Source: Bacteroidota bacterium (lineage in GTDB: Bacteria > Bacteroidota > Bacteroidia > B-17B0 > Aurantibacillaceae). Taken from it: a DNA stretch of 64,000 nucleotides. A program made the translations under genes and the position numbers. This document shows, piece after piece, positions 1 through 64,000 of the stretch; within the stretch, counting starts at the first letter, position 1, and every line of letters begins with the position of its first letter. Where the stretch lies: contig JAUXTT010000019.1 of NCBI GenBank assembly GCA_030684395.1, positions 1-64,000 of the forward strand, given 5' to 3'. Below the pieces are notes generated by a model that worked only from the letters and a program-made list of their open reading frames with translations, had not been told where the DNA came from and made no database searches.

Positions 1-188
1 AGTAGCCAAATATTTTTGTGTACGGTAAATATCTGCAAGAATTTTAAAGCAGGTCAAAGATTCCTTGCAATACGAAACAATGTAATTTTGACTGAATCTC
101 CTTTATTAATAATGTTTGTGTAGTATTTGATGGGCGACTAATTAAAGGCTAACAATCCTCTTTTCTTCTTTTCCTTAATCTATCGCCT

Positions 189-205
189 CTCTCCCTCGGG
201 GAGAG
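189..205. terminator. GC-rich hairpin after the first secreted-protein gene
   Basis: A 7-bp stem (CTCTCCC / GGGAGAG) with a TCG loop lies about 25 bases past the stop codon of the minus-strand gene that ends at 232. It could end that transcript, but no clear T tract follows on that strand, so termination is an inference. The rest of bases 1-231 shows no gene. Confidence 0.4.
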
Positions 206-231
206 GAAGGGTGAGCGGCTGAAAAGCCCGA

Positions 232-3200
232 TTACCGTATTAGCGTAACAGTCCCTGCTTTCTCAATAACATTGTCTAAGTAATCAGTTGCAGTTAGTTT
301 GTAAATGTAAACATCCTGCTGAACATTTTTCCCTTTATAGGTTCCATCCCAGCCACCATTAAGGGTTTCAATCTTGTAAATCAGTTCTCCCCAACGATCA
401 AAAATAAGCACTTCCAACTTTACAATACCAATGTGTTCCGGTTTAAAAATGGCATTCGTAATATCGGTGTTAGGTGTAAATGCATTAGGGATATAAATTA
501 CCGGGCTCAAAAATACCTGTATAGAATCGGTACTGCTACAGCCATATTGATTGAAAACAGTTGCATAATAAACGCTGTTAGAATCAGGTGTGGCAGAGTT
601 GGCAAAACAAGCATCGCATAACAAATCCCTTGGTGGAGACCAGTAGCAAGTAGTGTCGGCTATTCCCACCATCTCAACAGTTTCACCGGGGATAATGGTA
701 ATAGATGCAGGCTCTACATTTACAACAGGAAGAGGCAAAATGTTTATGATAACTGTATTTGTTGTTATACAAGGTCCGTTTGTAATGCTTAATGTATAAG
801 TTGTTGTTACCGATGGGGTAGCTATTGGGTTAAAAATCCCCGGGTTGCTTAATGAATTGGATGGAGCCCAGTTGTAAACATAATTACCTTCTGTATTAAA
901 TAGCTGCACCGATTGGTTTACGCACATTCCAGTATCGTAAGCCATAACAGGCACGGCGGTAAAGTTTGTAACAGAAGCAGTATCGGTGCCAATACAACCA
1001 TTAAAGTCAGTTGTAGTTAAAGTGTAGGTAGCCTGAAGAGAAACTACTATTTGCTGACCTGTTTCTCCTGTGCTCCAAAGGTAATCGGAATAAACAGTGT
1101 CAGCACTTAAAGTGGTTGGGTTCGAAGAACACATCTGGCTTAGATCAATAAGTATTTCGGGTTGGTTGGTTTTTAAAGTAACACTCACAGTTTCTGATGA
1201 GGAACAGCTACCGTTAAACCCGGTAACAGTATAAGTTATATTTGTTAATGGAACACCAACAGGATTAAAAACAGTAACACTATCTAAATAGGTAGTTGGG
1301 TCCCAGTTAACTGATTGCGCATTAGAACTGAGTACCTGCAAGTGCATGCTGTCGCCCGAACAAACTATTACCGGCGGCATTGGATCTAAATCTACTGCAA
1401 GCCCTGTTACAACTACACTGTCCGTTCCAACACAGCCATTCTGGTCAACGGTGCTCAGGTAATAAGTTCCTGTTTGTGATATATTTGTTTGAGGTAAAAT
1501 GTCTCCGGTGCTCCAATCGTAACTTAGATAAACAGTATCGGCTAATAAGGGAATAATACTATTCGTGCATAAAATCGAATTGTCTAATAAAATATGCAGG
1601 TCATTTGTATTCACAAAAACATCTGCGGTTTCCGATCTGGAACAAATACCATTACTCGCAGTAAGGGTATAAGTAATGTCGGACAAAGGAAGTCCGGAAG
1701 GATTGTTAACGGAAGGATTGTTGAGGTAAGTTGCCGGGTTCCATGAAAAAATAGAAGCCCCGGGGGCATTGGCAAGCAAGTGAATTGAATCGCCGCTGCA
1801 AACACTCATTTGAGGCAAAGGATCCAAAGCTATATCGGGCATCACAACAATATTAGCATAAGCGGTATCTCTTATATTACATGTGCTCGAATCAATTGCA
1901 ATAAGCATTATGGTATAGGTTCCGGCTGTTGTATAGGTGTGGGTGGGTTGGGTAAGTGAAGAGCCGCTGCCGTCTCCAAATACCCATTCATATTGCACGC
2001 TGTTAATACTTTGATTGGTGAATTCAACCATGAAAGGAACACAGCCTGTTGCATTTTGTGGAAACATATTGAGTTGCGCAACTGTTATTTCCATATTGAA
2101 ACTGAATTTCACCAAAGCATTATTGCAATTGTTTGAATTATTGGTTTGTGACCATACTCCCGGAGTAGTGGGCATTCCCGATTGAGCCCCACAGCCTCCG
2201 CAAATTGCCTGATATATGGCGCCACTTTTATCAAACCTGCTTGTACCTCCATCTACATGCTCCCCAATGGTTGGACCTCCAAAAAAAGTTGCATACATTA
2301 GTGATTGTGCATCCTTGTTTAACACCAGGAAGTAAAAATCACTTCCATCAGTACTTGCCTGAAAAGCGTCTGCAGTAACCGGTAAACCCGTGGTGGTGCT
2401 TGTCATTCCATTATAACCGCCCAAAATTCCACCCCAGCCAGAAATATAAATGTGCTGGCAATTATCTACCATAAAGGCAGAGGGAACAATGTCGGTAAGT
2501 CCTGATCTTCCGGCTCCGAATACGGTAGAGAATTTAGAAATTGCCAAAGCAGAATCAAGGCAATGAATAAATTGCCCGCTGTTTGGGTTGGAATATACAC
2601 CGGAGCTCACAGGATACGCTCCCTGTGTTTGTCCGTACAAATAAACGTTATCGTCTTTGTCGGTTTGAACGAAATAACACTGATCGTAACTTGTTGTTCC
2701 AATAAAACTGGATTGCAAAATAGAATTACCCGTAGTGTTGAGGTGAAGCACAAAACCGTCTATAGCACCCGAGTAAGATGTATGCAGTGCTCCGGATGTA
2801 GAAGGAAAATCAGCACTCTCAGTTCCACCGGTTACATATAACTGGTCTTTAGAATCAAGTGCGATATTGTAAGCTGCATCGTTTCCCGTCCCCCCAATGT
2901 AGGTGCTGAAATACACGGCACTTAAGTCAGAATTCATTTTAAAAGCACAGGCATCCTGCATCCCCGAAAGAGAAGATTGATAACACCCTGGGGTAACCGG
3001 AAAGTCGGTTGAAAAGGTGCAGGTGGATACGTACACATTATTGTTTTGATCCAGCAAAATACCACCTCTTCCGTCATCCGCATAGTTGTATTTTAAAGAG
3101 CTGAGAATTGCTTCCACAGCTTCAATATTTATTCCATCGTCTAAACTTCCGCCTAAAAATGTGGAAGCACTTAATGCTGTTCCGGAAGGATTAATTTTAG

Positions 3201-4326
3201 TAATGATTAAGTCACAACCACCATTATGTGTGTTATCAACAACACCGGCTGTTACCGGAAAATCAATTGAATAGGTTCTGCCAAGTATATACAAATTCTG
3301 GCTTTCATCACACACAATACTTACCGGTACCTCATTGTCGTTTCCACCCAGATAACTCGAATATAAAAGTGAAGTTCCGCTTGCATCAAACTTGGAAACA
3401 GAAATATCAACGCCTGCGTAAAAAATATTGTTTCCCGGGCCATCTCCAAAGCTTACCTGAAAAGCACCTGTAGTTGTTGGATAACCCGTATTGAAACAAA
3501 TTCCGGCAGTGTATGCATTGCCTGAATTGTCATAAGTGGCAGTCATTCCCCAGTTATCGGCAGTAGATCCTGTAAAGGTTGCAAAAACAAGTGTAGGGTC
3601 AATAATCAGTGGCAGGTTTTTGTTGTAAGTATCGTCGATTGAAAAACCCAATGTGTTTCCCACCAAATAATAAGAACAGGCTACTCGTTTTTTTGTTTTA
3701 CCGTAAACCTGATAAGCGATCGGTGCTTTTTGAATGATTTCACCAAGTTCTGTATCTAATACCAGGTTTCCATCTTTAATGAATAATTTATTTTGCCCGG
3801 TAAACTTTAATTGAATAAGATTTGGGTCGGACTGTGGAGAAACAATGAAATCAAATCTAACATTATTCTCATCGCCAAATGTTTTTATAGAAATTCCTTT
3901 ATAAATATTGTTGTAAACAACCTGTTTAAATAAAGAAACCTCTTTAGCCCATTTTGTTGGATCCTTACCTAAAAAGTAGTTTTCGTAATGTGACTGTTTT
4001 TCTGATGCTGTTATTTCAGCATCTTCAGAAGCATTTTCAAAACTCATCTTTACAGCCTGAAAGGTTTTTGTTTTATTTAGCTTTAGAGCGTGATGATGAA
4101 ACTCTTCCAATCCTTCTTTTGGATAAAACAGGTAGGTAAATGCCTTTTTTTCCAGAAACAGATTTCCTCCCCTGAAATTAGTCTTAAACAAAACCTTTTC
4201 ATTCCACTGACCTTTATTTTGAGCGTAGTTGAGGTAAGAAACACCTGAGGTATCTACAAACGAAAAAGCAAGAACGGGCAACAACAAAAACACAAGGTAT
4301 AATATATGTGGTTTAGCTTTGCTCAT
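232..4326 (-). CDS. Secreted SBBP/PKD protein with CHU_C (gliding motility-associated) C-terminal domain
   Basis: A 1364-aa exported surface or extracellular protein. A signal peptide covers about residues 1-23. Residues 34-245 resemble the conserved N-terminal region (DUF7948-like, NKGQWNEKVLF) found ahead of SBBP propellers. About 250-735 carries SBBP-type repeats of the form YSSYLGG...D followed by DFPVT. A PKD domain with the motif WVFGDGS lies near 760-830. Two Ig-like repeats beginning CSGDS then occur, and a CHU_C domain closes the protein (IYIPNAFTPN and IFDRWGELIY, about 1275-1364). In the Bacteroidota the CHU_C domain directs secretion through the type IX system (type B sorting), so the protein probably crosses the outer membrane and stays on the surface or is released. 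The ATG at 4326 begins directly at a good signal sequence. The ligand is unknown. Confidence 0.9.
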   Translation of the reverse strand: MSKAKPHILYLVFLLLPVLAFSFVDTSGVSYLNYAQNKGQWNEKVLFKTNFRGGNLFLEKKAFTYLFYPKEGLEEFHHHALKLNKTKTFQAVKMSFENASEDAEITASEKQSHYENYFLGKDPTKWAKEVSLFKQVVYNNIYKGISIKTFGDENNVRFDFIVSPQSDPNLIQLKFTGQNKLFIKDGNLVLDTELGEIIQKAPIAYQVYGKTKKRVACSYYLVGNTLGFSIDDTYNKNLPLIIDPTLVFATFTGSTADNWGMTATYDNSGNAYTAGICFNTGYPTTTGAFQVSFGDGPGNNIFYAGVDISVSKFDASGTSLLYSSYLGGNDNEVPVSIVCDESQNLYILGRTYSIDFPVTAGVVDNTHNGGCDLIITKINPSGTALSASTFLGGSLDDGINIEAVEAILSSLKYNYADDGRGGILLDQNNNVYVSTCTFSTDFPVTPGCYQSSLSGMQDACAFKMNSDLSAVYFSTYIGGTGNDAAYNIALDSKDQLYVTGGTESADFPSTSGALHTSYSGAIDGFVLHLNTTGNSILQSSFIGTTSYDQCYFVQTDKDDNVYLYGQTQGAYPVSSGVYSNPNSGQFIHCLDSALAISKFSTVFGAGRSGLTDIVPSAFMVDNCQHIYISGWGGILGGYNGMTSTTTGLPVTADAFQASTDGSDFYFLVLNKDAQSLMYATFFGGPTIGEHVDGGTSRFDKSGAIYQAICGGCGAQSGMPTTPGVWSQTNNSNNCNNALVKFSFNMEITVAQLNMFPQNATGCVPFMVEFTNQSINSVQYEWVFGDGSGSSLTQPTHTYTTAGTYTIMLIAIDSSTCNIRDTAYANIVVMPDIALDPLPQMSVCSGDSIHLLANAPGASIFSWNPATYLNNPSVNNPSGLPLSDITYTLTASNGICSRSETADVFVNTNDLHILLDNSILCTNSIIPLLADTVYLSYDWSTGDILPQTNISQTGTYYLSTVDQNGCVGTDSVVVTGLAVDLDPMPPVIVCSGDSMHLQVLSSNAQSVNWDPTTYLDSVTVFNPVGVPLTNITYTVTGFNGSCSSSETVSVTLKTNQPEILIDLSQMCSSNPTTLSADTVYSDYLWSTGETGQQIVVSLQATYTLTTTDFNGCIGTDTASVTNFTAVPVMAYDTGMCVNQSVQLFNTEGNYVYNWAPSNSLSNPGIFNPIATPSVTTTYTLSITNGPCITTNTVIINILPLPVVNVEPASITIIPGETVEMVGIADTTCYWSPPRDLLCDACFANSATPDSNSVYYATVFNQYGCSSTDSIQVFLSPVIYIPNAFTPNTDITNAIFKPEHIGIVKLEVLIFDRWGELIYKIETLNGGWDGTYKGKNVQQDVYIYKLTATDYLDNVIEKAGTVTLIR

Positions 4327-4470
4327 ATGCTTTAAAAGACTTATAAAAATACGAAAAATTTTGATATTCGGCTTAAATTAAATAACTTAGGGCTTCGCTA
4401 AAAACCTATTTACATCAGAAACATACTAACCCTTGTTATGTTGAGCATTTGCATATTCACATATTCTTAA

Positions 4471-4825
4471 ATTGATGTGATCAGATTAAGTAAAGATAGG
4501 GTATAATTATCTTAAAGATAAAGGCAAGATTGATCTCAGTAAATCCATTTATGAAGTTGAGATTCGGAACGGACTTTCTTCGGCACAGAATGAATTAAGA
4601 CTTTTCCAAAATCCATTAGAAGGTAATTTTACGGTTAAACTGAAAGGAAACACAAAAATGAACTCATTAAAGCTATATAACTCAATTGGTAACGAATTTT
4701 TTCAAGCTAATCCATCAGAAAATCAATTTAGTCTAAGAATAGGGTTTTTACCAAAAGGTGTTTATACAATGATTATTTCGGATTCTAAAGGACAAAGCCA
4801 TTTCCAAAAGCTAATAATCCAATAA
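4471..4825 (+). pseudogene. Decayed paralogue of the neighbouring secreted protein, ending in a T9SS type A sorting domain
   Basis: Bases 4474-4503 read DVIRLSKDRV, then a frame change leads to YNYLKDKGKIDLSKSIYEVE from about 4502. Together these match the mature N-terminus of the next gene (VIKLSKEDYSRLKSEGSIDY). In the second frame the reading continues without a stop into a T9SS type A C-terminal domain (QNPLEGNF, LYNSIGNEF, LPKGVYTMIISD, QKLIIQ) and stops at 4825. There is no start codon or signal peptide, and the middle of the protein is missing. This is best read as a relic of a duplicated gene with a large internal deletion and a frameshift. Confidence 0.65.
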
Positions 4826-4909
4826 AGCGCATCTTTTAAACTTGATATTCCAATCCATATTTCGTAATATTGGCGTTCAAAATTTAATCATAAGTATATA
4901 AGCAAAACT

Positions 4910-7900
4910 ATGAGAAATAAATTATCAGCATTTTTGATCATCTTTTCAGTGATAACGATTTCATTGAAGTCACAAAACAAGGTTATTAAGCTGTCAAAGG
5001 AAGATTATTCACGTCTGAAATCCGAAGGAAGTATTGATTATAATAAATATACTTACGAGATTGAACTAAAGGGAGATAATGCTCAGGCAAATAAAATTAA
5101 ACCGGTTAAAAATAACAGTGTTCTTAGTGGAAATATTGCGTGTAATATAATCGATCAGTCCACAGTTCCTGCGGTTTCGTTTGGAGGAGATATCGAAGTT
5201 GATGATGAATCGGTTTTAATTGATATTCCTTTTACTTTTTGTTTTTATGGAACCAATTATGGCGATTTTTATCTGAACAGTAACGGCAACATTACTTTTG
5301 GATCACAATTCACAGGTTTTACTGCCTCCGGTTTTCCTACCACCGGACCGCGAATGATTGCTCCATTTTGGGCGGATTTTGATAACAGACCAAATAATAA
5401 TGGCGTTGCCAGAATATCAATAACCTCCACAGCCGCTATTATTACCTGGGATTCTATGGGTTATTACAATCAACAGTCAGATAAACGTAATACTTGTCAG
5501 TTAATCATAACCGAAGGAACGGATCCTATTTTACCAGCTGGTTATAATGTTGGCTTTTTATATGAAAACATGGATTGGACCACAGGTAGTGCTTCAAGCG
5601 GAACAAATGGATTTGGAGGTACAGCGGCAACTGTGGGTATCAACCAGGGAGACGGAGCCACTTTTGTTCAGGTGGGAAGATTTGATTCACCGGGTGGAGC
5701 CTTTGTTTCTAATACCGCCACCAATAGTGGTATTGATTGGTTAGATTATAAAGTGTTCTTTTTTAATATTTGTACATCCGGAGGTTCTACTAATATTGCC
5801 CCAATTGCTTCCAACATTTCGTTTTGCGATACTATAAAAATATGTAATCCAACAGATACACTTTACTTGTCAAGCCAGTTCTTTGCCCCGGAACCCAGTC
5901 AAACCAATACTATTACGGTTACCTGTGCTACATTACCTGCTACTAATTTGCAGGTCGTGTATGGTACTCCAGGCTCTACTTCTGATGTTCAGGTAAAAAT
6001 ATTTGCAGACCCATCTTTATTAGGTTATCATATTATTGATTACAGGTCTATTGATAATGGCTCTCCGGCTGATACTACCATTGTATCCCAAGTGATTTAT
6101 ATTTTGAATGACCCAAGTTTCCAGCCTTCCATTGTAATGCCGGTTGCCCCGGTTTGTTCGGCCAATGCGCCATTTACTGTTTCAATTGGGCCAAATTGTG
6201 CTGATTATACTTCATTTTTATGGATGGATGATACAACTACCTGTACGCATACTTTTTCTAATATTATGCCAACTATTAATAAAATGAATGTAACTGTTAA
6301 AGGGCTTAATGGTTGCCAAAGAACACTTTTTGACAGTCTTAAGATTTATCCAAACCCGGTTCCAACTATTAATGGACCGCTATTTTATTGCGGAACAGCA
6401 GGAACCGATTTAAACGCTACTTATACTCCGCTTACATCAACAATTACAAATTATGCCTGGGATGTTCCCGGATCAACTAGTGCTTCAACGGTTCATGTTT
6501 CAAACCCGGGAGCGGTTAATTTAATTATTACGGATAATATTGGTTGTACCGGCTCTGCATCGGTTACTGTAAGTAATGCGGTTCCTGCGGTTACTATTTC
6601 TCAAAACCCAACTACTTTTTGTCCCGGAACACCGGTTACGCTTACGGCTTCTGTTGCCGGAGCTACTTCTTACAATTGGACAGGTGGAGCAAGCGGAACT
6701 ACTCAATCTGTTGTTGTAACAGGCCCATCTGTTCCAACCAATTGTGCTGTAACCGCACTTGTTAGTGGCTGTAATACTTCGAGTAGTATAACTTTAACGC
6801 CTTTACCGGCTGTAACTTTAAGTTTTATTAATCCTGAATTTTGTGCAGGTGAAGCGGATACCATTAAGGCAATTGCAAACCCTAGCAATGCCGATGTTGT
6901 TTGGAACCCGGGCGGAATAATAGCTAATTATATTGCACCTCCTATTCCCGGGCAAACATATACTGTACAAGCTACAGCACCTGGTGGAGGGCTTTGCCCA
7001 AGTGCTACAGAAACAGTGACTGCATATTTTGCAAACCCACTTCCGAACATTGGAAGTATTGTTGATGATGAGTTAGATCCGTATAATACCATTTTATGTT
7101 ATAAGGATAAAAAGAAGTTATTGGCAGATAACATTACAAGTGGAACTCCTCCTTTTACTTATGCTTGGTCACCTCTTTCCAGTTCAAATGATACACTTAC
7201 AATCACGCAGCCGGGAGAATATTTCCTATATCTGACTGATTCAAAAGGTTGTAAGGATAAAGACTCTATTACTGTTGTTCTTAATCAGCCTACAATTGCT
7301 TTAGTTGGAAATCCTTTGATCTGCAGAGGTGAAGATACAGCAAGAATAGTTGTTATTGGTAATTCAACCAATTCATTCACAATTAGCTGGGATCCTGCAA
7401 ATTTAGGAACAAATGATACTGTTTATGCTACCACATCAGGAACTTACAGTGTAACCATAACAGATGACGTTTATGGTTGTACTGCTACTCAGCCTTATAG
7501 TGTAAATTATTTTCCTGAGCCCGTTGCTAATTTTACTGACGAACCGGATTCAGTTTCAGAATGGCAAGTACCTGTGTTATTCCAAAATACAAGCACTATA
7601 ACCGGAGGAACCCTAAGTGTTGTTTCCTGGTATTTTGGTGACGGTGATACTACTTTAGGAGGAAACCTGCAAATACACGATTATGCTACTCCGGGTGATT
7701 ATCCGGTAACTCTTATAGTAAAATCAAATAAGGGATGCTACGATACGGTAACTGTTAATCATTTAGTGGAAGTTCACCTTCCTTTATTAAATATCATTAC
7801 CCCGAATGGAGATAATATAAATCAAAAATTGAACTTTAGAGGGCTTGAATTTTTTGAAGAAAACAAGATCACCATTTTTAACCGTTGGGGTAAAAAAGTA

Positions 7901-8032
7901 TACGAAAAGAATAACTACGACAATAATTTTGATGGCGCCGATCTCGAATCAGGCACTTATTACTATATTCTGGAAGTAAAGGGACACCGACCGGAAAGTG
8001 TTTTGAGCAGTTTCTTTCAGATCATAAAGTAA
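4910..8032 (+). CDS. Secreted protein with nidogen-like domain, PKD repeats and CHU_C C-terminal domain
   Basis: A 1040-aa exported protein. A signal peptide spans residues 1-21. Residues about 75-290 look like a nidogen-like (NIDO) module: FYLNSNGNITFG is followed by MIAPFWADFDNR and a run of beta strands. Ig-like and PKD-type segments follow (SWYFGDGDTT near 905), and the protein ends in a CHU_C domain (LNIITPNGDNINQ, IFNRWGKKVYEK), a type IX secretion signal. A strong terminator follows within 30 bases. A decayed relative lies immediately upstream. A role in adhesion or cell-surface assembly is an inference from the domain types. Confidence 0.9.
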   Translation: MRNKLSAFLIIFSVITISLKSQNKVIKLSKEDYSRLKSEGSIDYNKYTYEIELKGDNAQANKIKPVKNNSVLSGNIACNIIDQSTVPAVSFGGDIEVDDESVLIDIPFTFCFYGTNYGDFYLNSNGNITFGSQFTGFTASGFPTTGPRMIAPFWADFDNRPNNNGVARISITSTAAIITWDSMGYYNQQSDKRNTCQLIITEGTDPILPAGYNVGFLYENMDWTTGSASSGTNGFGGTAATVGINQGDGATFVQVGRFDSPGGAFVSNTATNSGIDWLDYKVFFFNICTSGGSTNIAPIASNISFCDTIKICNPTDTLYLSSQFFAPEPSQTNTITVTCATLPATNLQVVYGTPGSTSDVQVKIFADPSLLGYHIIDYRSIDNGSPADTTIVSQVIYILNDPSFQPSIVMPVAPVCSANAPFTVSIGPNCADYTSFLWMDDTTTCTHTFSNIMPTINKMNVTVKGLNGCQRTLFDSLKIYPNPVPTINGPLFYCGTAGTDLNATYTPLTSTITNYAWDVPGSTSASTVHVSNPGAVNLIITDNIGCTGSASVTVSNAVPAVTISQNPTTFCPGTPVTLTASVAGATSYNWTGGASGTTQSVVVTGPSVPTNCAVTALVSGCNTSSSITLTPLPAVTLSFINPEFCAGEADTIKAIANPSNADVVWNPGGIIANYIAPPIPGQTYTVQATAPGGGLCPSATETVTAYFANPLPNIGSIVDDELDPYNTILCYKDKKKLLADNITSGTPPFTYAWSPLSSSNDTLTITQPGEYFLYLTDSKGCKDKDSITVVLNQPTIALVGNPLICRGEDTARIVVIGNSTNSFTISWDPANLGTNDTVYATTSGTYSVTITDDVYGCTATQPYSVNYFPEPVANFTDEPDSVSEWQVPVLFQNTSTITGGTLSVVSWYFGDGDTTLGGNLQIHDYATPGDYPVTLIVKSNKGCYDTVTVNHLVEVHLPLLNIITPNGDNINQKLNFRGLEFFEENKITIFNRWGKKVYEKNNYDNNFDGADLESGTYYYILEVKGHRPESVLSSFFQIIK

Positions 8033-8060
8033 TACCAACATAGTACTGATAATATATTAA

Positions 8061-8091
8061 ACGTCCTGACGGCATCGTCAGGACGTTTTTT
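8061..8091 (+). terminator. Rho-independent terminator, ACGTCCTGAC family
   Basis: A perfect 11-bp stem (ACGTCCTGACG / CGTCAGGACGT) closes a GCAT loop and runs into six T residues. It ends the CHU_C gene and insulates the ABC transporter gene starting at 8119. An almost identical stem follows yajC at 12291. Confidence 0.9.
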
Positions 8092-8118
8092 GTTTACTTT
8101 TACAGAAGATAAATTATT

Positions 8119-9072
8119 ATGAGCAGCTTATTATCTGTACAAAACATTGTTAAGCGTTATGCAAAACATGTTGCATTGGACAATGTTTCAATTGAAGTTC
8201 CCGAGAAAACTATATTTGGTTTGTTAGGTCCTAACGGAGCCGGTAAAACATCTTTAATCAGGATAATTAACCAGATCACCGGTCCCGATGAAGGGAAGAT
8301 ATTGATAGGAGGGGAGCCATTAAAACCCGAGCATACTGCCATTATTGGTTATTTACCCGAAGAGCGAGGTTTGTACAGAAAGATGAAGGTAGGTGAGCAG
8401 TGTGTTTATTTAGCCCGCTTAAAGGGTTTGAGTAAAAAAGATGCTGAGGTAAAACTGAAAGCCTGGTTCGAAAAATTTGAAATGGGCGGTTGGTGGAACA
8501 AAAAGATAGAAGAATTAAGTAAAGGTATGCAACAAAAAGTGCAGTTCATTGTTACTGTTTTACACGAACCTAAATTGTTGATCTTAGATGAACCTTTCAG
8601 CGGATTTGATCCTATCAACGCAAACCTGATCAAAAACGAAATTCTTGAATTACGTAAGAACGGAGCTACTGTTATTTTTTCAACGCACAATATGGGATCG
8701 GTAGAAGAGTTATGTGATAATATTGCCTTGCTTCACAAATCGAAAAAAATCCTGGATGGATCTGTAAAAGAGATAAGAAAACAATTCAGAACAAACACCT
8801 ACACAGTTTCATTTAAAGGAAATATGATAGGTTTTACCAATGCTTTATGGACAGGAGCAGAACTGATAGAACATAGCAGTGAAGATAAAGAAACACATTT
8901 CGCTAAAATAAAGATCAGGGAAAAGGTAGCACCTAATGCTTTATTGCAGGCATTATTACCGGTGGCAGAAATTATTTCTTTCAACGAAGTAATTCCTTCT
9001 ATGAATGATATTTTTATTCAGTCGGTGCAAGGTGAGCAGGCTTTAGGAACTAAAAGTAATTATACAGAGTAG
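8119..9072 (+). CDS. ABC transporter ATP-binding protein (NatA-like exporter)
   Basis: A 317-aa ABC ATPase that would power the membrane protein encoded next. Walker A is GPNGAGKT (37-44), the signature motif is LSKGMQQKVQ (133-142), and Walker B plus the catalytic Glu is LLILDEP (153-159); SGFDP follows as the D-loop region. The C-terminal 90 residues form the extra domain (DUF4162-type) usual for NatA/CcmA-like exporter ATPases. The permease gene starts 106 bases downstream on the same strand. The exported substrate cannot be told from sequence; sodium or a drug-like compound is only a family analogy. Confidence 0.93.
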   Translation: MSSLLSVQNIVKRYAKHVALDNVSIEVPEKTIFGLLGPNGAGKTSLIRIINQITGPDEGKILIGGEPLKPEHTAIIGYLPEERGLYRKMKVGEQCVYLARLKGLSKKDAEVKLKAWFEKFEMGGWWNKKIEELSKGMQQKVQFIVTVLHEPKLLILDEPFSGFDPINANLIKNEILELRKNGATVIFSTHNMGSVEELCDNIALLHKSKKILDGSVKEIRKQFRTNTYTVSFKGNMIGFTNALWTGAELIEHSSEDKETHFAKIKIREKVAPNALLQALLPVAEIISFNEVIPSMNDIFIQSVQGEQALGTKSNYTE

Positions 9073-9074
9073 GG

Positions 9075-9095
9075 CAAACATCCGGTGGATGTTTG
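9075..9095 (+). repeat. Perfect 9-bp inverted repeat between the ABC ATPase and permease genes
   Basis: CAAACATCC and GGATGTTTG flank a GGT loop 2 bases after the ATPase stop codon. No T tract follows, so it is more likely an mRNA-stabilising or processing stem between the two transporter cistrons than a terminator. Confidence 0.5.
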
Positions 9096-9178
9096 AGCCG
9101 GGATTAAGCGAGAGAAAAAAGGGTCATTAATGGATATGATTTAATTAGGTTAGATAAAATTTATAAAGAGTCCTGAAT

Positions 9179-10522
9179 ATGGGAAAAATAGGTATTATTA
9201 TTTGGCGTGAGTACATAACACGTGTACGTAACAAAACATTTATCATCATGTCGATCCTCGGGCCTATTTTGGTTGCGGGTTTTATTACATTGATGGTTTG
9301 GTTGCCTAACGCGGATAAAAGCGAGCAGAAGATCATGGTAATAGATGAATCTTATGCTATCAGATTAAACAAAATCCCCGATAATAAACTCATTAAATTC
9401 TATTACCCTGAAAGTACATTGGAAGAGGCAAGGGCAAACTTTTACAAAACAGATTTCACCAGCATACTTTATATTCCTTATGATGTTTTTACCAAAACAC
9501 AATCGCCGGTAATGTTTTGTAAAAAAACTCCGGGCTTTTCTACCGAAAATTATATTCGTACACAATTAGAGAAGAAGTTTTTTGAATGGAGATTAACAGC
9601 AAACAAAATTGATCCTTTGATCATTAAGAACTCACGAAAACCTGTAAGTGTTGTTACGAAAAAGTTAAATGAAAAGGGAGTGGAGATTGAGACACGTAAT
9701 GAAAATGCAATGTGGATTGGTTTTGCCTGTGGTGTTATGATATTCATGTTTGTGTTGTTATACGGTATGCAGGTAATGCGAAGCGTAATGGAAGAAAAAA
9801 CAAGCCGTATTGTTGAGGTAATAGTTTCTTCCGTAAAACCATTTCAATTGATGCTTGGGAAAATTATAGGCGTTGCATTGGTTGGTGTAACCCAATTTAT
9901 TCTTTGGGTGATATTGTCAACAGCATTAACAGGCGCATCTTCTTCCTTCTTTTTAAAGAGCATTGCAGCAGATGTTGAGGTAATGGACGAACAGCAGGAG
10001 CAGGTATATAAACAAGGCAGTAATGCTAATTTTAGTGAGTTTAAGAAGGCTAATAATAGTATGGAGGCAATGAATGTTTTTAAAGACCTTCAAACAATTA
10101 ATTTCACTCAGATAGCAATTTGTTTCTTGTTTTATTTTATCGGGGGGTATTTGCTTTATAGCGCTTTGTTTGCAGCCATTGGTTCTGCTGTGGATGCCGA
10201 AGCCGATACACAGCAGTTTATGATGCCCGTCATGCTCCCACTCATGGCCGGATACATAATGTCTGCAGGAATTATGCAGGACCCGGAAAGTAATATCGCT
10301 TTTTGGGGAAGTATGATTCCATTTACTTCACCCATTGTTATGATGGTTCGGCTCCCGTTTGGGGTACCAATGTGGGAAATTGTTGTTTCACTATTATTAT
10401 TAGTGGTAGGCTTTTTGTTTACCACCTGGTTGGCAGGTAAAATATACCGAACAGGTATATTGATGTACGGAAAAAAAACAAGCTGGAAAGAGTTAGGTAA
10501 ATGGATCTTTTACAAAGGATAA
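9179..10522 (+). CDS. ABC-2 type transporter permease (NatB-like)
   Basis: A 447-aa integral membrane protein. The N-terminus (IIWREYITRVRNKTFIIMSILGP) is typical of NatB-type permeases, with a first membrane segment at about 20-40. A periplasmic region of about 130 residues follows, then a cluster of membrane segments between residues 180 and 430, including MEEKTSRIVEVIVSSVKPFQL, the cytoplasmic coupling region conserved in ABC-2 exporters. With the upstream ATPase it should form a two-gene exporter. The longer than usual insertion between the second and third segments (DVEVMDEQQEQVYKQG) is polar and probably extracytoplasmic. Confidence 0.9.
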   Translation: MGKIGIIIWREYITRVRNKTFIIMSILGPILVAGFITLMVWLPNADKSEQKIMVIDESYAIRLNKIPDNKLIKFYYPESTLEEARANFYKTDFTSILYIPYDVFTKTQSPVMFCKKTPGFSTENYIRTQLEKKFFEWRLTANKIDPLIIKNSRKPVSVVTKKLNEKGVEIETRNENAMWIGFACGVMIFMFVLLYGMQVMRSVMEEKTSRIVEVIVSSVKPFQLMLGKIIGVALVGVTQFILWVILSTALTGASSSFFLKSIAADVEVMDEQQEQVYKQGSNANFSEFKKANNSMEAMNVFKDLQTINFTQIAICFLFYFIGGYLLYSALFAAIGSAVDAEADTQQFMMPVMLPLMAGYIMSAGIMQDPESNIAFWGSMIPFTSPIVMMVRLPFGVPMWEIVVSLLLLVVGFLFTTWLAGKIYRTGILMYGKKTSWKELGKWIFYKG

Positions 10523-10532
10523 AAAACACATT

Positions 10533-11264
10533 TTGATAAAAGAAAATTGTAAATATTGGTTGCTGAGCATTTTTGTTGTTGGTAGTTTTCTGATGAAAGC
10601 TCAGCAAAAAAAGGACCCTTTTTATCAAACATCCATTCAATTAGGACCGGTTCTTTCAATTTACGGGCATAATAACAAACACACTTCCGGTATGAAGGCC
10701 GGAATGGCTTTTACAGCTTCTGTTAAAGGAAATTTCAGAATAAACCAAACAGCCACTTTTAATACAGGTATAACTTACCTTACTCATTCCAATACATTTA
10801 ATTCTTACTATTTTCCTGATAGTACTTTGCGTTTGTATAATGAAGAATTTAATTATACGTACGAAAGCAGGTTTCATGATATAATTATTCCATTATCATT
10901 AAAAATAAAACTCGGAGTGAATAAACAAAAGGCAAGTTGTTTTTATTCTGAAGTAGGCTGGGGCTACAGAAAAAGAGTGAGTTCTTTTTTAAATGTGAAT
11001 TCACAACTGTATGGTTTTTCGGCTTATGAAGGAAGCGCAGGTAATGAGTTTACAGCCCGTTATGTTTCTAAAAAAAGTTCAGGGACTTTGCTACTGAGTT
11101 TGGGATTTGATAAGAACTTCCGCGAGAAAAGAGCCGGGTATTTTGTAGCATTAAATTATACAAAATCAACCAACAGGTTTCATTATAAAGGTGATAGTGG
11201 TTTTCCTAATGATTTATATTTACAGGAGAACTTTGTTTCTTTAACCGCAGGTTTTCGGTTTTAA
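10533..11264 (+). CDS. Outer-membrane beta-barrel protein of unknown role
   Basis: A 243-aa protein with a hydrophobic export signal (YWLLSIFVVGSFLMKAQ) followed by alternating polar and aromatic strands ending in FVSLTAGFRF, the terminal aromatic that marks outer-membrane barrels. It resembles the small PorT-type barrels common in Bacteroidota. The start is a TTG at 10533, chosen because it is the only start that keeps the whole signal peptide; the first ATG comes only at its end. It begins 10 bases after the permease, so it is probably co-transcribed with the exporter. Confidence 0.72.
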   Translation: MIKENCKYWLLSIFVVGSFLMKAQQKKDPFYQTSIQLGPVLSIYGHNNKHTSGMKAGMAFTASVKGNFRINQTATFNTGITYLTHSNTFNSYYFPDSTLRLYNEEFNYTYESRFHDIIIPLSLKIKLGVNKQKASCFYSEVGWGYRKRVSSFLNVNSQLYGFSAYEGSAGNEFTARYVSKKSSGTLLLSLGFDKNFREKRAGYFVALNYTKSTNRFHYKGDSGFPNDLYLQENFVSLTAGFRF

Positions 11265-11404
11265 TGTTTTTCACGTAGTTTAACACAAGTACTACAAAGA
11301 AATTCCTCCTTTCTATGAGCATAAGGCTTTGTGGCTCAGCGTGAAGATGTCAACAAATATCCAAATCAATACATTAGTAAATCATCAAATCAACAAATCA
11401 TTCG

Positions 11405-11412
11405 TATATTTG
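11405..11412 (+). promoter_or_regulatory. Bacteroidota -7 element (TATATTTG) for the DUF1573 lipoprotein
   Basis: TATATTTG matches the TAnnTTTG consensus and lies 18 bases before the ATG at 11431. No convincing -33 TTG is visible at the usual distance. Confidence 0.55.
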
Positions 11413-11430
11413 CAGCCAAATTTTAACAGA

Positions 11431-11892
11431 ATGAAGAAAGCGATCTTATTTGTTTCTGCCTTGTTGGTTTTTACTTCTTGCGGCAATAATAGTGATGGTG
11501 CAAGCACAAAGGATATTAATATTGGTGGAGCCGGCGATATGCCACAAATTAAATTTGAAGAAGAATCACACGACTTTGGAAAAATTACCCAGGGTGAAAA
11601 AGTTTCTTACAGCTTTAAATTTACTAATACAGGCAAGTCAAACCTACTCATCTCTTCTGCCCAGGCAAGTTGTGGATGCACAGTACCTAAACCACCCAAA
11701 GAACCACTAGCTCCTGGGGCAACAAGTAAAATTGATGTTACTTTCGACAGTAACGGAAAATCAGGAAAGTTTGATAAGCAGATCACGGTTATTACTAATT
11801 GTGACCCTAATACCAAAATATTAAAAATTACAGGGGATATCATTGTTCCGGTTAGCAACGACCCTAATACAACCAAACCGGCTACTAAATAA
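11431..11892 (+). CDS. DUF1573 domain lipoprotein
   Basis: A 153-aa lipoprotein. The start at 11431 (MKKAILFVSALLVFTSCG) is preferred over an in-frame ATG 102 bases upstream because it gives a clean lipoprotein signal with the lipobox FTSC. Residues about 45-135 form an ASH/DUF1573 Ig-like domain (HDFGKITQGEKVSYSFKFTN, SCGCTVPKPP, TVITNCDP). The family is very widespread in Bacteroidota, often close to yajC as here, but its job is not established. The protein should be anchored to a membrane facing the periplasm. Confidence 0.88.
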   Translation: MKKAILFVSALLVFTSCGNNSDGASTKDINIGGAGDMPQIKFEEESHDFGKITQGEKVSYSFKFTNTGKSNLLISSAQASCGCTVPKPPKEPLAPGATSKIDVTFDSNGKSGKFDKQITVITNCDPNTKILKITGDIIVPVSNDPNTTKPATK

Positions 11893-11949
11893 AAACAAAC
11901 ATAACAACAAAGAAGTAGAGTGTAGCTCACTTCATTAAAAAACAAAAAA

Positions 11950-12267
11950 ATGAATTTTACATTATTACAAGCGGCACCGGCAGCAGGTGGAGGAGGAATG
12001 AGTCAGATCATTATGTTGGTATTGATCATCGTGGTATTTTACTTTTTTATGATCCGTCCTCAGATGAAGAAACAAAAGGAAGCGAAAAAATTTCAGGCAG
12101 AAATTAAAAAAGGAGATAAGATTGTTACCATTGGTGGAATCATCGGGAAGATCTCTGAAGTACACGATAATGCCTATACAATTGAAGTAGAAGGCGGAAA
12201 TAAATTGAAAATCGTTAAGTCGGCTATTTCAATGGAAAATTCAGCAGCATTGAATAAAGAAGCTTAA
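11950..12267 (+). CDS. yajC: Preprotein translocase subunit YajC
   Basis: A 105-aa inner-membrane accessory subunit of the Sec translocon, which associates with SecDF. One membrane segment (about 19-38, IIMLVLIIVVFYFFMIRPQ) with the diagnostic MIRPQMKKQKE motif is followed by the cytoplasmic YajC fold (KKGDKIVTIGGIIGKI). It lies 57 bases after the DUF1573 gene and is followed by a strong terminator, so the two genes are probably one unit. Confidence 0.96.
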   Translation: MNFTLLQAAPAAGGGGMSQIIMLVLIIVVFYFFMIRPQMKKQKEAKKFQAEIKKGDKIVTIGGIIGKISEVHDNAYTIEVEGGNKLKIVKSAISMENSAALNKEA

Positions 12268-12287
12268 TTGCTCTTTTACAGTTGTTT

Positions 12288-12323
12288 TAAACGTCCTGAC
12301 ACTATTGTCAGGACGTTTTGTTT
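12288..12323 (+). terminator. Rho-independent terminator, ACGTCCTGAC family
   Basis: An 11-bp stem ACGTCCTGACA / TGTCAGGACGT with a CTAT loop is followed by TTTGTTTT. It ends the yajC unit. The stem is nearly identical to the one at 8061. Confidence 0.88.
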
Positions 12324-12385
12324 TATAACAAATGGTGTGTACATTGTATCAACTAATTAATACAGCAGTCTGAATAAAAGTTAAA

Positions 12386-13249
12386 ATGAAAAAGAGGGAA
12401 AAAATATATGTAACTAAAGCATCGGGCGAATCTGTAGAGTTCTCCGTTTCAAAGTTAAAAAACTCGATGATGCGGGCAGGAGCTTCTAAAGAACAGATTG
12501 AGACCGTGGTAGCGCAGATATCCGATAAATTGTATCAGGGAATCCCTACAAAAAAAATATACAGAGAAGCATTTAATCTCTTAAAAGCAAGCTCTAAACA
12601 TATTGCTGCGAAATACCAGCTTAAGGGAGCTATTATGGAGTTGGGGCCATCAGGATATCCATTCGAGAAATTTGTAGCTGAAATACTAAACCGTCAGGGA
12701 TATAAAACTCAGGTAGGGCAAGTTGTAAAGGGACAATGTGTAAGTCACGAAGTGGACGTGATTGCTGAAAACGAAGATGCACATTTTATGATTGAATGTA
12801 AATATCATAATACACCCGGGAGAGTTTCGGATGTTAAAATTCCCCTTTACATACAATCAAGGTTTAAAGATGTGGAAGCAGCCTGGTTAAAAATTCCCAA
12901 ATATGCTTCAAAATTTCACCAGGGCTGGGTTGTTACAAATACAAAGTTCACTACAGACGCCGTGCAATATGGAACCTGCGTTGGGCTTAAATTAGTTGGC
13001 TGGAACTATCCTAATGGAGAAAGTCTCAGAAGTCTTATAGATTCATTAAAACTCTACCCTGTTACCTGCCTCACCTCACTTACCGGGTACGAAAAACAAA
13101 AATTGCTGGAAAACAAAATTGTGCTTTGCAAGGAGTTACTCGAAAAGCAAACCCTGTTGGATGAAGTAGGAATTAAACCCAGTCGGATTATAACTATTAT
13201 GAATGAAGCATCTCTTCTTTGCAGGCAGGAAAACCACGAAACGAAATAA
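12386..13249 (+). CDS. ATP-cone domain fused to a PD-(D/E)XK restriction endonuclease-like domain
   Basis: A 287-aa protein. Residues about 6-85 form an ATP-cone (VTKASGESVEFSVSKLKNSM), the nucleotide-sensing module best known from ribonucleotide reductase and NrdR. Residues about 90-180 look like an Mrr/HJR-type nuclease fold: PFEKFVAEIL, then D124 in HEVDVIAE, then E137-C-K139 in FMIECKYH, matching the D...ExK catalytic pattern. The C-terminal 60 residues are helical and resemble nothing I recognise. A nucleotide-gated DNA nuclease is a reasonable inference, but substrate and trigger are unknown. The gene stands alone between yajC and the biotin carrier gene. Confidence 0.8.
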   Translation: MKKREKIYVTKASGESVEFSVSKLKNSMMRAGASKEQIETVVAQISDKLYQGIPTKKIYREAFNLLKASSKHIAAKYQLKGAIMELGPSGYPFEKFVAEILNRQGYKTQVGQVVKGQCVSHEVDVIAENEDAHFMIECKYHNTPGRVSDVKIPLYIQSRFKDVEAAWLKIPKYASKFHQGWVVTNTKFTTDAVQYGTCVGLKLVGWNYPNGESLRSLIDSLKLYPVTCLTSLTGYEKQKLLENKIVLCKELLEKQTLLDEVGIKPSRIITIMNEASLLCRQENHETK

Positions 13250-13273
13250 CAGTTTTTTAGCCTTAGCCAGCTC

Positions 13274-13304
13274 TTGACCATTTCCGCCTAAAAACGTATA
13301 TTTG
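13274..13304 (+). promoter_or_regulatory. Complete Bacteroidota promoter (TTG-N20-TATATTTG) for the biotin carrier gene
   Basis: TTG at 13274-13276 is followed after exactly 20 bases by TATATTTG at 13297-13304, the full -33/-7 consensus. The ATG lies only 4 bases after the -7 element, so the transcript would be leaderless or nearly so. Confidence 0.75.
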
Positions 13305-13308
13305 CACT

Positions 13309-13824
13309 ATGTACACAGCAAACGTAAATAACACTTCTTATAAAATAGAAAAAGAAGACTTGTCTACCGGTCAGGCAGGTGGACAATGGAAATTGAATGG
13401 GGAAACGATTGAACTGGATTCAATCGAAATATCTCCCGGCGAGTTTCACGTTATCAAAAACGATAAGTCGTATACAGTTGATATTATTAAGATCAATAAA
13501 GAAGATAAAACTGCTTTAATTAAAGTAAACGGCAATAAATACGAAGTAAAGCTAACCGATAAATTCGATGAGTTGTTAAAGAATCTTGGAATGGATAGTT
13601 TAGCAGCTAAAAAAGTGAACAACATTAAAGCACCTATGCCGGGGCTGGTGTTAAATATTATTGCGAAAGAAGGTGATACTGTTCAGAAAGGAGATCCTCT
13701 TTTGGTTTTAGAAGCTATGAAAATGGAGAATATTTTAAAATCTCCAACAGATGGCGTTATTAAAAGAATTGCCGTGCAAAAAGGAATTGCGGTAGAAAAG
13801 AATCAATTATTAATTGAATTTTAA
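13309..13824 (+). CDS. Biotin/lipoyl-binding carrier protein (acetyl-/propionyl-CoA carboxylase BCCP-like)
   Basis: A 171-aa carrier protein whose C-terminal 70 residues form a biotinyl domain. The biotinylation motif EAMKMEN places the modified lysine at K138, with the preceding APMPGLV (108-114) and the second half-turn SPTDGVIKRI. The N-terminal 90 residues are the spacer domain found in stand-alone carriers of acyl-CoA or methylmalonyl-CoA carboxylases. No carboxylase or carboxyltransferase subunit lies next to it, so the partner enzyme must be encoded elsewhere. Confidence 0.9.
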   Translation: MYTANVNNTSYKIEKEDLSTGQAGGQWKLNGETIELDSIEISPGEFHVIKNDKSYTVDIIKINKEDKTALIKVNGNKYEVKLTDKFDELLKNLGMDSLAAKKVNNIKAPMPGLVLNIIAKEGDTVQKGDPLLVLEAMKMENILKSPTDGVIKRIAVQKGIAVEKNQLLIEF

Positions 13825-13835
13825 ATAGGCCCAAA

Positions 13836-14585
13836 ATGGATAACAGTCGCAGGAATTTTTTAAGAAATGCAGGTTTATTCTCTTTAGGAACCCTGGCTTC
13901 GTCGGCTGTGGGAAACGAGGGTTTGAATAAACTGGACCAGCTTGGTAAATTAGCAGCAATAGACGGAGGTAAATACACTTTGCCCGTATTGCCCTACGCT
14001 TACAATGCGTTGGAACCTTTTATTGATAAACAAACGATGGAAATCCATCACACAAAGCACCATCAGGCTTATGTTGATAATCTCAATAAAGCATTGGAAT
14101 CATATACAGGAAAGGATCTTGAATCTCCTCATAGTTTTGAAAATATTTTTAAAGTAGTTTCTAAATTACCTGCCGCTATTCGTAACAATGCAGGCGGGCA
14201 TTATAACCATTCACTATTTTGGTCATTAATGAAAGCCAATCCCGAAGGATACAAAAGTATTCCGGAAGGAAAATCAGCTGAACTGATTAATAAAACATTT
14301 GGGAGCTTTGAAGCATTTCAAAAACAATTTACCGATGCTGCACTTAAACGTTTTGGTAGTGGCTGGGCCTGGGCGTACTTAGAAAGTGGTGTTTTAAAAA
14401 TTGGCTCTACTGCCAATCAGGATAACCCTCTAATGAACAATGCTGAAATTCAAGGTAAGCCTGTTTTAGCATTAGATGTTTGGGAACATGCTTATTACTT
14501 AAAGTACCAAAACAAACGGGCCGATTACATCAATAACTGGTGGAATGTGGTGAATTGGAATAAAGTCAATGATCTGCTTGCATAA
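13836..14585 (+). CDS. Fe/Mn superoxide dismutase with a twin-arginine signal
   Basis: A 249-aa superoxide dismutase. The C-terminal 200 residues are the complete enzyme: HHTKHHQAY and HYNHSLFW supply N-terminal metal ligands, GSGWAWAYL is the conserved core, and DVWEHAYYLKYQNKR supplies the last Asp and His ligands. The first 45 residues are extra and start RRNFLRNAG (5-13), a twin-arginine motif before a moderately hydrophobic segment, so the folded enzyme is probably exported or attached outside the cytoplasmic membrane. Whether it uses Fe or Mn is not certain. It starts 11 bases after the biotin carrier gene. Confidence 0.93.
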   Translation: MDNSRRNFLRNAGLFSLGTLASSAVGNEGLNKLDQLGKLAAIDGGKYTLPVLPYAYNALEPFIDKQTMEIHHTKHHQAYVDNLNKALESYTGKDLESPHSFENIFKVVSKLPAAIRNNAGGHYNHSLFWSLMKANPEGYKSIPEGKSAELINKTFGSFEAFQKQFTDAALKRFGSGWAWAYLESGVLKIGSTANQDNPLMNNAEIQGKPVLALDVWEHAYYLKYQNKRADYINNWWNVVNWNKVNDLLA

Positions 14586-14763
14586 GCAAAGGTTACAGAA
14601 AAACTGTTTTTCTTCGGATATTACTGAATACTACTTATTATTTTCGGGAAAAGAGCTCAAAGTTAACTAAGATCAGCTTTTTATTATTGATTTTGAATAT
14701 TTAATGTTTGAAATCATTTTTTTAGAATTCTACTTTCATCAACTTAGCTAAAAATATAAAGCC

Positions 14764-15165
14764 ATGACACCTATAGAAAATTTACATTATGCCATTGGAG
14801 AAATTGCCTACGCAGTAGCACATGCCGATGGAGCTATTCAAAAAGAGGAGCGCGAAAAATTTCACAACATTGTTGAAGCCGAATTACGAAATAAGGATTA
14901 TGCCTTTGATATTTCGGATATCATTTTTCAAATAATGGACAAGGATAAAAAAGACTCGAAAAGTGTTTATGATGCCGCTATGCATCAAATAAAAGTAAAT
15001 AGCCACTATTTGAGCCCGAAATTAAAGCAAACCTTCATAAAGGTGATGCAAAAAGTTGCAAAAGCCTACCCTCCGGTAACTCCTGCAGAACAGGAGTTGA
15101 TGTTGAGGTTTGAGCATGATATACAGGATTTAGTTGGAGATCCGGTTTATTACGGCACAAACTGA
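14764..15165 (+). CDS. TerB-like helical protein
   Basis: A 133-aa all-helical protein resembling the TerB/tellurite-resistance fold: the first helix pair ends in AYAVAHADGAIQKEERE, the acidic loop (ADGxIxxEE) typical of the family. It lacks a signal peptide and should be cytoplasmic. No other ter genes are near, so a role in tellurite resistance is not implied. The 178 bases before it hold only a weak hairpin and no gene. Confidence 0.6.
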   Translation: MTPIENLHYAIGEIAYAVAHADGAIQKEEREKFHNIVEAELRNKDYAFDISDIIFQIMDKDKKDSKSVYDAAMHQIKVNSHYLSPKLKQTFIKVMQKVAKAYPPVTPAEQELMLRFEHDIQDLVGDPVYYGTN

Positions 15166-15244
15166 GTTTATTTTAACAAAAAAACTATTCGGTCAACGAC
15201 CTTTTTTAGAGATAAATGAGGAGGGAATTTCCATTATCTTTCCT

Positions 15245-15252
15245 TACATTTG
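15245..15252 (+). promoter_or_regulatory. -7 element (TACATTTG) for the lipoprotein/barrel/GT-C operon
   Basis: TACATTTG fits TAnnTTTG and lies 14 bases before the chosen ATG at 15267. It supports that start over an in-frame ATG at 15216, which would lie upstream of the promoter. Confidence 0.55.
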
Positions 15253-15266
15253 CCCGGATAGTCGTC

Positions 15267-16871
15267 ATGAAAAAAATATTTTTTTTAGTTTTTCTTGCAA
15301 TTTCTTTTTTGTCCTGCCGAAAAGAAAAAACGTATTGGGATGCCGATATTGTTGCGCCCGTTGCAACATCCTCATTGAGTTTGTCAAATTTGTTTCCTGA
15401 TACTTTGTTGGAAGCTAATTCAGGAGGGCAATTAAGTATCAATTTCGAAGCGGAACTTTTTAGGTTAGCAGCTGATACTTTGCTTGAACTACCTGACACT
15501 TCTTTTAAAAATGTTTTTGGACCGGTGATGTTTCAGGGAGGCTATTTTAATTACCAACCCGGACAAACTTTATATTCAAGTGCCAATAACCTGGTTAGTT
15601 TTCAGATAGCAAACGGAATTAAACTAAAAGAGGCTGTTATAAGGAGTGGTAAAGTACATTTGGAAGTAAGAAACCCTTTGCGCCAACCAACAGAATTTAT
15701 TTGTTCTGTAGGATCAGCAGAGCTTAACGGGGTTCCTTTGCTTATTTCGCTTACGGTTCCGGCAGGCACACAGGCTTCTCCTGCATATAGAGATACTTTT
15801 GTTACTGTAGATAATTATCATGTTGATTTTTCAGGAAATGATGGTACTAAAACCAATACCATAAGCCAAAGCCTAATATTTAAAATTGCCCCAAATGCTG
15901 TTACTGATACCTTAAAGTACGGCGATACCTTAAAATCGCTGATTACTTTTGTGGACCTTATCCCTGATTACGGCAGAGGATATTTTGGAAATCAAACACT
16001 TACTTTAGGACCCGATACCGCTATTTTTGATGTATTCAATCAAATCAGTTCTGGTTCACTTGGCCTCGATTCTGCAAACATACAGGTGCAGATGCAAAAT
16101 GAATTTGGTGTTGATTTAAGAAGCAATTTAACTGCTGTTCAGTCTATCAGTCCCATAAATGCAAGTGTTAACCTTACCGGCTCTAATATAGGAACCTCTT
16201 TTAATGTGGGGCGGGCCATTGCCACAGGTAATCCGGCATCTCCTGTTACTCCGTATAATAAAACAATAGCATTTACCAATACTAACTCTAATATAAATCA
16301 GTTCATTGGCAATTTACCGAATAGTATTTCGTATGCATTGAGTTCACAGATCAATCCACTGGGAAACATTTCAGGTTATAATGATTTTGTTTATTATGGA
16401 ACAAATTTTAAAGCTGATCTTAAAGCGCACGTACCTCTTCGGTTTTCTGCTAATAATATTGTTTTAAGAGACACAACCGAATTTAATGTTAGCGCCTTAA
16501 GTGAAGAAATTGATAAAGTAAATGAAGGAAAGTTGATATTGAAGGCAACTAATTCTTATCCTTTCAGTTTAGCAGTAACAGGTATTTTGCTCGATGAGAA
16601 CAATCAACCGATTGAACCGCTGATAAGTGCCCCAAACAATTTAGTTAATGCACCTGTGGTAAATGCAAGTAATGTGGTTGTTGCCCCTCAGGAAACAATT
16701 ATTGAGATCTATTTTGATAAAGGAAAATTTGAAAGCATTAAAAAGGCAAGAAAAATTGCATATTATATCACCTTTAACACAACCAATCAGCCTAATGCTG
16801 TTGCATTTTTAAACTGGTATAAGTTAGATCTGTTGTTAACCGCCGATTTTAATTATTCTGTAAATAAGTGA
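15267..16871 (+). CDS. Large lipoprotein of unknown function
   Basis: A 534-aa lipoprotein starting MKKIFFLVFLAISFLSCRKEK, with the lipobox FLSC. It is rich in beta strands and has no catalytic motif I recognise; the body has spaced phrases such as LKEAVIRSGKVHLEVRN that suggest stacked Ig-like or jelly-roll domains. The stop codon overlaps the GTG start of the next gene (GTGA), and the following two genes start 3 and 6 bases after their neighbours, so all four genes are likely translated from one message. A partner role with the barrel protein in an outer-membrane complex is an inference. Confidence 0.75.
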   Translation: MKKIFFLVFLAISFLSCRKEKTYWDADIVAPVATSSLSLSNLFPDTLLEANSGGQLSINFEAELFRLAADTLLELPDTSFKNVFGPVMFQGGYFNYQPGQTLYSSANNLVSFQIANGIKLKEAVIRSGKVHLEVRNPLRQPTEFICSVGSAELNGVPLLISLTVPAGTQASPAYRDTFVTVDNYHVDFSGNDGTKTNTISQSLIFKIAPNAVTDTLKYGDTLKSLITFVDLIPDYGRGYFGNQTLTLGPDTAIFDVFNQISSGSLGLDSANIQVQMQNEFGVDLRSNLTAVQSISPINASVNLTGSNIGTSFNVGRAIATGNPASPVTPYNKTIAFTNTNSNINQFIGNLPNSISYALSSQINPLGNISGYNDFVYYGTNFKADLKAHVPLRFSANNIVLRDTTEFNVSALSEEIDKVNEGKLILKATNSYPFSLAVTGILLDENNQPIEPLISAPNNLVNAPVVNASNVVVAPQETIIEIYFDKGKFESIKKARKIAYYITFNTTNQPNAVAFLNWYKLDLLLTADFNYSVNK

Positions 16872-18112
16872 GAACGAGCTGTTACATAACCTTTTTATGT
16901 TTATTATCGTTTGCTGTTAATGCGCAGTTTGATAATGATTTTATGTTGTATTCTGACAACAAACGAAGCATTAACATAGGAGGTGAATATGAAATCAATT
17001 CTGATTTTTTATCAAACAATTTCATCAATCGTTTTTATCGTGGAGGTTACATTGATAAAGGCATTAAAGATGATCAGTTAAAACGCACATCAGGTTACAA
17101 TGTGGTGGGAGGCTTATTAAATGCCAATCTTACGGCTTTTTTTGGTAAAGATTCCAGCAAATTACGTTTTATGTTGGGTGTAAACCACCAGCAGTTTTTT
17201 AATGCATCTGTAACGGACGATGCTTATAAACTGATGTTTTATGGAAATAAACAGTATCAGGGGAAATCTGCCAACCTGGGGCAATCAGAAATTAACGCCT
17301 ATACTTTTCAGGAAATTAAACTTGGCTTTTTAATTGACAAAGTAGATACAACACAGGCTATAATGGGAATGAACATAGCTTATTTAAAAGGCCAGAATTT
17401 TTATCGCTTAAGAACAAACAATACTGATTTGTATACCGCTGCTGATGCCTCTTATATCGATTTTACAACTAATGCTTCTTTATCTATCAGCGATACCGCT
17501 TCAAAAAAATGGACCGATTTTAACGGCAATGGAATGAGTGCGGAATTTTTTACGGAAACACCTTATAAATCCAAACTTGGACCAAGTAAGTTTTTTCTTT
17601 CTGTTTCTAATCTTGGGTTCATACGCTGGAACAATAATACCTTAAATTATAAAACCGACTCTACATTTGTATTTTCCGGGGTACACATTGACGATGTTTT
17701 CGACCTGCAGGACTCAACACTTAATGCCATATCACTCGATTCAATTGTAGACAATTCAACTTATTTGGAAAGAACGCATACTTCTACCAATTTGCCAACA
17801 ACATTTTTAATTATTCATAAAGTACGCTTCTCATCTTTGTTTGAGTTCACCACCGGGTTTCGCCATTTGTTTAATGCCAATTACAAACCTTATTTGTTTA
17901 CAGAAGGTACATTTTATATTAACAAAAGCATTAATGCTACCACTCATATTGGTTTTGGTGGTTATGGGAAACTTACCGGTGGTTTATCCGTAAACCTGAA
18001 AATAAAGGATCATTTTGCAATGAGATTTGGATCTAATTATATTCAGGCTTATGTTTCGCCAAAGAAGAGTTTAGGACAAGGGGCATATTTTTCACTTTCT
18101 TACAAATTTTAA
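16868..18112 (+). CDS. Predicted outer-membrane beta-barrel protein (DUF5723-like)
   Basis: A 414-aa protein with a signal peptide (about 1-19, ending VNAQ) and a beta-rich body closing in GQGAYFSLSYKF, a typical barrel end. It resembles large Bacteroidota barrels of the DUF5723/PorP type, though I cannot settle the family by eye. The start is a GTG at 16868 that overlaps the upstream stop. It sits between a lipoprotein and a T9SS-exported protein, a grouping that suggests a surface-assembly unit. Confidence 0.72.
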   Translation: MRTSCYITFLCLLSFAVNAQFDNDFMLYSDNKRSINIGGEYEINSDFLSNNFINRFYRGGYIDKGIKDDQLKRTSGYNVVGGLLNANLTAFFGKDSSKLRFMLGVNHQQFFNASVTDDAYKLMFYGNKQYQGKSANLGQSEINAYTFQEIKLGFLIDKVDTTQAIMGMNIAYLKGQNFYRLRTNNTDLYTAADASYIDFTTNASLSISDTASKKWTDFNGNGMSAEFFTETPYKSKLGPSKFFLSVSNLGFIRWNNNTLNYKTDSTFVFSGVHIDDVFDLQDSTLNAISLDSIVDNSTYLERTHTSTNLPTTFLIIHKVRFSSLFEFTTGFRHLFNANYKPYLFTEGTFYINKSINATTHIGFGGYGKLTGGLSVNLKIKDHFAMRFGSNYIQAYVSPKKSLGQGAYFSLSYKF

Positions 18113-18115
18113 GTA

Positions 18116-19603
18116 ATGAAAAAAACAATTTACATACTAATTGCGGTGCTCATGACCCCGTTTGTGATTTCTGCCCAGGATTCTGCATTTGTGAGAACTT
18201 ATGGTGGAGTTAATATGGATATTGCACGCGATGTAAAAGAAACTCCCGATAAAGGCTTTGTAGTTGGGGGAACAACCTCCAGCTTCGGTCAGGGAAACAC
18301 TTCTATGTACCTGGTTAAAACTGATAGTATGGGCAGACACCTGTGGTCGAAGAATTATGGAGGTCTTAACAGTGAATGGGCATACACAGTTGAAGCAACC
18401 ATGGATAATGGTTTTTTACTTGCCGGTTTCTCTAACTCTTTTTCTTCCAATTACGACCCGTACGTTGTAAAAACAGATGCAAACGGAGACCTTATGTGGC
18501 AAAAAGTATACGGAACCGACGATTGGGACTTTATTTATGGAAGCTGTATGTTGCCCGACAGTGGTTTTGTATTATGCGGGGAAACATATGGAAATGCAAT
18601 TGGAGGAGGAGATGGTTATGTTATTAGAATTGACAAAGCAGGTAATCAGATCTGGGCAATAAATGTGGGAACAGTTAATGATGATAAATTAAATAAGATT
18701 ATTTTACTTAATAATACATTGTACGCAGTTGGTTCTTCTTTTGTAAGCGGGCATCAATATGGCTTGCTGGCAAAAATTGATCTTAACGGGAATGTGGCAC
18801 CACTTATTACTTATAATTTCAACACCAATTCCGATCAGGAACTAATGTGTATCACAGCCAATTCTGTTTCTCAATTAATTTTTGGAGGCTACGTAAATCC
18901 GGATGGAGTTAATGATATTAACGATTGGATGATACAGTCCGATACTTTGGGGAATGTGGTTTTTAATTACAGTGTTCCTGCAGGAACAAATGGTACAAAA
19001 CGATTTGATGATATTGTTACGGTAGAATTTGATGAGATTGTAGTTTGCGGAACCACTAATGGTGGTAATGGTGGGCTGGGTTTGTTTATGGTACGCTTTA
19101 ATAGTAATGGCGTTTACCTTGCTGCCGACGTTTTTGGAGGCTTTGGTAATGAATACGGTTACGGGCTGGCATTAACTTCTAACAAGCACCTGGCATTTGT
19201 AGGAAGCTCAGATAGTTATGGTTGTGGCGATCAGGATATGTATTATATAATGAACCGTAATCAGCATTTCGTGTCTAACTCTAAATTAAACAACAAGTAC
19301 TTTTGTGATACACTTGACCTGGCCGTTGTTGATCTGAAAGAGCTTGATAGTAAAGAAAGATTAATAAAATGTTACCCAAATCCCTTTTCCGATAAACTCA
19401 CCATCGATTTGCAGGATGATGAAAACGACGCAAAACAATACAACTTTGAATTGAAGGATATTAGTGGCAGGCTGGTATACAAAACAAATTTACAAAAGGG
19501 CATAAACGAATTATCCATAACTGATGTTCAGCAGGGAATGTATTTTTTTAATGTGTATTCTCAAAACAAATTAGAAAGCAGCGGAAAACTCATTAAATAC
19601 TAA
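18116..19603 (+). CDS. T9SS type A sorting domain protein with propeller-like repeats
   Basis: A 495-aa secreted protein. A signal peptide (1-20, VISAQ) precedes repeats of about 55 residues of the form TPDKGFVVGGTTSSFG, then YLVKTDSMGRHLWSKNYGG, which resemble beta-propeller blades. The last 80 residues are a type A sorting domain: CYPNPFSDKLTIDL, LKDISGRLVYK, QGMYFFNVYS, GKLIKY. It should cross the outer membrane by T9SS. It begins 3 bases after the barrel gene. Confidence 0.88.
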   Translation: MKKTIYILIAVLMTPFVISAQDSAFVRTYGGVNMDIARDVKETPDKGFVVGGTTSSFGQGNTSMYLVKTDSMGRHLWSKNYGGLNSEWAYTVEATMDNGFLLAGFSNSFSSNYDPYVVKTDANGDLMWQKVYGTDDWDFIYGSCMLPDSGFVLCGETYGNAIGGGDGYVIRIDKAGNQIWAINVGTVNDDKLNKIILLNNTLYAVGSSFVSGHQYGLLAKIDLNGNVAPLITYNFNTNSDQELMCITANSVSQLIFGGYVNPDGVNDINDWMIQSDTLGNVVFNYSVPAGTNGTKRFDDIVTVEFDEIVVCGTTNGGNGGLGLFMVRFNSNGVYLAADVFGGFGNEYGYGLALTSNKHLAFVGSSDSYGCGDQDMYYIMNRNQHFVSNSKLNNKYFCDTLDLAVVDLKELDSKERLIKCYPNPFSDKLTIDLQDDENDAKQYNFELKDISGRLVYKTNLQKGINELSITDVQQGMYFFNVYSQNKLESSGKLIKY

Positions 19604-19609
19604 TCAGGT

Positions 19610-20896
19610 ATGATATTCTTACGCGAATACCGTAAATATTTATTGACTGCTTTTCTCTATTACTTTACTGCTTTTTCCCTCTTATTTATTGTACTGTATA
19701 GTACAGGTAAATTAAATATATTTTCCAATACTTCTTTTTTAAACTGGGATGCTGCTCATTATTTCTCGGTGAAAGAGCATGGCTACGACCCGGTTAATAC
19801 TGCTTTTTTTCCGTTGTTCCCTTTTTTTTGGAAATTAGTTAAGCTATCACCTATTGGAATTGGCTTCCTTAATTTCAGTTTGTTTTTAGCTGCTATTAGC
19901 TTGTTGTGTACAGAAATGAAATTGAAGCTCACACACACATTATTAGTATTATCGGTTCCAGGTCTTTTTTTTATGTTTCTGCCATACGCCGAAGCTCTTT
20001 TCTTTGTGAGCGGAACAATTGCTATTGTTGGATTAAAGCGTGATAGATTGTGGTTAACAGTTGTGGGGCTTTTCCTTTGTAGTTTGTGCCGACCAACTAC
20101 TTTTATTTTTATTCCAGCAATTGTTATTGTTTATTATTTTTCTGTTGGACAAAATGAGGCAAAGGTCCCGATACCTGCCCGACTGGGTCATTCAGGCGGG
20201 GCTATCGGGAGGAAGAAATTTTTTGTTAACTCTGCTATCTCAGCTTTTGTGCTTGTTGCAGGTTTGATGTTAAGTTTTTTCATTCAAAAAGTCGGAACAG
20301 GGCAGTGGTTTACTTTTTTTGATTCGCAGGAAAAATGGGGCAATAAATTTGGAATACCCATATTACCCTTGCATACATGGGGAGGCGATAATATAAAACG
20401 ATATGAATCAAGTGCTTTTTTGATAGGTGTTGTTTGTGCTGTAATGCTTATTTTACTTCTCTTTAATAAACGCCTGAGAGAAAAATTTAATTTCCCTAAG
20501 TATGTAGTATTTTCATTCGCATATTTGGCAGGGGCTACAGGAGTTGTTTTGTTGTACCGGGGTGGACTTTTATTTAGCCTCAATCGTTTTATTTATGCAA
20601 CACCTTTTGTTATAGTTGCACTTGCTTATTTCATTGCTAAGTTTTCCTTTACTATAAAGCAAAGTGTTATATTTTTCTTTGGATATATTATTTTTTCTAC
20701 ATTGTTTGCCAGTTATTCTCACATTCATAATTTATTATGTTTTGCCATTGTAGGGCTTATTTTGTCGGGAGTTTTGCTACTTACCAATAAAAACAAATAC
20801 ATTTCATTAATAGCTACCATTGTTCTGATCCTTGTAAACAATGTGATTGCCTATCATTTAATTAGTAGATTTTTAACTGGTTTTTGGGTGGCTTGA
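19610..20896 (+). CDS. Polytopic GT-C-type glycosyltransferase, PIG-V-like
   Basis: A 428-aa membrane protein with ten or more hydrophobic segments. The first loop reads NWDAAHYFSVKEHGYDP then TAFFPLFPFFWKLV; the acidic WDAxHY followed by FFPLFP is the signature of the PIG-V/GT76-like mannosyltransferases, which use lipid-linked sugars. It may glycosylate a lipid or a secreted protein, possibly one from this operon, but acceptor and sugar are unknown. Residues about 185-202 (PIPARLGHSGGAIGRKK) are polar and unlike the rest; they come from a palindromic repeat inserted in frame. It is the last gene of the four-gene operon. Confidence 0.75.
   Translation: MIFLREYRKYLLTAFLYYFTAFSLLFIVLYSTGKLNIFSNTSFLNWDAAHYFSVKEHGYDPVNTAFFPLFPFFWKLVKLSPIGIGFLNFSLFLAAISLLCTEMKLKLTHTLLVLSVPGLFFMFLPYAEALFFVSGTIAIVGLKRDRLWLTVVGLFLCSLCRPTTFIFIPAIVIVYYFSVGQNEAKVPIPARLGHSGGAIGRKKFFVNSAISAFVLVAGLMLSFFIQKVGTGQWFTFFDSQEKWGNKFGIPILPLHTWGGDNIKRYESSAFLIGVVCAVMLILLLFNKRLREKFNFPKYVVFSFAYLAGATGVVLLYRGGLLFSLNRFIYATPFVIVALAYFIAKFSFTIKQSVIFFFGYIIFSTLFASYSHIHNLLCFAIVGLILSGVLLLTNKNKYISLIATIVLILVNNVIAYHLISRFLTGFWVA
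20166..20210. repeat. 45-bp palindromic element inserted in frame in the GT-C gene
   Basis: The element begins TCCCGATA and ends TATCGGGA, with an imperfect G+C-rich inner inverted repeat (CCTGCCCG ... AGGCGGGG). Its length is a multiple of three and it keeps the frame open, adding 15 codons. The same end sequence makes the palindromes at 27262 and 56548. Confidence 0.75.
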
Positions 20897-20960
20897 CAAT
20901 TAATCTTTCTTAACATCTGCCCCCATCATTTTTTCGTAACTATGTATAAAGTCTTTACAA

Positions 20961-21488
20961 ATGAAAAAGATAAATCTATTAATAATTTTGTGTTGTATAA
21001 CTATGGCTGTTTCATGTCAGAACAACAATACATCAACAACGAATAGCACATTTAAAAAACCAACTGCAATGGAAAGTAATAAAGTAATAAAAAACGAAGA
21101 AGAATGGAAAAAAGTATTGAGCTCTGAGCAATACAATGTACTGCGTTTAAAAGGTACAGAAGCTCCATTTACCGGTAAATACAATATGCATTCGGAAAAA
21201 GGAAAATACACTTGCGGTGCTTGTGGTTATGAACTATTTACTTCTGATATGAAATTTGATTCGCATTGCGGTTGGCCAAGCTTTGATAAAGAAATTGGAG
21301 ATGGAAGCCGTATAAAAAAAATAAAAGATATGACGCACGGAATGGTTCGTACAGAAATTGTATGCGCGCGTTGTGAAGGACATTTAGGTCATATTTTTGA
21401 TGATGGACCTACAGCTACCGGACAAAGGTATTGTGTGAATTCTCTTTCTATAGAGTTTCTACCAACGGATACTACGAAGAAGAAGTAA
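20961..21488 (+). CDS. msrB: Peptide methionine (R)-S-oxide reductase, lipoprotein form
   Basis: A 175-aa MsrB, which reduces methionine-R-sulfoxide in proteins. A lipoprotein signal (MKKINLLIILCCITMAVSC, Cys19) shows it is exported and membrane-anchored, unlike the usual cytoplasmic form. The enzyme core has two zinc-binding CxxC motifs (CGACGYELF and CARCEGHLG), HCGWPSF, and the catalytic cysteine in RYCVNS near the end. An exported MsrB would repair oxidised envelope proteins. It is monocistronic and converges with the M48 protease gene. Confidence 0.93.
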   Translation: MKKINLLIILCCITMAVSCQNNNTSTTNSTFKKPTAMESNKVIKNEEEWKKVLSSEQYNVLRLKGTEAPFTGKYNMHSEKGKYTCGACGYELFTSDMKFDSHCGWPSFDKEIGDGSRIKKIKDMTHGMVRTEIVCARCEGHLGHIFDDGPTATGQRYCVNSLSIEFLPTDTTKKK

Positions 21489-21576
21489 CATTAATAATTT
21501 AAAATTGAAAATGTAAAATTTTATTTTTTACGCTTCATCATTTTCAAATTAACGCATTACCAAATTTTCAAATTAT

Positions 21577-22377
21577 TTAATTTTTCTTATAATACTTCAT
21601 CGCTTCCGGCATAAAAGCTTTTAGGTCGTTGATACGTTGCTCGTCGCTTGGGTGAGTGCTCAATAACTCAGGTGGTTTTTGCCCTCCGCTTTGGGCAGCC
21701 ATCCGTTCCCAAAAACCAATTGCACTGTTAGGATCGTAACCAGCCATTGCAGCAAACACCAACCCCATTTTATCAGCTTCTGTTTCATGAGTGCGGGAGT
21801 ATTTAAGCATTCCCAACTGTGAACCTAAACCGTATGATTGCATAAATAGATTCTGAACGTCTTTGCTCTTATTTTGCATGGCTACCGATATAGCCACACC
21901 TCCTAATTGTACAGCCATTCCCTGGCTCATACGTTCGTTACCATGGCGGGCAACAGCGTGTGCAATTTCGTGTCCCATAACAATGGCTAAACTTGCTTCA
22001 TCTTGTGTTACGGGTAATAGCCCTGTGTATACAATCACTTTTCCGCCCGGCATACACCACGCATTTACGGTTGCATCATCGGCTACGTTAAATTCCCATT
22101 TATATCCATTGATTCTTTTTTCTAAACCTTTGCTTTTCATAAAGGTCTCAACAGCTGTTTGAATTTTTTTACCTATTTGTTGAACCTGCATAGTACGTTG
22201 ATCATTTGCAGGCAAAATTTTATTAGCAGCTTTAAACTTATCGTATTCAGTAAAGCTCATACTCATTATTTCCGCTTCAGGAATAAGGCTCACCTGTCGG
22301 CGCCCTGTAATAGGAACTTTTTGAACACAAGAGATCAATAGAGCAGCTGCAATAATTTTAATGAAAGTTTTTTTCAT
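21577..22377 (-). CDS. M48 family zinc metalloprotease lipoprotein
   Basis: A 266-aa lipoprotein with lipobox LISC (Cys17). The zinc motif HEIAH lies at 136-140, and the third ligand Glu is in THETEADKMG. The N-terminal segment (VPITGRRQVSLIPEAE) is typical of periplasmic M48 proteases of the LoiP/YcaL/BepA group, which clear misfolded outer-membrane proteins. Location and quality-control role follow from the family. The ATG at 22377 is preceded on its strand by TATCTTTA, close to a -7 element. Confidence 0.93.
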   Translation of the reverse strand: MKKTFIKIIAAALLISCVQKVPITGRRQVSLIPEAEIMSMSFTEYDKFKAANKILPANDQRTMQVQQIGKKIQTAVETFMKSKGLEKRINGYKWEFNVADDATVNAWCMPGGKVIVYTGLLPVTQDEASLAIVMGHEIAHAVARHGNERMSQGMAVQLGGVAISVAMQNKSKDVQNLFMQSYGLGSQLGMLKYSRTHETEADKMGLVFAAMAGYDPNSAIGFWERMAAQSGGQKPPELLSTHPSDEQRINDLKAFMPEAMKYYKKN

Positions 22378-22589
22378 GCCTTAAAGATAGAGAATAATCG
22401 ATTTGAATTTTAAGGGGTATTTACACATTTCGCTGATAGGTTTAATATGGGATTTCACTATCACTTTAGAGCTAGGACACAGGAATGCGAGATGCAGGAC
22501 AAATCGCAGTTGAATTTAATTTAGAATTATTTTTGAAACCGTGATTTACTTATCTACTATAAATCAGACTAGTTAACTAACAACTAATT

Positions 22590-22868
22590 TTAGTTTTCGA
22601 TTTTCGCAGAAAGCCCTCTGTCTAAAAGCGCGGTGCAAAGTGGTTCTAAGGCATCAAAGGTTCCTGATTTAACTGCACATTTTCCTTTATAGTGAACTAA
22701 GTAGGTACATTGCTCTGCCTGCAATAAATTGTGTTCGCACACTTCTACAAGTGCGTCGATCACATGTTCAAACGAATTCACATCATCGTTATAAAGCACA
22801 ATGCTAGACAGGCTTTGGATCTCTTCCAAATCCATTACGTCTACTTCTTCCTGATGTTTGTATGGCAT
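22590..22868 (-). CDS. clpS: ATP-dependent Clp protease adaptor ClpS
   Basis: A 92-aa adaptor that delivers N-degron substrates to ClpAP or a ClpA/ClpC-type unfoldase. The conserved core VLYNDDVNSFEHVIDAL (28-44) holds the binding-pocket Asn-Asp pair, and YLVHYKGKCAVKSG follows. The C-terminal half matches the family. It lies 40 bases downstream of miaA on the same strand and has its own -7 element in that gap. The 212 bases between clpS and the protease gene show no gene. Confidence 0.92.
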   Translation of the reverse strand: MPYKHQEEVDVMDLEEIQSLSSIVLYNDDVNSFEHVIDALVEVCEHNLLQAEQCTYLVHYKGKCAVKSGTFDALEPLCTALLDRGLSAKIEN

Positions 22869-22889
22869 TTTTTCTTTCGGAATTTATAA

Positions 22890-22897
22890 CAAAGGTA
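22890..22897 (-). promoter_or_regulatory. -7 element (TACCTTTG) for clpS
   Basis: On the minus strand TACCTTTG fits TAnnTTTG and lies 21 bases before the clpS ATG, just past the miaA stop codon. It would let clpS be made without miaA. Confidence 0.55.
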
Positions 22898-22908
22898 AAC
22901 TATTTGTA

Positions 22909-23832
22909 CTAAAATTCCATTTTTTTAGCATTTTCTATGAACTCTAAAATGCCCGTTTTGTCGGTCGGATCAAAGGTTTCGTAGCCTCCGGAGTTATTGA
23001 ACCAGGTTAATTGCCTTTTGGCATACCTGCGGGTATTTTGTTTAATAAGCGAAACTGCTTCTTCTAAATTTGTTTTTCCGGAGAGGAAATCAAAAAGTTC
23101 TTTATAACCAACCGTGTTTAAAGCTTTTAGATCTTTATAAACTAACACACTTTTCACTTCATCCAATAAACCATGTTGCATCATCTCATCAACACGTTTG
23201 TTTATACGCTCATATAATTTTTCCCTGTCCGTATTCAATAAGATCTTTATTGTTTCAAATGCTCTCTCTTTTTTCGTTCCTTTTCGTTGGGCAGAGTAGG
23301 GCATACCTGTTGATAAACATACTTCCAAAGCTCTTTGCAAACGTGCAGGATTGTTTACGTCTACTTGCTCATAATATTCAGGGTCGAGCTGTTTCACTTG
23401 TTCCTGTAACCAAACCAGTCCTTTTTCCTTTACTGCTTTATTAAGCTCTTCCCGAAGCTCAGGTTTTATTTCCGTTAAGTCATCCATACCATTACAAACA
23501 GCATCAATGTACATTCCTGAACCACCGCACATTATAATGGTATCGTGTGTTTTGAAATATGATTCTAAAAAAACAAGTACATCTTTTTCGAACATACCGG
23601 CACTGTAATGTTCAGTAATGTTTACGTTGTTAATAAAGTGGTGTGGTATCCCCTGCATTTCAAGCATGGACGGTTTTGCAGTTCCAATAGTTAGCTCTTT
23701 ATAAAACTGACGGGAATCGGCGGAAATAATTTCAGTGTTTAATTTTTTTGCAAGCTCAATACTTAAAGCAGTTTTCCCAATAGCAGTAGGGCCGGCAATG
23801 ATGATGAGGGTTTTAGTAGATTTTTTTAACAC
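22909..23832 (-). CDS. miaA: tRNA dimethylallyltransferase MiaA
   Basis: A 307-aa enzyme that adds a dimethylallyl group to N6 of adenosine 37 in tRNAs reading UNN codons. The P-loop is GPTAIGKT (14-21), and the tRNA-binding DSRQFYKELTIGTAKPS and HHFINN motifs follow; GGSGMYIDAV is the second nucleotide/prenyl segment and KQNTRRYAKRQLTWF the C-terminal signature. The only start that keeps the N-terminus is GTG at 23832. An intergenic segment with two CAGAG boxes (ACACAGAGGGCGCAGAG) begins at this GTG. Confidence 0.97.
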   Translation of the reverse strand: MLKKSTKTLIIIAGPTAIGKTALSIELAKKLNTEIISADSRQFYKELTIGTAKPSMLEMQGIPHHFINNVNITEHYSAGMFEKDVLVFLESYFKTHDTIIMCGGSGMYIDAVCNGMDDLTEIKPELREELNKAVKEKGLVWLQEQVKQLDPEYYEQVDVNNPARLQRALEVCLSTGMPYSAQRKGTKKERAFETIKILLNTDREKLYERINKRVDEMMQHGLLDEVKSVLVYKDLKALNTVGYKELFDFLSGKTNLEEAVSLIKQNTRRYAKRQLTWFNNSGGYETFDPTDKTGILEFIENAKKMEF

Positions 23833-23979
23833 AGAGGGCGCAGAGTTATTAGAGTTGCACAGAGTAATTTATTAAAGCACATTCCATCAGATCAATAAAT
23901 CTATATCATCGGTAAATATCATATAGATCTGCGCTATCAGCGTTCCATTTTCAAATTATCAAATCAAAACATTATCAAA

Positions 23980-24657
23980 TCAATACCTGTCTTCCTCTTC
24001 TCCTTCGCCAAAGCCATAATCTTCCCCTTCTTCCTGCTCTTCAAGATCGTCACCACCTTCTTCCGGAGTTTTTTCCTCTTCTTCACCTTCTTCACCCGGA
24101 GCAAAATCAAGGTCGCCTTCGTTTAATCCCATTTCGGTATCAGGTGCATGTTTATATGCTTCCTCTGCCAGTTCTTCCTCGTCCTCATCTTCACCCAGCA
24201 ATGCGGCTAAAGGATCTTTTTCTTTTGCAGCTTTTTCAGCAATAATATCTTGTTTGTACTGTCTGGGAGCATGCCCTGTAGATTTAGTACAGGTTGGGTA
24301 TTGAACTTTAGGTTTTTCAGCATCGATCTTTATAAGCTCGATCATAAATGTCCATTGCGCTGTTTTGTCGTAAATGTAGATGAATCGCTGATAGGGAGTT
24401 TCAACACAAGAAGCAATTTTAGTATCCTTCATCATTTTGGTATCCGCTTCTTTATCTTCTTCTAAAAGCGTTACCTCCTGGTTTTTTCTCCAAAAATCAT
24501 CACTCACAAAAAAGGAGGCTGCATGTTTTGTGTCAAATTTTATCGACTCCAAAATAGCATAATGAAATTCCTGAAAGGTTTGGTTTGATTTTATTTCAAT
24601 ATTCCTGCTTACTTCCTCATTGTCTTCAAAAACAACCCTAAATCGATAAATTGCCAT
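23980..24657 (-). CDS. pRiA4b ORF-3-like (TnpR passenger family) protein with acidic tail
   Basis: A 225-aa protein. Residues 1-140 resemble the plasmid pRiA4b ORF-3 family, also called IS1096 passenger TnpR-like: IYRFRVVFEDNEEVSRNIE, FQEFHYAILESIKFD, and SFFVSDDFWRK are the familiar phrases. The last 60 residues are a low-complexity run of Glu, Asp and Gly. The family name comes from mobile elements, but no transposase or terminal repeat is seen here, so in this genome it is probably a chromosomal gene of unknown function. Confidence 0.75.
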   Translation of the reverse strand: MAIYRFRVVFEDNEEVSRNIEIKSNQTFQEFHYAILESIKFDTKHAASFFVSDDFWRKNQEVTLLEEDKEADTKMMKDTKIASCVETPYQRFIYIYDKTAQWTFMIELIKIDAEKPKVQYPTCTKSTGHAPRQYKQDIIAEKAAKEKDPLAALLGEDEDEEELAEEAYKHAPDTEMGLNEGDLDFAPGEEGEEEEKTPEEGGDDLEEQEEGEDYGFGEGEEEDRY

Positions 24658-24725
24658 CTGATTTTTAATTTTTGACGAAGGTACGTTTTATTCAAAATAC
24701 TGAAAAACTTATTGTTTAATTTTTC

Positions 24726-24733
24726 TACATTTG
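24726..24733 (+). promoter_or_regulatory. -7 element (TACATTTG) for the 352-aa T9SS protein
   Basis: TACATTTG fits TAnnTTTG and lies 24 bases before the ATG at 24758, which argues against an in-frame start at 24731 inside the element. Confidence 0.6.
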
Positions 24734-24757
24734 GGATGCAAATTCAAAAACTATAAA

Positions 24758-25816
24758 ATGAAAAAACAACTACTTACAATTTTATCTTTCGGTGCCTTTG
24801 TAGTGTCGAATGCACAAATTACAATTACCCAGGCAGATATTGCTCCAATTGGTTTTTTTATGCCAAGAGGAATTGATACTGCTTTTACCGAAACACCAAT
24901 TGGGCCCGGTGGTTCAAATATGGTTTGGGATTTTTCAGGTATTGTGGATGATAGAGGAGACACAATTACTTTTGTTGACCCTGCTACTTTACCGGGGGCT
25001 AATGAATTTCCAACGTCCAATTTAGGAATTGTTATTTCAGGTCAGGGATATGCCTTTGCCGAATCAAGCGCTTCTGACTTGAAAATGGTGGGACAAGGTG
25101 CAGATTTTCAAGGTAATCCATTGCTTTTTAAACTGAATCCTGCAGAGAGAATTTTTCAATTCCCTTCAACTATGGGAACAGCGTGGTCGGGTACTTCAGT
25201 TGCCAGCTCAAACGCTATACCATTTCCTAATCCACCAGTTGATTCTGCCCGTATAACAATTACTACTACAAAAGATGCAAGTGTTGATGCCTGGGGAAGT
25301 TTAACTACTCCAATGGGTGTTTACAATGTTATTCGTCAAAAAGAGATTATTCACACGCAGCAGGATGTAGAAGTTTATATGGTAGGGCCTTTTCCTCCGG
25401 CAGGTTGGTACCCATACGCTGCTGGTAGTACAACTGACAGTTCTATTAAATTCACATACATAGCAAATGGAATAGGTTTTCCATTAATGGAGATCGATAG
25501 CACTTCTGACGGGAATGTAGATGTAACTTGGTTAATTACAACCCCACAGGTTGGTTTAAATGAATTTTCTAAAGTAGCAGATACAAGAGTATTTCCGAAC
25601 CCTGCCAGCGATAATCTGTTTATTAAATTAGAAAAAAGCACTTCAGTATCAGTTGAAATCTATGATCTTCAGGGAAAACTAGTTCAGCAGTTAGAAACTA
25701 AAGGTGCTGTAGCACAAGTAAATGTATCTAAATTAGAAAAAGGCTTATACGTTTATAAAGTAACCGCAAACGACGGAAGCTTTGCTACACAAGGTAAATT
25801 TGTAGTAACTAGATAG
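24758..25816 (+). CDS. T9SS type A sorting domain secreted protein
   Basis: A 352-aa exported protein. The signal peptide is MKKQLLTILSFGAFVVSNAQ. The middle 250 residues are beta-rich with no recognised catalytic motif (GGSNMVWDFSGI, VYNVIRQKEIIHTQQ). The last 75 residues are a type A sorting domain (VFPNPASDNLFIKL, IYDLQGKLVQQL, LEKGLYVYKVT, GKFVVTR), so it should be carried across the outer membrane by T9SS. The start was set by the signal peptide and by the promoter just upstream. Confidence 0.87.
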   Translation: MKKQLLTILSFGAFVVSNAQITITQADIAPIGFFMPRGIDTAFTETPIGPGGSNMVWDFSGIVDDRGDTITFVDPATLPGANEFPTSNLGIVISGQGYAFAESSASDLKMVGQGADFQGNPLLFKLNPAERIFQFPSTMGTAWSGTSVASSNAIPFPNPPVDSARITITTTKDASVDAWGSLTTPMGVYNVIRQKEIIHTQQDVEVYMVGPFPPAGWYPYAAGSTTDSSIKFTYIANGIGFPLMEIDSTSDGNVDVTWLITTPQVGLNEFSKVADTRVFPNPASDNLFIKLEKSTSVSVEIYDLQGKLVQQLETKGAVAQVNVSKLEKGLYVYKVTANDGSFATQGKFVVTR

Positions 25817-25835
25817 TTTTTGAGAATTTTTTAAG

Positions 25836-25869
25836 AATCCCTTTAACCGCAAGGTTTTAGGGATTTTTT
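25836..25869 (+). terminator. Rho-independent terminator of the 352-aa T9SS gene
   Basis: Nested stems AATCCCT / AGGGATT and AACC / GGTT close a GCAA tetraloop and lead into six T residues, 20 bases after the stop codon. Confidence 0.82.
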
Positions 25870-25975
25870 CATTTTGAAACATTTGGTGGTTCACTAAACC
25901 TATCTTTTCAATTAGTTTAATAACGTAATCAAAACATTACCAAATTAACACATTATCAAATCTTCAAATCATTTG

Positions 25976-25983
25976 TATCTTTG
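25976..25983 (+). promoter_or_regulatory. -7 element (TATCTTTG) for the TPR gene
   Basis: TATCTTTG fits TAnnTTTG and lies 10 bases before the ATG at 25994, predicting a very short leader. Confidence 0.5.
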
Positions 25984-25993
25984 ACAAAAAAAG

Positions 25994-26539
25994 ATGAGCC
26001 AGTTCAGAAATCAGGAGATGTTGGATAATGCCGATCTTTGCATTAAAGAAGGCAAAATTGAAGATGCCTTCACTATTTTAAACGAGATATTAATGGATGA
26101 CCCATTGTTTGGGAAAGCACATAATCATTTGGGTTATTTATACGAAACAAAGATCAGGGATTTTACAAAAGCAGAAGAGCATTACAAATTGTGTGTTCAA
26201 TATGCGCCTGAGTACTGTGCAGTATATTATAATTACGCCATCCTTTTATCAACTCTCAAAAAATACGATGAACTCACTCTACTGCTTAATAAAGCGGAAC
26301 AGGTGGCGGGTATCAATCATTCAACCATTGCAAATGAGTGGGCAATTATGTTGGAAGCACAGGGTAAATTGGATGAAGCCATTGTAAATTACCGTAAAGT
26401 TATTGCTCAAACCTTTGATAATAAAACTGTTGATATTGCTATGGAATCGGTTGCACGATGCGAGAAAAAGAGAAATTTCCTGCATGGTAATACCACCACC
26501 ACTATGCCAACTACTCCGCCTCCGGGCTTTAGAATTTAA
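25994..26539 (+). CDS. Tetratricopeptide repeat protein
   Basis: A 181-aa protein without signal peptide, built of TPR helices: CIKEGKIEDAFTILNEIL, PLFGKAHNHLGYLYET, FTKAEEHYKLCVQYAP and LDEAIVNYRKVIAQ. It is a protein-binding scaffold by family; the partner is unknown. It starts after a -7 element and is followed 15 bases later by a membrane protein gene, so the two may act together. Confidence 0.85.
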   Translation: MSQFRNQEMLDNADLCIKEGKIEDAFTILNEILMDDPLFGKAHNHLGYLYETKIRDFTKAEEHYKLCVQYAPEYCAVYYNYAILLSTLKKYDELTLLLNKAEQVAGINHSTIANEWAIMLEAQGKLDEAIVNYRKVIAQTFDNKTVDIAMESVARCEKKRNFLHGNTTTTMPTTPPPGFRI

Positions 26540-26554
26540 TCACTAAACTTATTT

Positions 26555-27184
26555 ATGAAGTTCGTTATTGTAAAGTATTTGTTTTTGCTGGCAGCCCTGT
26601 TGTTAAGCGTGTATGTTCTGTTGGTGAAAAATTCCTTTACCTGGACCATGTTTTATGGAGTAGCATTATTTTCTGCATGTTATGTGCTTGTTGCAGTTAT
26701 TGAATCCTTTTATTCAGTAAAACAAAAAAAGGCTTCAGGCAAAATATTTACTTATTTCACTCAGGGAACCATGTCTAAAAAAGCAATTCGTATTGGTGGT
26801 TTTATGATTGCTTCCGGTATTCTTTTATTTTCAGGAATGAAAGTTTTGCTATTCGGTATTGTATTGTTTTCAGTATTGTTGACTGAGATTCTGAACTTAT
26901 GGGTGAAATTGAAAAACAAAATGTATTATGTTTATTTCGAAGAAAAGGCAATTGTTTTTAATGATGATCAAGTAAGAAGAATCTTTGCGTCACACGTGAG
27001 TGAGATAGAATACCGTTACAATATTTTTTATCTGACACTAAAAAACGATCAACTTAGAATGATTGATACAGAAAGGGTAGGAGAGAATGAGCGAAAAGAA
27101 TTCATAAAAGAATTTATATTTTGGGCAACCACTTATCAATTAGCTTTTACAGGTGAAGCCAAAGAGAAACTGGAGTTAAAATAA
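26555..27184 (+). CDS. Membrane protein of unknown function with a cytoplasmic PH-like tail
   Basis: A 209-aa protein with four hydrophobic segments in residues 1-120 and a soluble C-terminal domain. The tail (YYVYFEEKAIVFNDDQVRRIFASHVSEIEYRYNIFYLTLKND) reads like the bacterial PH-type strand pattern often attached to membrane segments. No enzyme motif is visible. It lies 15 bases after the TPR gene. Confidence 0.6.
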   Translation: MKFVIVKYLFLLAALLLSVYVLLVKNSFTWTMFYGVALFSACYVLVAVIESFYSVKQKKASGKIFTYFTQGTMSKKAIRIGGFMIASGILLFSGMKVLLFGIVLFSVLLTEILNLWVKLKNKMYYVYFEEKAIVFNDDQVRRIFASHVSEIEYRYNIFYLTLKNDQLRMIDTERVGENERKEFIKEFIFWATTYQLAFTGEAKEKLELK

Positions 27185-27261
27185 TTTGAAAATGGCTGGA
27201 ATTTGGAAATGAATAATTCATTATCAAACCTGCCCGTCCGGTAGGCGGGTTAGCACATTTC

Positions 27262-27281
27262 ATCCCGATAGCTATCGGGAT
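27262..27281. repeat. Perfect 20-bp palindrome at the 3' end of nadE
   Basis: ATCCCGATAGCTATCGGGAT is a perfect palindrome. It contains the nadE stop codon (27272-27274) and the two codons before it. A second G+C-rich imperfect inverted repeat (CCTGCCCG...GGCGGG) lies 17 bases to its left. The core TCCCGATA/TATCGGGA recurs at 20166 and 56548. Confidence 0.8.
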
Positions 27282-28054
27282 TTCAAGTCCTTTGGTATCA
27301 AACAAACCGGAATAGGATCCATTTTGTGTTTGTTAGCCTTGTTTCGGCTGGTATATATTTTCATCACCTCCTGTTGGCGCTCGTTCAAAATGTATTCGTG
27401 TTCGTTCTCGATGTATAGCATCGCCCATTCCAACTCATCATAGGTAGCCCCAATCTGATCTTCATCGGTTCTTCCATCTGCAAATAACCCGTCTGTTGGC
27501 CGTGCGTTTAAAATGCTCTCAACCACGCCCACCTCGGCAGCCAAAGTATATACTTCACTTTTCATAAGGTCCGCAATTGGGCTAATATCAACACCTCCGT
27601 CGCCATACTTGGTATAAAAACCAATTCCAAAATCTTCTATTTTATTTCCGGTACCTGCAACTAATAGTTTATGGTGCCCTGCAAAAGCATACAAGGTAGT
27701 CATTCGTAAACGTGCGCGTGTATTAGCCATCGTAAGAAAATCCTGTATATCTTTTGGGTAAGCGTTTTCCATTTTTTCGAGCATTCCGGTTAAATCAACA
27801 ATATGTGATTCAACATTACTGAAATTTTTCTTCAGCCATTCAACATGCTCCAATCCCCTGTTATGCTCTTCATAGCTTTGGCGGATGGGCATTTTTAACA
27901 CCATGCATCGTTTTCCGGTTAATGCACAAAGTGTAGAAGTGAGCGCAGAGTCAATGCCTCCCGAAATGCCTATAACAAATCCGTCTGTTTTCGATTTGTC
28001 AGAATATTCTTTTAACCAATTTACAAGATGATTTATAATTTCCTTTTTTTTCAT
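27272..28054 (-). CDS. nadE: NAD(+) synthase, ammonia-dependent type
   Basis: A 260-aa enzyme of the last step of NAD synthesis: ATP-dependent amidation of deamido-NAD. The PP-loop is SGGIDSA (31-37), with further conserved parts GNKIEDFGIGFYTKYGDGGVD, DLMKSEVYTLA and PTDGLFADGRTDEDQIGATYDELEW. It lacks the N-terminal nitrilase domain, so ammonia or a separate glutaminase is the nitrogen source. Near gldB as in other Bacteroidota, but here a barrel gene lies between. Its last residues and stop fall inside a palindromic repeat. Confidence 0.95.
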   Translation of the reverse strand: MKKKEIINHLVNWLKEYSDKSKTDGFVIGISGGIDSALTSTLCALTGKRCMVLKMPIRQSYEEHNRGLEHVEWLKKNFSNVESHIVDLTGMLEKMENAYPKDIQDFLTMANTRARLRMTTLYAFAGHHKLLVAGTGNKIEDFGIGFYTKYGDGGVDISPIADLMKSEVYTLAAEVGVVESILNARPTDGLFADGRTDEDQIGATYDELEWAMLYIENEHEYILNERQQEVMKIYTSRNKANKHKMDPIPVCLIPKDLKSR

Positions 28055-28066
28055 GGTTGTAAGGTA

Positions 28067-28120
28067 TAAAAAAATCCCCCCGTCATTCCGAGCTTGTCGA
28101 AGAACGGGGGGATTTTTTTA
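28067..28120 (-). terminator. Strong hairpin terminator with GAGCTTGTCGAAG loop
   Basis: A perfect 17-bp stem (TAAAAAAATCCCCCCGT and its complement) surrounds a 20-base loop. T runs occur on both strands, so it could work in either direction; here it ends the barrel gene at 28132 before nadE. The loop sequence GAGCTTGTCGAAG recurs in the terminator at 46020. Confidence 0.88.
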
Positions 28121-28131
28121 TTTGTAATGAA

Positions 28132-28974
28132 TTAAAATAAAATACCTACAGCAAGCACAAATTGACGAAGACGAACTCCATTAGGGAATTCGCTTTGGAT
28201 AGATTTATTGTTTTCAGTTTTTGAACGGATCAAATATCCTGAATCCTGCTTGGTAGCAAACATAAAATGATGTTGGTAATGAATACTTCCATACAATGAT
28301 GTTGAACCGGAAATGTTATATTCCAAACCACCTCCTACGTTAGCAGCAGCAGTCATTAAATTCATTGTTTTTGCAATGTCAATTTTTTCAATTTCAGTTG
28401 TACTGGTAGCAGTAACATACGATCCGCTTGTATATTTAGTTACATATACTTCGTCGTTTGCACGGGCTTTCATTCTAAACATGATGTTACCACCAATTTG
28501 TCCGAAATAAGTAATTCCCCCAATGTCTTTTGTTTTTAATTTAAAAGTCAATGGAATATTTAAATAACCAAGATTATATTTTCTTGTGGCCAAACGATGT
28601 GAAGCACCACCGCCAGTCATAAATGCAGTAATTCCATTAATAGAATCGTTTTTTATTTCAGCTTCAACAATTGCGTCATCTTTATACAAATAGCCTGCAG
28701 TATCAGTGCCTGTGTACTCTGCTTTAAAACCAGCACCTGTATAGTCGGCACCCGTTTGAAAAGTTGCTACATCTGAAAGTTTAAATTCCAACACCAATCC
28801 CATACCCGCTTTCATAACAGCGCCACCTTTTTTTACTTTTTTATCGTTATCCGGAGTCATCCAGTTTACAGCAGGTGTAGCTCTGATACCAAAACGAACG
28901 CTTTTATCAACCTGAGCAAAAGAAGCCTTAACTATCATTAGAGAAGCAGCGGCAAGAAATAATGTCTTTTTCAT
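28132..28974 (-). CDS. Outer-membrane beta-barrel protein, PorT/OMP_b-brl type
   Basis: A 280-aa protein with a signal peptide (MKKTLFLAAASLMIVKASFAQ) and a barrel body: VRFGIRATPAVNWMTPD, GMGLVLEFKLSDVATFQTGADYTG and LNIPLTFKLKTKD are the strand pattern of this family, and the end RLRQFVLAVGILF fits a terminal strand. The family includes small transport and assembly barrels; its own role is unknown. A -7 element lies 70 bases upstream of the ATG. Confidence 0.82.
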   Translation of the reverse strand: MKKTLFLAAASLMIVKASFAQVDKSVRFGIRATPAVNWMTPDNDKKVKKGGAVMKAGMGLVLEFKLSDVATFQTGADYTGAGFKAEYTGTDTAGYLYKDDAIVEAEIKNDSINGITAFMTGGGASHRLATRKYNLGYLNIPLTFKLKTKDIGGITYFGQIGGNIMFRMKARANDEVYVTKYTSGSYVTATSTTEIEKIDIAKTMNLMTAAANVGGGLEYNISGSTSLYGSIHYQHHFMFATKQDSGYLIRSKTENNKSIQSEFPNGVRLRQFVLAVGILF

Positions 28975-29043
28975 AATTTAATTTTTATTGTTTTAATTGC
29001 AATATGGAATACACCTTGTTTTTTTAGTTTGCTTAATTTTAAA

Positions 29044-29051
29044 CAAAGCTA
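29044..29051 (-). promoter_or_regulatory. -7 element (TAGCTTTG) for the barrel gene
   Basis: On the minus strand TAGCTTTG fits TAnnTTTG. The predicted leader is about 65 bases. The gene for GldB diverges from the same 170-bp gap. Confidence 0.5.
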
Positions 29052-29144
29052 TTTCATAATTTTTGTTTTATAAATATTTATATTGGATTCAATCCTTACT
29101 TTTGTTCTGATTAAAACCGAAACAAAAATAATATTTTATTTGAT

Positions 29145-30161
29145 ATGCAAAAATTGAAGTTTTTACTACTACTGATTCCGGTGTTTTTAATATTCTCATG
29201 CGGTTCCAATCGCTTAGATGTTGATATTGAGGATTTGAACGTTGGTAAAGTAGAAATACTCAGGCTTGATAAGGACATTTTTGCAATGGATACTAACAAA
29301 ATTGCCTCATATACACCCCAAATGAGTAAGAAATATGGCAACTTCTACTCAACCTTTATATTTGGAATATTAAATACAGGCGATGTAAAAGACTCCGCAT
29401 ATAAGGCTGTTTCTACATTTATTCAGCACCCGGATATGAAAGCCATGAACGCAGATGTGAATAAAATCTATACCGACGAAGAAATAAATAAAATAGGAGA
29501 CGAACTGGAAAAATCATTCAAATACTTTAAATATCATTTTCCCAAGCAGCCACTTCCGGGGAAGGTTATAGCTTTTCAATCGGGTTTTAACTACAATATT
29601 ACCACTGCCGATACTACTTTAGGTATTGGATTAGAAATGTATCTTGGTTCGCAAAATAAATTTTACCAAATGCTGCAATGGCCCCAATATAAGGTAAACC
29701 AACTAAGTAAAGAGTATTTGGTGGCAGATGCAATGAAAGGCTGGATTGTAAACAGTTTTGATAATAATGAACCTGTAAATAATTTATTGAACCATATGAT
29801 TTTTTATGGAAAGATATATTATTGCATGGATGCAGTGTTACGTGAAACCCCCGACTCTGTTAAGATAGGCTACACCGGTGAACAAATGAAATACTGTGAA
29901 ATGTACGAGAAAAAATTGTGGGGATATTTTACCGAGAAGGAACGTTTGTATACCAGCGACCTAAAACAGGTTGCAGAATATACTTCCGAAGGTCCGTTTA
30001 CATCTGCAATAAGTAAGGATTGCCCTCCGCGCATTGCAATGTGGATAGGCTGGCAAATTGTAAGAAAATATATGGAGAAGAATGAAAAAGTGAGTTTGGA
30101 AGATCTTATGAGAACAACGGATGCACAAACTATTTTGGCTAAGTCGAAGTACAAACCATAA
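29145..30161 (+). CDS. gldB: Gliding motility lipoprotein GldB
   Basis: A 338-aa lipoprotein (lipobox IFSC, Cys19). The mature start RLDVDIEDLNVGKVEILRLDKDIFAMD and later phrases FQSGFNYNITTADTTLGIGLEMYLG, LVADAMKGWIVN and PPRIAMWIGWQIVRKYMEKN match the GldB family, needed for gliding and linked to T9SS function in Flavobacterium. The closeness of nadE fits the usual gld neighbourhood, but gldC is not found downstream; a serine hydrolase gene takes that place. Confidence 0.9.
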   Translation: MQKLKFLLLLIPVFLIFSCGSNRLDVDIEDLNVGKVEILRLDKDIFAMDTNKIASYTPQMSKKYGNFYSTFIFGILNTGDVKDSAYKAVSTFIQHPDMKAMNADVNKIYTDEEINKIGDELEKSFKYFKYHFPKQPLPGKVIAFQSGFNYNITTADTTLGIGLEMYLGSQNKFYQMLQWPQYKVNQLSKEYLVADAMKGWIVNSFDNNEPVNNLLNHMIFYGKIYYCMDAVLRETPDSVKIGYTGEQMKYCEMYEKKLWGYFTEKERLYTSDLKQVAEYTSEGPFTSAISKDCPPRIAMWIGWQIVRKYMEKNEKVSLEDLMRTTDAQTILAKSKYKP

Positions 30162-30174
30162 AGGAATTAGTATA

Positions 30175-30246
30175 TTGAACCATATAAAGCATATAAGGTC
30201 ATTTAAGAGGCATGTGGTAATCCTTATGCGCTCTTATATGGTTCAA
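30175..30246 (+). promoter_or_regulatory. Long inverted repeat covering the start codon of the serine hydrolase gene
   Basis: The left arm (30175-30198, TTGAACCATATAAAGC...) and right arm (30222-30246, ...CTTATATGGTTCAA) are imperfect complements over about 24 bases with a 23-base loop. The right arm contains both candidate ATGs (30226 and 30238), so in RNA the stem would hide the start region. Confidence 0.6.
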
Positions 30247-31491
30247 ATAAAAAAAACAATATTGTTCAGTTTCGTTTTATTGTTTTTTACAAAATTATTA
30301 CCTGCGCAGTATAAAAACTCTTACTTAATAGATTCGCTTGTTAAGAACACTTCCCAGGATATTTCTTCAGTTATTTCCAATCCGGAAAAATACAAAATTC
30401 AAATCATTTACACGCAAATCAACCGCGACAAGAACAATGTTCCTAAGTTCACTCATCACTATTATTTGTACGACAGTTCTAATTACTTTTATTGCGCCAG
30501 TTTGGTAAAACTTCCTTGTTCTATACTGGCATTGGAAAAAATTAATTCTTTAAAAGATAAAGGCATCAGGAAAGAAACAACCATGTTTACAGATAGCACA
30601 ATGCTGTGCCAAAAAAGGGTTACTGCCGATACCACATCAGCCAACAAACTCCCTTCTGTTGCCCATTATATAAGAAGAATGTTGCTTATAAGCGATAACC
30701 TTGCTTTTGGAAGAATATATGAATTTCTTACTCCCGACTATATACATGACCGCTTGAAATTTTATGGTTTACCTAACATGCGGATAGTGCATCGTTTTGA
30801 TGGCGGCTGTAAAGGCATCAAGAACCTTACCGCTAACCCTGTACGTTTCTTAGATAACGGTGGTAATTTAATTTTTCAGCAAGATCAATCCATTTCTAAA
30901 AAAACTTATCAATTTCCAATTTCAAGTGCTTTGGTAGGAAAAGGATATATTGATGCAGGAGGCAAAAAAGTAAATGCCCCAAAGGATTTCAGTACCTACA
31001 ACTATATGAGCCTGTGGGATATTCACCGTGTTTTGCTAAAAACTGTTTTTCATACTGATATTGCCGCGAAAAACAGGTTTGCTATTACAAACGATGATCA
31101 GGCATTTTTAATGAAATACCTTCGCATGTACCCTCGTGAGTCTGATTTTCCGAAATATGACCCTAAAAAATTTCAGGATTCCTATAAAAAGTATTTTCTC
31201 TATGGAGATAGTAAAAAACCGGTCACCGACACAAATATCAGGATCTATAATATTGTAGGGCAATCGTACGGTTTTATGGTTGATTGCGCCTATATAGTTG
31301 ATTTAAAAAGTAAGACCGAATTTATGTTGTCGGCAGTGATTTATGCAAACGAAAAAGATATTATTAATACCGGTAAATACGAATACAATTCTATTGCTTT
31401 ACCTTATCTGTCTAGGCTGGGAAAGGTTTTTATGGAATATGAGCAAAAACGGGTGAAAGTAAATAAACCCGATCTTTCAAATTTGGAATAA
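30226..31491 (+). CDS. Exported serine hydrolase, class A beta-lactamase-like
   Basis: A 421-aa protein from the ATG at 30226 (MRSYMVQIKKTILFSFVLLF, signal ending LPAQ); an in-frame start farther left would overlap gldB and lacks a signal. The class A-type active site is visible: SLVK (about 92-95) as the SxxK motif and SDN (about 156-158) in ISDNLAFGRIYEFL. The last motif (KTG-like) is not obvious, and the chain is longer than a standard beta-lactamase. It may be a peptidase or esterase of this fold rather than a true resistance enzyme. It lies downstream of gldB on the same strand. Confidence 0.75.
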   Translation: MRSYMVQIKKTILFSFVLLFFTKLLPAQYKNSYLIDSLVKNTSQDISSVISNPEKYKIQIIYTQINRDKNNVPKFTHHYYLYDSSNYFYCASLVKLPCSILALEKINSLKDKGIRKETTMFTDSTMLCQKRVTADTTSANKLPSVAHYIRRMLLISDNLAFGRIYEFLTPDYIHDRLKFYGLPNMRIVHRFDGGCKGIKNLTANPVRFLDNGGNLIFQQDQSISKKTYQFPISSALVGKGYIDAGGKKVNAPKDFSTYNYMSLWDIHRVLLKTVFHTDIAAKNRFAITNDDQAFLMKYLRMYPRESDFPKYDPKKFQDSYKKYFLYGDSKKPVTDTNIRIYNIVGQSYGFMVDCAYIVDLKSKTEFMLSAVIYANEKDIINTGKYEYNSIALPYLSRLGKVFMEYEQKRVKVNKPDLSNLE

Positions 31492-31547
31492 AACTTGTGT
31501 TGGAATTAAAAGGAATTTATTAATTTCACATCACAAAACTCAACAAG

Positions 31548-32429
31548 ATGAAAAAGATCATTACAATCCTTTTATTACTTATTTCCGTTTTTTCATACGG
31601 ACAAACCGCAAAAGAAATCTATTTGGCCGGTGCTAGTTTATATCGCGACGGTAGCTATGAAGAAGCGATTCAAAAATACAATGCAGCAATTAATTTAGAG
31701 GCTGATAATGCAGACTATTATTATGACCGAGGATTAGCGCATTTCTCCTTAAGAGATTATGCTAAGGCAAAAACCGATTTCGAAATGTCGCTGAAGTTGA
31801 TGCCAAAAATGTATGATGCACATTATAATTTAGGTTTGTGTTTGTATAATACCGGAAAATATGAAGAAGCAATTAGCGAGTTTAATAAAACAGCTGAATT
31901 AAAAGCGGATTATGTTAATGCCTATGTTTACAGAGGTGCTTCAAAATATAGCCTTTCAAAAGATGATGAAGCATTGGCTGACTTAAATTTAGCATTGGCA
32001 CTTGATGTAAATAGTGCAAGAGCATATTATTTTAGAGGATTGGTGAAATATGCCAAAGCAAACGATGAAGGCGCGAAAGAAGATTATACTAAAGCAATTG
32101 AATTAAAACCGTCATACGATGCGTATTACGGAAGAGGAAATACAAAATATATGTTGAAAGATTATGAAGGAGCAAAATCAGACTACACAATGAGTATTGC
32201 TTTAAAAAATGATTATGCCAGTGCTTATATGGAACGCGGAATGAGTAACTATATGTTGGCTAAAGATGATGATGCTATTGCAGATTTTAGCAAAGCAATT
32301 GAACTAAAGAGTGATTTGGGTAAAGCATATTACTACAGAGGTCAGTGCAAAAACTACAAAGGCGATAAAACAGGATCGGCTGCCGATGTTAAAAAATCGG
32401 AACAACTGGGATTCGTGCCTAAAAAATAG
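31548..32429 (+). CDS. Secreted tetratricopeptide repeat protein
   Basis: A 293-aa protein with a signal peptide (MKKIITILLLLISVFSYGQ) followed by about eight regular TPR units, for example YRDGSYEEAIQKYNAAINLE, YDAHYNLGLCLYNTGKYEEA and YAKANDEGAKEDYTKAIELK. It should sit in the periplasm or at the outer membrane as a binding scaffold. Partners are unknown. A strong terminator follows. Confidence 0.9.
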   Translation: MKKIITILLLLISVFSYGQTAKEIYLAGASLYRDGSYEEAIQKYNAAINLEADNADYYYDRGLAHFSLRDYAKAKTDFEMSLKLMPKMYDAHYNLGLCLYNTGKYEEAISEFNKTAELKADYVNAYVYRGASKYSLSKDDEALADLNLALALDVNSARAYYFRGLVKYAKANDEGAKEDYTKAIELKPSYDAYYGRGNTKYMLKDYEGAKSDYTMSIALKNDYASAYMERGMSNYMLAKDDDAIADFSKAIELKSDLGKAYYYRGQCKNYKGDKTGSAADVKKSEQLGFVPKK

Positions 32430-32457
32430 TCACTGTTATATTTTCTTCATTTAATCT

Positions 32458-32504
32458 ATCTCCTTAACTATATCATCCTTATATAGTTAAGGAGATGTTT
32501 TTTT
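32458..32504 (+). terminator. Rho-independent terminator of the TPR gene
   Basis: A perfect 16-bp stem (ATCTCCTTAACTATAT and its complement) with a 7-base loop is followed by GTTTTTTTTG. The remaining part of the 385-bp gap up to 32814 holds no gene, only a promoter for the giant protein. Confidence 0.92.
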
Positions 32505-32729
32505 GTTTATCCTACTTATTTGCTTCCTACCTTTATAAAAACACTCTTATTTTTTTAACATCCGCTATCCGTTTTAGCCTTATAAAGAGTAAAAATTTCA
32601 TTTTTCTTTATCGATTTAGATTTTGTGTTTCATGGAATATTTAAAGGGGTTCATCTGATATTTTAAGTTAAACGGAGAATTTTTACAATCATTTAGTTAA
32701 CAACAGGCACCTGTTTAAAAAAAATGGCT

Positions 32730-32737
32730 TATTTTTG
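32730..32737 (+). promoter_or_regulatory. -7 element (TATTTTTG) for the 2772-aa protein
   Basis: TATTTTTG fits TAnnTTTG and predicts a leader of about 75 bases before the ATG at 32815. No clear -33 element is seen. Confidence 0.45.
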
Positions 32738-32814
32738 TTTTGCTCTAAAAACATGGGCTTTCTAATGTTTTGACGATGAATTTTATTTTTTAAACTACAA
32801 ACAATAAATATAAA

Positions 32815-35800
32815 ATGATGAACAATTACAAATTAAGTTCAAATCGGACAAAGATTACGGGTTTTTCCGTTATTTGTTTAATGTTGTTTATGGGCTTTGG
32901 AAATAGCCTAAAAGCTCAGTTGTCAGGACCAAAAAACATTCCGGGCGATTACGCAACCGTTGAATTGGCCGTTGCCGATTTAAATCTTCAGGGTGTTGGA
33001 GCTGGCGGGGTAACTTTTAATGTAGCAGGTGGTCATACAGAAACTGCCACTGCAATAATATCTTTAACCGCTACCGGTACTTTAGCTGATCCAATTATTT
33101 TTCAAAAGAGTGGTGCCGGAGCAAATCCTATAATTACATCTTACACAGGTGGAACAGGAACTCCGGGATCGGCTGTTCAGGACGGTATTTTCAGATTTGT
33201 AGGGTCAGATTATGTTACCATTGATGGGATAGATTTGATGGAAAATGCTGCAAACATTGCCAATCCGGCAACTATGGAATATGGTTACGCTTTTTATAAA
33301 GGAAGTGCAACGGATGGTTGCCAAAACAACACCGTTAAAAATTGTACAATCACCTTAAATAGAATTAATAATGCAGGAGGTACAAACCCTGCGGTTGATG
33401 GTTCAAGGGGAATAGAGTTTACTAACGCTATTCCAACTGCGGCTACTACTATTTTAACAGTAACAGCTTCTTCCGGAGCGAACTCCGGAAACAAAGTGTA
33501 CACAAACACTATTCAAAATTGTAACTACGGTATTGTTATGATTGGTTATGCTGATGCTACTCCTTTCTTAAATGCTGATCAAAACAATGATATTGGTGGA
33601 GCTTCATTAGCTACAGGAAATACGGTTATTAATTATGGTGGTGCAGCTGGTGCAACAAACCCTGCAGCAGGTATTCGTACTTTAGCTCAGTATGGTTTAA
33701 ATGTTTCTTATAATACAATTAACAACAACAACGGTGCAGGTGCAAACCATGTTACTACATTACGTGGTATACATATTAATACCGCCACAAGTGCTTCCGC
33801 TTCCGTAACCAATAATACTGTAACTGTTAATGGTGGGGCAACTACCAGTGCACTTACTGCAATTGAAAATGCTTCCGGTTCTACTGCTGCTGCCAACACT
33901 ATTAATATAAATAACAATACTGTTCAAAACTGTACTTATACTACAGCAACATCAGGTATTTTTACAGGTATTCTGAATAGTTCAAGTGCTGCAACAGTTA
34001 ATATAAATAATAATACTATTACTAATAACACAATTCCCGGTACAGGTCAGTTAGATATGATTAGTTGTGGTTCGCCGGCAAGTGTTAATGCCACTAATAA
34101 TTCTATCTCCGGAAACTCAAAAACCGGAAACTCCGGGCAGTTTACAGCTATCAGAATGACGAGTCCTACGAATGCCTTTTTTTCCGGAAATACTATAGAA
34201 AATAATACGGTAACAAGTGCTACCGCAACAGGTTCTATGGTTGGTATCTACGGTTTGAGCAGTGGCGTTAATATTACAGGAAACAGTAATTTTATCAGAA
34301 ATTTAACCCACGCCGGTACAGGTGGTGGAATTATAGGTATCAGAGAATTTGGTGTTGCCGGTAATAAAAATTTTCAAAGCAATCAGATTTATGGATTTAC
34401 AGCTACAAATGGAGCGCCTTTGGTAGGTATTTCTGTTTCAACAGGTACTATAACTATTAACGGCAATAGAATTTATTCTTTAAATAGCACTGCGGGCACA
34501 GGTGGAACAAATATTGGTGTTTTATGTTCAGGTGGCGCCTCCAATAGCGTTTTCAATAATAAGATCTATGACATCTCAGGTAATAATGCTACTTCTTCTG
34601 TGTTTGGTATTCAAATGTCAGGAGGAACAACCAACACAATTTACAATAACCTTGTGGGTGATTTAAGAACACCTTCAGCAAGTGCTGCTAATCCATTAAT
34701 TGGTATTAATATCACCGGCGGAACTACAAGTAATATTTATTTCAATACTGTTTATTTAAACGGTACAAGTTCAGGGGCAAATTTTGGTTCTTCGGCATTA
34801 TCTACAAATGCAACACCTACAACAATCACCGTTAGAAACAACATTTTTGTAAATAACTCTGCCCCACTGGGTACAGGTTATACTGTTGCTTACAGAAGAA
34901 GTGCTACAGCATTAACCAATTATGGTGCATCTTCTAATAATAACTTATATTATGCAGGAACTCCCGGAGCAGCTAATTTGATTTTCTACGATGGAACCAA
35001 TAGTGATCAAACTTTAGCGGCTTTCAAAACACGTGTAGGACCAACCCGTGACGCAGCTTCTGCTACAGAGAACGTTGTATGGCAAAGTACATTGGGATCT
35101 GACTTAAACTATTTAAATGTTGATTTGGTATCTCCAACACAAATTGAAAGTGCAGCTCAACCAATTGGAACTCCTTCTATTATTGATGATTATGATGGAA
35201 ATATTCGCAACGCAACCACTCCTGATATTGGAGCCTGGGAAGGTGCTTACACTCCGAATGATCTTACTGCCCCATCTATTTCTGCTGCAACTTTCGTAGG
35301 GAATGCATGTAACCTTACAACAAGATCTCTTACCGCAGTTATATCCGATGCATCAAACGTGGCATCGGGGGTTTTAGCACCAAGATGTTATTATAAGGTA
35401 GGTGCTGGTGCTTATACAAGTGTTCAGGGAACCCTTACTTCAGGCACCGGTGCATCCGGAACCTGGACTTTCAACCTTACTTATACAGCAATTGTTGGTG
35501 ATGTGATCTCTTACTACATCATTGCACAGGACGCTTCAGCAAATAATAATATTACTTCTAATCCTTCTGCAGGTTTAGTTGCTACCGACGTTAATACAGT
35601 TACCACTGATCCCACAACTCCATCAACATGGACAGTTGCCGGTTTCTTATCAGGAACTTATACTGTAGGCGCAGCAGGAACATACCCTACCTTAACAGCT
35701 GCAGCAAATGCATATAATACAAGTTGTTTAAGTGGTCCGGTTATTTTCTCTTTAATTGACCCTTCATACAGTGCGGGTGAAACATTCCCTATTGTTTTTA

Positions 35801-38800
35801 TGAATAATATGGATGCAGGTGCAGTTAATACTTTAACTATTATGCCTGCTACAGGTGTTGCTGTGGCAATTTCCGGGAACAATGCATCTTCAATTATTAA
35901 ACTTAGTGGTGCTGATTATATTACACTTGATGGTGTAAATGCAGGAGGTAGCTCTTTATCTCTTACAAATACCAATACAGCAACAACAGGTGCAGTAGTT
36001 TGGATAGGAAATGCTTCTGTAAGCGATGCAGCTTCAAACTGTACAGTGAAGAACGCAAGTTTTACCGGTAACAGTAGTACAACAACAGTTTCGGGAGTTG
36101 TTATTAGCAGTGGCGTAACTTTAGGAGCTGCTGCTGAAATATCAAATAATAATATGACAGTTCAGTCTTGTACTTTTACCAAAATGCAGAACGGTGTTTT
36201 TGCAATTGGTAATGCAACTACACCTGATCAAAATTGGTTGATTACACAAAATACAATCGGATCAACTTCAGTTGTTGCAGATAAAATGGGTCTTAGAGGT
36301 ATTGCGGTACAAAATGCCCAGAACTTTACTGTAAGTAATAATATTATTACAGGTGCAATTACATCTACAACTACTACATCTTCCGGTATCTTAATTGGAG
36401 GAGCAAGTTCAACAGGATCTGTGTTCAACAATAATATCTCTGATATTAAAAACACCAATGCTACCGGTTATGGTGCTAATGGTATTTATTTAAACTCAAA
36501 TTCTGTAACTGCAAATATTAATGTTTACAACAACTTTATATCAGACGTTGCAGGTGATGGATGGAATGGTAGTGGCGTTGCGGATAACGGTTATGGCATT
36601 ATTGTAACAGCCGGTGTAGGATACAATGTTTATTATAATACTGTGTTAATGAACACTAATCAAACTGATGTAACAGGTTTACCTGCTGCGTTTAACGTTG
36701 TTTCAGGTGTTGCTGCAGGTGCAGTAAATCTAAGAAATAACCACTTTGTAAATACACAAACTACCGGTACAGAGCGCTATGTAATTTATAGCGGTGCTGC
36801 TAATACAGTTTTTTCTGCTATTGATTATAATAATTATTACACTTCCGGACCAAATATAGGATTCATTGGAAGTAGCAGAGCTAATTTAGCTGCAATTCAA
36901 GCAGGTTTTGGCTCAAACTTAAACTCTATTAGTGTGTTACCAAACTTTGCAGGTGGTATAGATTTACATTTGCCTGCAAATACTAATGTTCCCAGCAATA
37001 ATCTTGGTACTCCAATAGCGGGCTACACTTTAGACATTGACGGTGAAACACGTGACGCAGCAACTCCTGATATGGGTGCTGATGAATTTGTTCCTTCTGT
37101 ATGTGTTGGTTCAGTTGGTGGTACTTCTTTAGTAAGTGACGCTGTTAGATGTGAAGGACAAACTATCACAGTTGCAAATGCGGGTGCTACCACTGGTACA
37201 GGTATTACTTATCAGTGGCAGGTTTCTACAGTAGCAGGTGGTCCATATGTTAACGTAACAGGTGGTGCAGGTGCAACTACTACAACTTACACTACGGGTA
37301 ATTTAACAGCGGGTACATACTATTATATTTTAAAAGTTGATTGTTCTTCAGGACCTTCAACAGGTTATTCAACTGAAGATACAGTAGTTGTTAATGCAGC
37401 TCCTTTAGTATCAGTTACTCCAAATTCAGGTTCTATCTGTTTACCGGGAGGCGCAGCTATAAATTTATTAGCTTCAGGTGCATCAACTTATACCTGGGCT
37501 CCAACAGCAGGTTTAACCCCATCTACAGGTGCAGCGGTTTCTGCTAACCCAACAGGATCAACACTATATACTGTTACCGGTACTGATGTAAATGGATGTA
37601 CTGCAACAGCAACAGCATCCCTCACAGTTACAAGTGATCCAACAATTGTTTCAGCAACAGCTACTCCGGCAACACTTTGTTCGGGAGCTAACTCACAATT
37701 ATTGGTTAATGCAACCAACAGTGGATACTATGCTACTCCTATTGCTTATGCACCAACAACTGATCCTGGTGGAGCAACTATTACCACCGGTGATGATGCT
37801 GTTTCTGCAGCTCAAACAATTCCTTTCTCTTTTGATTTTTATGGTACCGCGTATACTCAATTGGTTGCTTATACCAATGGTTTTGTTCAGTTAGGTACTG
37901 GTTCGGGATCTACAACTACTTATGGTCAAAATATTCCGGCAGCAGCGGCTCCAAACAATATAATTGGTGGTGTGTTTAGCGATCTTAACGTAACGGGTGC
38001 AGCAGTTGTTCGTTCTTATACAACAGGCAGTGCTCCCAACAGAGTTTTCACTGTTCATTATGATAACGTTCCTTTTTATAGTAACACAGGAAATACTAAC
38101 TTCTATATTCAGTTATTTGAAACCTCAAATATTATTGAGTTGCATGTGGGTGAGGTTAATGCCGGAACATCTACAGCTAACAGAACTTTAGGTATTGAAA
38201 ATGGTACAGGCACTTCTGCAGTTACCCCGGAAGGATACAATTTTGCAACATGGACCGTAAATCCTGCTTCACCGGAAGCATGGAGATTTACTCCAATTAC
38301 TCAAACATACGCTTGGTCTCCGGTTACTTTCTTAAGCGACCCTACTTTGGCAAACCCAATGGCTAATGCTGTAACCGCTACTACTTCATATACCGTTCAG
38401 GTTAGTGCATCTAATGGTTGTTCTGCAACTTCATCAGCAGTTCCTTTAACGGTGGATCCATTATCGGGTGTAACATTTACAGCTACTCCTAACGATACGG
38501 TTTGTGTAGGAACAATGGTAACAATTAAAGCAATCCCAACAGGCGGAGGTTCTCCTTATGTTTATGGATGGACTCCTGTTGTAGCTACAACAGATACTGT
38601 TTCAGTTACTCCTTCTGCAACTTCAACATACACTGTTCAGGTTGATGATAATTGTGGGGCTTCAACTACCGCAACAGTTCAAATTGTAGTAAATAATTTA
38701 CCTGTTGTTACTGCCACTCCGGCTACAGGAACATATTGTAACCCGGGTACAGCAGTTGCATTAATGGCTTCGGGAGCTTCTACTTACGACTGGGCACCTA

Positions 38801-41133
38801 CAACTGGTTTAGATATACCTACTTCTGCAACACCAAATGCTTCTCCTGCAATTAATACAACCTATGTAGTTACTGGAACCGATGTTAACGGTTGTGTTGC
38901 AACAGATACAGTGGTAATCACCGCAGGAGGCAATCCTGTTATTACAAGTACAACAGCTACTCCGGCAGCAATTTGTTCAGGAGGAAATTCACAGTTACTG
39001 GCAACTTCAATGTTACCTACATTGGTTAATGCTCTTTCTTTCTCTTCAGGAACCGGTGCAACGTTAGATCCGATGGCTGGTGCAACTCAGGTTTTAAATT
39101 CAGGTAATGATGATACTCCTACAGCTGCTCCTGCGGCAATTGGATTTACATTTAATTATAACGGAGTTGATTATACTCAATACTCAGTTTCCCCTGATGG
39201 CTGGATATTACTAGGTGGTGCTACAGCTGCTAATCAATTTACGAATGCAGTTGCCAATGCAACAAATACTCCGAAAATTTACCCGTATTGGGATGATATT
39301 GCAACAGGAACAGATGGTAATGTTAAAACATTGGTTGCAGGAACCGCTCCTAACAGAATCTTTATTGTTCAATGGTTTGTTACCGTTCCAAGAGCTACAG
39401 GTGGACCTGCTAACTCTACTTTCCAGGCGTGGTTGTACGAAATAGATGGTAGGATCGAATTCAGATACGGAACAATGGGTTCTGCAGCAATGAGTTCTTC
39501 GGTTGGTTTAACTGCCGGTGTAACTAACTTTAATTGTGTTACGATTACAGGTAATACCAACAGCACCTCGGTTGCAAATAACGCAAACGCAGATCAGCCG
39601 GTAAGTGGAACAATTTATACGTTTACTCCTGCGTCTGTAACTTATTCGTGGTCACCAACTACTTATTTAGATAATGCTTTGATTGCAAATCCGATGGCTT
39701 TATCAGCTGCAACGTCTGAAAACTACACAGTGACAGCAACTTCATCTATCGGATGTTCTGCTACAGGTTCTGTAAATCTTACCGTAAACCCTTTACCTAT
39801 AGTGAATTTGGGTGTTGATACTTCCATTTGTTATGTTGGATCTATTACTCCATTAACTTTGGATGCTTCGAATCCAACTGCAGGCTTTGTATGGAGTACA
39901 ACAGAAACAACACAAACTATTTCTGCCGCAACTTCAGGTACTTATGATGTTGTTGTTACGGATGGTAATGGTTGTGTTGCTAAAGATACCATTACAGTTA
40001 CTTACAATGCAGCACCAACGGTTAACTTAGGCAATGATACAACACTTTGTAGTGGTACAGTTACTTTAGATGCAGGAAATGTTGGAAACACAATTCTTTG
40101 GAACGATGCTTCGGGTAATCAAACCCTGGTAGCTTTAGCTACCGGCCAGTACAATGTTACAGTTACTACACCACAGGGTTGTTTTGATCAGGATACTATC
40201 ATGATTACTATTAATCCGGTTCCGGTTGTTAACCTTGGGAACGATACATTGTTTTGTGGAACATCAATGATGTTGGATGCAGGTAATGCAGGTGCATCAT
40301 ACGCATGGAATACCATAGAAACTACACAAACAATCAATATCACTGGTTCAGGTCAGTACTTTGTTACAGTAACAAACATTCAGAACTGTTCCGCAAAAGA
40401 TACCATCAATGTTACCATTGCTCCTGCAATAACGGTAAGCCTTGGTAATGATTCTGCTGTTTGTTTGAGTACAAGTGTAATCCTCGACGCTCAAAACCCG
40501 GGATCTAACTATGTATGGAATGATAACTCAACAAGTTCAAGTTTAGTAGTATCAAGTCCGGGGACCTACTATGTAACTGTAACCTCTCCTTCGGGTTGTG
40601 TTGCAAAAGATACAGTTGTGTTTGCCGACAATTCACCAATAGTTACTTTAAGTTTACCTTTCTCAATAACTTGTGTTAATACAACTGTTAATACACTTTC
40701 AGGCGGAACACCTGTTGGTGGTAATTATAGTGGTGCAGGTGTATTTGGTACTAATTTCGATGCTTCAATACCGGGTGCCGGACCAGCTATCATCAGTTAT
40801 ACATATATTGATATTGTAACCGGTTGTGATGCTACAGCTAATCAAATGGTAACAGTTGATCCTTGTATAGGAATAAATGAAGTTACATCTACTACAAACA
40901 TTTCGGTAGCACCAAATCCTACGAGTGGTTATTTCTCGATCTTAACTGCTGCAAGAGAAAATGTTGTTAAAGCTGATCTTTATAGCGCTGATGGAAAATT
41001 ACTTTTCTCTGATGTATTAAAAGGAAGCGAGAAATACGATGTGAACATTTCTGAGTACGCAAATGGAATTTACTATCTTCAACTATCTATTGATGGAGAA
41101 ATGAAAGTGATAAAAGTTGCGAAACAGTATTAA
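32815..41133 (+). CDS. Giant T9SS type A adhesin-like protein (2772 aa)
   Basis: The largest gene of the window. A signal peptide covers about residues 1-35. Residues about 40-790 and 905-1390 look like two right-handed beta-helix regions (short repeats such as INNNTVQNC and VFNNKIYDISG). Ig-like segments follow. Two jelly-roll modules lie near 1640-1830 and 2090-2270 (IPFSFDFYGTAYTQLVAYTNGF; IGFTFNYNGVDYTQYSVSPDGW), related to the nidogen-like module of the 1040-aa protein. Four tandem Ig-like repeats cover 2330-2609. The end is a type A sorting domain (APNPTSGYFSIL, LYSADGKLLF, YANGIYYLQL). Adhesion or matrix formation is inferred from architecture only. Confidence 0.92.
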   Translation: MMNNYKLSSNRTKITGFSVICLMLFMGFGNSLKAQLSGPKNIPGDYATVELAVADLNLQGVGAGGVTFNVAGGHTETATAIISLTATGTLADPIIFQKSGAGANPIITSYTGGTGTPGSAVQDGIFRFVGSDYVTIDGIDLMENAANIANPATMEYGYAFYKGSATDGCQNNTVKNCTITLNRINNAGGTNPAVDGSRGIEFTNAIPTAATTILTVTASSGANSGNKVYTNTIQNCNYGIVMIGYADATPFLNADQNNDIGGASLATGNTVINYGGAAGATNPAAGIRTLAQYGLNVSYNTINNNNGAGANHVTTLRGIHINTATSASASVTNNTVTVNGGATTSALTAIENASGSTAAANTININNNTVQNCTYTTATSGIFTGILNSSSAATVNINNNTITNNTIPGTGQLDMISCGSPASVNATNNSISGNSKTGNSGQFTAIRMTSPTNAFFSGNTIENNTVTSATATGSMVGIYGLSSGVNITGNSNFIRNLTHAGTGGGIIGIREFGVAGNKNFQSNQIYGFTATNGAPLVGISVSTGTITINGNRIYSLNSTAGTGGTNIGVLCSGGASNSVFNNKIYDISGNNATSSVFGIQMSGGTTNTIYNNLVGDLRTPSASAANPLIGINITGGTTSNIYFNTVYLNGTSSGANFGSSALSTNATPTTITVRNNIFVNNSAPLGTGYTVAYRRSATALTNYGASSNNNLYYAGTPGAANLIFYDGTNSDQTLAAFKTRVGPTRDAASATENVVWQSTLGSDLNYLNVDLVSPTQIESAAQPIGTPSIIDDYDGNIRNATTPDIGAWEGAYTPNDLTAPSISAATFVGNACNLTTRSLTAVISDASNVASGVLAPRCYYKVGAGAYTSVQGTLTSGTGASGTWTFNLTYTAIVGDVISYYIIAQDASANNNITSNPSAGLVATDVNTVTTDPTTPSTWTVAGFLSGTYTVGAAGTYPTLTAAANAYNTSCLSGPVIFSLIDPSYSAGETFPIVFMNNMDAGAVNTLTIMPATGVAVAISGNNASSIIKLSGADYITLDGVNAGGSSLSLTNTNTATTGAVVWIGNASVSDAASNCTVKNASFTGNSSTTTVSGVVISSGVTLGAAAEISNNNMTVQSCTFTKMQNGVFAIGNATTPDQNWLITQNTIGSTSVVADKMGLRGIAVQNAQNFTVSNNIITGAITSTTTTSSGILIGGASSTGSVFNNNISDIKNTNATGYGANGIYLNSNSVTANINVYNNFISDVAGDGWNGSGVADNGYGIIVTAGVGYNVYYNTVLMNTNQTDVTGLPAAFNVVSGVAAGAVNLRNNHFVNTQTTGTERYVIYSGAANTVFSAIDYNNYYTSGPNIGFIGSSRANLAAIQAGFGSNLNSISVLPNFAGGIDLHLPANTNVPSNNLGTPIAGYTLDIDGETRDAATPDMGADEFVPSVCVGSVGGTSLVSDAVRCEGQTITVANAGATTGTGITYQWQVSTVAGGPYVNVTGGAGATTTTYTTGNLTAGTYYYILKVDCSSGPSTGYSTEDTVVVNAAPLVSVTPNSGSICLPGGAAINLLASGASTYTWAPTAGLTPSTGAAVSANPTGSTLYTVTGTDVNGCTATATASLTVTSDPTIVSATATPATLCSGANSQLLVNATNSGYYATPIAYAPTTDPGGATITTGDDAVSAAQTIPFSFDFYGTAYTQLVAYTNGFVQLGTGSGSTTTYGQNIPAAAAPNNIIGGVFSDLNVTGAAVVRSYTTGSAPNRVFTVHYDNVPFYSNTGNTNFYIQLFETSNIIELHVGEVNAGTSTANRTLGIENGTGTSAVTPEGYNFATWTVNPASPEAWRFTPITQTYAWSPVTFLSDPTLANPMANAVTATTSYTVQVSASNGCSATSSAVPLTVDPLSGVTFTATPNDTVCVGTMVTIKAIPTGGGSPYVYGWTPVVATTDTVSVTPSATSTYTVQVDDNCGASTTATVQIVVNNLPVVTATPATGTYCNPGTAVALMASGASTYDWAPTTGLDIPTSATPNASPAINTTYVVTGTDVNGCVATDTVVITAGGNPVITSTTATPAAICSGGNSQLLATSMLPTLVNALSFSSGTGATLDPMAGATQVLNSGNDDTPTAAPAAIGFTFNYNGVDYTQYSVSPDGWILLGGATAANQFTNAVANATNTPKIYPYWDDIATGTDGNVKTLVAGTAPNRIFIVQWFVTVPRATGGPANSTFQAWLYEIDGRIEFRYGTMGSAAMSSSVGLTAGVTNFNCVTITGNTNSTSVANNANADQPVSGTIYTFTPASVTYSWSPTTYLDNALIANPMALSAATSENYTVTATSSIGCSATGSVNLTVNPLPIVNLGVDTSICYVGSITPLTLDASNPTAGFVWSTTETTQTISAATSGTYDVVVTDGNGCVAKDTITVTYNAAPTVNLGNDTTLCSGTVTLDAGNVGNTILWNDASGNQTLVALATGQYNVTVTTPQGCFDQDTIMITINPVPVVNLGNDTLFCGTSMMLDAGNAGASYAWNTIETTQTINITGSGQYFVTVTNIQNCSAKDTINVTIAPAITVSLGNDSAVCLSTSVILDAQNPGSNYVWNDNSTSSSLVVSSPGTYYVTVTSPSGCVAKDTVVFADNSPIVTLSLPFSITCVNTTVNTLSGGTPVGGNYSGAGVFGTNFDASIPGAGPAIISYTYIDIVTGCDATANQMVTVDPCIGINEVTSTTNISVAPNPTSGYFSILTAARENVVKADLYSADGKLLFSDVLKGSEKYDVNISEYANGIYYLQLSIDGEMKVIKVAKQY
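39802..40641 (+). repeat. Four tandem Ig-like repeats in the 2772-aa protein
   Basis: Units of 69-73 residues begin VNLGxDTxxC, contain LDAGNxG and YxWN, and end GCxAKDTIxVT. Their similarity points to recent expansion by duplication. Confidence 0.85.
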
Positions 41134-41142
41134 TTAATAAAT

Positions 41143-41169
41143 CAAAAGGGCGGGTAACCGCCCTTTTTA
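41143..41169 (+). terminator. Rho-independent terminator of the giant adhesin gene
   Basis: AAAGGGCGG and CCGCCCTTT flank a GTAA loop, followed by TTT, 10 bases after the stop codon. Confidence 0.88.
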
Positions 41170-41181
41170 AATTTAATAAGT

Positions 41182-41583
41182 ATGAAAAAGATTATAGTAG
41201 TGTTTTTATTAGTGATTGGTTTTTCAACATTACAAGCTCAAATTGTTGGAACTAACCCCAGAGCGGTTATTGGTTTTAACCCTGACAAAAGAGGCGAAGT
41301 AAATATTGACTTTAATTCTTCTTTTTTAACCAAAGATTTTAATTTCAATGCAGGTGAAAAAATTAAAGTAAAGGAAACTATTTTAAAAAAACATACATCA
41401 ATAAAGGAAATTGAATTTATTGATGTAGACAAAAGTTCAGGAATGTTGGTTAAAGTTAATTTTTTCGCAAAGGACAAAAAAGAATTGTCGGAAAAAATAA
41501 GAGCAATACTTACTGAAATGGGAATTAGCCGTGTTGAATACAATGGAACCACTTATAATTCATTAGCTGAGTTTTCATTTTAA
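41182..41583 (+). CDS. Small secreted protein of unknown function
   Basis: A 133-aa protein with a signal peptide (MKKIIVVFLLVIGFSTLQAQ). The mature part is mixed alpha/beta with charged stretches (FNAGEKIKVKETILKKHTS, KKELSEKIRAILTEMG). I recognise no family. It lies between two giant surface proteins on the same strand and is 24 bases from the next gene, which suggests a shared role at the cell surface. Confidence 0.7.
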   Translation: MKKIIVVFLLVIGFSTLQAQIVGTNPRAVIGFNPDKRGEVNIDFNSSFLTKDFNFNAGEKIKVKETILKKHTSIKEIEFIDVDKSSGMLVKVNFFAKDKKELSEKIRAILTEMGISRVEYNGTTYNSLAEFSF

Positions 41584-41607
41584 CTATAGATTATCGCAAA
41601 GTATAAT

Positions 41608-44600
41608 ATGAATAAATTTATTAGGATATTTCTTGTTTGTTTATTTGTTCCGGTTGTTTCATTTTCGCAAACAATTTTTTCGAGCAATGAAACCGGCAAA
41701 CAATTAACAGCATATACTGATGGTTCGCCCGATGATTCTGTCTTTGTTTTTTGCAATCCGGGTGCAATTGCATCTTTAAGCGCAAATTCAACAGGCTTGG
41801 GAGGAACTGCTCCATACACATTTACCTGGAGTATGTATTTGCCAAGCACGCATCGTTTTTCAACAACACCCTATTTGGTCGACAATGCAGTTTTATCTTC
41901 TACTATAAGCGGTTTACCATCCGGTGGTTATAATCTAATAATCAAAGATGCATTAAACGCAACAGTTGCAACCGATATTGCATGGGTTTGGAACATAGAT
42001 CTAACAGCTGATGCAGGTACTCTTGCTGCGGGTTGCACTGACTTTTCTATGACCGGAACAATAACAGACAATGGGACAAATAATTTTAGCTATTACAATC
42101 CTCCGCCTGAAGTAATGCCAATTGTAACTGTACCCGGACCTGGTCAAACAACCATTTCTGTTTGTTTTAACGCAACTCATACCTGGGTTTCAGATTTAGC
42201 TTTCCACCTTGTAGGACCTCCTTCTTGTGGAAGTCCGGATATATTATTGTCGCCAAATCCGGGTTCAATTGGGCAAGGCACAATATGCAATGGTGGTAAT
42301 GATGTGGTAAATCTTTGTTTTACAACAACCGCTGCCGGTAATTTGGATGTATGTGCAGGAGCTCCTTTTACGTTAAGTGGAACTTATAGCTCTTATGGAC
42401 CGGGAGTAACACCGATCGATTGGTCGACACTTAACGGATGTGATGCCGCTCAGCAAGGTTGGGCAGTTCAGATCTATGATTGTATTAGCGGAGATTTCGG
42501 AACTTTTACCGATGCAACTATTTCATTCACCAATGGTGTTCAAACGGTCACTTATACATCTAATGGTTTAAGTGCTTCTATTGCGGATAATACTTGTTCT
42601 TCTGCCACAGCTTCTATATTTACAGTGGTTGATGCGGATACAATTCCAATTACATTAACAAATATCCCTACTGTTAACTGGACATCTAATCCGGTAACAG
42701 TAATTACTAATGCTGCTACATTAACTCCAAACGTTTCGCCAAATCCAACTATCGATACCTGGTTTTATATGAATGTTGATGGAAATTTTGGTTGCCCTAA
42801 AGTGGATTCAGTTTTCTTTGATTATACACCGGCGACTCCTCCGGTAATATCTACTATAACAGTTACTCCAATTTGTTCTAATGGTACAAGCTTTGGTCTA
42901 ACAGGCGCGCCAACAGGTGGTGTATGGTCGGGTACAGGTATAACAGATGTTGTAAACGGAATTTTTGACCCGGCAACTGCAGGTGCCGGAACACATACCA
43001 TAACTTATGATGTTGGCGGATGTTCAGGAGATACAACTGTAGATATAATTGTTGCTCAGGCAGCTACTGTTGCAGCGGTTTCTAACTATACAGTATGTGC
43101 AGGTCAAAGCCAGGTAGCAATTAACTTTGTTCCAACACCGGGTAGCTCTTCGGTTTTCTGGACAAACTCCGATCCTTCTATAGGGTTGGCTGCAAGTGGT
43201 AATGGAGACATTAATTCGTTTATTACAGTAAATCCATCCAATACAATCCCTGTTGTTTCTACGGTTGTGGTTTCTGCAGATAATGGTGGGTGTGTTGGCA
43301 CATCTACAACTTTTAGTATAACGGTTAATCCTTTACCTTTAGCTGACGCAGGGGTTGATACTGCATTTTGTGCAGGTGGAAGTGTTGGCTTGCAGGCTAC
43401 CGGAGGCGGAACTTATGATTGGTTGCCCGCAACAAATATAACCAACTCAACAATTGCAAACCCAACTGTAAATCCACCATCGTCTTTATCCTATTCATTA
43501 ACTGTTACTAATGGTTTAGGTTGTATCGACAGAGATACAGTGTTAGTTACGGTAAGGAGTTTACCGGTGGTAAATGCGGGAACAAATACTTTTGTGTGCC
43601 CGGGTTCTTCTGTAACACCTGCTTCAATTTTAGTAACAGGCTCTTCACCATTTGTTTACGTATGGACACCTGCAGGAACAATAAGCGATCCAACCATTCT
43701 TGCCCCGGCATTTACACCTACAGCAACTCCAACGCAATACAGCTTAACTGCAACTGATGTATTTGGTTGCGTTTCAAGCGATGTTGTTACAATCAGTCAC
43801 AGGACTTTACCTGTAGTAAATGTTATGGCTCAACGCCCGACTATTTGTCCGGGAGATTCCACCTTGTTAGTTGCAACACCTGCAGGTGCTCCGTTTCCAG
43901 TTTCATATACATGGACACCCACAGGATCTGTAGATTCCCCTAATTCTCAAAATACTAATACTGATAATTCGGTTACCGGATCTACAACGTATACAGTTTC
44001 TTTTACTACTTCTGCGGCAAATGGGTCTTGTGTAAGTACGAGCACCGTTACTGTAAATATGTATACTTCTCCAATAGCTTCAGTTGGAACTGATGTAAAC
44101 CTTTGCCCTGCTGCCAGTGCTCAACTAAACGGAAATGGCGGAGGTAGTTATTTATGGTCGCCTGCCACAGGTTTAGATAATGCTACTTTACAAAATCCTA
44201 CAACTAATATAGCTTCCCTTACACAATATACACTTACCGTAACTGATGGAAACGGATGTAAAGATACGGCGAGTGTTTGGGCAGTTCCCCGTCCAAATCC
44301 GGTACCTGGAGTCATAGATTCTACACTGGCAGGTTGTCTTTTTGCAACAGGCACATTAACTATGCAAACACCACCTGTTGGAACAGCTCCTTTTACGTAT
44401 GCAATAAACGGAGGAATTCCTCAGGCTTCTAACACGTTTACAGGTTTAACCGCAGGTAATTATACGTTAACGGTTACAGATGTTTATGGTTGTTCAGGAT
44501 CAGATGACGCTAATGTGGTTCAGGCTTTACCTCCCGTTCCGGGTATTATTGATTCTACAGATGCCGGATGTACTGTTGCCAATGGAACTTTAACAATGCA

Positions 44601-46002
44601 AATACCGACCGGTGGAACAGTGCCTTATACTTATTTATTAAATGGGGGCTTACCACAGGTTTCAAATACATTTACCGGATTATCTGTAGGAAATTATACT
44701 ATTACAGTTATGGATGCAAATGGGTGTTCAGCTTCTGATGATGCAAATATACTTCAGGCAGCACCACCGATTCCCGGCTTAATGGATTCAACTTTATCGG
44801 CATGTACTTCTGCAACCGGGAGCTTAACAATGCAAACTCCAACAGGTGGTTTACTTCCCTACACATATTCTTTAAACGGGGGAACTCCTCAAGCTTCCAA
44901 CACATTTACAAACCTGGCTATTGGAACATATACTATTACTGTAACTGATGCAAATGGTTGTTCTGCTTCTGATGATGGAAGTGTTACGCAACAAAACCCT
45001 CCTGTAATGAACGGTTTAACGGCAACAACTGCTACTTGTACTGCCGCCAATGGTTCAGTTACGGCAGCAATTCCAACAGGTGGAACAACGCCTTATGTTT
45101 ATTCGATAAACGGTGGAATTTCTCAGGGATCTAATGTATTTGGTTCTTTGGTTACAGGAAACTACACAGTAACAGTTACTGATGCTGGTGGTTGTACTGA
45201 TACAGATGTGATCCTGGTTCCACAGCAATTAGATATTGTTGTAGTTGATACCGCAGCTTTAACGAGTACTGTTTGTGGTGCTGCTCCAACAGGTAGTTTA
45301 GTTGTACAGGTACCAACAACAGGTAATGCGCCTTACACATACTCAATAAATGGTGGTACCACTTTTCAGGCATCCAATTCATTTGGCAGTTTAGCTTCCG
45401 GAAACTATCCTGTAGTTGCGATGGATGTTAATGGTTGCGTAAGTTTGATCAACTCTTTCTATATTGGTAGTAATATCAATGTAACCGCATCCTTTAATAC
45501 TACGCCTATATCGGGCCCTTATCCTTTAAATGTTACTTTAGAGAATACATCAACGGGAGCAACCAGTTATATATGGGGCTTTGGAAATGGTGGAACTACT
45601 TCTACGGCATTTAATCCCCCTTTACAAACATACACAACTCCCGGTGTTTATGTAGTTCAATTAATAGCTTATAACAATGTGCTTGCTTGTTCTGATACGG
45701 CCTGGTATGGTGTTACTGTTTTTGAACCACCTGTTCTAATTATTCCAAACATTATTACTCCAAACGGAGATGGAATAAATGATGAGTTCAAATTGAGCGG
45801 CACTAATTTTAAACATTTGGATATTAGTATTTTTGATCGTTGGGGAAGAAAAGTAACCAGTTTTGAAGGCGATATTAATACCGCAGTTTGGAAACCAACA
45901 GGAGTTTCTGCCGGAACATATTTCTGTACTATTGTAGCCACAAGTTTGGATGATACCAAAACTGATTTCACAGGATTTATTCAGATACTGGACCCAAAAT
46001 AG
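41608..46002 (+). CDS. SprB-repeat surface protein with P-domain-like module and CHU_C C-terminal domain
   Basis: A 1464-aa exported protein with a signal peptide (1-21, VVSFSQ). Residues about 150-310 resemble a proprotein-convertase P domain (HTWVSDLAFHLVGPP, GWAVQIYDCISGDFGTFTD). Ig-like segments run to about 895. Five SprB-type repeats cover 899-1285 (PYTYSLNGGTPQASNTF, GNYTITVTDANGCSASDD); SprB is the mobile gliding adhesin of Flavobacterium johnsoniae. A PKD domain (YIWGFGNGGT) and a CHU_C domain (IIPNIITPNGDGIND, IFDRWGRKVTSF) follow. A cell-surface adhesin secreted by T9SS is the natural reading; it is far smaller than SprB itself. Confidence 0.9.
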   Translation: MNKFIRIFLVCLFVPVVSFSQTIFSSNETGKQLTAYTDGSPDDSVFVFCNPGAIASLSANSTGLGGTAPYTFTWSMYLPSTHRFSTTPYLVDNAVLSSTISGLPSGGYNLIIKDALNATVATDIAWVWNIDLTADAGTLAAGCTDFSMTGTITDNGTNNFSYYNPPPEVMPIVTVPGPGQTTISVCFNATHTWVSDLAFHLVGPPSCGSPDILLSPNPGSIGQGTICNGGNDVVNLCFTTTAAGNLDVCAGAPFTLSGTYSSYGPGVTPIDWSTLNGCDAAQQGWAVQIYDCISGDFGTFTDATISFTNGVQTVTYTSNGLSASIADNTCSSATASIFTVVDADTIPITLTNIPTVNWTSNPVTVITNAATLTPNVSPNPTIDTWFYMNVDGNFGCPKVDSVFFDYTPATPPVISTITVTPICSNGTSFGLTGAPTGGVWSGTGITDVVNGIFDPATAGAGTHTITYDVGGCSGDTTVDIIVAQAATVAAVSNYTVCAGQSQVAINFVPTPGSSSVFWTNSDPSIGLAASGNGDINSFITVNPSNTIPVVSTVVVSADNGGCVGTSTTFSITVNPLPLADAGVDTAFCAGGSVGLQATGGGTYDWLPATNITNSTIANPTVNPPSSLSYSLTVTNGLGCIDRDTVLVTVRSLPVVNAGTNTFVCPGSSVTPASILVTGSSPFVYVWTPAGTISDPTILAPAFTPTATPTQYSLTATDVFGCVSSDVVTISHRTLPVVNVMAQRPTICPGDSTLLVATPAGAPFPVSYTWTPTGSVDSPNSQNTNTDNSVTGSTTYTVSFTTSAANGSCVSTSTVTVNMYTSPIASVGTDVNLCPAASAQLNGNGGGSYLWSPATGLDNATLQNPTTNIASLTQYTLTVTDGNGCKDTASVWAVPRPNPVPGVIDSTLAGCLFATGTLTMQTPPVGTAPFTYAINGGIPQASNTFTGLTAGNYTLTVTDVYGCSGSDDANVVQALPPVPGIIDSTDAGCTVANGTLTMQIPTGGTVPYTYLLNGGLPQVSNTFTGLSVGNYTITVMDANGCSASDDANILQAAPPIPGLMDSTLSACTSATGSLTMQTPTGGLLPYTYSLNGGTPQASNTFTNLAIGTYTITVTDANGCSASDDGSVTQQNPPVMNGLTATTATCTAANGSVTAAIPTGGTTPYVYSINGGISQGSNVFGSLVTGNYTVTVTDAGGCTDTDVILVPQQLDIVVVDTAALTSTVCGAAPTGSLVVQVPTTGNAPYTYSINGGTTFQASNSFGSLASGNYPVVAMDVNGCVSLINSFYIGSNINVTASFNTTPISGPYPLNVTLENTSTGATSYIWGFGNGGTTSTAFNPPLQTYTTPGVYVVQLIAYNNVLACSDTAWYGVTVFEPPVLIIPNIITPNGDGINDEFKLSGTNFKHLDISIFDRWGRKVTSFEGDINTAVWKPTGVSAGTYFCTIVATSLDDTKTDFTGFIQILDPK
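44302..45465 (+). repeat. Five tandem SprB-type repeats
   Basis: Five units of about 78 residues with the frame PxxG, TGxLTMQxPTGG, PYTYxxNGG, SNTFxxLxxGNYTxTVTDxxGC. The first three are most alike at protein level. Confidence 0.88.
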
Positions 46003-46019
46003 TGTTTGAACTTTATTTT

Positions 46020-46061
46020 AACGCCCCGGTCGCTGAGCTTGTCGAAGTGCGGGGCGTTTTG
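46020..46061 (+). terminator. Terminator with GAGCTTGTCGAAG loop
   Basis: ACGCCCCG and CGGGGCGT flank a 21-base loop, followed by TTTTG. It ends the SprB-repeat gene. The loop shares 13 bases with the terminator at 28067. Confidence 0.85.
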
Positions 46062-46115
46062 CTTTATGTTAATTAAAAGCGCGGAATGAGCTGGCAAATA
46101 AATCTGTTTTTACCG

Positions 46116-46123
46116 TATCTTTG
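46116..46123 (+). promoter_or_regulatory. -7 element (TATCTTTG) for the helicase gene
   Basis: TATCTTTG fits TAnnTTTG and lies 12 bases before the ATG at 46136. The leader would be short. Confidence 0.5.
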
Positions 46124-46135
46124 TGACTTGCAACA

Positions 46136-48613
46136 ATGAATCCAGATTTCCATTATTTAGACGAACTTAACCCTGTTCAAAAGCAGGCAGCTATAACAAC
46201 CGAAGGGCCGGTTATGATTATTGCTGGTGCCGGCTCGGGTAAAACACGTGTGCTTACGTACAGGATCGCCCATATTATTGAAAAGGGTGTTGATCCTTTC
46301 AATATTCTTGCACTTACCTTTACCAATAAAGCAGCGCGTGAAATGAAATCACGTATAGGCAAACTTATTGGAGAGAACAAGGCTAAGGCTTTATGGATGG
46401 GAACTTTCCATAGTATTTTCGCTAAAATTCTTCGTTTTGAGGCAGAGAAATTAGGGTATCCTTCTAATTTTACAATTTATGATACCGATGATAGCAAAAA
46501 TGTTATCAAAGAAGTATTGAAGCAAATGAACCTGGATGATAAAATTTATAAACCATCTTTAGTTTTGAACAGAATTTCGTCTGCTAAAAATAACCTGATA
46601 TCTCCAAAACAATATTTAAACAATAGCACCATACAAACCGAAGATCGTAATTCTCAAAAACCTTTGATGGGATTGGTTTACGAAGCCTACGCGAAACGTT
46701 GTTTTAAAGCAGGTGCGATGGATTTTGACGATTTATTGTTCAATACCAATATACTGATGCGCGATCATCCTTCCGTGCTTTTAAAGTATCAGGACAAGTT
46801 TAGGTACATTTTGGTGGATGAGTATCAGGACACCAATTTTTCGCAGTATGTTATTGTGAAACAATTAGCAGCACGTTTCGAAAATATTTGTGTGGTGGGT
46901 GATGATGCACAAAGTATCTACGCCTTCCGTGGCGCTAACATTCAGAATATCCTTAATTTCAAAAAGGATTACCCTGATTTGAAAACATTTAAACTCGAAC
47001 AGAATTATCGCTCAACTCAAACCATTGTAAAGGTCGCTAGTTCTGTTATTTCTAATAATAAAGATCAGTTCGAAAAGAATATTTTCACAGAGAATGAAAT
47101 AGGTGAGAAGATAAAAATTGTGAGAGCCAATACAGATAATGAAGAAGGGATGAAAGTAGCTAACTCTATTTTCGAAACTAAACTTCGCGAGCAGGCCTTC
47201 AATAGTAATTTCGCAATTCTATACAGAACCAATGCTCAGTCCAGATCCCTGGAGGAGGCTTTGCGTAAATTAAATATTCCTTATAAAATTTATGGTGGCG
47301 TTTCTTTCTATCAACGTAAAGAAATAAAAGACTTGTTGGCTTATTTTCGTTTAAGTATCAATCAAAACGACGATGAATCTTTAAAGCGTATTATCAATTA
47401 TCCAACACGGGGGATAGGTAATACAACTATTGAAAAGCTCGACCTTACGGCAGCCGAACATAACATAAGTATTTTTACTGTATGCGAAAACCTCAAAGAT
47501 TTTGGTCTGGGGATAAATACAGGCACAGCTAACAAGATCAACGATTTTGTTACCATGATAAAATTATTCTCACTTCAACTGCACCTAAAAGATGCTTTTG
47601 AATTGGGTAATTCAATTGCTGCAAACACAGGTTTGTTAAAGGATCTGTATACAGATAAAACTCCGGAAGGTTTGAGCAGGTATGAAAACATTCAGGAATT
47701 ATTAAATGGCTTAAAAGACTTTGTTGAACAAGCGCGAACGCCCCAGGAGCAGGAATTGAAAGATGCCATTGTTGATGGCTTGGATCAAGCTCCAGATAAT
47801 ACCGATCTTTTTGCTGAGGTTGAAACGGAGACTCCGTCTTCTAAACTGAAAACCTTAGATGAGTTTATGCAGGATATTACCCTGATGACGGATGTGGATA
47901 AGGAGGAAGAAAAGGGCGGTAATGATAAAGACAAAGTATCCCTGATGACTATACACGCGGCAAAAGGGTTAGAGTTTCCTTATGTGTACATTGTTGGATT
48001 GGAAGAAAACCTTTTTCCTTCTCAAATGAGCGTGAACTCAAGAGCGGATCTGGAAGAAGAACGAAGATTGTTTTATGTTGCCATTACACGTGCAGAAAAA
48101 CGTGCTACTTTAACCTATGCAACAACGCGCTATCGTTTCGGAAACATTTTGTATTGTGAGCCAAGCAGATTTTTGGACGAACTGGATGCGGATTATGTAG
48201 AGTATCCTGAAGAGCCGATTACCAATGCTTTTAAGGGCGATGTGTTTGATAAATTACGTGATAACTACTTTGACGAACATCCAAAAGAAATAACATTTAA
48301 AAATAAGTTTGCTCCAAAAACTAAACCAACTACCGGTACATCAAAGCCGGCAATAACGCCATCCAACCCACAAACAGGAAAAAAATTAATCAGTGTAAAT
48401 GTTCAAAAACCTTCTCCGCCAAGCATAGGAGTGGATGCGGAAGTTTTAAAGAGAATTACTGTAGGAACTATTCTTGAACACGAACGCTTTGGAAAGGGAA
48501 GGGTTGAACTATTGGAAGGAGAGTATCCCAATATTAAAGCAACCGTTCAGTTTTCGGTTGGAGGGGCTAAGCAACTCCTGTTGAAGTTCGCTAAAGTGAA
48601 GATTGTAGAGTAA
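46136..48613 (+). CDS. ATP-dependent DNA helicase UvrD/PcrA
   Basis: An 825-aa superfamily 1A helicase that unwinds DNA 3' to 5' in repair and replication restart. Motif I is GAGSGKTR (31-38), motif II LVDEYQDTN, motif III GDDAQSIYAFRGA, motif IV LEQNYRS, and motifs V/VI appear in LMTIHAAKGLEFPYV and FYVAITRAEKR. The C-terminal 60 residues (VGTILEHERFGKGRVELLEG) are the Tudor-like tail that PcrA/UvrD use to bind RNA polymerase. The length is somewhat above the usual 720-760 aa owing to a charged insert near 560-600. Confidence 0.96.
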   Translation: MNPDFHYLDELNPVQKQAAITTEGPVMIIAGAGSGKTRVLTYRIAHIIEKGVDPFNILALTFTNKAAREMKSRIGKLIGENKAKALWMGTFHSIFAKILRFEAEKLGYPSNFTIYDTDDSKNVIKEVLKQMNLDDKIYKPSLVLNRISSAKNNLISPKQYLNNSTIQTEDRNSQKPLMGLVYEAYAKRCFKAGAMDFDDLLFNTNILMRDHPSVLLKYQDKFRYILVDEYQDTNFSQYVIVKQLAARFENICVVGDDAQSIYAFRGANIQNILNFKKDYPDLKTFKLEQNYRSTQTIVKVASSVISNNKDQFEKNIFTENEIGEKIKIVRANTDNEEGMKVANSIFETKLREQAFNSNFAILYRTNAQSRSLEEALRKLNIPYKIYGGVSFYQRKEIKDLLAYFRLSINQNDDESLKRIINYPTRGIGNTTIEKLDLTAAEHNISIFTVCENLKDFGLGINTGTANKINDFVTMIKLFSLQLHLKDAFELGNSIAANTGLLKDLYTDKTPEGLSRYENIQELLNGLKDFVEQARTPQEQELKDAIVDGLDQAPDNTDLFAEVETETPSSKLKTLDEFMQDITLMTDVDKEEEKGGNDKDKVSLMTIHAAKGLEFPYVYIVGLEENLFPSQMSVNSRADLEEERRLFYVAITRAEKRATLTYATTRYRFGNILYCEPSRFLDELDADYVEYPEEPITNAFKGDVFDKLRDNYFDEHPKEITFKNKFAPKTKPTTGTSKPAITPSNPQTGKKLISVNVQKPSPPSIGVDAEVLKRITVGTILEHERFGKGRVELLEGEYPNIKATVQFSVGGAKQLLLKFAKVKIVE

Positions 48614-48655
48614 TATCGGGTTTTTATTTACAGAATTAAATGCTACTTTTAAAGT

Positions 48656-50641
48656 GTGAGAACCCTTATTTCAGCACTTTTGGTTATATACTTTTCTTGT
48701 TGTTACTCACAGCAACAAAAAATCGACTCATTATGGAATAAGGTAAATGCAGCTAATTCCGACACACAAAAAGTAAATAGTCTTAATAAACTCTTTTTCT
48801 TCTTTAATGTAAATAATAGTGACTCCGCTTTCAAAATAGCAGAGCAGGCACTACAATTGGCAGTAAAAATTAAGTATTCAAAAGGCGAGGCAGATGCCAA
48901 TAATAATTTAGGGACCAATTATTTTTACAAAGGGAATAATACCAGGGCACTCATGTGCTATTTATCCGCAGCTAAATCACTCGAAAATGAAAGCGGAGCC
49001 TATATGAAAAGTGTTGAATACAAAAAGCAGTTGTCAGTTTCCTATAATAACATTGGCACTATTTACCAGCGGCAAAAATTATATGAGCAAGCGGAAAATT
49101 ATTTTAGAAAGTCAATCGCCATAGATGAAAGTACAGGCGACAAAATTGGTTTGGCACATTGTTATAACAATATTGGGACAATTAAAGAAGAAACAAATAA
49201 ATATGACGAAGCAATAAAAAATTACGAAATCTCTATCAAGCTCAAGCAAGAAGCATATGACACAGCCGGTATGCCGTCAACCCTTATAAATATGGGAGTG
49301 ATAAGAATGAATCAGAATAAATTTAAGGAATCGGAGGAGTATTTTGAAAGGGCTCTGGCTATGTCGAAAAGGGCTAATAATATGCAGGATGAAGCGCTGG
49401 CATTGATCAATTTGGGTGATATGTTCTACCTTAAAAAGGACTATTCCCAATCGGTTCTGTATTATGAAAAAGGAATTGAAGTATGTAAAAAGCAAAAGTA
49501 TACCCAGTTTTTAAGTTATGCATACAATAGTTTGTCCCTTTCCTTTTATCGGATGAAGGACTTTGAAAAGGCTTATGATTGTTACGACCTGTATGTAAGA
49601 ACAAAGGACAGTTTATATAATAGCGAAAATGTAAAAATTATTCACGAGCTGGAAGCCAAGTACGAAAGTGGTGCCAAAGAAAAAGAAATAAAATTACTCA
49701 TTTCCGAAAAGGAGATCAGAGACCTTGAATTAACCAGAAAAAAAATCATTATTTATGTGTTTATTGTTGGTTTGGTATTGCTCACATTGTTGGTTTTCAT
49801 AGCCTTAAATGCATATCGTCAAAAACGAAATGCAAATAAGGAGTTGGATATAAAAAATCGAAAAATTGAAATCGCTTACAGAATAATTGAAGAGAAACAA
49901 AAAGAAATTGTAGATAGTATTAATTATGCAAAACGTATTCAATATACCTTATTGGCGCATAAGGACTTTTTGCAAAAAAACCTGAACGAGCACTTTATAT
50001 TGTTTAAGCCAAAGGATATTGTGAGTGGTGATTTTTACTGGGCAACTAAACAAGGTGATAAGTTTTATTTGGCGGTGTGCGATAGTACAGGACATGGAGT
50101 TCCGGGAGCATTTATGAGTTTATTGAATATAGGTTTTTTGAGTGAAGCAATAAACGAGAAAGGAATTTATAAACCCAATGAAGTATTGAATTACGTTAGG
50201 AAACGTTTGGTAGATAATATTTCAAACGAGGGGCAAAAGGATGGATTTGATGGAATCGTGCTCTGTATAGATAAGAATACCAATACAATTACCTACGCGG
50301 CCGCGCATAATAACCCGGTTTTGGTTAAGGCAGGAAATATAACACATTTACCCTTTAATAAAATGCCGGTTGGAATAGGGGAAAGCGACAAAGAATTCGA
50401 TTTATATACAGTTGAGGCAGAGCCCGGATCGATGCTGTACCTCTATACCGATGGGTATGCAGATCAATTTGGCGGTCCTAAAGGAAAAAAATACAAGTAC
50501 AAGCAGCTTGAAGAATTGCTTCTTACAAATCATCAATTAGCATTGAATCAACAACAAGGAATTTTGAATCAGAATTTTGAAGAGTGGAAAGGAAATTTGG
50601 AACAGGTTGATGATGTTTTAATTATAGGCATCCGACTGTGA
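48656..50641 (+). CDS. TPR sensor with SpoIIE-type serine phosphatase domain
   Basis: A 661-aa membrane signalling protein. A signal peptide (1-18) is followed by about seven TPR units in the periplasm (residues 30-330), one membrane segment (about 363-385, IIIYVFIVGLVLLTLLVFIAL), a short coiled region, and a PP2C/SpoIIE phosphatase (445-661) with the metal-binding phrases KDIVSGDFYWA, VCDSTGHGVPGAFMS and YLYTDGYADQFGG. Such proteins turn an envelope signal into dephosphorylation of a partner, often an anti-sigma antagonist; no partner gene lies nearby. The start is the GTG at 48656. Confidence 0.92.
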   Translation: MRTLISALLVIYFSCCYSQQQKIDSLWNKVNAANSDTQKVNSLNKLFFFFNVNNSDSAFKIAEQALQLAVKIKYSKGEADANNNLGTNYFYKGNNTRALMCYLSAAKSLENESGAYMKSVEYKKQLSVSYNNIGTIYQRQKLYEQAENYFRKSIAIDESTGDKIGLAHCYNNIGTIKEETNKYDEAIKNYEISIKLKQEAYDTAGMPSTLINMGVIRMNQNKFKESEEYFERALAMSKRANNMQDEALALINLGDMFYLKKDYSQSVLYYEKGIEVCKKQKYTQFLSYAYNSLSLSFYRMKDFEKAYDCYDLYVRTKDSLYNSENVKIIHELEAKYESGAKEKEIKLLISEKEIRDLELTRKKIIIYVFIVGLVLLTLLVFIALNAYRQKRNANKELDIKNRKIEIAYRIIEEKQKEIVDSINYAKRIQYTLLAHKDFLQKNLNEHFILFKPKDIVSGDFYWATKQGDKFYLAVCDSTGHGVPGAFMSLLNIGFLSEAINEKGIYKPNEVLNYVRKRLVDNISNEGQKDGFDGIVLCIDKNTNTITYAAAHNNPVLVKAGNITHLPFNKMPVGIGESDKEFDLYTVEAEPGSMLYLYTDGYADQFGGPKGKKYKYKQLEELLLTNHQLALNQQQGILNQNFEEWKGNLEQVDDVLIIGIRL

Positions 50642-50721
50642 TTGAAAACGATTTGCGTGAATGGAAGGAGTCGGGTGCACTTACTATGAACGATATCCAA
50701 GAGAGGGTGTTTTAGTCCCAA

Positions 50722-50862
50722 AAAAAGAGGCTGTCTCAAAAGTCCACTAGGAGTGTCAGTTCGAGCGAAGTAGAGAACCAGGCACTCTGATAACCAACAC
50801 TTCTAGACTTCGCTCGAAGTGACATTTGGGAAGAAAAATGACTTTTGAGACAGCCTCTTTTT
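50722..50862. mobile_element. 141-bp MITE-like element with 23-bp perfect terminal inverted repeats
   Basis: The ends (AAAAAGAGGCTGTCTCAAAA... and its exact complement at 50840-50862) are perfect over 23 bp. Inside lies a second inverted repeat of about 24 bp built on TTCGAGCGAAGT. There is no open reading frame. The whole element can fold into one long hairpin and ends in T runs on both strands, so it also serves as a two-way terminator between two convergent genes. The end sequence resembles transposase-bearing IS ends common in Bacteroidota, which suggests mobilisation in trans. Confidence 0.7.
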
Positions 50863-50876
50863 AATTATTTTCGTTC

Positions 50877-53800
50877 TTAGTCAACTAATAAAAGCTTCTT
50901 AGAATAAGTAGCATTATCGCTTGAAATGTTTATGAAATAAACTCCATTTTCAACAGATAGTTCATTAAGTATGACTTGAGTATTACCTTGTTTTGTTTGG
51001 ATTTTTTTACTTGTAACTAATTGCCCGATTGAATTATAAAGTGAAACATCAAAAGTTTCCTCCGCTTCAGAAGCAATATCTATTGTTATATTTTTATCAA
51101 TAGTGTATGCGTTAATCAATTCTGAATTCGCTGAACATTTTGAAACAGAAATCATTTTAACAATCTCGGTTTTACCTGAAATATCTGTTTGAGATAAACG
51201 GTAATAATCAACCCCTTTTGAAGGGAACTTGTCTTCAAGTATATAATTTAAGGCGGAATTACTATTTCCATCTTTTGCTTTTGTAAATACTTTGCTTAAT
51301 TCAAAAAAGTTTTTCGCATCGTAAGATTTTTCAATGGTGTAATATTGATTATTAGATTCCATTACAGAAGTCCAGTTAAGTACTACTTTGTTTTTTTCAC
51401 ATGATCCTGAGAACTTTGAAATTTCTACAGGAAGCGGAATATTTAAAGAAGAAATTACCCAGGGTGAAAAAGTAGAAGCCCCTGTAACGGCAACAGTTCC
51501 TACTCCTGCTGTAACCCCTGTTCCTGTTCCTACAGGTGCTTCCCAGGTTGTTCCGTCCCAGTGTTGCGCTTTTAATTCTCCTGTAGGATTATCAGTTGTC
51601 GTATTTTCAACACCTCTGTATGAGAAAACTAAATTACCTGTTACAGCTGCTGATGCTGTAATGTCCCACCAACGGTCCACAACCGAAGGTACAGTTGCAT
51701 CTGCATAAAATGTTCCTGCATTGGATTGCATACTATTTACTAATGCAACGTTACTTGCAACAGCCCATGGTAAATTGTCATCAGCAGCGCTCGCTCTGGT
51801 AGAAACGGTTATATTAGAAGAGCCCGCAGTAGTTTTATTAAATGTAAAAGGAACATAGTTACTTGCACCGGTTGTTACTCCGAAAGGATAGATATGTGCA
51901 CCTGTATTGGTTGTCATCATCCAAAACACTTTGGCGCGATTGTTTCCTCCATTTACTTCTTCACTTTTTATGTAGCCGTTGGTTGTTGCACCATCACGGG
52001 TAATACCTGTAGTTGCACCATTTTCAATTGTAATGGTTTGCCCGGTACCTGATCCCGCAAGGTTTAGTTCACCACGGGTAAGTACCAAAGAAGTTCTTAC
52101 AAATACATTTCCGGTACTTGCAGCGGTTGCAGGGTTTGCGTAGTTTGTTCCTAATGTACCCTGATTATCAATGTTTAAATAGCCGTATTTGTAGGTTGCA
52201 GCAGTTCCTGCAGCAATGTCGTTGTTTACTGCTGCAGCAAAGCTTGTTGGAAATTTACCTGTTACCACCTGGTTTCCAGTGCTATTATATCTTACAATAC
52301 TTGCAGCATCCAAAGCCCAGTTAAACGAATTTACCGTATTTGCGGTGTTTGCAGAGTTGCGTGTAAAGTGAACAAAAGTAGCACTGGTGGTTCCATCGTA
52401 CATACCAACAGTATTAGCAGTTCTTAATTCACCCCCCGAACGAACATATAGAGATGTAGGTCTTTGCGTTGCACTTTCACTGCGCCCATGAATCAATTTT
52501 GTACCCATTACTAAAACACCGTTAATATCCAGCATAACAGTTGTTGGTGGCACCGCATCATCAGCTGCGTTATTGCACGCAATTTGCATATCTATGGTAG
52601 AAGCAGAAGCATCTACTGTACAAATAGAATTTACAATAAGTCTTGTTTGATTTATTTGATGTGTTAATGCACTTCTGTCAAAAGTTATAGTACCGGCCCT
52701 GTTAAAGTAATACTCGCCAAAAACGGTACCTGTACCTGCACTGGCATGTGTAATAACCCCGGTACCTCCCATTGTACAGGAAGGTCCATTTAAGGTGAAG
52801 GTATGAATAGCGGTACTCGTTGTATTATCATCAAAGTTTAAAGTGCCGCCTGTATGCGAAAAAGTTCCATTAACAACAACCGCTACAACATTTGCTGTGG
52901 CGTTTGTGTTGTTTTCATGTAAAGAGAAAGTACCTGCAGTTTCTGAATAATTACCATTTACAGTTAGCGTGGCTACACCATCATCACTCTTTACTACTAA
53001 ATTTCCTGTGCCTGAAACATCTACGTTACCTGTTACAACCCACGTACAAGCCGGGGATACAGAATTATTATTTTCTGCAGAAAGATAAAGAGAACCTGCA
53101 CTAACGGTAATGTTACCTCCAACGGTTGCAGCAATATTATGGTCGGTAGTAACACCGGATGATTTTACAACGTTAAAACTGTTTGATCCACCTGAAACTG
53201 TTACGTTTCCTGTTATTGTAACACTTTCGTTACCGCCACCGTCGCTAGACATAAAATTTCCTGCAGTATTTCCGCTAATAATGAAATCGCCTCCAACGGT
53301 CATAGTTAGGGCAGTAGTGTTATTGGTTGCGGTAAGAGTTGCCAAACCAATAATCCAAAATTGAGTGGTAGCAGTATGTACCAGATCAAAATTATTAGTT
53401 ACGTTAAAAATAGCTGTTTCATTTGAAGGATTGCAGCAGTATTGGCCTAAAAATGACCCGCCGTCGTAATCTACACTATTCAAATTATACGTTACGTTTC
53501 CGGCGGTAAAAGTACTGTTGTTATAGATACCGCGGAAATTTCCTCCATCCTGATCCAGAGCACCGCCTGTTGTGAGGGAAAAATCACCATCATCCTGATA
53601 AACACCATAAAATGTACCTGCGTCCATATCAAAATTAGCCCCGATATTTAATGTGCAGTTACCATCGCCAAAATAGGTGCCTACAAAAATTCCAGCAACC
53701 AATTCAAAGTTATTGGTAGTGGTTAAAGTTACATTACCATCTCCACTGTTTAAATACACATCTCCTGCAACCTGACGATACTCGTTACCAATATTTATGA

Positions 53801-55103
53801 TTAAAGCACCGGCATTGGAGGTACCATAAACCACATCAGTCCACTCTCCAGGTGTATTAACATTAAAACTACCAACCGTTGTTATGGTTGTTGATCCGGA
53901 GGTTCCTCCATGAAACCTTAAAAAGGAAGGTATGCCGGTTATATTTAAATCATTGCAATCAACAGTCATGTTTCCGGAAGAAGTGCTATTTAAAAAATAA
54001 GTGTAATCAGCACCGTTGGTACTCGATAAATTAATATTGCCGGTTACATTTACATCCAATGCTCCTCCGTTTGTAACGCCAATATGAAAATCAAACAATC
54101 CTCCTGAAATTGTCAGATCTCCTGTAATATTAACAACCGAGTTAATGGCCTGGCTATTATTTCCGGCATCTACATAAGTAAAGTTATCCGCAATGCTTGC
54201 AGATCCATTACAATTCCATGTAACGCTTCCGTCTCCGTTCATCAGAAAACAAATAAACCCCGTTCCGGATGTAATACTCATACTGCCGGTTGTAACAGTA
54301 AAGTTCTTATCTGTACCCGTATGAAAAAACAAAGTTCCGTTGTTTACCGTCACAGATCCTGTACCCGCAGCACCAATAGTAACATCACTGCTTGCTCCGG
54401 TACCATCATTAAAGTTTACTTGTCCTGAAACAAGTGTGAAATTTCCTTTTATTCTATTTGGACCAAACTGTCCATCCTGATCCCAAACCCCACCGGCATC
54501 CAAAATCACATTTCCAAAATCACCTGTTACATTCGTTCCTAATGGAATTGCAGTATTGTACCAATCATTAATTCTCAGATTACTTGTTGCTTCAAATGTT
54601 TCTGTAGTATTTGTAATAATGGTTGTGCCAGCTGCGGTATTAGTAGAAGGTTGCCATATAAATGTACCTCCATTTCTAATTATAAAAAAAGATCCGGCGC
54701 CTATTGTAATATTTCCCTCGCTTCCAACCATATCAACAGTGCCTGTGCCTGTTACCTCTAAAGTACTACCGGCTGCCATTTGCAGGTTTTTTCCGGCTGC
54801 ACCTGCTGTTGAAAACAATAATGTTCCGGCTACCTGAACGTTTCCAACGTTAGCAGCAGTTGATGCCGTAAGCGTAATGGTATGTGTGGCACAAATGAAT
54901 ACAACATCTCCGGTTCCGGGAAAAGTTCCCGTATTAGTTGCATTACCGCAGGCTACTGTGGACCAACTACCTGCCACATTCCAGTTTCCGGTTGCTCTCG
55001 AATAATATGTTGTTGCCGAGCTGCCAATTCCTGATAACAAAAAAACGATCAGTAATAACCAATTTAAATTAGGTGCTTTCTTTTTAGTAATCATTATACT
55101 CAT
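50877..55103 (-). CDS. T9SS type A giant beta-repeat protein (1408 aa)
   Basis: An exported 1408-aa protein. The signal region (residues about 4-30, LNWLLLIVFLLSGIGSSA) precedes the common opening YYSRATGNWNVAGSWST found in many Bacteroidota surface proteins. Residues about 70-850 consist of short strand repeats with GNVTL, GNFTL, GGNFRG and Asn-rich turns, like a beta-solenoid. The end is a type A sorting domain (VSLYNSIGQLVTSKK, ENGVYFINISSD, KKLLLVD), directing T9SS export. The start could be Met1 or Met4. No enzyme motif was found. Confidence 0.88.
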   Translation of the reverse strand: MSIMITKKKAPNLNWLLLIVFLLSGIGSSATTYYSRATGNWNVAGSWSTVACGNATNTGTFPGTGDVVFICATHTITLTASTAANVGNVQVAGTLLFSTAGAAGKNLQMAAGSTLEVTGTGTVDMVGSEGNITIGAGSFFIIRNGGTFIWQPSTNTAAGTTIITNTTETFEATSNLRINDWYNTAIPLGTNVTGDFGNVILDAGGVWDQDGQFGPNRIKGNFTLVSGQVNFNDGTGASSDVTIGAAGTGSVTVNNGTLFFHTGTDKNFTVTTGSMSITSGTGFICFLMNGDGSVTWNCNGSASIADNFTYVDAGNNSQAINSVVNITGDLTISGGLFDFHIGVTNGGALDVNVTGNINLSSTNGADYTYFLNSTSSGNMTVDCNDLNITGIPSFLRFHGGTSGSTTITTVGSFNVNTPGEWTDVVYGTSNAGALIINIGNEYRQVAGDVYLNSGDGNVTLTTTNNFELVAGIFVGTYFGDGNCTLNIGANFDMDAGTFYGVYQDDGDFSLTTGGALDQDGGNFRGIYNNSTFTAGNVTYNLNSVDYDGGSFLGQYCCNPSNETAIFNVTNNFDLVHTATTQFWIIGLATLTATNNTTALTMTVGGDFIISGNTAGNFMSSDGGGNESVTITGNVTVSGGSNSFNVVKSSGVTTDHNIAATVGGNITVSAGSLYLSAENNNSVSPACTWVVTGNVDVSGTGNLVVKSDDGVATLTVNGNYSETAGTFSLHENNTNATANVVAVVVNGTFSHTGGTLNFDDNTTSTAIHTFTLNGPSCTMGGTGVITHASAGTGTVFGEYYFNRAGTITFDRSALTHQINQTRLIVNSICTVDASASTIDMQIACNNAADDAVPPTTVMLDINGVLVMGTKLIHGRSESATQRPTSLYVRSGGELRTANTVGMYDGTTSATFVHFTRNSANTANTVNSFNWALDAASIVRYNSTGNQVVTGKFPTSFAAAVNNDIAAGTAATYKYGYLNIDNQGTLGTNYANPATAASTGNVFVRTSLVLTRGELNLAGSGTGQTITIENGATTGITRDGATTNGYIKSEEVNGGNNRAKVFWMMTTNTGAHIYPFGVTTGASNYVPFTFNKTTAGSSNITVSTRASAADDNLPWAVASNVALVNSMQSNAGTFYADATVPSVVDRWWDITASAAVTGNLVFSYRGVENTTTDNPTGELKAQHWDGTTWEAPVGTGTGVTAGVGTVAVTGASTFSPWVISSLNIPLPVEISKFSGSCEKNKVVLNWTSVMESNNQYYTIEKSYDAKNFFELSKVFTKAKDGNSNSALNYILEDKFPSKGVDYYRLSQTDISGKTEIVKMISVSKCSANSELINAYTIDKNITIDIASEAEETFDVSLYNSIGQLVTSKKIQTKQGNTQVILNELSVENGVYFINISSDNATYSKKLLLVD

Positions 55104-55211
55104 TCAATTGAAATTTTAGTCGATGTTGATATTATGTTAGGTTCTGGTTTAAGTAACTTAATTTTATTTAGGGAAAGTTCAATTAAATTATTACAACTTT
55201 AGATTTGGATA

Positions 55212-55457
55212 TTACTTCTTCATTTCAAGAGAAGCAGGTCCGGATTCGGGAGTAATCTTAGGTTGTTTTTTTTGAGATAATTCACTTTTATCCATTTTTT
55301 TCTCTGCTATTTTATTTTTTTTGGCCGGAATTTTTTTGGCTGTGGAAAGGCTTTGCTTTGGATCTGATTTTTTAACGGGTTCCTGAGCAAAAACACCAAA
55401 ACATGTTGCTGCAATTAATATAGTGGCAAACAAAAACTTGAGAAAAATTGAATTCAT
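55212..55457 (-). CDS. Small secreted lysine-rich protein
   Basis: An 81-aa protein. The signal peptide (MNSIFLKFLFATILIAATCFGVFAQ) is convincing; the mature 56 residues are dominated by Lys, Ser and Pro and look disordered (AKKIPAKKNKIAEKK). It has no recognised family. It may bind acidic polymers or be processed further, but that is speculation. Two direct repeats lie just upstream in its promoter region. Confidence 0.6.
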   Translation of the reverse strand: MNSIFLKFLFATILIAATCFGVFAQEPVKKSDPKQSLSTAKKIPAKKNKIAEKKMDKSELSQKKQPKITPESGPASLEMKK

Positions 55458-55487
55458 AACTTTACTTTTATGGTTGGAAAAATTAAC

Positions 55488-55527
55488 AGGTATAAATACT
55501 TACACATTGCATAGGTATAAATACTTA
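55488..55527. repeat. Two direct repeats upstream of the lysine-rich protein gene
   Basis: AGGTATAAATACTTA occurs at 55488-55502 and 55513-55527, 25 bases apart, which is about two and a half helical turns. They lie 31-70 bases upstream of the gene at 55457 and may be binding sites. The rest of the 362-bp gap to 55819 shows no gene. Confidence 0.6.
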
Positions 55528-55819
55528 TATAAATTTAATACATTGTGTAGCAACAGCAAATAACAATTTAGTTATCGTATACCTTTTCCGTTACTAAATT
55601 GGTTTAGATTTATAACTTATCTGATATTAACAATTTGATTCGGGTTAAAATTCGATTTAGGTAATCAATAATTAGCCGAATTTTTGATTTAAATCTGGCT
55701 GGTATTATGAAAATTTCACCTTTCACTGCAATAAACCATAGGATTAAAATAATTGGAACAAATCTTGTCTTTGAATTTGGATTAGGAAATTCTTACATTT
55801 AAAGCCTAATTGTTTTTGG

Positions 55820-56365
55820 ATGAAATTAACTTTTACATTATTACTCATTTTGGCATTCACAATTCCGGCCAAATCCCAAAACGAATTTGCGCAAGGTTAT
55901 ATCATTGGACCAAAGAATGATACAATAAAAGGTGAAGTAAAATTGTTCACTAAAAACGAGATGGATTATTATGTGAAGATGTTCTTTCGTAATAAACCTG
56001 TTGGAAACGGCAAACAATATCTGCCGGCCAAAATACACGGTTATGGTGTTGAAGAGCGGCATTATGCATCTATTAAGTATTTCGACATCTGGGTTTTTAT
56101 GCAAATTATCTGCAAAGGAAAGATCATGTTTTACGAATACAAACCACCTGTTTCTATGGGAAATGAAAAAATGGAAAGTATGTATTTTGCAATGAAAGGC
56201 GGAGAAAATGAAATGGTTCAGATTTTTCCCAATTCTAAAGTAAAAAAACAATTAAAACCATTTATTTCAGATGATAAGGAACTGACCAAAGAAATGGAAG
56301 GATTGGAGATGCACTACAATGAGATCGTTGACTTCATATCAAGATACAATGAGCGGAATCCATAA
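55820..56365 (+). CDS. Secreted protein of unknown function
   Basis: A 181-aa protein with a signal peptide (MKLTFTLLLILAFTIPAKSQ). The mature part begins FAQGYIIGPKNDTIKGEVKL and ends in a helical stretch (ELTKEMEGLEMHYNEIVDFISRYNE). Proteins of this pattern are common in Bacteroidota but I know no function. It stands alone before polA. Confidence 0.7.
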   Translation: MKLTFTLLLILAFTIPAKSQNEFAQGYIIGPKNDTIKGEVKLFTKNEMDYYVKMFFRNKPVGNGKQYLPAKIHGYGVEERHYASIKYFDIWVFMQIICKGKIMFYEYKPPVSMGNEKMESMYFAMKGGENEMVQIFPNSKVKKQLKPFISDDKELTKEMEGLEMHYNEIVDFISRYNERNP

Positions 56366-56547
56366 TTAATTTGAAAATTTGGTAATGAGTTAATTTGGAA
56401 ATGGAGAGTATTTTTTCAAATCGTTAAATAATGTACTTTATCATATAGAGCAATTCATTATCAAATCTTCAACTGAGTGCATTTTCAAATTATTTCCCTG
56501 CCGTTCATTAGTTGTGACAATTCATTATTAAATTAGCACATCTTCAA

Positions 56548-56565
56548 TCCCGATAGCTATCGGGA
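56548..56565. repeat. 18-bp palindrome upstream of polA
   Basis: TCCCGATAGCTATCGGGA is the same palindrome as at the end of nadE. It lies 34 bases before the polA ATG, close to or inside its promoter region. The 234-bp gap around it also holds AT-rich CATTATCAAAT-type repeats. Confidence 0.8.
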
Positions 56566-56599
56566 CAAATTGCTATATTCGCAGGAATAAACTATTCAC

Positions 56600-59461
56600 A
56601 TGACTCAAGATCATCCAAAAAAACTCTTTCTTCTTGATGCTTATGCATTAATATACCGTTCTTATTTTGCATTTGCGAATAATCCACGGATCAACTCACA
56701 AGGTTTTAATACTTCTGCTATTTTTGGTTTTACCAATACCTTACTTGAAGTTTTGAAGAAGGAAAAGCCAACGCATATTGCGGTTGTATTTGATCTTGCC
56801 GGACCAACTCAACGTCACGAGGAATTTGAAGCATACAAAGCTAATCGTGAAGAAATGCCAGAAGATCTTCAGAAAAGCATTCCGTATATTTATAAATTAC
56901 TCGAAGGCTTCCGTATCCCGGCCTTATCTATGGCAGGCTACGAAGCAGATGATCTTATCGGAACACTTGCAAAAAAAGCAGAAATAAATGGATTCTGTAC
57001 TTACATGATGACTCCCGATAAAGATTACGGACAGTTGGTAGATGAGAACACTTTTATTTACAAACCTGCCCGTTTGGGTAATGGTGTTGAGATCCTTGGT
57101 GTTCCTGAGATCTGCAAGAAGTGGGAAATTCAGAATGTAGCTCAGTTGATCGATATTCTTGGTTTGATGGGCGATAAGGTTGATAATATTCCCGGCATTC
57201 CCGGAGTAGGGGAGAAGACTGCTATTCAGTTTATAAAAGATTATGGAAGCGTTGAAAACCTCTATAACAATACCGACAAACTAAAAGGTAAAATGAAAGA
57301 GAAAGTGGAAGCGAATAAAGAGCTTGCATATCTTTCCAAAAAACTGGCAACTATTACTTTAGATGTTCCTGTTGAATTTAATGAGGAAGAATTAACGCGT
57401 AAAGAAATTGATAAAGAACTGTTGAAAGAACTGTTTAAGGAACTTGAATTCAGAAGACTGGCGCAAACCCTTTTGGGAGAAGATATTTCTGAGGGTACAG
57501 AAACAGAAACAGCCGCTTCGGCAAGCTCAGCAACCGGAAAAGTATCTTCACAAACAAAGAAAGCCGCAGCTGCCGGACAGTTTGATATGTTTGGTGAGAC
57601 CGAGTTAATTGATATCAACAGCGAAGAAAATGTAGCAACTAATTTTAAAACATACAAAGATATTGATCACACTTATGAGCTGATCGATACTCCCGAAAAA
57701 ATAAATACACTTCTTACACTGTTAAACTCGCATACCGAATTTTGTTTTGACAGTGAAACTACTTCACTCGACACATTAGAAGCGGAAGTAGTTGGTTTCT
57801 CATTTGCAGTGGAGCCGCACAAGGCTTATTATGTGCCGGTTTCAGCTGACAGGGCTGAAGCTGTTAAAACCATTGAATCTTTCCGTTCGTTATTTGAAGA
57901 CACAACAAAAATACTCATCGGTCAAAACATAAAATATGATCTGCAGGTGCTGAAGAACTATAACATCGAGATCAAAAATAAAATGTTCGATACCATGGTT
58001 GCGCACTTTTTGCTGAATGCAGATATGCGTCATAACATGAACATTTTAGCTGAAACTTATTTAAATTATTCGCCTATAAGTATAGAAACTTTGATAGGTA
58101 AAAAAAGTAAGGCGGGGCAATTGAATATGCGTGATGTAGATATTAATCTAATTACCGAATACGCTGCAGAAGATGCTGACATTACACTACAATTAAAAAA
58201 TGCATTCGCACCTGAATTAAAGAAAACAGAAACTGAAAAGCTATTTGAGGAGATCGAGGTTCCGTTGATCCATGTATTATCTGATATGGAACGTGAAGGA
58301 GTTCATCTGGATAAAGAAAATCTTCGTTTGTATTCGGCTGAACTGGAAAAGGATATTGTAGCTGTAGATAAAGAGATTCAGGAACTTGCAGGAACACCAT
58401 TCAATACTTCATCGCCAAAACAGGTAGGGGAGATATTATTCGATTACCTGAAGATTATTGATAAACCAAAGAAAACAAAAACAGGACAATACTCAACCGG
58501 TGAAGATGTACTTTCGAAACTGGCAAATAAACATCCGATAGTAGATAAGATCCTTGATTACCGGGAGCTGGTGAAATTGAAAAGCACCTATGTAGATTCA
58601 TTGCCTTTATTGATAAGTAGTCGTACAGGCCGTATTCACACCAGCTACAATCAGGTGGTTGCAGTTACCGGACGTTTAAGTTCTGATAATCCGAACCTGC
58701 AAAACATTCCAATTCGTACTCCGCGAGGAAGAGAAATTCGTAAAGCATTTATTCCGCGTGATAAAGATTATATTTTGTTAAGCGCCGATTATTCTCAAAT
58801 AGAATTGCGTATTGTTGCTGCAATGAGTGGCGATCCAAACATGTGTGAAGCATTTAATTTGGGTAAAGATATTCACACAGCTACAGCTGCAAAGGTTTAT
58901 GGTATTGAAGAAAGTGAAGTAACCAAAGAAATGCGTTACAAAGCTAAGAGTGTAAACTTCGGAATTATTTACGGACAAGGAGCTTTTGGTTTAGCTGAGA
59001 ATTTGAATATCTCAAGAGGTGAGGCAAAAGAACTGATCGAGAATTATTTCAAAGAATACGGAAGCATAAAACAATACATGGACGACTCAGTAAATTTTGC
59101 ACGAGAGCATGGTTATGTTAAAACTCTTATGGGAAGAAAACGTTACCTGAGAGATATTCTATCTGCAAATGCAGTTGTGCGCGGTTTTGCCGAGCGAAAC
59201 GCAATCAACGCACCAATTCAAGGTTCTGCCGCTGATATGATCAAGATCGCTATGATCAATATTCATAAAGATCTGAAACCAATGGGGCTTCGTTCTAAAA
59301 TGATACTTCAGGTGCATGATGAGTTAGTGTTTGATGTTCACAAAGAAGAATTATCCATTATTCAACCGATCATCGAAAAGCGAATGAAAACTGCAATGGA
59401 TCTGAGTGTTCCATTGGAAGTTGGAATTGGCATGGGTTCTAACTGGTTGGAAGCACATTAA
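56600..59461 (+). CDS. polA: DNA polymerase I
   Basis: A 953-aa enzyme for Okazaki fragment processing and repair. Residues 1-290 are the 5'-3' nuclease (LFLLDAYALIYRSYFAF, ADDLIGTLAKKAE, GIPGVGEKTAIQF). Residues about 360-540 are a 3'-5' exonuclease with the metal motif FDSETTSLD, so proofreading is likely active. The polymerase domain follows with motif A DYSQIELRI, motif B RYKAKSVNFGIIYGQGAFG and motif C LQVHDELVFDV. A linker near 295-340 is rich in Ala, Ser and Thr. Confidence 0.97.
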   Translation: MTQDHPKKLFLLDAYALIYRSYFAFANNPRINSQGFNTSAIFGFTNTLLEVLKKEKPTHIAVVFDLAGPTQRHEEFEAYKANREEMPEDLQKSIPYIYKLLEGFRIPALSMAGYEADDLIGTLAKKAEINGFCTYMMTPDKDYGQLVDENTFIYKPARLGNGVEILGVPEICKKWEIQNVAQLIDILGLMGDKVDNIPGIPGVGEKTAIQFIKDYGSVENLYNNTDKLKGKMKEKVEANKELAYLSKKLATITLDVPVEFNEEELTRKEIDKELLKELFKELEFRRLAQTLLGEDISEGTETETAASASSATGKVSSQTKKAAAAGQFDMFGETELIDINSEENVATNFKTYKDIDHTYELIDTPEKINTLLTLLNSHTEFCFDSETTSLDTLEAEVVGFSFAVEPHKAYYVPVSADRAEAVKTIESFRSLFEDTTKILIGQNIKYDLQVLKNYNIEIKNKMFDTMVAHFLLNADMRHNMNILAETYLNYSPISIETLIGKKSKAGQLNMRDVDINLITEYAAEDADITLQLKNAFAPELKKTETEKLFEEIEVPLIHVLSDMEREGVHLDKENLRLYSAELEKDIVAVDKEIQELAGTPFNTSSPKQVGEILFDYLKIIDKPKKTKTGQYSTGEDVLSKLANKHPIVDKILDYRELVKLKSTYVDSLPLLISSRTGRIHTSYNQVVAVTGRLSSDNPNLQNIPIRTPRGREIRKAFIPRDKDYILLSADYSQIELRIVAAMSGDPNMCEAFNLGKDIHTATAAKVYGIEESEVTKEMRYKAKSVNFGIIYGQGAFGLAENLNISRGEAKELIENYFKEYGSIKQYMDDSVNFAREHGYVKTLMGRKRYLRDILSANAVVRGFAERNAINAPIQGSAADMIKIAMINIHKDLKPMGLRSKMILQVHDELVFDVHKEELSIIQPIIEKRMKTAMDLSVPLEVGIGMGSNWLEAH

Positions 59462-59514
59462 AATTATTTCCGGTTTAATCTTAATGATATATCATTGAAA
59501 TTCGATGTCTGATA

Positions 59515-59620
59515 TATTTGTATTAGTATGATACTACAAAAGTTATTATTTATGTATTAGTATATTAGTATAAAATTGTTTTATTTGTATTAGTATGATA
59601 GTATAAAAATCGTATATTTG
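59515..59620 (+). promoter_or_regulatory. Promoter region with repeated TATTTGTATTAGTATGATA boxes
   Basis: TATTTGTATTAGTATGATA occurs exactly at 59515-59533 and 59582-59600, with a partial copy at 59615. TATTAGTAT occurs four times, two of them overlapping (59555-59571). TAGTATGATACTA at 59524 is a perfect 13-bp palindrome about a central G. TATATTTG at 59613-59620 is a good -7 element 18 bases before the ATPase gene. A repressor-controlled promoter is inferred. Confidence 0.6.
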
Positions 59621-59638
59621 TATTAAATAAATAGTACA

Positions 59639-60913
59639 ATGAAAAAGGATGTGTTTAAACAATTGATAACCGATAGTGTTGAGAGGCAGTATGAGCAAAT
59701 AGTTGATCGGTCGGTTTCGCTAAAAATATATGAAGGGAAAGCCAATTGTGTTATAGGAGTTAGAAGATGCGGAAAAACATCTCTTATGCTGAATACTATG
59801 ATGCAACTGAGAAAAAAAACAAAGCCCGAGCGTGCCGTATATATAAATCTGGAAGATGATCGTTTGTATCCTTTACAGTTAAAGGATCTAAGTGACCTGA
59901 TAAATGCTTACTACGAGTTATATCCAAAAAACAGAGCGGTAAAAGTTTGCTTTTTTATAGATGAGATACAAATAGTGGAGGGCTGGGAAAAATTTGTAAG
60001 GCGCGTATTGGATACAGAGAATTGTAATCTTGTATTAAGTGGTTCTTCCGCAAAATTGTTGAGTAAAGAGATACACACTTCTTTACGCGGACGAAGTATA
60101 AGTACAGAGGTATTTCCTCTGAGTTTTAAGGAATACCTTCAGTTTAGTAAGATAGATACAGGGAGCAGAAGCACCAAAAATCAATCCTTCATAAAACATG
60201 CATTAAATAATTTTTTGCATCAGGGTGGTTTTCCGGAGTTGGTGAATTTTGATGTGTCAGAAACAAGGAAATTTTTACAGGAGTATAAAGACCTGATAAT
60301 ATTCCGTGACCTTGTGGAGCGTTATAACATACGTGAGATAGGACCTTTGAGATACCTGATAAATTACCTGTACAAAAACAGAAGTACACTGCTTAGCATA
60401 AACAGATTGTTTAATGATCTCAAAAGTCAGGGAGTAAACATAAGCAAAAGCACGCTTTACGATTACATGGCATATTTACAGGATTGTTACGCTATGCAGT
60501 TGATGCCAATGTATTCCAATTCTGTTAAGGGGCAAAATCGTAATCCGCAAAAAGTATATGCTATAGACAATGGTTTTGGCCTAACTACCAACCTCAGCAA
60601 CGAGTATGGAAAAAACATGGAGAATGCTGTTTATTTAAAGCTTAGACAAAAGTATGGTTCAAATCTGTTTTATTATAAGGGCAACCAGGAAGTAGATTTT
60701 TATGTTCCGGATGAAAAGCTTTTGGTAAATGTTAGTTACGACATAAGCGATGCCCGTACCTACGAGCGTGAACTAAACGGATTAAAAGAAGCAATGACTG
60801 CACTGAAATTACCTACAGCGTATCTGATAACAGATAATGTGAAGGAAACGGTGGAAGTAAATAAAAAACAAAAAATAGAGATAGTTCCACTTTGGGAGTG
60901 GTTGTTGGAATAG
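59639..60913 (+). CDS. AAA ATPase with DUF4143 domain
   Basis: A 424-aa protein. The AAA_14 domain has Walker A VIGVRRCGKTSLM (38-50), Walker B FFIDEIQIVEGWE and sensor LVLSGSSAKLL. The C-terminal part is the DUF4143 region with a nuclease-like ending (YYKGNQEVDFYV, the ExD pattern). These ATPases are frequent in bacteria, often in accessory regions, and their function is not settled. The upstream repeats suggest tight control. The gene converges on the toxin-antitoxin pair. Confidence 0.88.
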   Translation: MKKDVFKQLITDSVERQYEQIVDRSVSLKIYEGKANCVIGVRRCGKTSLMLNTMMQLRKKTKPERAVYINLEDDRLYPLQLKDLSDLINAYYELYPKNRAVKVCFFIDEIQIVEGWEKFVRRVLDTENCNLVLSGSSAKLLSKEIHTSLRGRSISTEVFPLSFKEYLQFSKIDTGSRSTKNQSFIKHALNNFLHQGGFPELVNFDVSETRKFLQEYKDLIIFRDLVERYNIREIGPLRYLINYLYKNRSTLLSINRLFNDLKSQGVNISKSTLYDYMAYLQDCYAMQLMPMYSNSVKGQNRNPQKVYAIDNGFGLTTNLSNEYGKNMENAVYLKLRQKYGSNLFYYKGNQEVDFYVPDEKLLVNVSYDISDARTYERELNGLKEAMTALKLPTAYLITDNVKETVEVNKKQKIEIVPLWEWLLE

Positions 60914-60949
60914 AGGTTGTTTAGTATGAGAGGCTGTGAAATATTCTTT

Positions 60950-61246
60950 CTATTCGTTTAATCGGTCTTCAATTTCCATTCTTTGGTGTAAAATCCTGAT
61001 AATCTCTACAATGTTTTTTTTAGATTTTTTATAAAAAATTATATGTGATTTTACTTTAGTTACGCGATAGCCTTTTCTTACATGATCCATAGATTTACCG
61101 CTTTCAAAATTTTCCGTAATAAATTCAATCTCGTCTACGATTAAATTATAGTATCTGTCTGCTTGCTCTTGCGACCAATTTTCAAAGGTGTACAACCAAA
61201 TGCTATTGATGTCTTCATTCGCCTTTTCACTTATGTGATATTTCAT
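60950..61246 (-). CDS. ParE/RelE superfamily toxin
   Basis: A 98-aa toxin of the ParE branch: YHISEKANEDINSIWLYTFENWSQEQADRYYNLI is the typical N-terminal half, and VTKVKSHIIFYKKSKKNIVEIIRILHQRM the C-terminal strands. By family it would inhibit DNA gyrase. Its ATG overlaps the antitoxin stop by four bases, so the two are translationally coupled. Confidence 0.92.
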   Translation of the reverse strand: MKYHISEKANEDINSIWLYTFENWSQEQADRYYNLIVDEIEFITENFESGKSMDHVRKGYRVTKVKSHIIFYKKSKKNIVEIIRILHQRMEIEDRLNE

Positions 61247-61491
61247 TTACCTAAGTGTTTAGCATGAAGTTTTTTTAGATTTTTATCTCTGTCAAAGGTC
61301 TTAATCATTTCGCTTTTTTCACCAACTTTTAATTCGTTAATTAAAGTTTTGGTTTTATTTTCTTCGCTTTCTAGTAAGCGTAGGGCATTTCGTATAACTT
61401 CGCTAACTGTAGAGTATTTTCCGGAAGAGATTTTTTCATTTATGAAATTTTCGAAATAATCACCTAGTAATATTGAAGTGTTTTTTCCCAT
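61243..61491 (-). CDS. ParD-type antitoxin
   Basis: An 82-aa antitoxin. The N-terminal half is a ribbon-helix-helix DNA-binding domain (TSILLGDYFENFINEKISSGKYSTVSEVIRNALRLLE), and the charged C-terminal tail should wrap the toxin. It is the first gene of the pair and is expected to repress the operon through the palindrome just upstream. Confidence 0.92.
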   Translation of the reverse strand: MGKNTSILLGDYFENFINEKISSGKYSTVSEVIRNALRLLESEENKTKTLINELKVGEKSEMIKTFDRDKNLKKLHAKHLGK

Positions 61492-61510
61492 TTTGAAATT
61501 AATTTTAATT

Positions 61511-61532
61511 CAAATATACCAATTTTTGGTAT
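61511..61532 (-). promoter_or_regulatory. Promoter and operator of the parDE operon
   Basis: ATACCAA-TTT-TTGGTAT (61516-61532) is a perfect 7-bp inverted repeat. On the minus strand it overlaps the -7 element TATATTTG (61511-61518) by three bases, and the antitoxin ATG lies 19 bases further. The overlap is what autorepression by a ribbon-helix-helix protein needs. Confidence 0.72.
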
Positions 61533-61597
61533 GAACTCAAAAAAAACAAAAGTGTAAATTATTAAATATGTGATAAGTTATTGTAGTTTCCTTAGTA

Positions 61598-61777
61598 ATG
61601 TCTATGTTGCAAAAAGTAGAGATTGAGCTCAATAAAAGGTCAAAGGTGTATAGTTCCTTTGCGGGTGTGGTTATTGGAAGATCAGTAGGATTTCTTTTTA
61701 TAATGAACCGGTTATTTCATCCGAAAACGTATACTAGTACGGATGGTTTTGCTGTACCTTGTTGTACTTCTAAGTAA
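61598..61777 (+). CDS. Possible 59-aa protein or gene fragment
   Basis: An open frame begins MSMLQKVEIELNKRSKVYSS and ends FAVPCCTSK. It has no good ribosome-binding site and no family I recognise. The surrounding 503-bp gap (61492-61994) looks like debris: a short hairpin (AAAGCC / GGCTTT near 61807-61826) and a stretch before 61981 that reads WNPNAQVLAKKGFTE without a start. Confidence 0.25.
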   Translation: MSMLQKVEIELNKRSKVYSSFAGVVIGRSVGFLFIMNRLFHPKTYTSTDGFAVPCCTSK

Positions 61778-61994
61778 AAACACTTATTAAAAGCAAACAG
61801 ATAGAAAGCCTTTTATCTGGCTTTAATCACTGAAGAGCCATGTTGAATAACAAAACAACGGTAAATAAAATAGGTACTTATACGGGTAGGAAGTGTGGTG
61901 GGGAAAGGTTAGGTTTGTAGAATGCTACCTATTTTGGAATCCTAATGCTCAAGTTTTGGCTAAAAAGGGATTTACAGAATGAATATAGAAATTT

Positions 61995-63182
61995 ATGAGT
62001 AAAGAGCTTTCTCAGTTTGCAGCGCGTGAACCTTCGTTAGGTTACTTTTATCAAATTAGATACGCACTATATTTATTGCTTTCAAATAGGGGGGGTAATA
62101 AGCCGGTTTTAAAAATTGAAAACCTTGATGATATAGAAATTCAGGAGATAGATAAAACCTTGATTTTTCAAACTAAACTTAAGCTTAAATCGAAGGCAAA
62201 TTTAACCGATTCAAGCATAGATTTTTGGAAAACGATAAGAGTATGGGCCGACAATATTAGAAAAAAAAGAGTTGATCCGGATAATACCATTTTTACATTA
62301 ATTTCCACGGAAAAGACATCCGAATCCAGTTTTATTTTCAAATTGAAAGATAAAGTAAAGTCAGATACTACAATTGCTAGTGTTATAACCTCAATGGATT
62401 CTGTGTCTACAACTTCTTTAAATGAGACAAATCAAAAGGCATACGCTGAGTATTTAAAATTAAGTGTGAAACAGAAAGAAAGTTTGATACGAAATATACA
62501 AGTCATTGACTCGGAATGCGATATTGAAACAATCACTGGAAAATTAAAGGGAGAATTGGCTTTTTCTTCGCCGCCAAATCAAGTCGAAAATTTTCTTGAA
62601 ATTCTCGAGGGCTGGTGGTTTCAAACTGCAATTGATCATTTGTATGGAGGTAAAGATTTCATTTTGTTTGAGGAATTGCAATACAAGGTTTCTGATATTA
62701 GGGACTCCTTTAGTCTTGATAATTTGCCTAATCATTTTGGAGAACAATTAGAAATAACAGATATTGAGGCCACAGCATTAGTGGATAAAAATTTTTTAAA
62801 GCAGTTGGAAATCATTTCAATTAAACTTTCAAGTAACACCGCAAAAAGAGCAATAAGTGATTTCAGAAGAGCTTTTGATCAAAGATCAAAATGGTTGAGA
62901 TTGGAGTTATCAAGCCCAGACGAACAAACAAAATACGATGAAAGGCTTTTTGATCATTGGAAAAATTTATTCTCTATTTTACAAGATGAATGCGAGGATA
63001 AAGAAATTGAAAAAATTGCTGATATTGGAAAAAATTTCTATTTAAATCAATTTGTGAAAAGCTGCCCTCAAATACGAATCAGAGAAAAATTTAACGAGGA
63101 TTATTTGATCCGAGGTAGTTTCCAGATATTATCAGATAACAAAAGAATTGGGTGGCATCCCAGTTATAAAGACCTATTATAA
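61995..63182 (+). CDS. ABC-3C system nuclease-like component
   Basis: A 395-aa protein that I match to the large effector component of ABC-three-component systems. The N-terminus has the pattern LGYFYQIRYALYLLL (15-29), then VLKIENLDDIEI with acidic residues E42, D45 and D46, then LIFQTK (Q59-T-K61) and LTDSSIDFWKTIRVW. This is a PD-(D/E)XK-like arrangement (E...D...QxK), related to the Cap4-type nuclease domain. In many relatives the strand reads QTKHH; here it is QTKLK, so activity should be tested. The C-terminal 200 residues are helical. The stop lies two bases before the next ATG. Confidence 0.72.
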   Translation: MSKELSQFAAREPSLGYFYQIRYALYLLLSNRGGNKPVLKIENLDDIEIQEIDKTLIFQTKLKLKSKANLTDSSIDFWKTIRVWADNIRKKRVDPDNTIFTLISTEKTSESSFIFKLKDKVKSDTTIASVITSMDSVSTTSLNETNQKAYAEYLKLSVKQKESLIRNIQVIDSECDIETITGKLKGELAFSSPPNQVENFLEILEGWWFQTAIDHLYGGKDFILFEELQYKVSDIRDSFSLDNLPNHFGEQLEITDIEATALVDKNFLKQLEIISIKLSSNTAKRAISDFRRAFDQRSKWLRLELSSPDEQTKYDERLFDHWKNLFSILQDECEDKEIEKIADIGKNFYLNQFVKSCPQIRIREKFNEDYLIRGSFQILSDNKRIGWHPSYKDLL

Positions 63183-63183
63183 T

Positions 63184-63678
63184 ATGTTAAGAGAATGGAC
63201 AGAAAGAAATCCAATTGTTGCGAACTTATTGAATCCCGCTTTTTGCGGTGAAATAATAAGAAGATCAGCAGCTTCTTACAATGCGAATAATGGCGCTAAA
63301 TTTCCGTTCGCATTTTCATTTCTAGTTCTTCCAATATTACTTCATAAAGACACGAGAGAAAGGATGCCTAGATCTACAAATTCATACTTGTTTGTGTGGG
63401 TTGAGGAGAATGAAGATCTTTTCTATAATTTCTCAAAAAGAGCAAAGGAAATGGTTCCGTTTGCAAAAGAATCAATGATGTTTTTGCTACAAAATAAACT
63501 AATTGAAATCAATGATAAGGGTCAAATTGAAGTTCCGGTTAAAAGAATGAGAAAGTTTCAGGGAGAGGATTTAGAAGAATGTGAAATGATCTTAAGAAAG
63601 TCTGAAATGCTTGGAAAATGGCTTTCGCAAAGTAGTAATGTAAATTCAGTTTATTCATTTTTTAGAATAATACCATAA
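63184..63678 (+). CDS. ABC-3C system middle component
   Basis: A 164-aa protein. The ATG at 63184, one base after the upstream stop, is preferred over an in-frame start inside the previous gene. MLREWTERNPIVANLLNPAFCGEIIRRS followed by FPFAFSFLVLPILLHKDTRERMP is the usual opening of the small middle components that link the effector and the ABC ATPase. The rest is helical, with a winged-helix-like stretch (MFLLQNKLIEINDKGQIEV). Confidence 0.75.
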   Translation: MLREWTERNPIVANLLNPAFCGEIIRRSAASYNANNGAKFPFAFSFLVLPILLHKDTRERMPRSTNSYLFVWVEENEDLFYNFSKRAKEMVPFAKESMMFLLQNKLIEINDKGQIEVPVKRMRKFQGEDLEECEMILRKSEMLGKWLSQSSNVNSVYSFFRIIP

Positions 63679-63679
63679 T

Positions 63680-64000
63680 ATGCAAATAGAAAAAATCATT
63701 CTGTATAGTAAAATTGGGCAGAAGAGAATAGTTGACTTTAAATTGGGGAAAGTCAATATTATTTCTGGAGAATCGAAATCGGGCAAGACAGCATTAATTG
63801 GAATTATAGATTATTGTCTTGCTAGTAACAGTTGCGATATATCTGAAGGTAAAATAAAGGATACAGTGTTTTTTTTCGCAATTGTTTTGAAATTTAATGA
63901 TGGAGAAAGGGTTTTTATTGCTAGGCAAAATCCGAATGTCAAGCAGGTTGCTTCAATTTCAACGGTTTGTTTAATTCGTAATATTGGAGTTGATACCCCA
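63680..64000 (+). CDS. ABC-3C system ABC ATPase (DUF3732-like), cut by the window edge
   Basis: The first 107 codons of an SMC/RecF-like ABC ATPase. The start MQIEKIILYSKIGQKRIVDF leads to Walker A GESKSGKT (30-37), then ALIGIIDYCLASNSCDISEG, a pattern shared with the DUF3732 ATPases of three-component systems. The ATG follows the upstream stop by one base. The signature and Walker B motifs lie beyond the window, so the call rests on the first domain and the neighbours. Confidence 0.8.
   Translation, partial: MQIEKIILYSKIGQKRIVDFKLGKVNIISGESKSGKTALIGIIDYCLASNSCDISEGKIKDTVFFFAIVLKFNDGERVFIARQNPNVKQVASISTVCLIRNIGVDTP

Follow-up and report, generated by a model that had tools for sequence, protein, structure and literature searches.

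Most work on selfish palindromic repeats within protein genes concerns Rickettsia and Wolbachia, which live inside cells and have small genomes, and the Rickettsia palindromic elements (RPEs) add about 30-50 residues to their host proteins. RPEs are 105-146 bp long and are found in frame in conserved genes, and also in tmRNA and M1 RNA; an RPE-bearing product that was tested, guanylate kinase, remained active (PMC2229807, PMC10969869). The GTAG- and CGTC-tagged REPs are palindromes of 20-40 bp in many copies, mostly intergenic with a minority inside ORFs in several phyla, among them DNA-repair genes and tRNA synthetases, where a stop codon is sometimes supplied; CGTC repeats have been noted in Bacteroidetes (PMC3733652). 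MITEs such as Correia, RUP and ERIC are short inverted-repeat sequences moved in trans and sometimes fused to ORFs. They are 70-300 bp long and their target is usually duplicated. Here we describe a 45-bp palindromic element within a gene of a Bacteroidota bacterium, in a stretch of 64,000 nucleotides (the window) from a draft genome of 4.9 Mb in 44 contigs.

A composite palindrome in a membrane protein gene

As read from the window the element is TCCCGATACCTGCCCGACTGGGTCATTCAGGCGGGGCTATCGGGA, with the ends TCCCGATA and TATCGGGA. The preliminary description had taken it for a single 45-bp repeat; its sequence and ends were confirmed, but it is a nested pair and not one unit. The layout TCCCGATA-CCTGCCCGACTGGGTCATTCAGGCGGG-GCTATCGGGA (8 + 27 + 10 = 45) is that of a composite in which a 27-bp hairpin, B, is nested in an 18-bp perfect palindrome, A, and removal of the 27 bp leaves A as TCCCGATAGCTATCGGGA (Table 1). 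The B family has the form CCTGCCCG-(variable)-CAGGCGGG with a unit length of about 20-36 bp, and its arms are mismatched, with the mismatch conserved across copies. The consensus of A, YCCCGATAGCTATCGGGR, contains no tag, and its flanks show no more than a mild base bias. Its outermost base pair varies (T-A or C-G), yet is complementary in 26 of 27 core copies, which palindrome correction polishing the ends could explain. In the window TCCCGATA occurs 8 times compared to 0.92 +/- 0.86 in shuffles, hence the repeat is not due to chance.

Table 1. Coordinates of the repeats and the host gene (window positions unless a contig is named)
Feature	Position	Strand	Remarks
Host gene, multi-pass membrane protein, GT-C-like	19610..20896	+	open frame of 428 aa without stop; homologues found
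45-bp composite	20166..20210	+	in frame in the GT-C gene, codons 186-201; missing from 30 homologue loci
A, left part, TCCCGATA, 8 of 18 bp	20166..20173	+	A is TCCCGATAGCTATCGGGA; solo copies known
B, 27 bp, CCTGCCCGACTGGGTCATTCAGGCGGG	20174..20200	+	between bases 8 and 9 of A; other composites nested likewise
A, right part, GCTATCGGGA, 10 of 18 bp	20201..20210	+	read from the window
Solo B, CCTGCCCGTCCGGTAGGCGGG	27229..27249	+	intergenic
Solo A	27263..27280	+	reaches into the 3' end of ORF 27272-28054 (minus strand), whose TAG stop it provides
Solo A	56548..56565	+	intergenic, upstream of a polA-like gene
Composite copies	C39 (window), C26:9681, C31:330521, C35:14845, C43:75889		one arm changed in C43
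A in tRNA-like DNA	L072:12650-12705 (G000:C31:52.65 kb); L208:1450-1551 and 2165-2290 (G001:C1); L293 and L297 near 1500 (G030)		

The element begins at base 2 of codon 186 and ends at base 1 of codon 201 (VPIPARLGHSGGAIGR). No Pfam match was obtained for the host protein, and the GT-C name is that of the preliminary description. We collected 30 homologue loci from relatives and public genomes (two overlap one gene; the closest is 43% identical), and residues 186-200 were missing in all 30, with at most one residue in those columns. The preliminary description had proposed a palindromic element inserted in frame without a stop, and had also considered that orthologues might hold the same segment encoded by unrelated DNA. 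The latter was seen in none of the loci, and the former is supported by the empty loci together with the copies found elsewhere. As the homologues are distant (at most 43% identical), the exact target bases and the bases gained cannot be read at this site; the difference is made up of the 45 bp of the element and some flanking loop variation. AlphaFold2, run with a four-sequence alignment (mean pLDDT 65.5), gave helices at residues 164-185 and 196-230 with a coil at 186-195 in between; pLDDT falls below 50 over residues 185-196, and the insert is predicted as a low-confidence loop joining two helices.

The window also holds hairpins of other sequence. Near-identical ones at 8057-8094 and 12287-12324 (AAACGTCCTGAC..GTCAGGACGTTT, followed by T runs) are terminator-like, as are those at 28075-28120 and 46020-46060, which carry GAGCTTGTCGAAG in one arm or loop and form another repeated motif family.

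In-frame copies and their empty sites

Gene context was counted in a 1.66-Mb genome sample (1.6 Mb of stretches plus the window), along with pattern searches, and genes were called by a simple codon-usage script, which gave 1066 genes and 84% coding DNA. The sample held 39 copies of A with at most 2 mismatches: 28 intergenic, 10 in called genes and 1 at a gene edge. Eight of the ten are convincing, about 20% of the sampled copies; the other two were discounted, since a weak, short ORF holds one and the 5' extension of a FolC-like gene the other. The density of A in genes is approximately one-eighteenth of the intergenic density. The hosts are HtpG, LeuS, FtsZ (in the C-terminal linker), a DegT aminotransferase, a RecD-like helicase, a CapD-like polysaccharide protein, a cysteine-desulfurase-like protein and one unnamed protein; names were given by reading the sequences, and HtpG, DegT and LeuS were matched by solved structures. 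The convincing copies read only as PIAIG or PDSYR, while the third frame of A contains TAG, and no convincing in-gene copy in the TAG frame was detected in the 1.66-Mb sample.

Six in-gene copies of B were found in the same sample, the GT-C one included. Hosts of in-frame B are SpoIIE-type phosphatase, sigma-factor-like, DUF3822-like, MtgA-like, LpxK and lipoprotein-like proteins. All 7 of 7 in-gene copies of B have a length divisible by 3, compared to 11 of 25 intergenic ones (Fisher p=0.01). Judging from the open frames the inserts would be translated, and at least a dozen palindromic repeats of 18-45 bases appear to be read as short loops in core genes of this genome. In-frame copies of the A family were also seen in independent genomes (G001, G186) and in viral contigs.

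The LeuS gene (G000:C16:251889-255300, L318) carries, besides the A insert, an internal DUF559 nuclease-like domain of approximately 100-150 residues (Pfam PF04480, E 1.8e-38). This domain is bordered by SPSPRE and SPLEREAEGEA, and palindrome DNA, CCCTCTCCAAAGGAGAGGG, lies at its edge.

Empty sites were sought with one chimeric query of 15 fragments against 8 relatives, after which the loci were compared; these comparisons are between genomes at the level of species. All six A sites compared (HtpG, LeuS, DegT, RecD-like, CapD and cysteine-desulfurase-like) were empty in relatives. Where the alignment was clear, the net gain was 5 codons at the LeuS, DegT, RecD-like (in G001), CapD and cysteine-desulfurase-like sites. 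The same gain was found in HtpG against its two closest relatives (G001 and G006), on which the empty site is based because HtpG lengths vary in more distant ones. The gain at A sites is thus 15 bp, though the palindrome has 18. For B, the SpoIIE-type site exceeds its G001 relative by exactly 30 bp (GGPK|ARLNEGTFGQ|GKKF), a clean insertion, and the LpxK and DUF3822-like sites gained 24 and 21 bp.

Closely related DNA accounts for the difference of A. At G030:C11:534461 the filled site reads GTTA-18mer-CGG and that of a relative GTTA-AAA-CGG, with which a second relative agrees, so that 3 bp were replaced. At a second G030 site 6 bp (GCGAAC) were replaced with a net gain of 12, and a replacement of 6 bp with this net gain was also found for the hsdM pair of G186 and G151 (89% DNA identity over 1583 bp). 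Where close DNA exists, the 18-mer hence replaces 3 or 6 bp of target, giving a net gain of 15 or 12. The codons of relatives at the DegT (AGA AAT), HtpG (GAG ATC) and RecD-like (GAA TTC) sites seem to fit a 3-bp replacement well. That the replaced length differs is unlike what a simple transposase would be predicted to give. The viral contigs checked for close empty sites yielded one larger compound insertion, one shared insertion and one that matched only itself, and a reciprocal search with the in-gene copies of G001 against the genome sample gave no matches.

Genomic distribution and target preference

In the genome, CCCGATA/TATCGGG arm pairs at most 40 bp apart are found at 81 places, and the reversed control pattern at 0. 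There are about 80 copies of the 16-bp core of A, and the exact 18-mer alone has 55. B occupies at least 21 places with differing centres, and the composite exists in 5 copies, one slightly degenerate. The centres of B are closely alike in all five composites (ACTGNNTCATT), which points to the composite having multiplied as one unit to these places. The exact 18-mer was detected in 73 of 199 genomes at 1 to 79 copies each, with a patchy distribution even inside one genus, and in 37 viral contig stretches, where several lie within ORFs.

Viral contigs also show A within other palindromes: in L227, L229, L235, L249 and L259 it is nested in a palindromic repeat (CTCACCCC..CTCTCC / GGAGAG..GGGGTGAG), and in L260, L248 and L244 it sits in the middle of terminator-like hairpins. 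Despite these striking single cases, we detected no excess of A in pre-existing hairpins in G000 and no clear one in the viral contigs.

Some copies of A lie within tRNA-like sequence, at the anticodon or D-loop position, in three genomes (Table 1), and several of these are in a truncated copy of a tRNA 5' part that immediately precedes an intact tRNA. Such copies appear to be commoner than the tRNA share of the DNA would suggest. In G001:C1 a tRNA-like sequence (L208:1690-1840) is split near the anticodon by an insert of ~70-90 nt; the tRNA array to which it belongs has several other odd inserts. A pair of paralogous intergenic stretches of ~100 bp, G000:C16:86726 and L031:1537 (G000:C35), hold A in the shared context CTTCATTTGC-A-TGTGCGC..GCATGGCTATTT, so that A can at times be duplicated along with longer surrounding DNA. 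One copy of this pair has gained a B of net 20 bp, which is not a multiple of 3.

The flanks of A were examined in three genomes pooled, with both ends taken together since the element has no direction. Adenine stands at the first outward position in only 4 of 126 ends, against an expected fraction of 0.317 (p=1.5e-15); bias extends over positions 2-4 and is not seen at positions 5-8. An enzyme with a mirror-symmetrical target preference of about 11 bp would give such a bias, and the bias argues against purely random capture. In a small sample of intergenic copies (n=18), none was in a convergent gap, 13 were in unidirectional and 5 in divergent gaps.

Origin of the insertions and relation to described systems

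The parallel to Rickettsia drawn in the preliminary description holds for the mode and not for the identity of the element. Like RPEs and the protein-coding palindromes of Wolbachia, A and B are repeats lying in frame in unrelated conserved genes, where they would be read as extra peptide, and they also occur between genes and in RNA genes (PMC2229807, PMC10969869); at our sites this is seen from open frames and empty sites. The units of 18 bp (A), about 20-36 bp (B) and 45 bp (composite) all fall below the about 105-146 bp of RPEs (PMC2229807), which have terminal repeats of about 12 bp. Here 4-15 codons are added in a 4.9-Mb genome, composites are nested and 3-6 bp of target are replaced. 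A and B work like RPEs but are not RPEs, a distinction drawn from unit size.

A and B share with the tagged REPs their size, copy number and mostly intergenic location, with a minority of copies inside ORFs and a stop codon occasionally supplied (PMC3733652). A differs in being a perfect palindrome without GTAG or CGTC tag (as defined in PMC3733652) and in lacking, in this genome, a link to a tyrosine transposase. Whereas convergent and unidirectional gaps are preferred by REPs, 0 of 18 intergenic copies of A lie between convergent genes. A and B are short inverted repeats as MITEs are, and fused to ORFs, but filled and empty DNA show 3 or 6 target bases lost at A and no duplication. By these defining features A and B belong neither to RPEs, nor to the REP/RAYT system, nor to MITEs. 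That such elements are undescribed for this clade, as proposed in the preliminary description, agrees with the open-access literature searched, where intragenic short REPs are on record for other phyla (PMC3733652). The sequence CCCGATAGCTATCGGG was found in none of the papers searched. As these are open-access papers, priority is not certain; measured against this literature the two families and their manner of insertion appear new, while the general kind is known from Rickettsia and a few other bacteria.

From the repeats with their symmetrical flank preference, the empty sites, the net lengths that keep the frame and the few target bases replaced by A, we consider it highly probable that the GT-C segment arose when a mobile palindromic repeat, non-coding by origin, inserted in frame, with an enzyme acting in trans and selection as the filter. 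A and B would multiply in the genome as two repeat families; a B copy would have inserted into an A copy, and the composite then spread to five places, one being the GT-C loop. The enzyme would insert the palindrome with a loss of 3-6 bp of target, and is probably a dimer on double-stranded DNA, as the target preference is mirror-symmetrical. Insertions in other frames or positions would be removed by selection, leaving those with a net length that is a multiple of 3, in a frame without the TAG of A and in tolerant loops. Most likely the peptides gained in this way (PIAIG, PDSYR and PIPARLGHSGGAIG) are passengers, either neutral or slightly harmful.

We find it unlikely that the repeats are REPs moved by a REP-associated tyrosine transposase (RAYT, Y1/HUH family) with some landing in genes. 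The short hairpins, the high copy number and the REP-like conserved mismatch in the arms of B speak for it, and a Y1 gene is commoner in genomes with A (64 of 73) than without (77 of 126; Fisher p=5e-5, uncorrected for genome size and ancestry). However, A or B borders none of the four Y1_Tnp genes in this genome, one of which has its own, different hairpins, and no Y1 match (E 0.001) was found in G061 (21 exact copies of A; 99% complete, 2 contigs), G044 (23), G031 (15) or G060 (8), so the transposase was not detected wherever the repeat is abundant. The undirected, untagged palindrome and the symmetrical flank bias are also unlike single-strand insertion. In two genomes with a single copy of A, G186:C43 (L322) and G151:C9 (L323), A lies inside or beside hsdM/hsdS of type I restriction loci, with a Y1 gene 1.5-2.9 kb away that is not bracketed by A-like ends; such loci are a possible vehicle for the lateral spread of A. 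DUF559 nucleases were rejected as mobilisers, as the four genes have no A ends, and among the Y1_Tnp and DUF559 genes no transposase or nuclease could be tied to A or B.

Less probable still is that replication errors, by template switching at quasi-palindromes, made the palindromes in place without any mobile element. The complementary outer pair of A and the few target bases replaced would agree with this, but the same core stands at about 80 places and in 73 genomes, and the specific composite at five; in-place errors copy local sequence and not a fixed one, which argues against them as the sole cause, though they may still polish the ends of A. Ordinary coding sequence resembling a repeat by chance is practically ruled out by the homologue test (0 of 30), and near-identical 43-bp matches to the composite lie in intergenic DNA elsewhere; the PARLG in the polA-like gene of the window at 57065 (KPARLGNG), which might favour this explanation, we take to be native to Bacteroidota polA, and set it aside. 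Hardly more credible is an artefact of assembly or binning: repeats can misjoin in a draft of 44 contigs, but at all sites tested the homologous protein stays colinear on either side of the insert, no insert shifts the reading frame, and in-frame copies of this family recur in the independent genomes and viral contigs.

For the mobile repeat preferred above, we tentatively propose a new insertion system of Bacteroidota, in which an enzyme on double-stranded DNA would put tiny palindromes at mirror-symmetrical targets, replacing 3-6 bp, and would be a continuing source of in-frame loops; as part of this same tentative proposal it would also hit genes, tRNA-derived sequence and the A and B repeats themselves. 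The outcome known from small intracellular genomes is met here in a Bacteroidota genome of 4.9 Mb, where HtpG, LeuS and FtsZ are among the core genes affected; at 4-15 codons the elements are short enough to be missed by annotation, and they resemble natural indels. This raises the testable question of which enzyme moves an 18-bp perfect palindrome, and the many clean insertions of 4-5 residues of known sequence are material for testing how proteins accept new loops.
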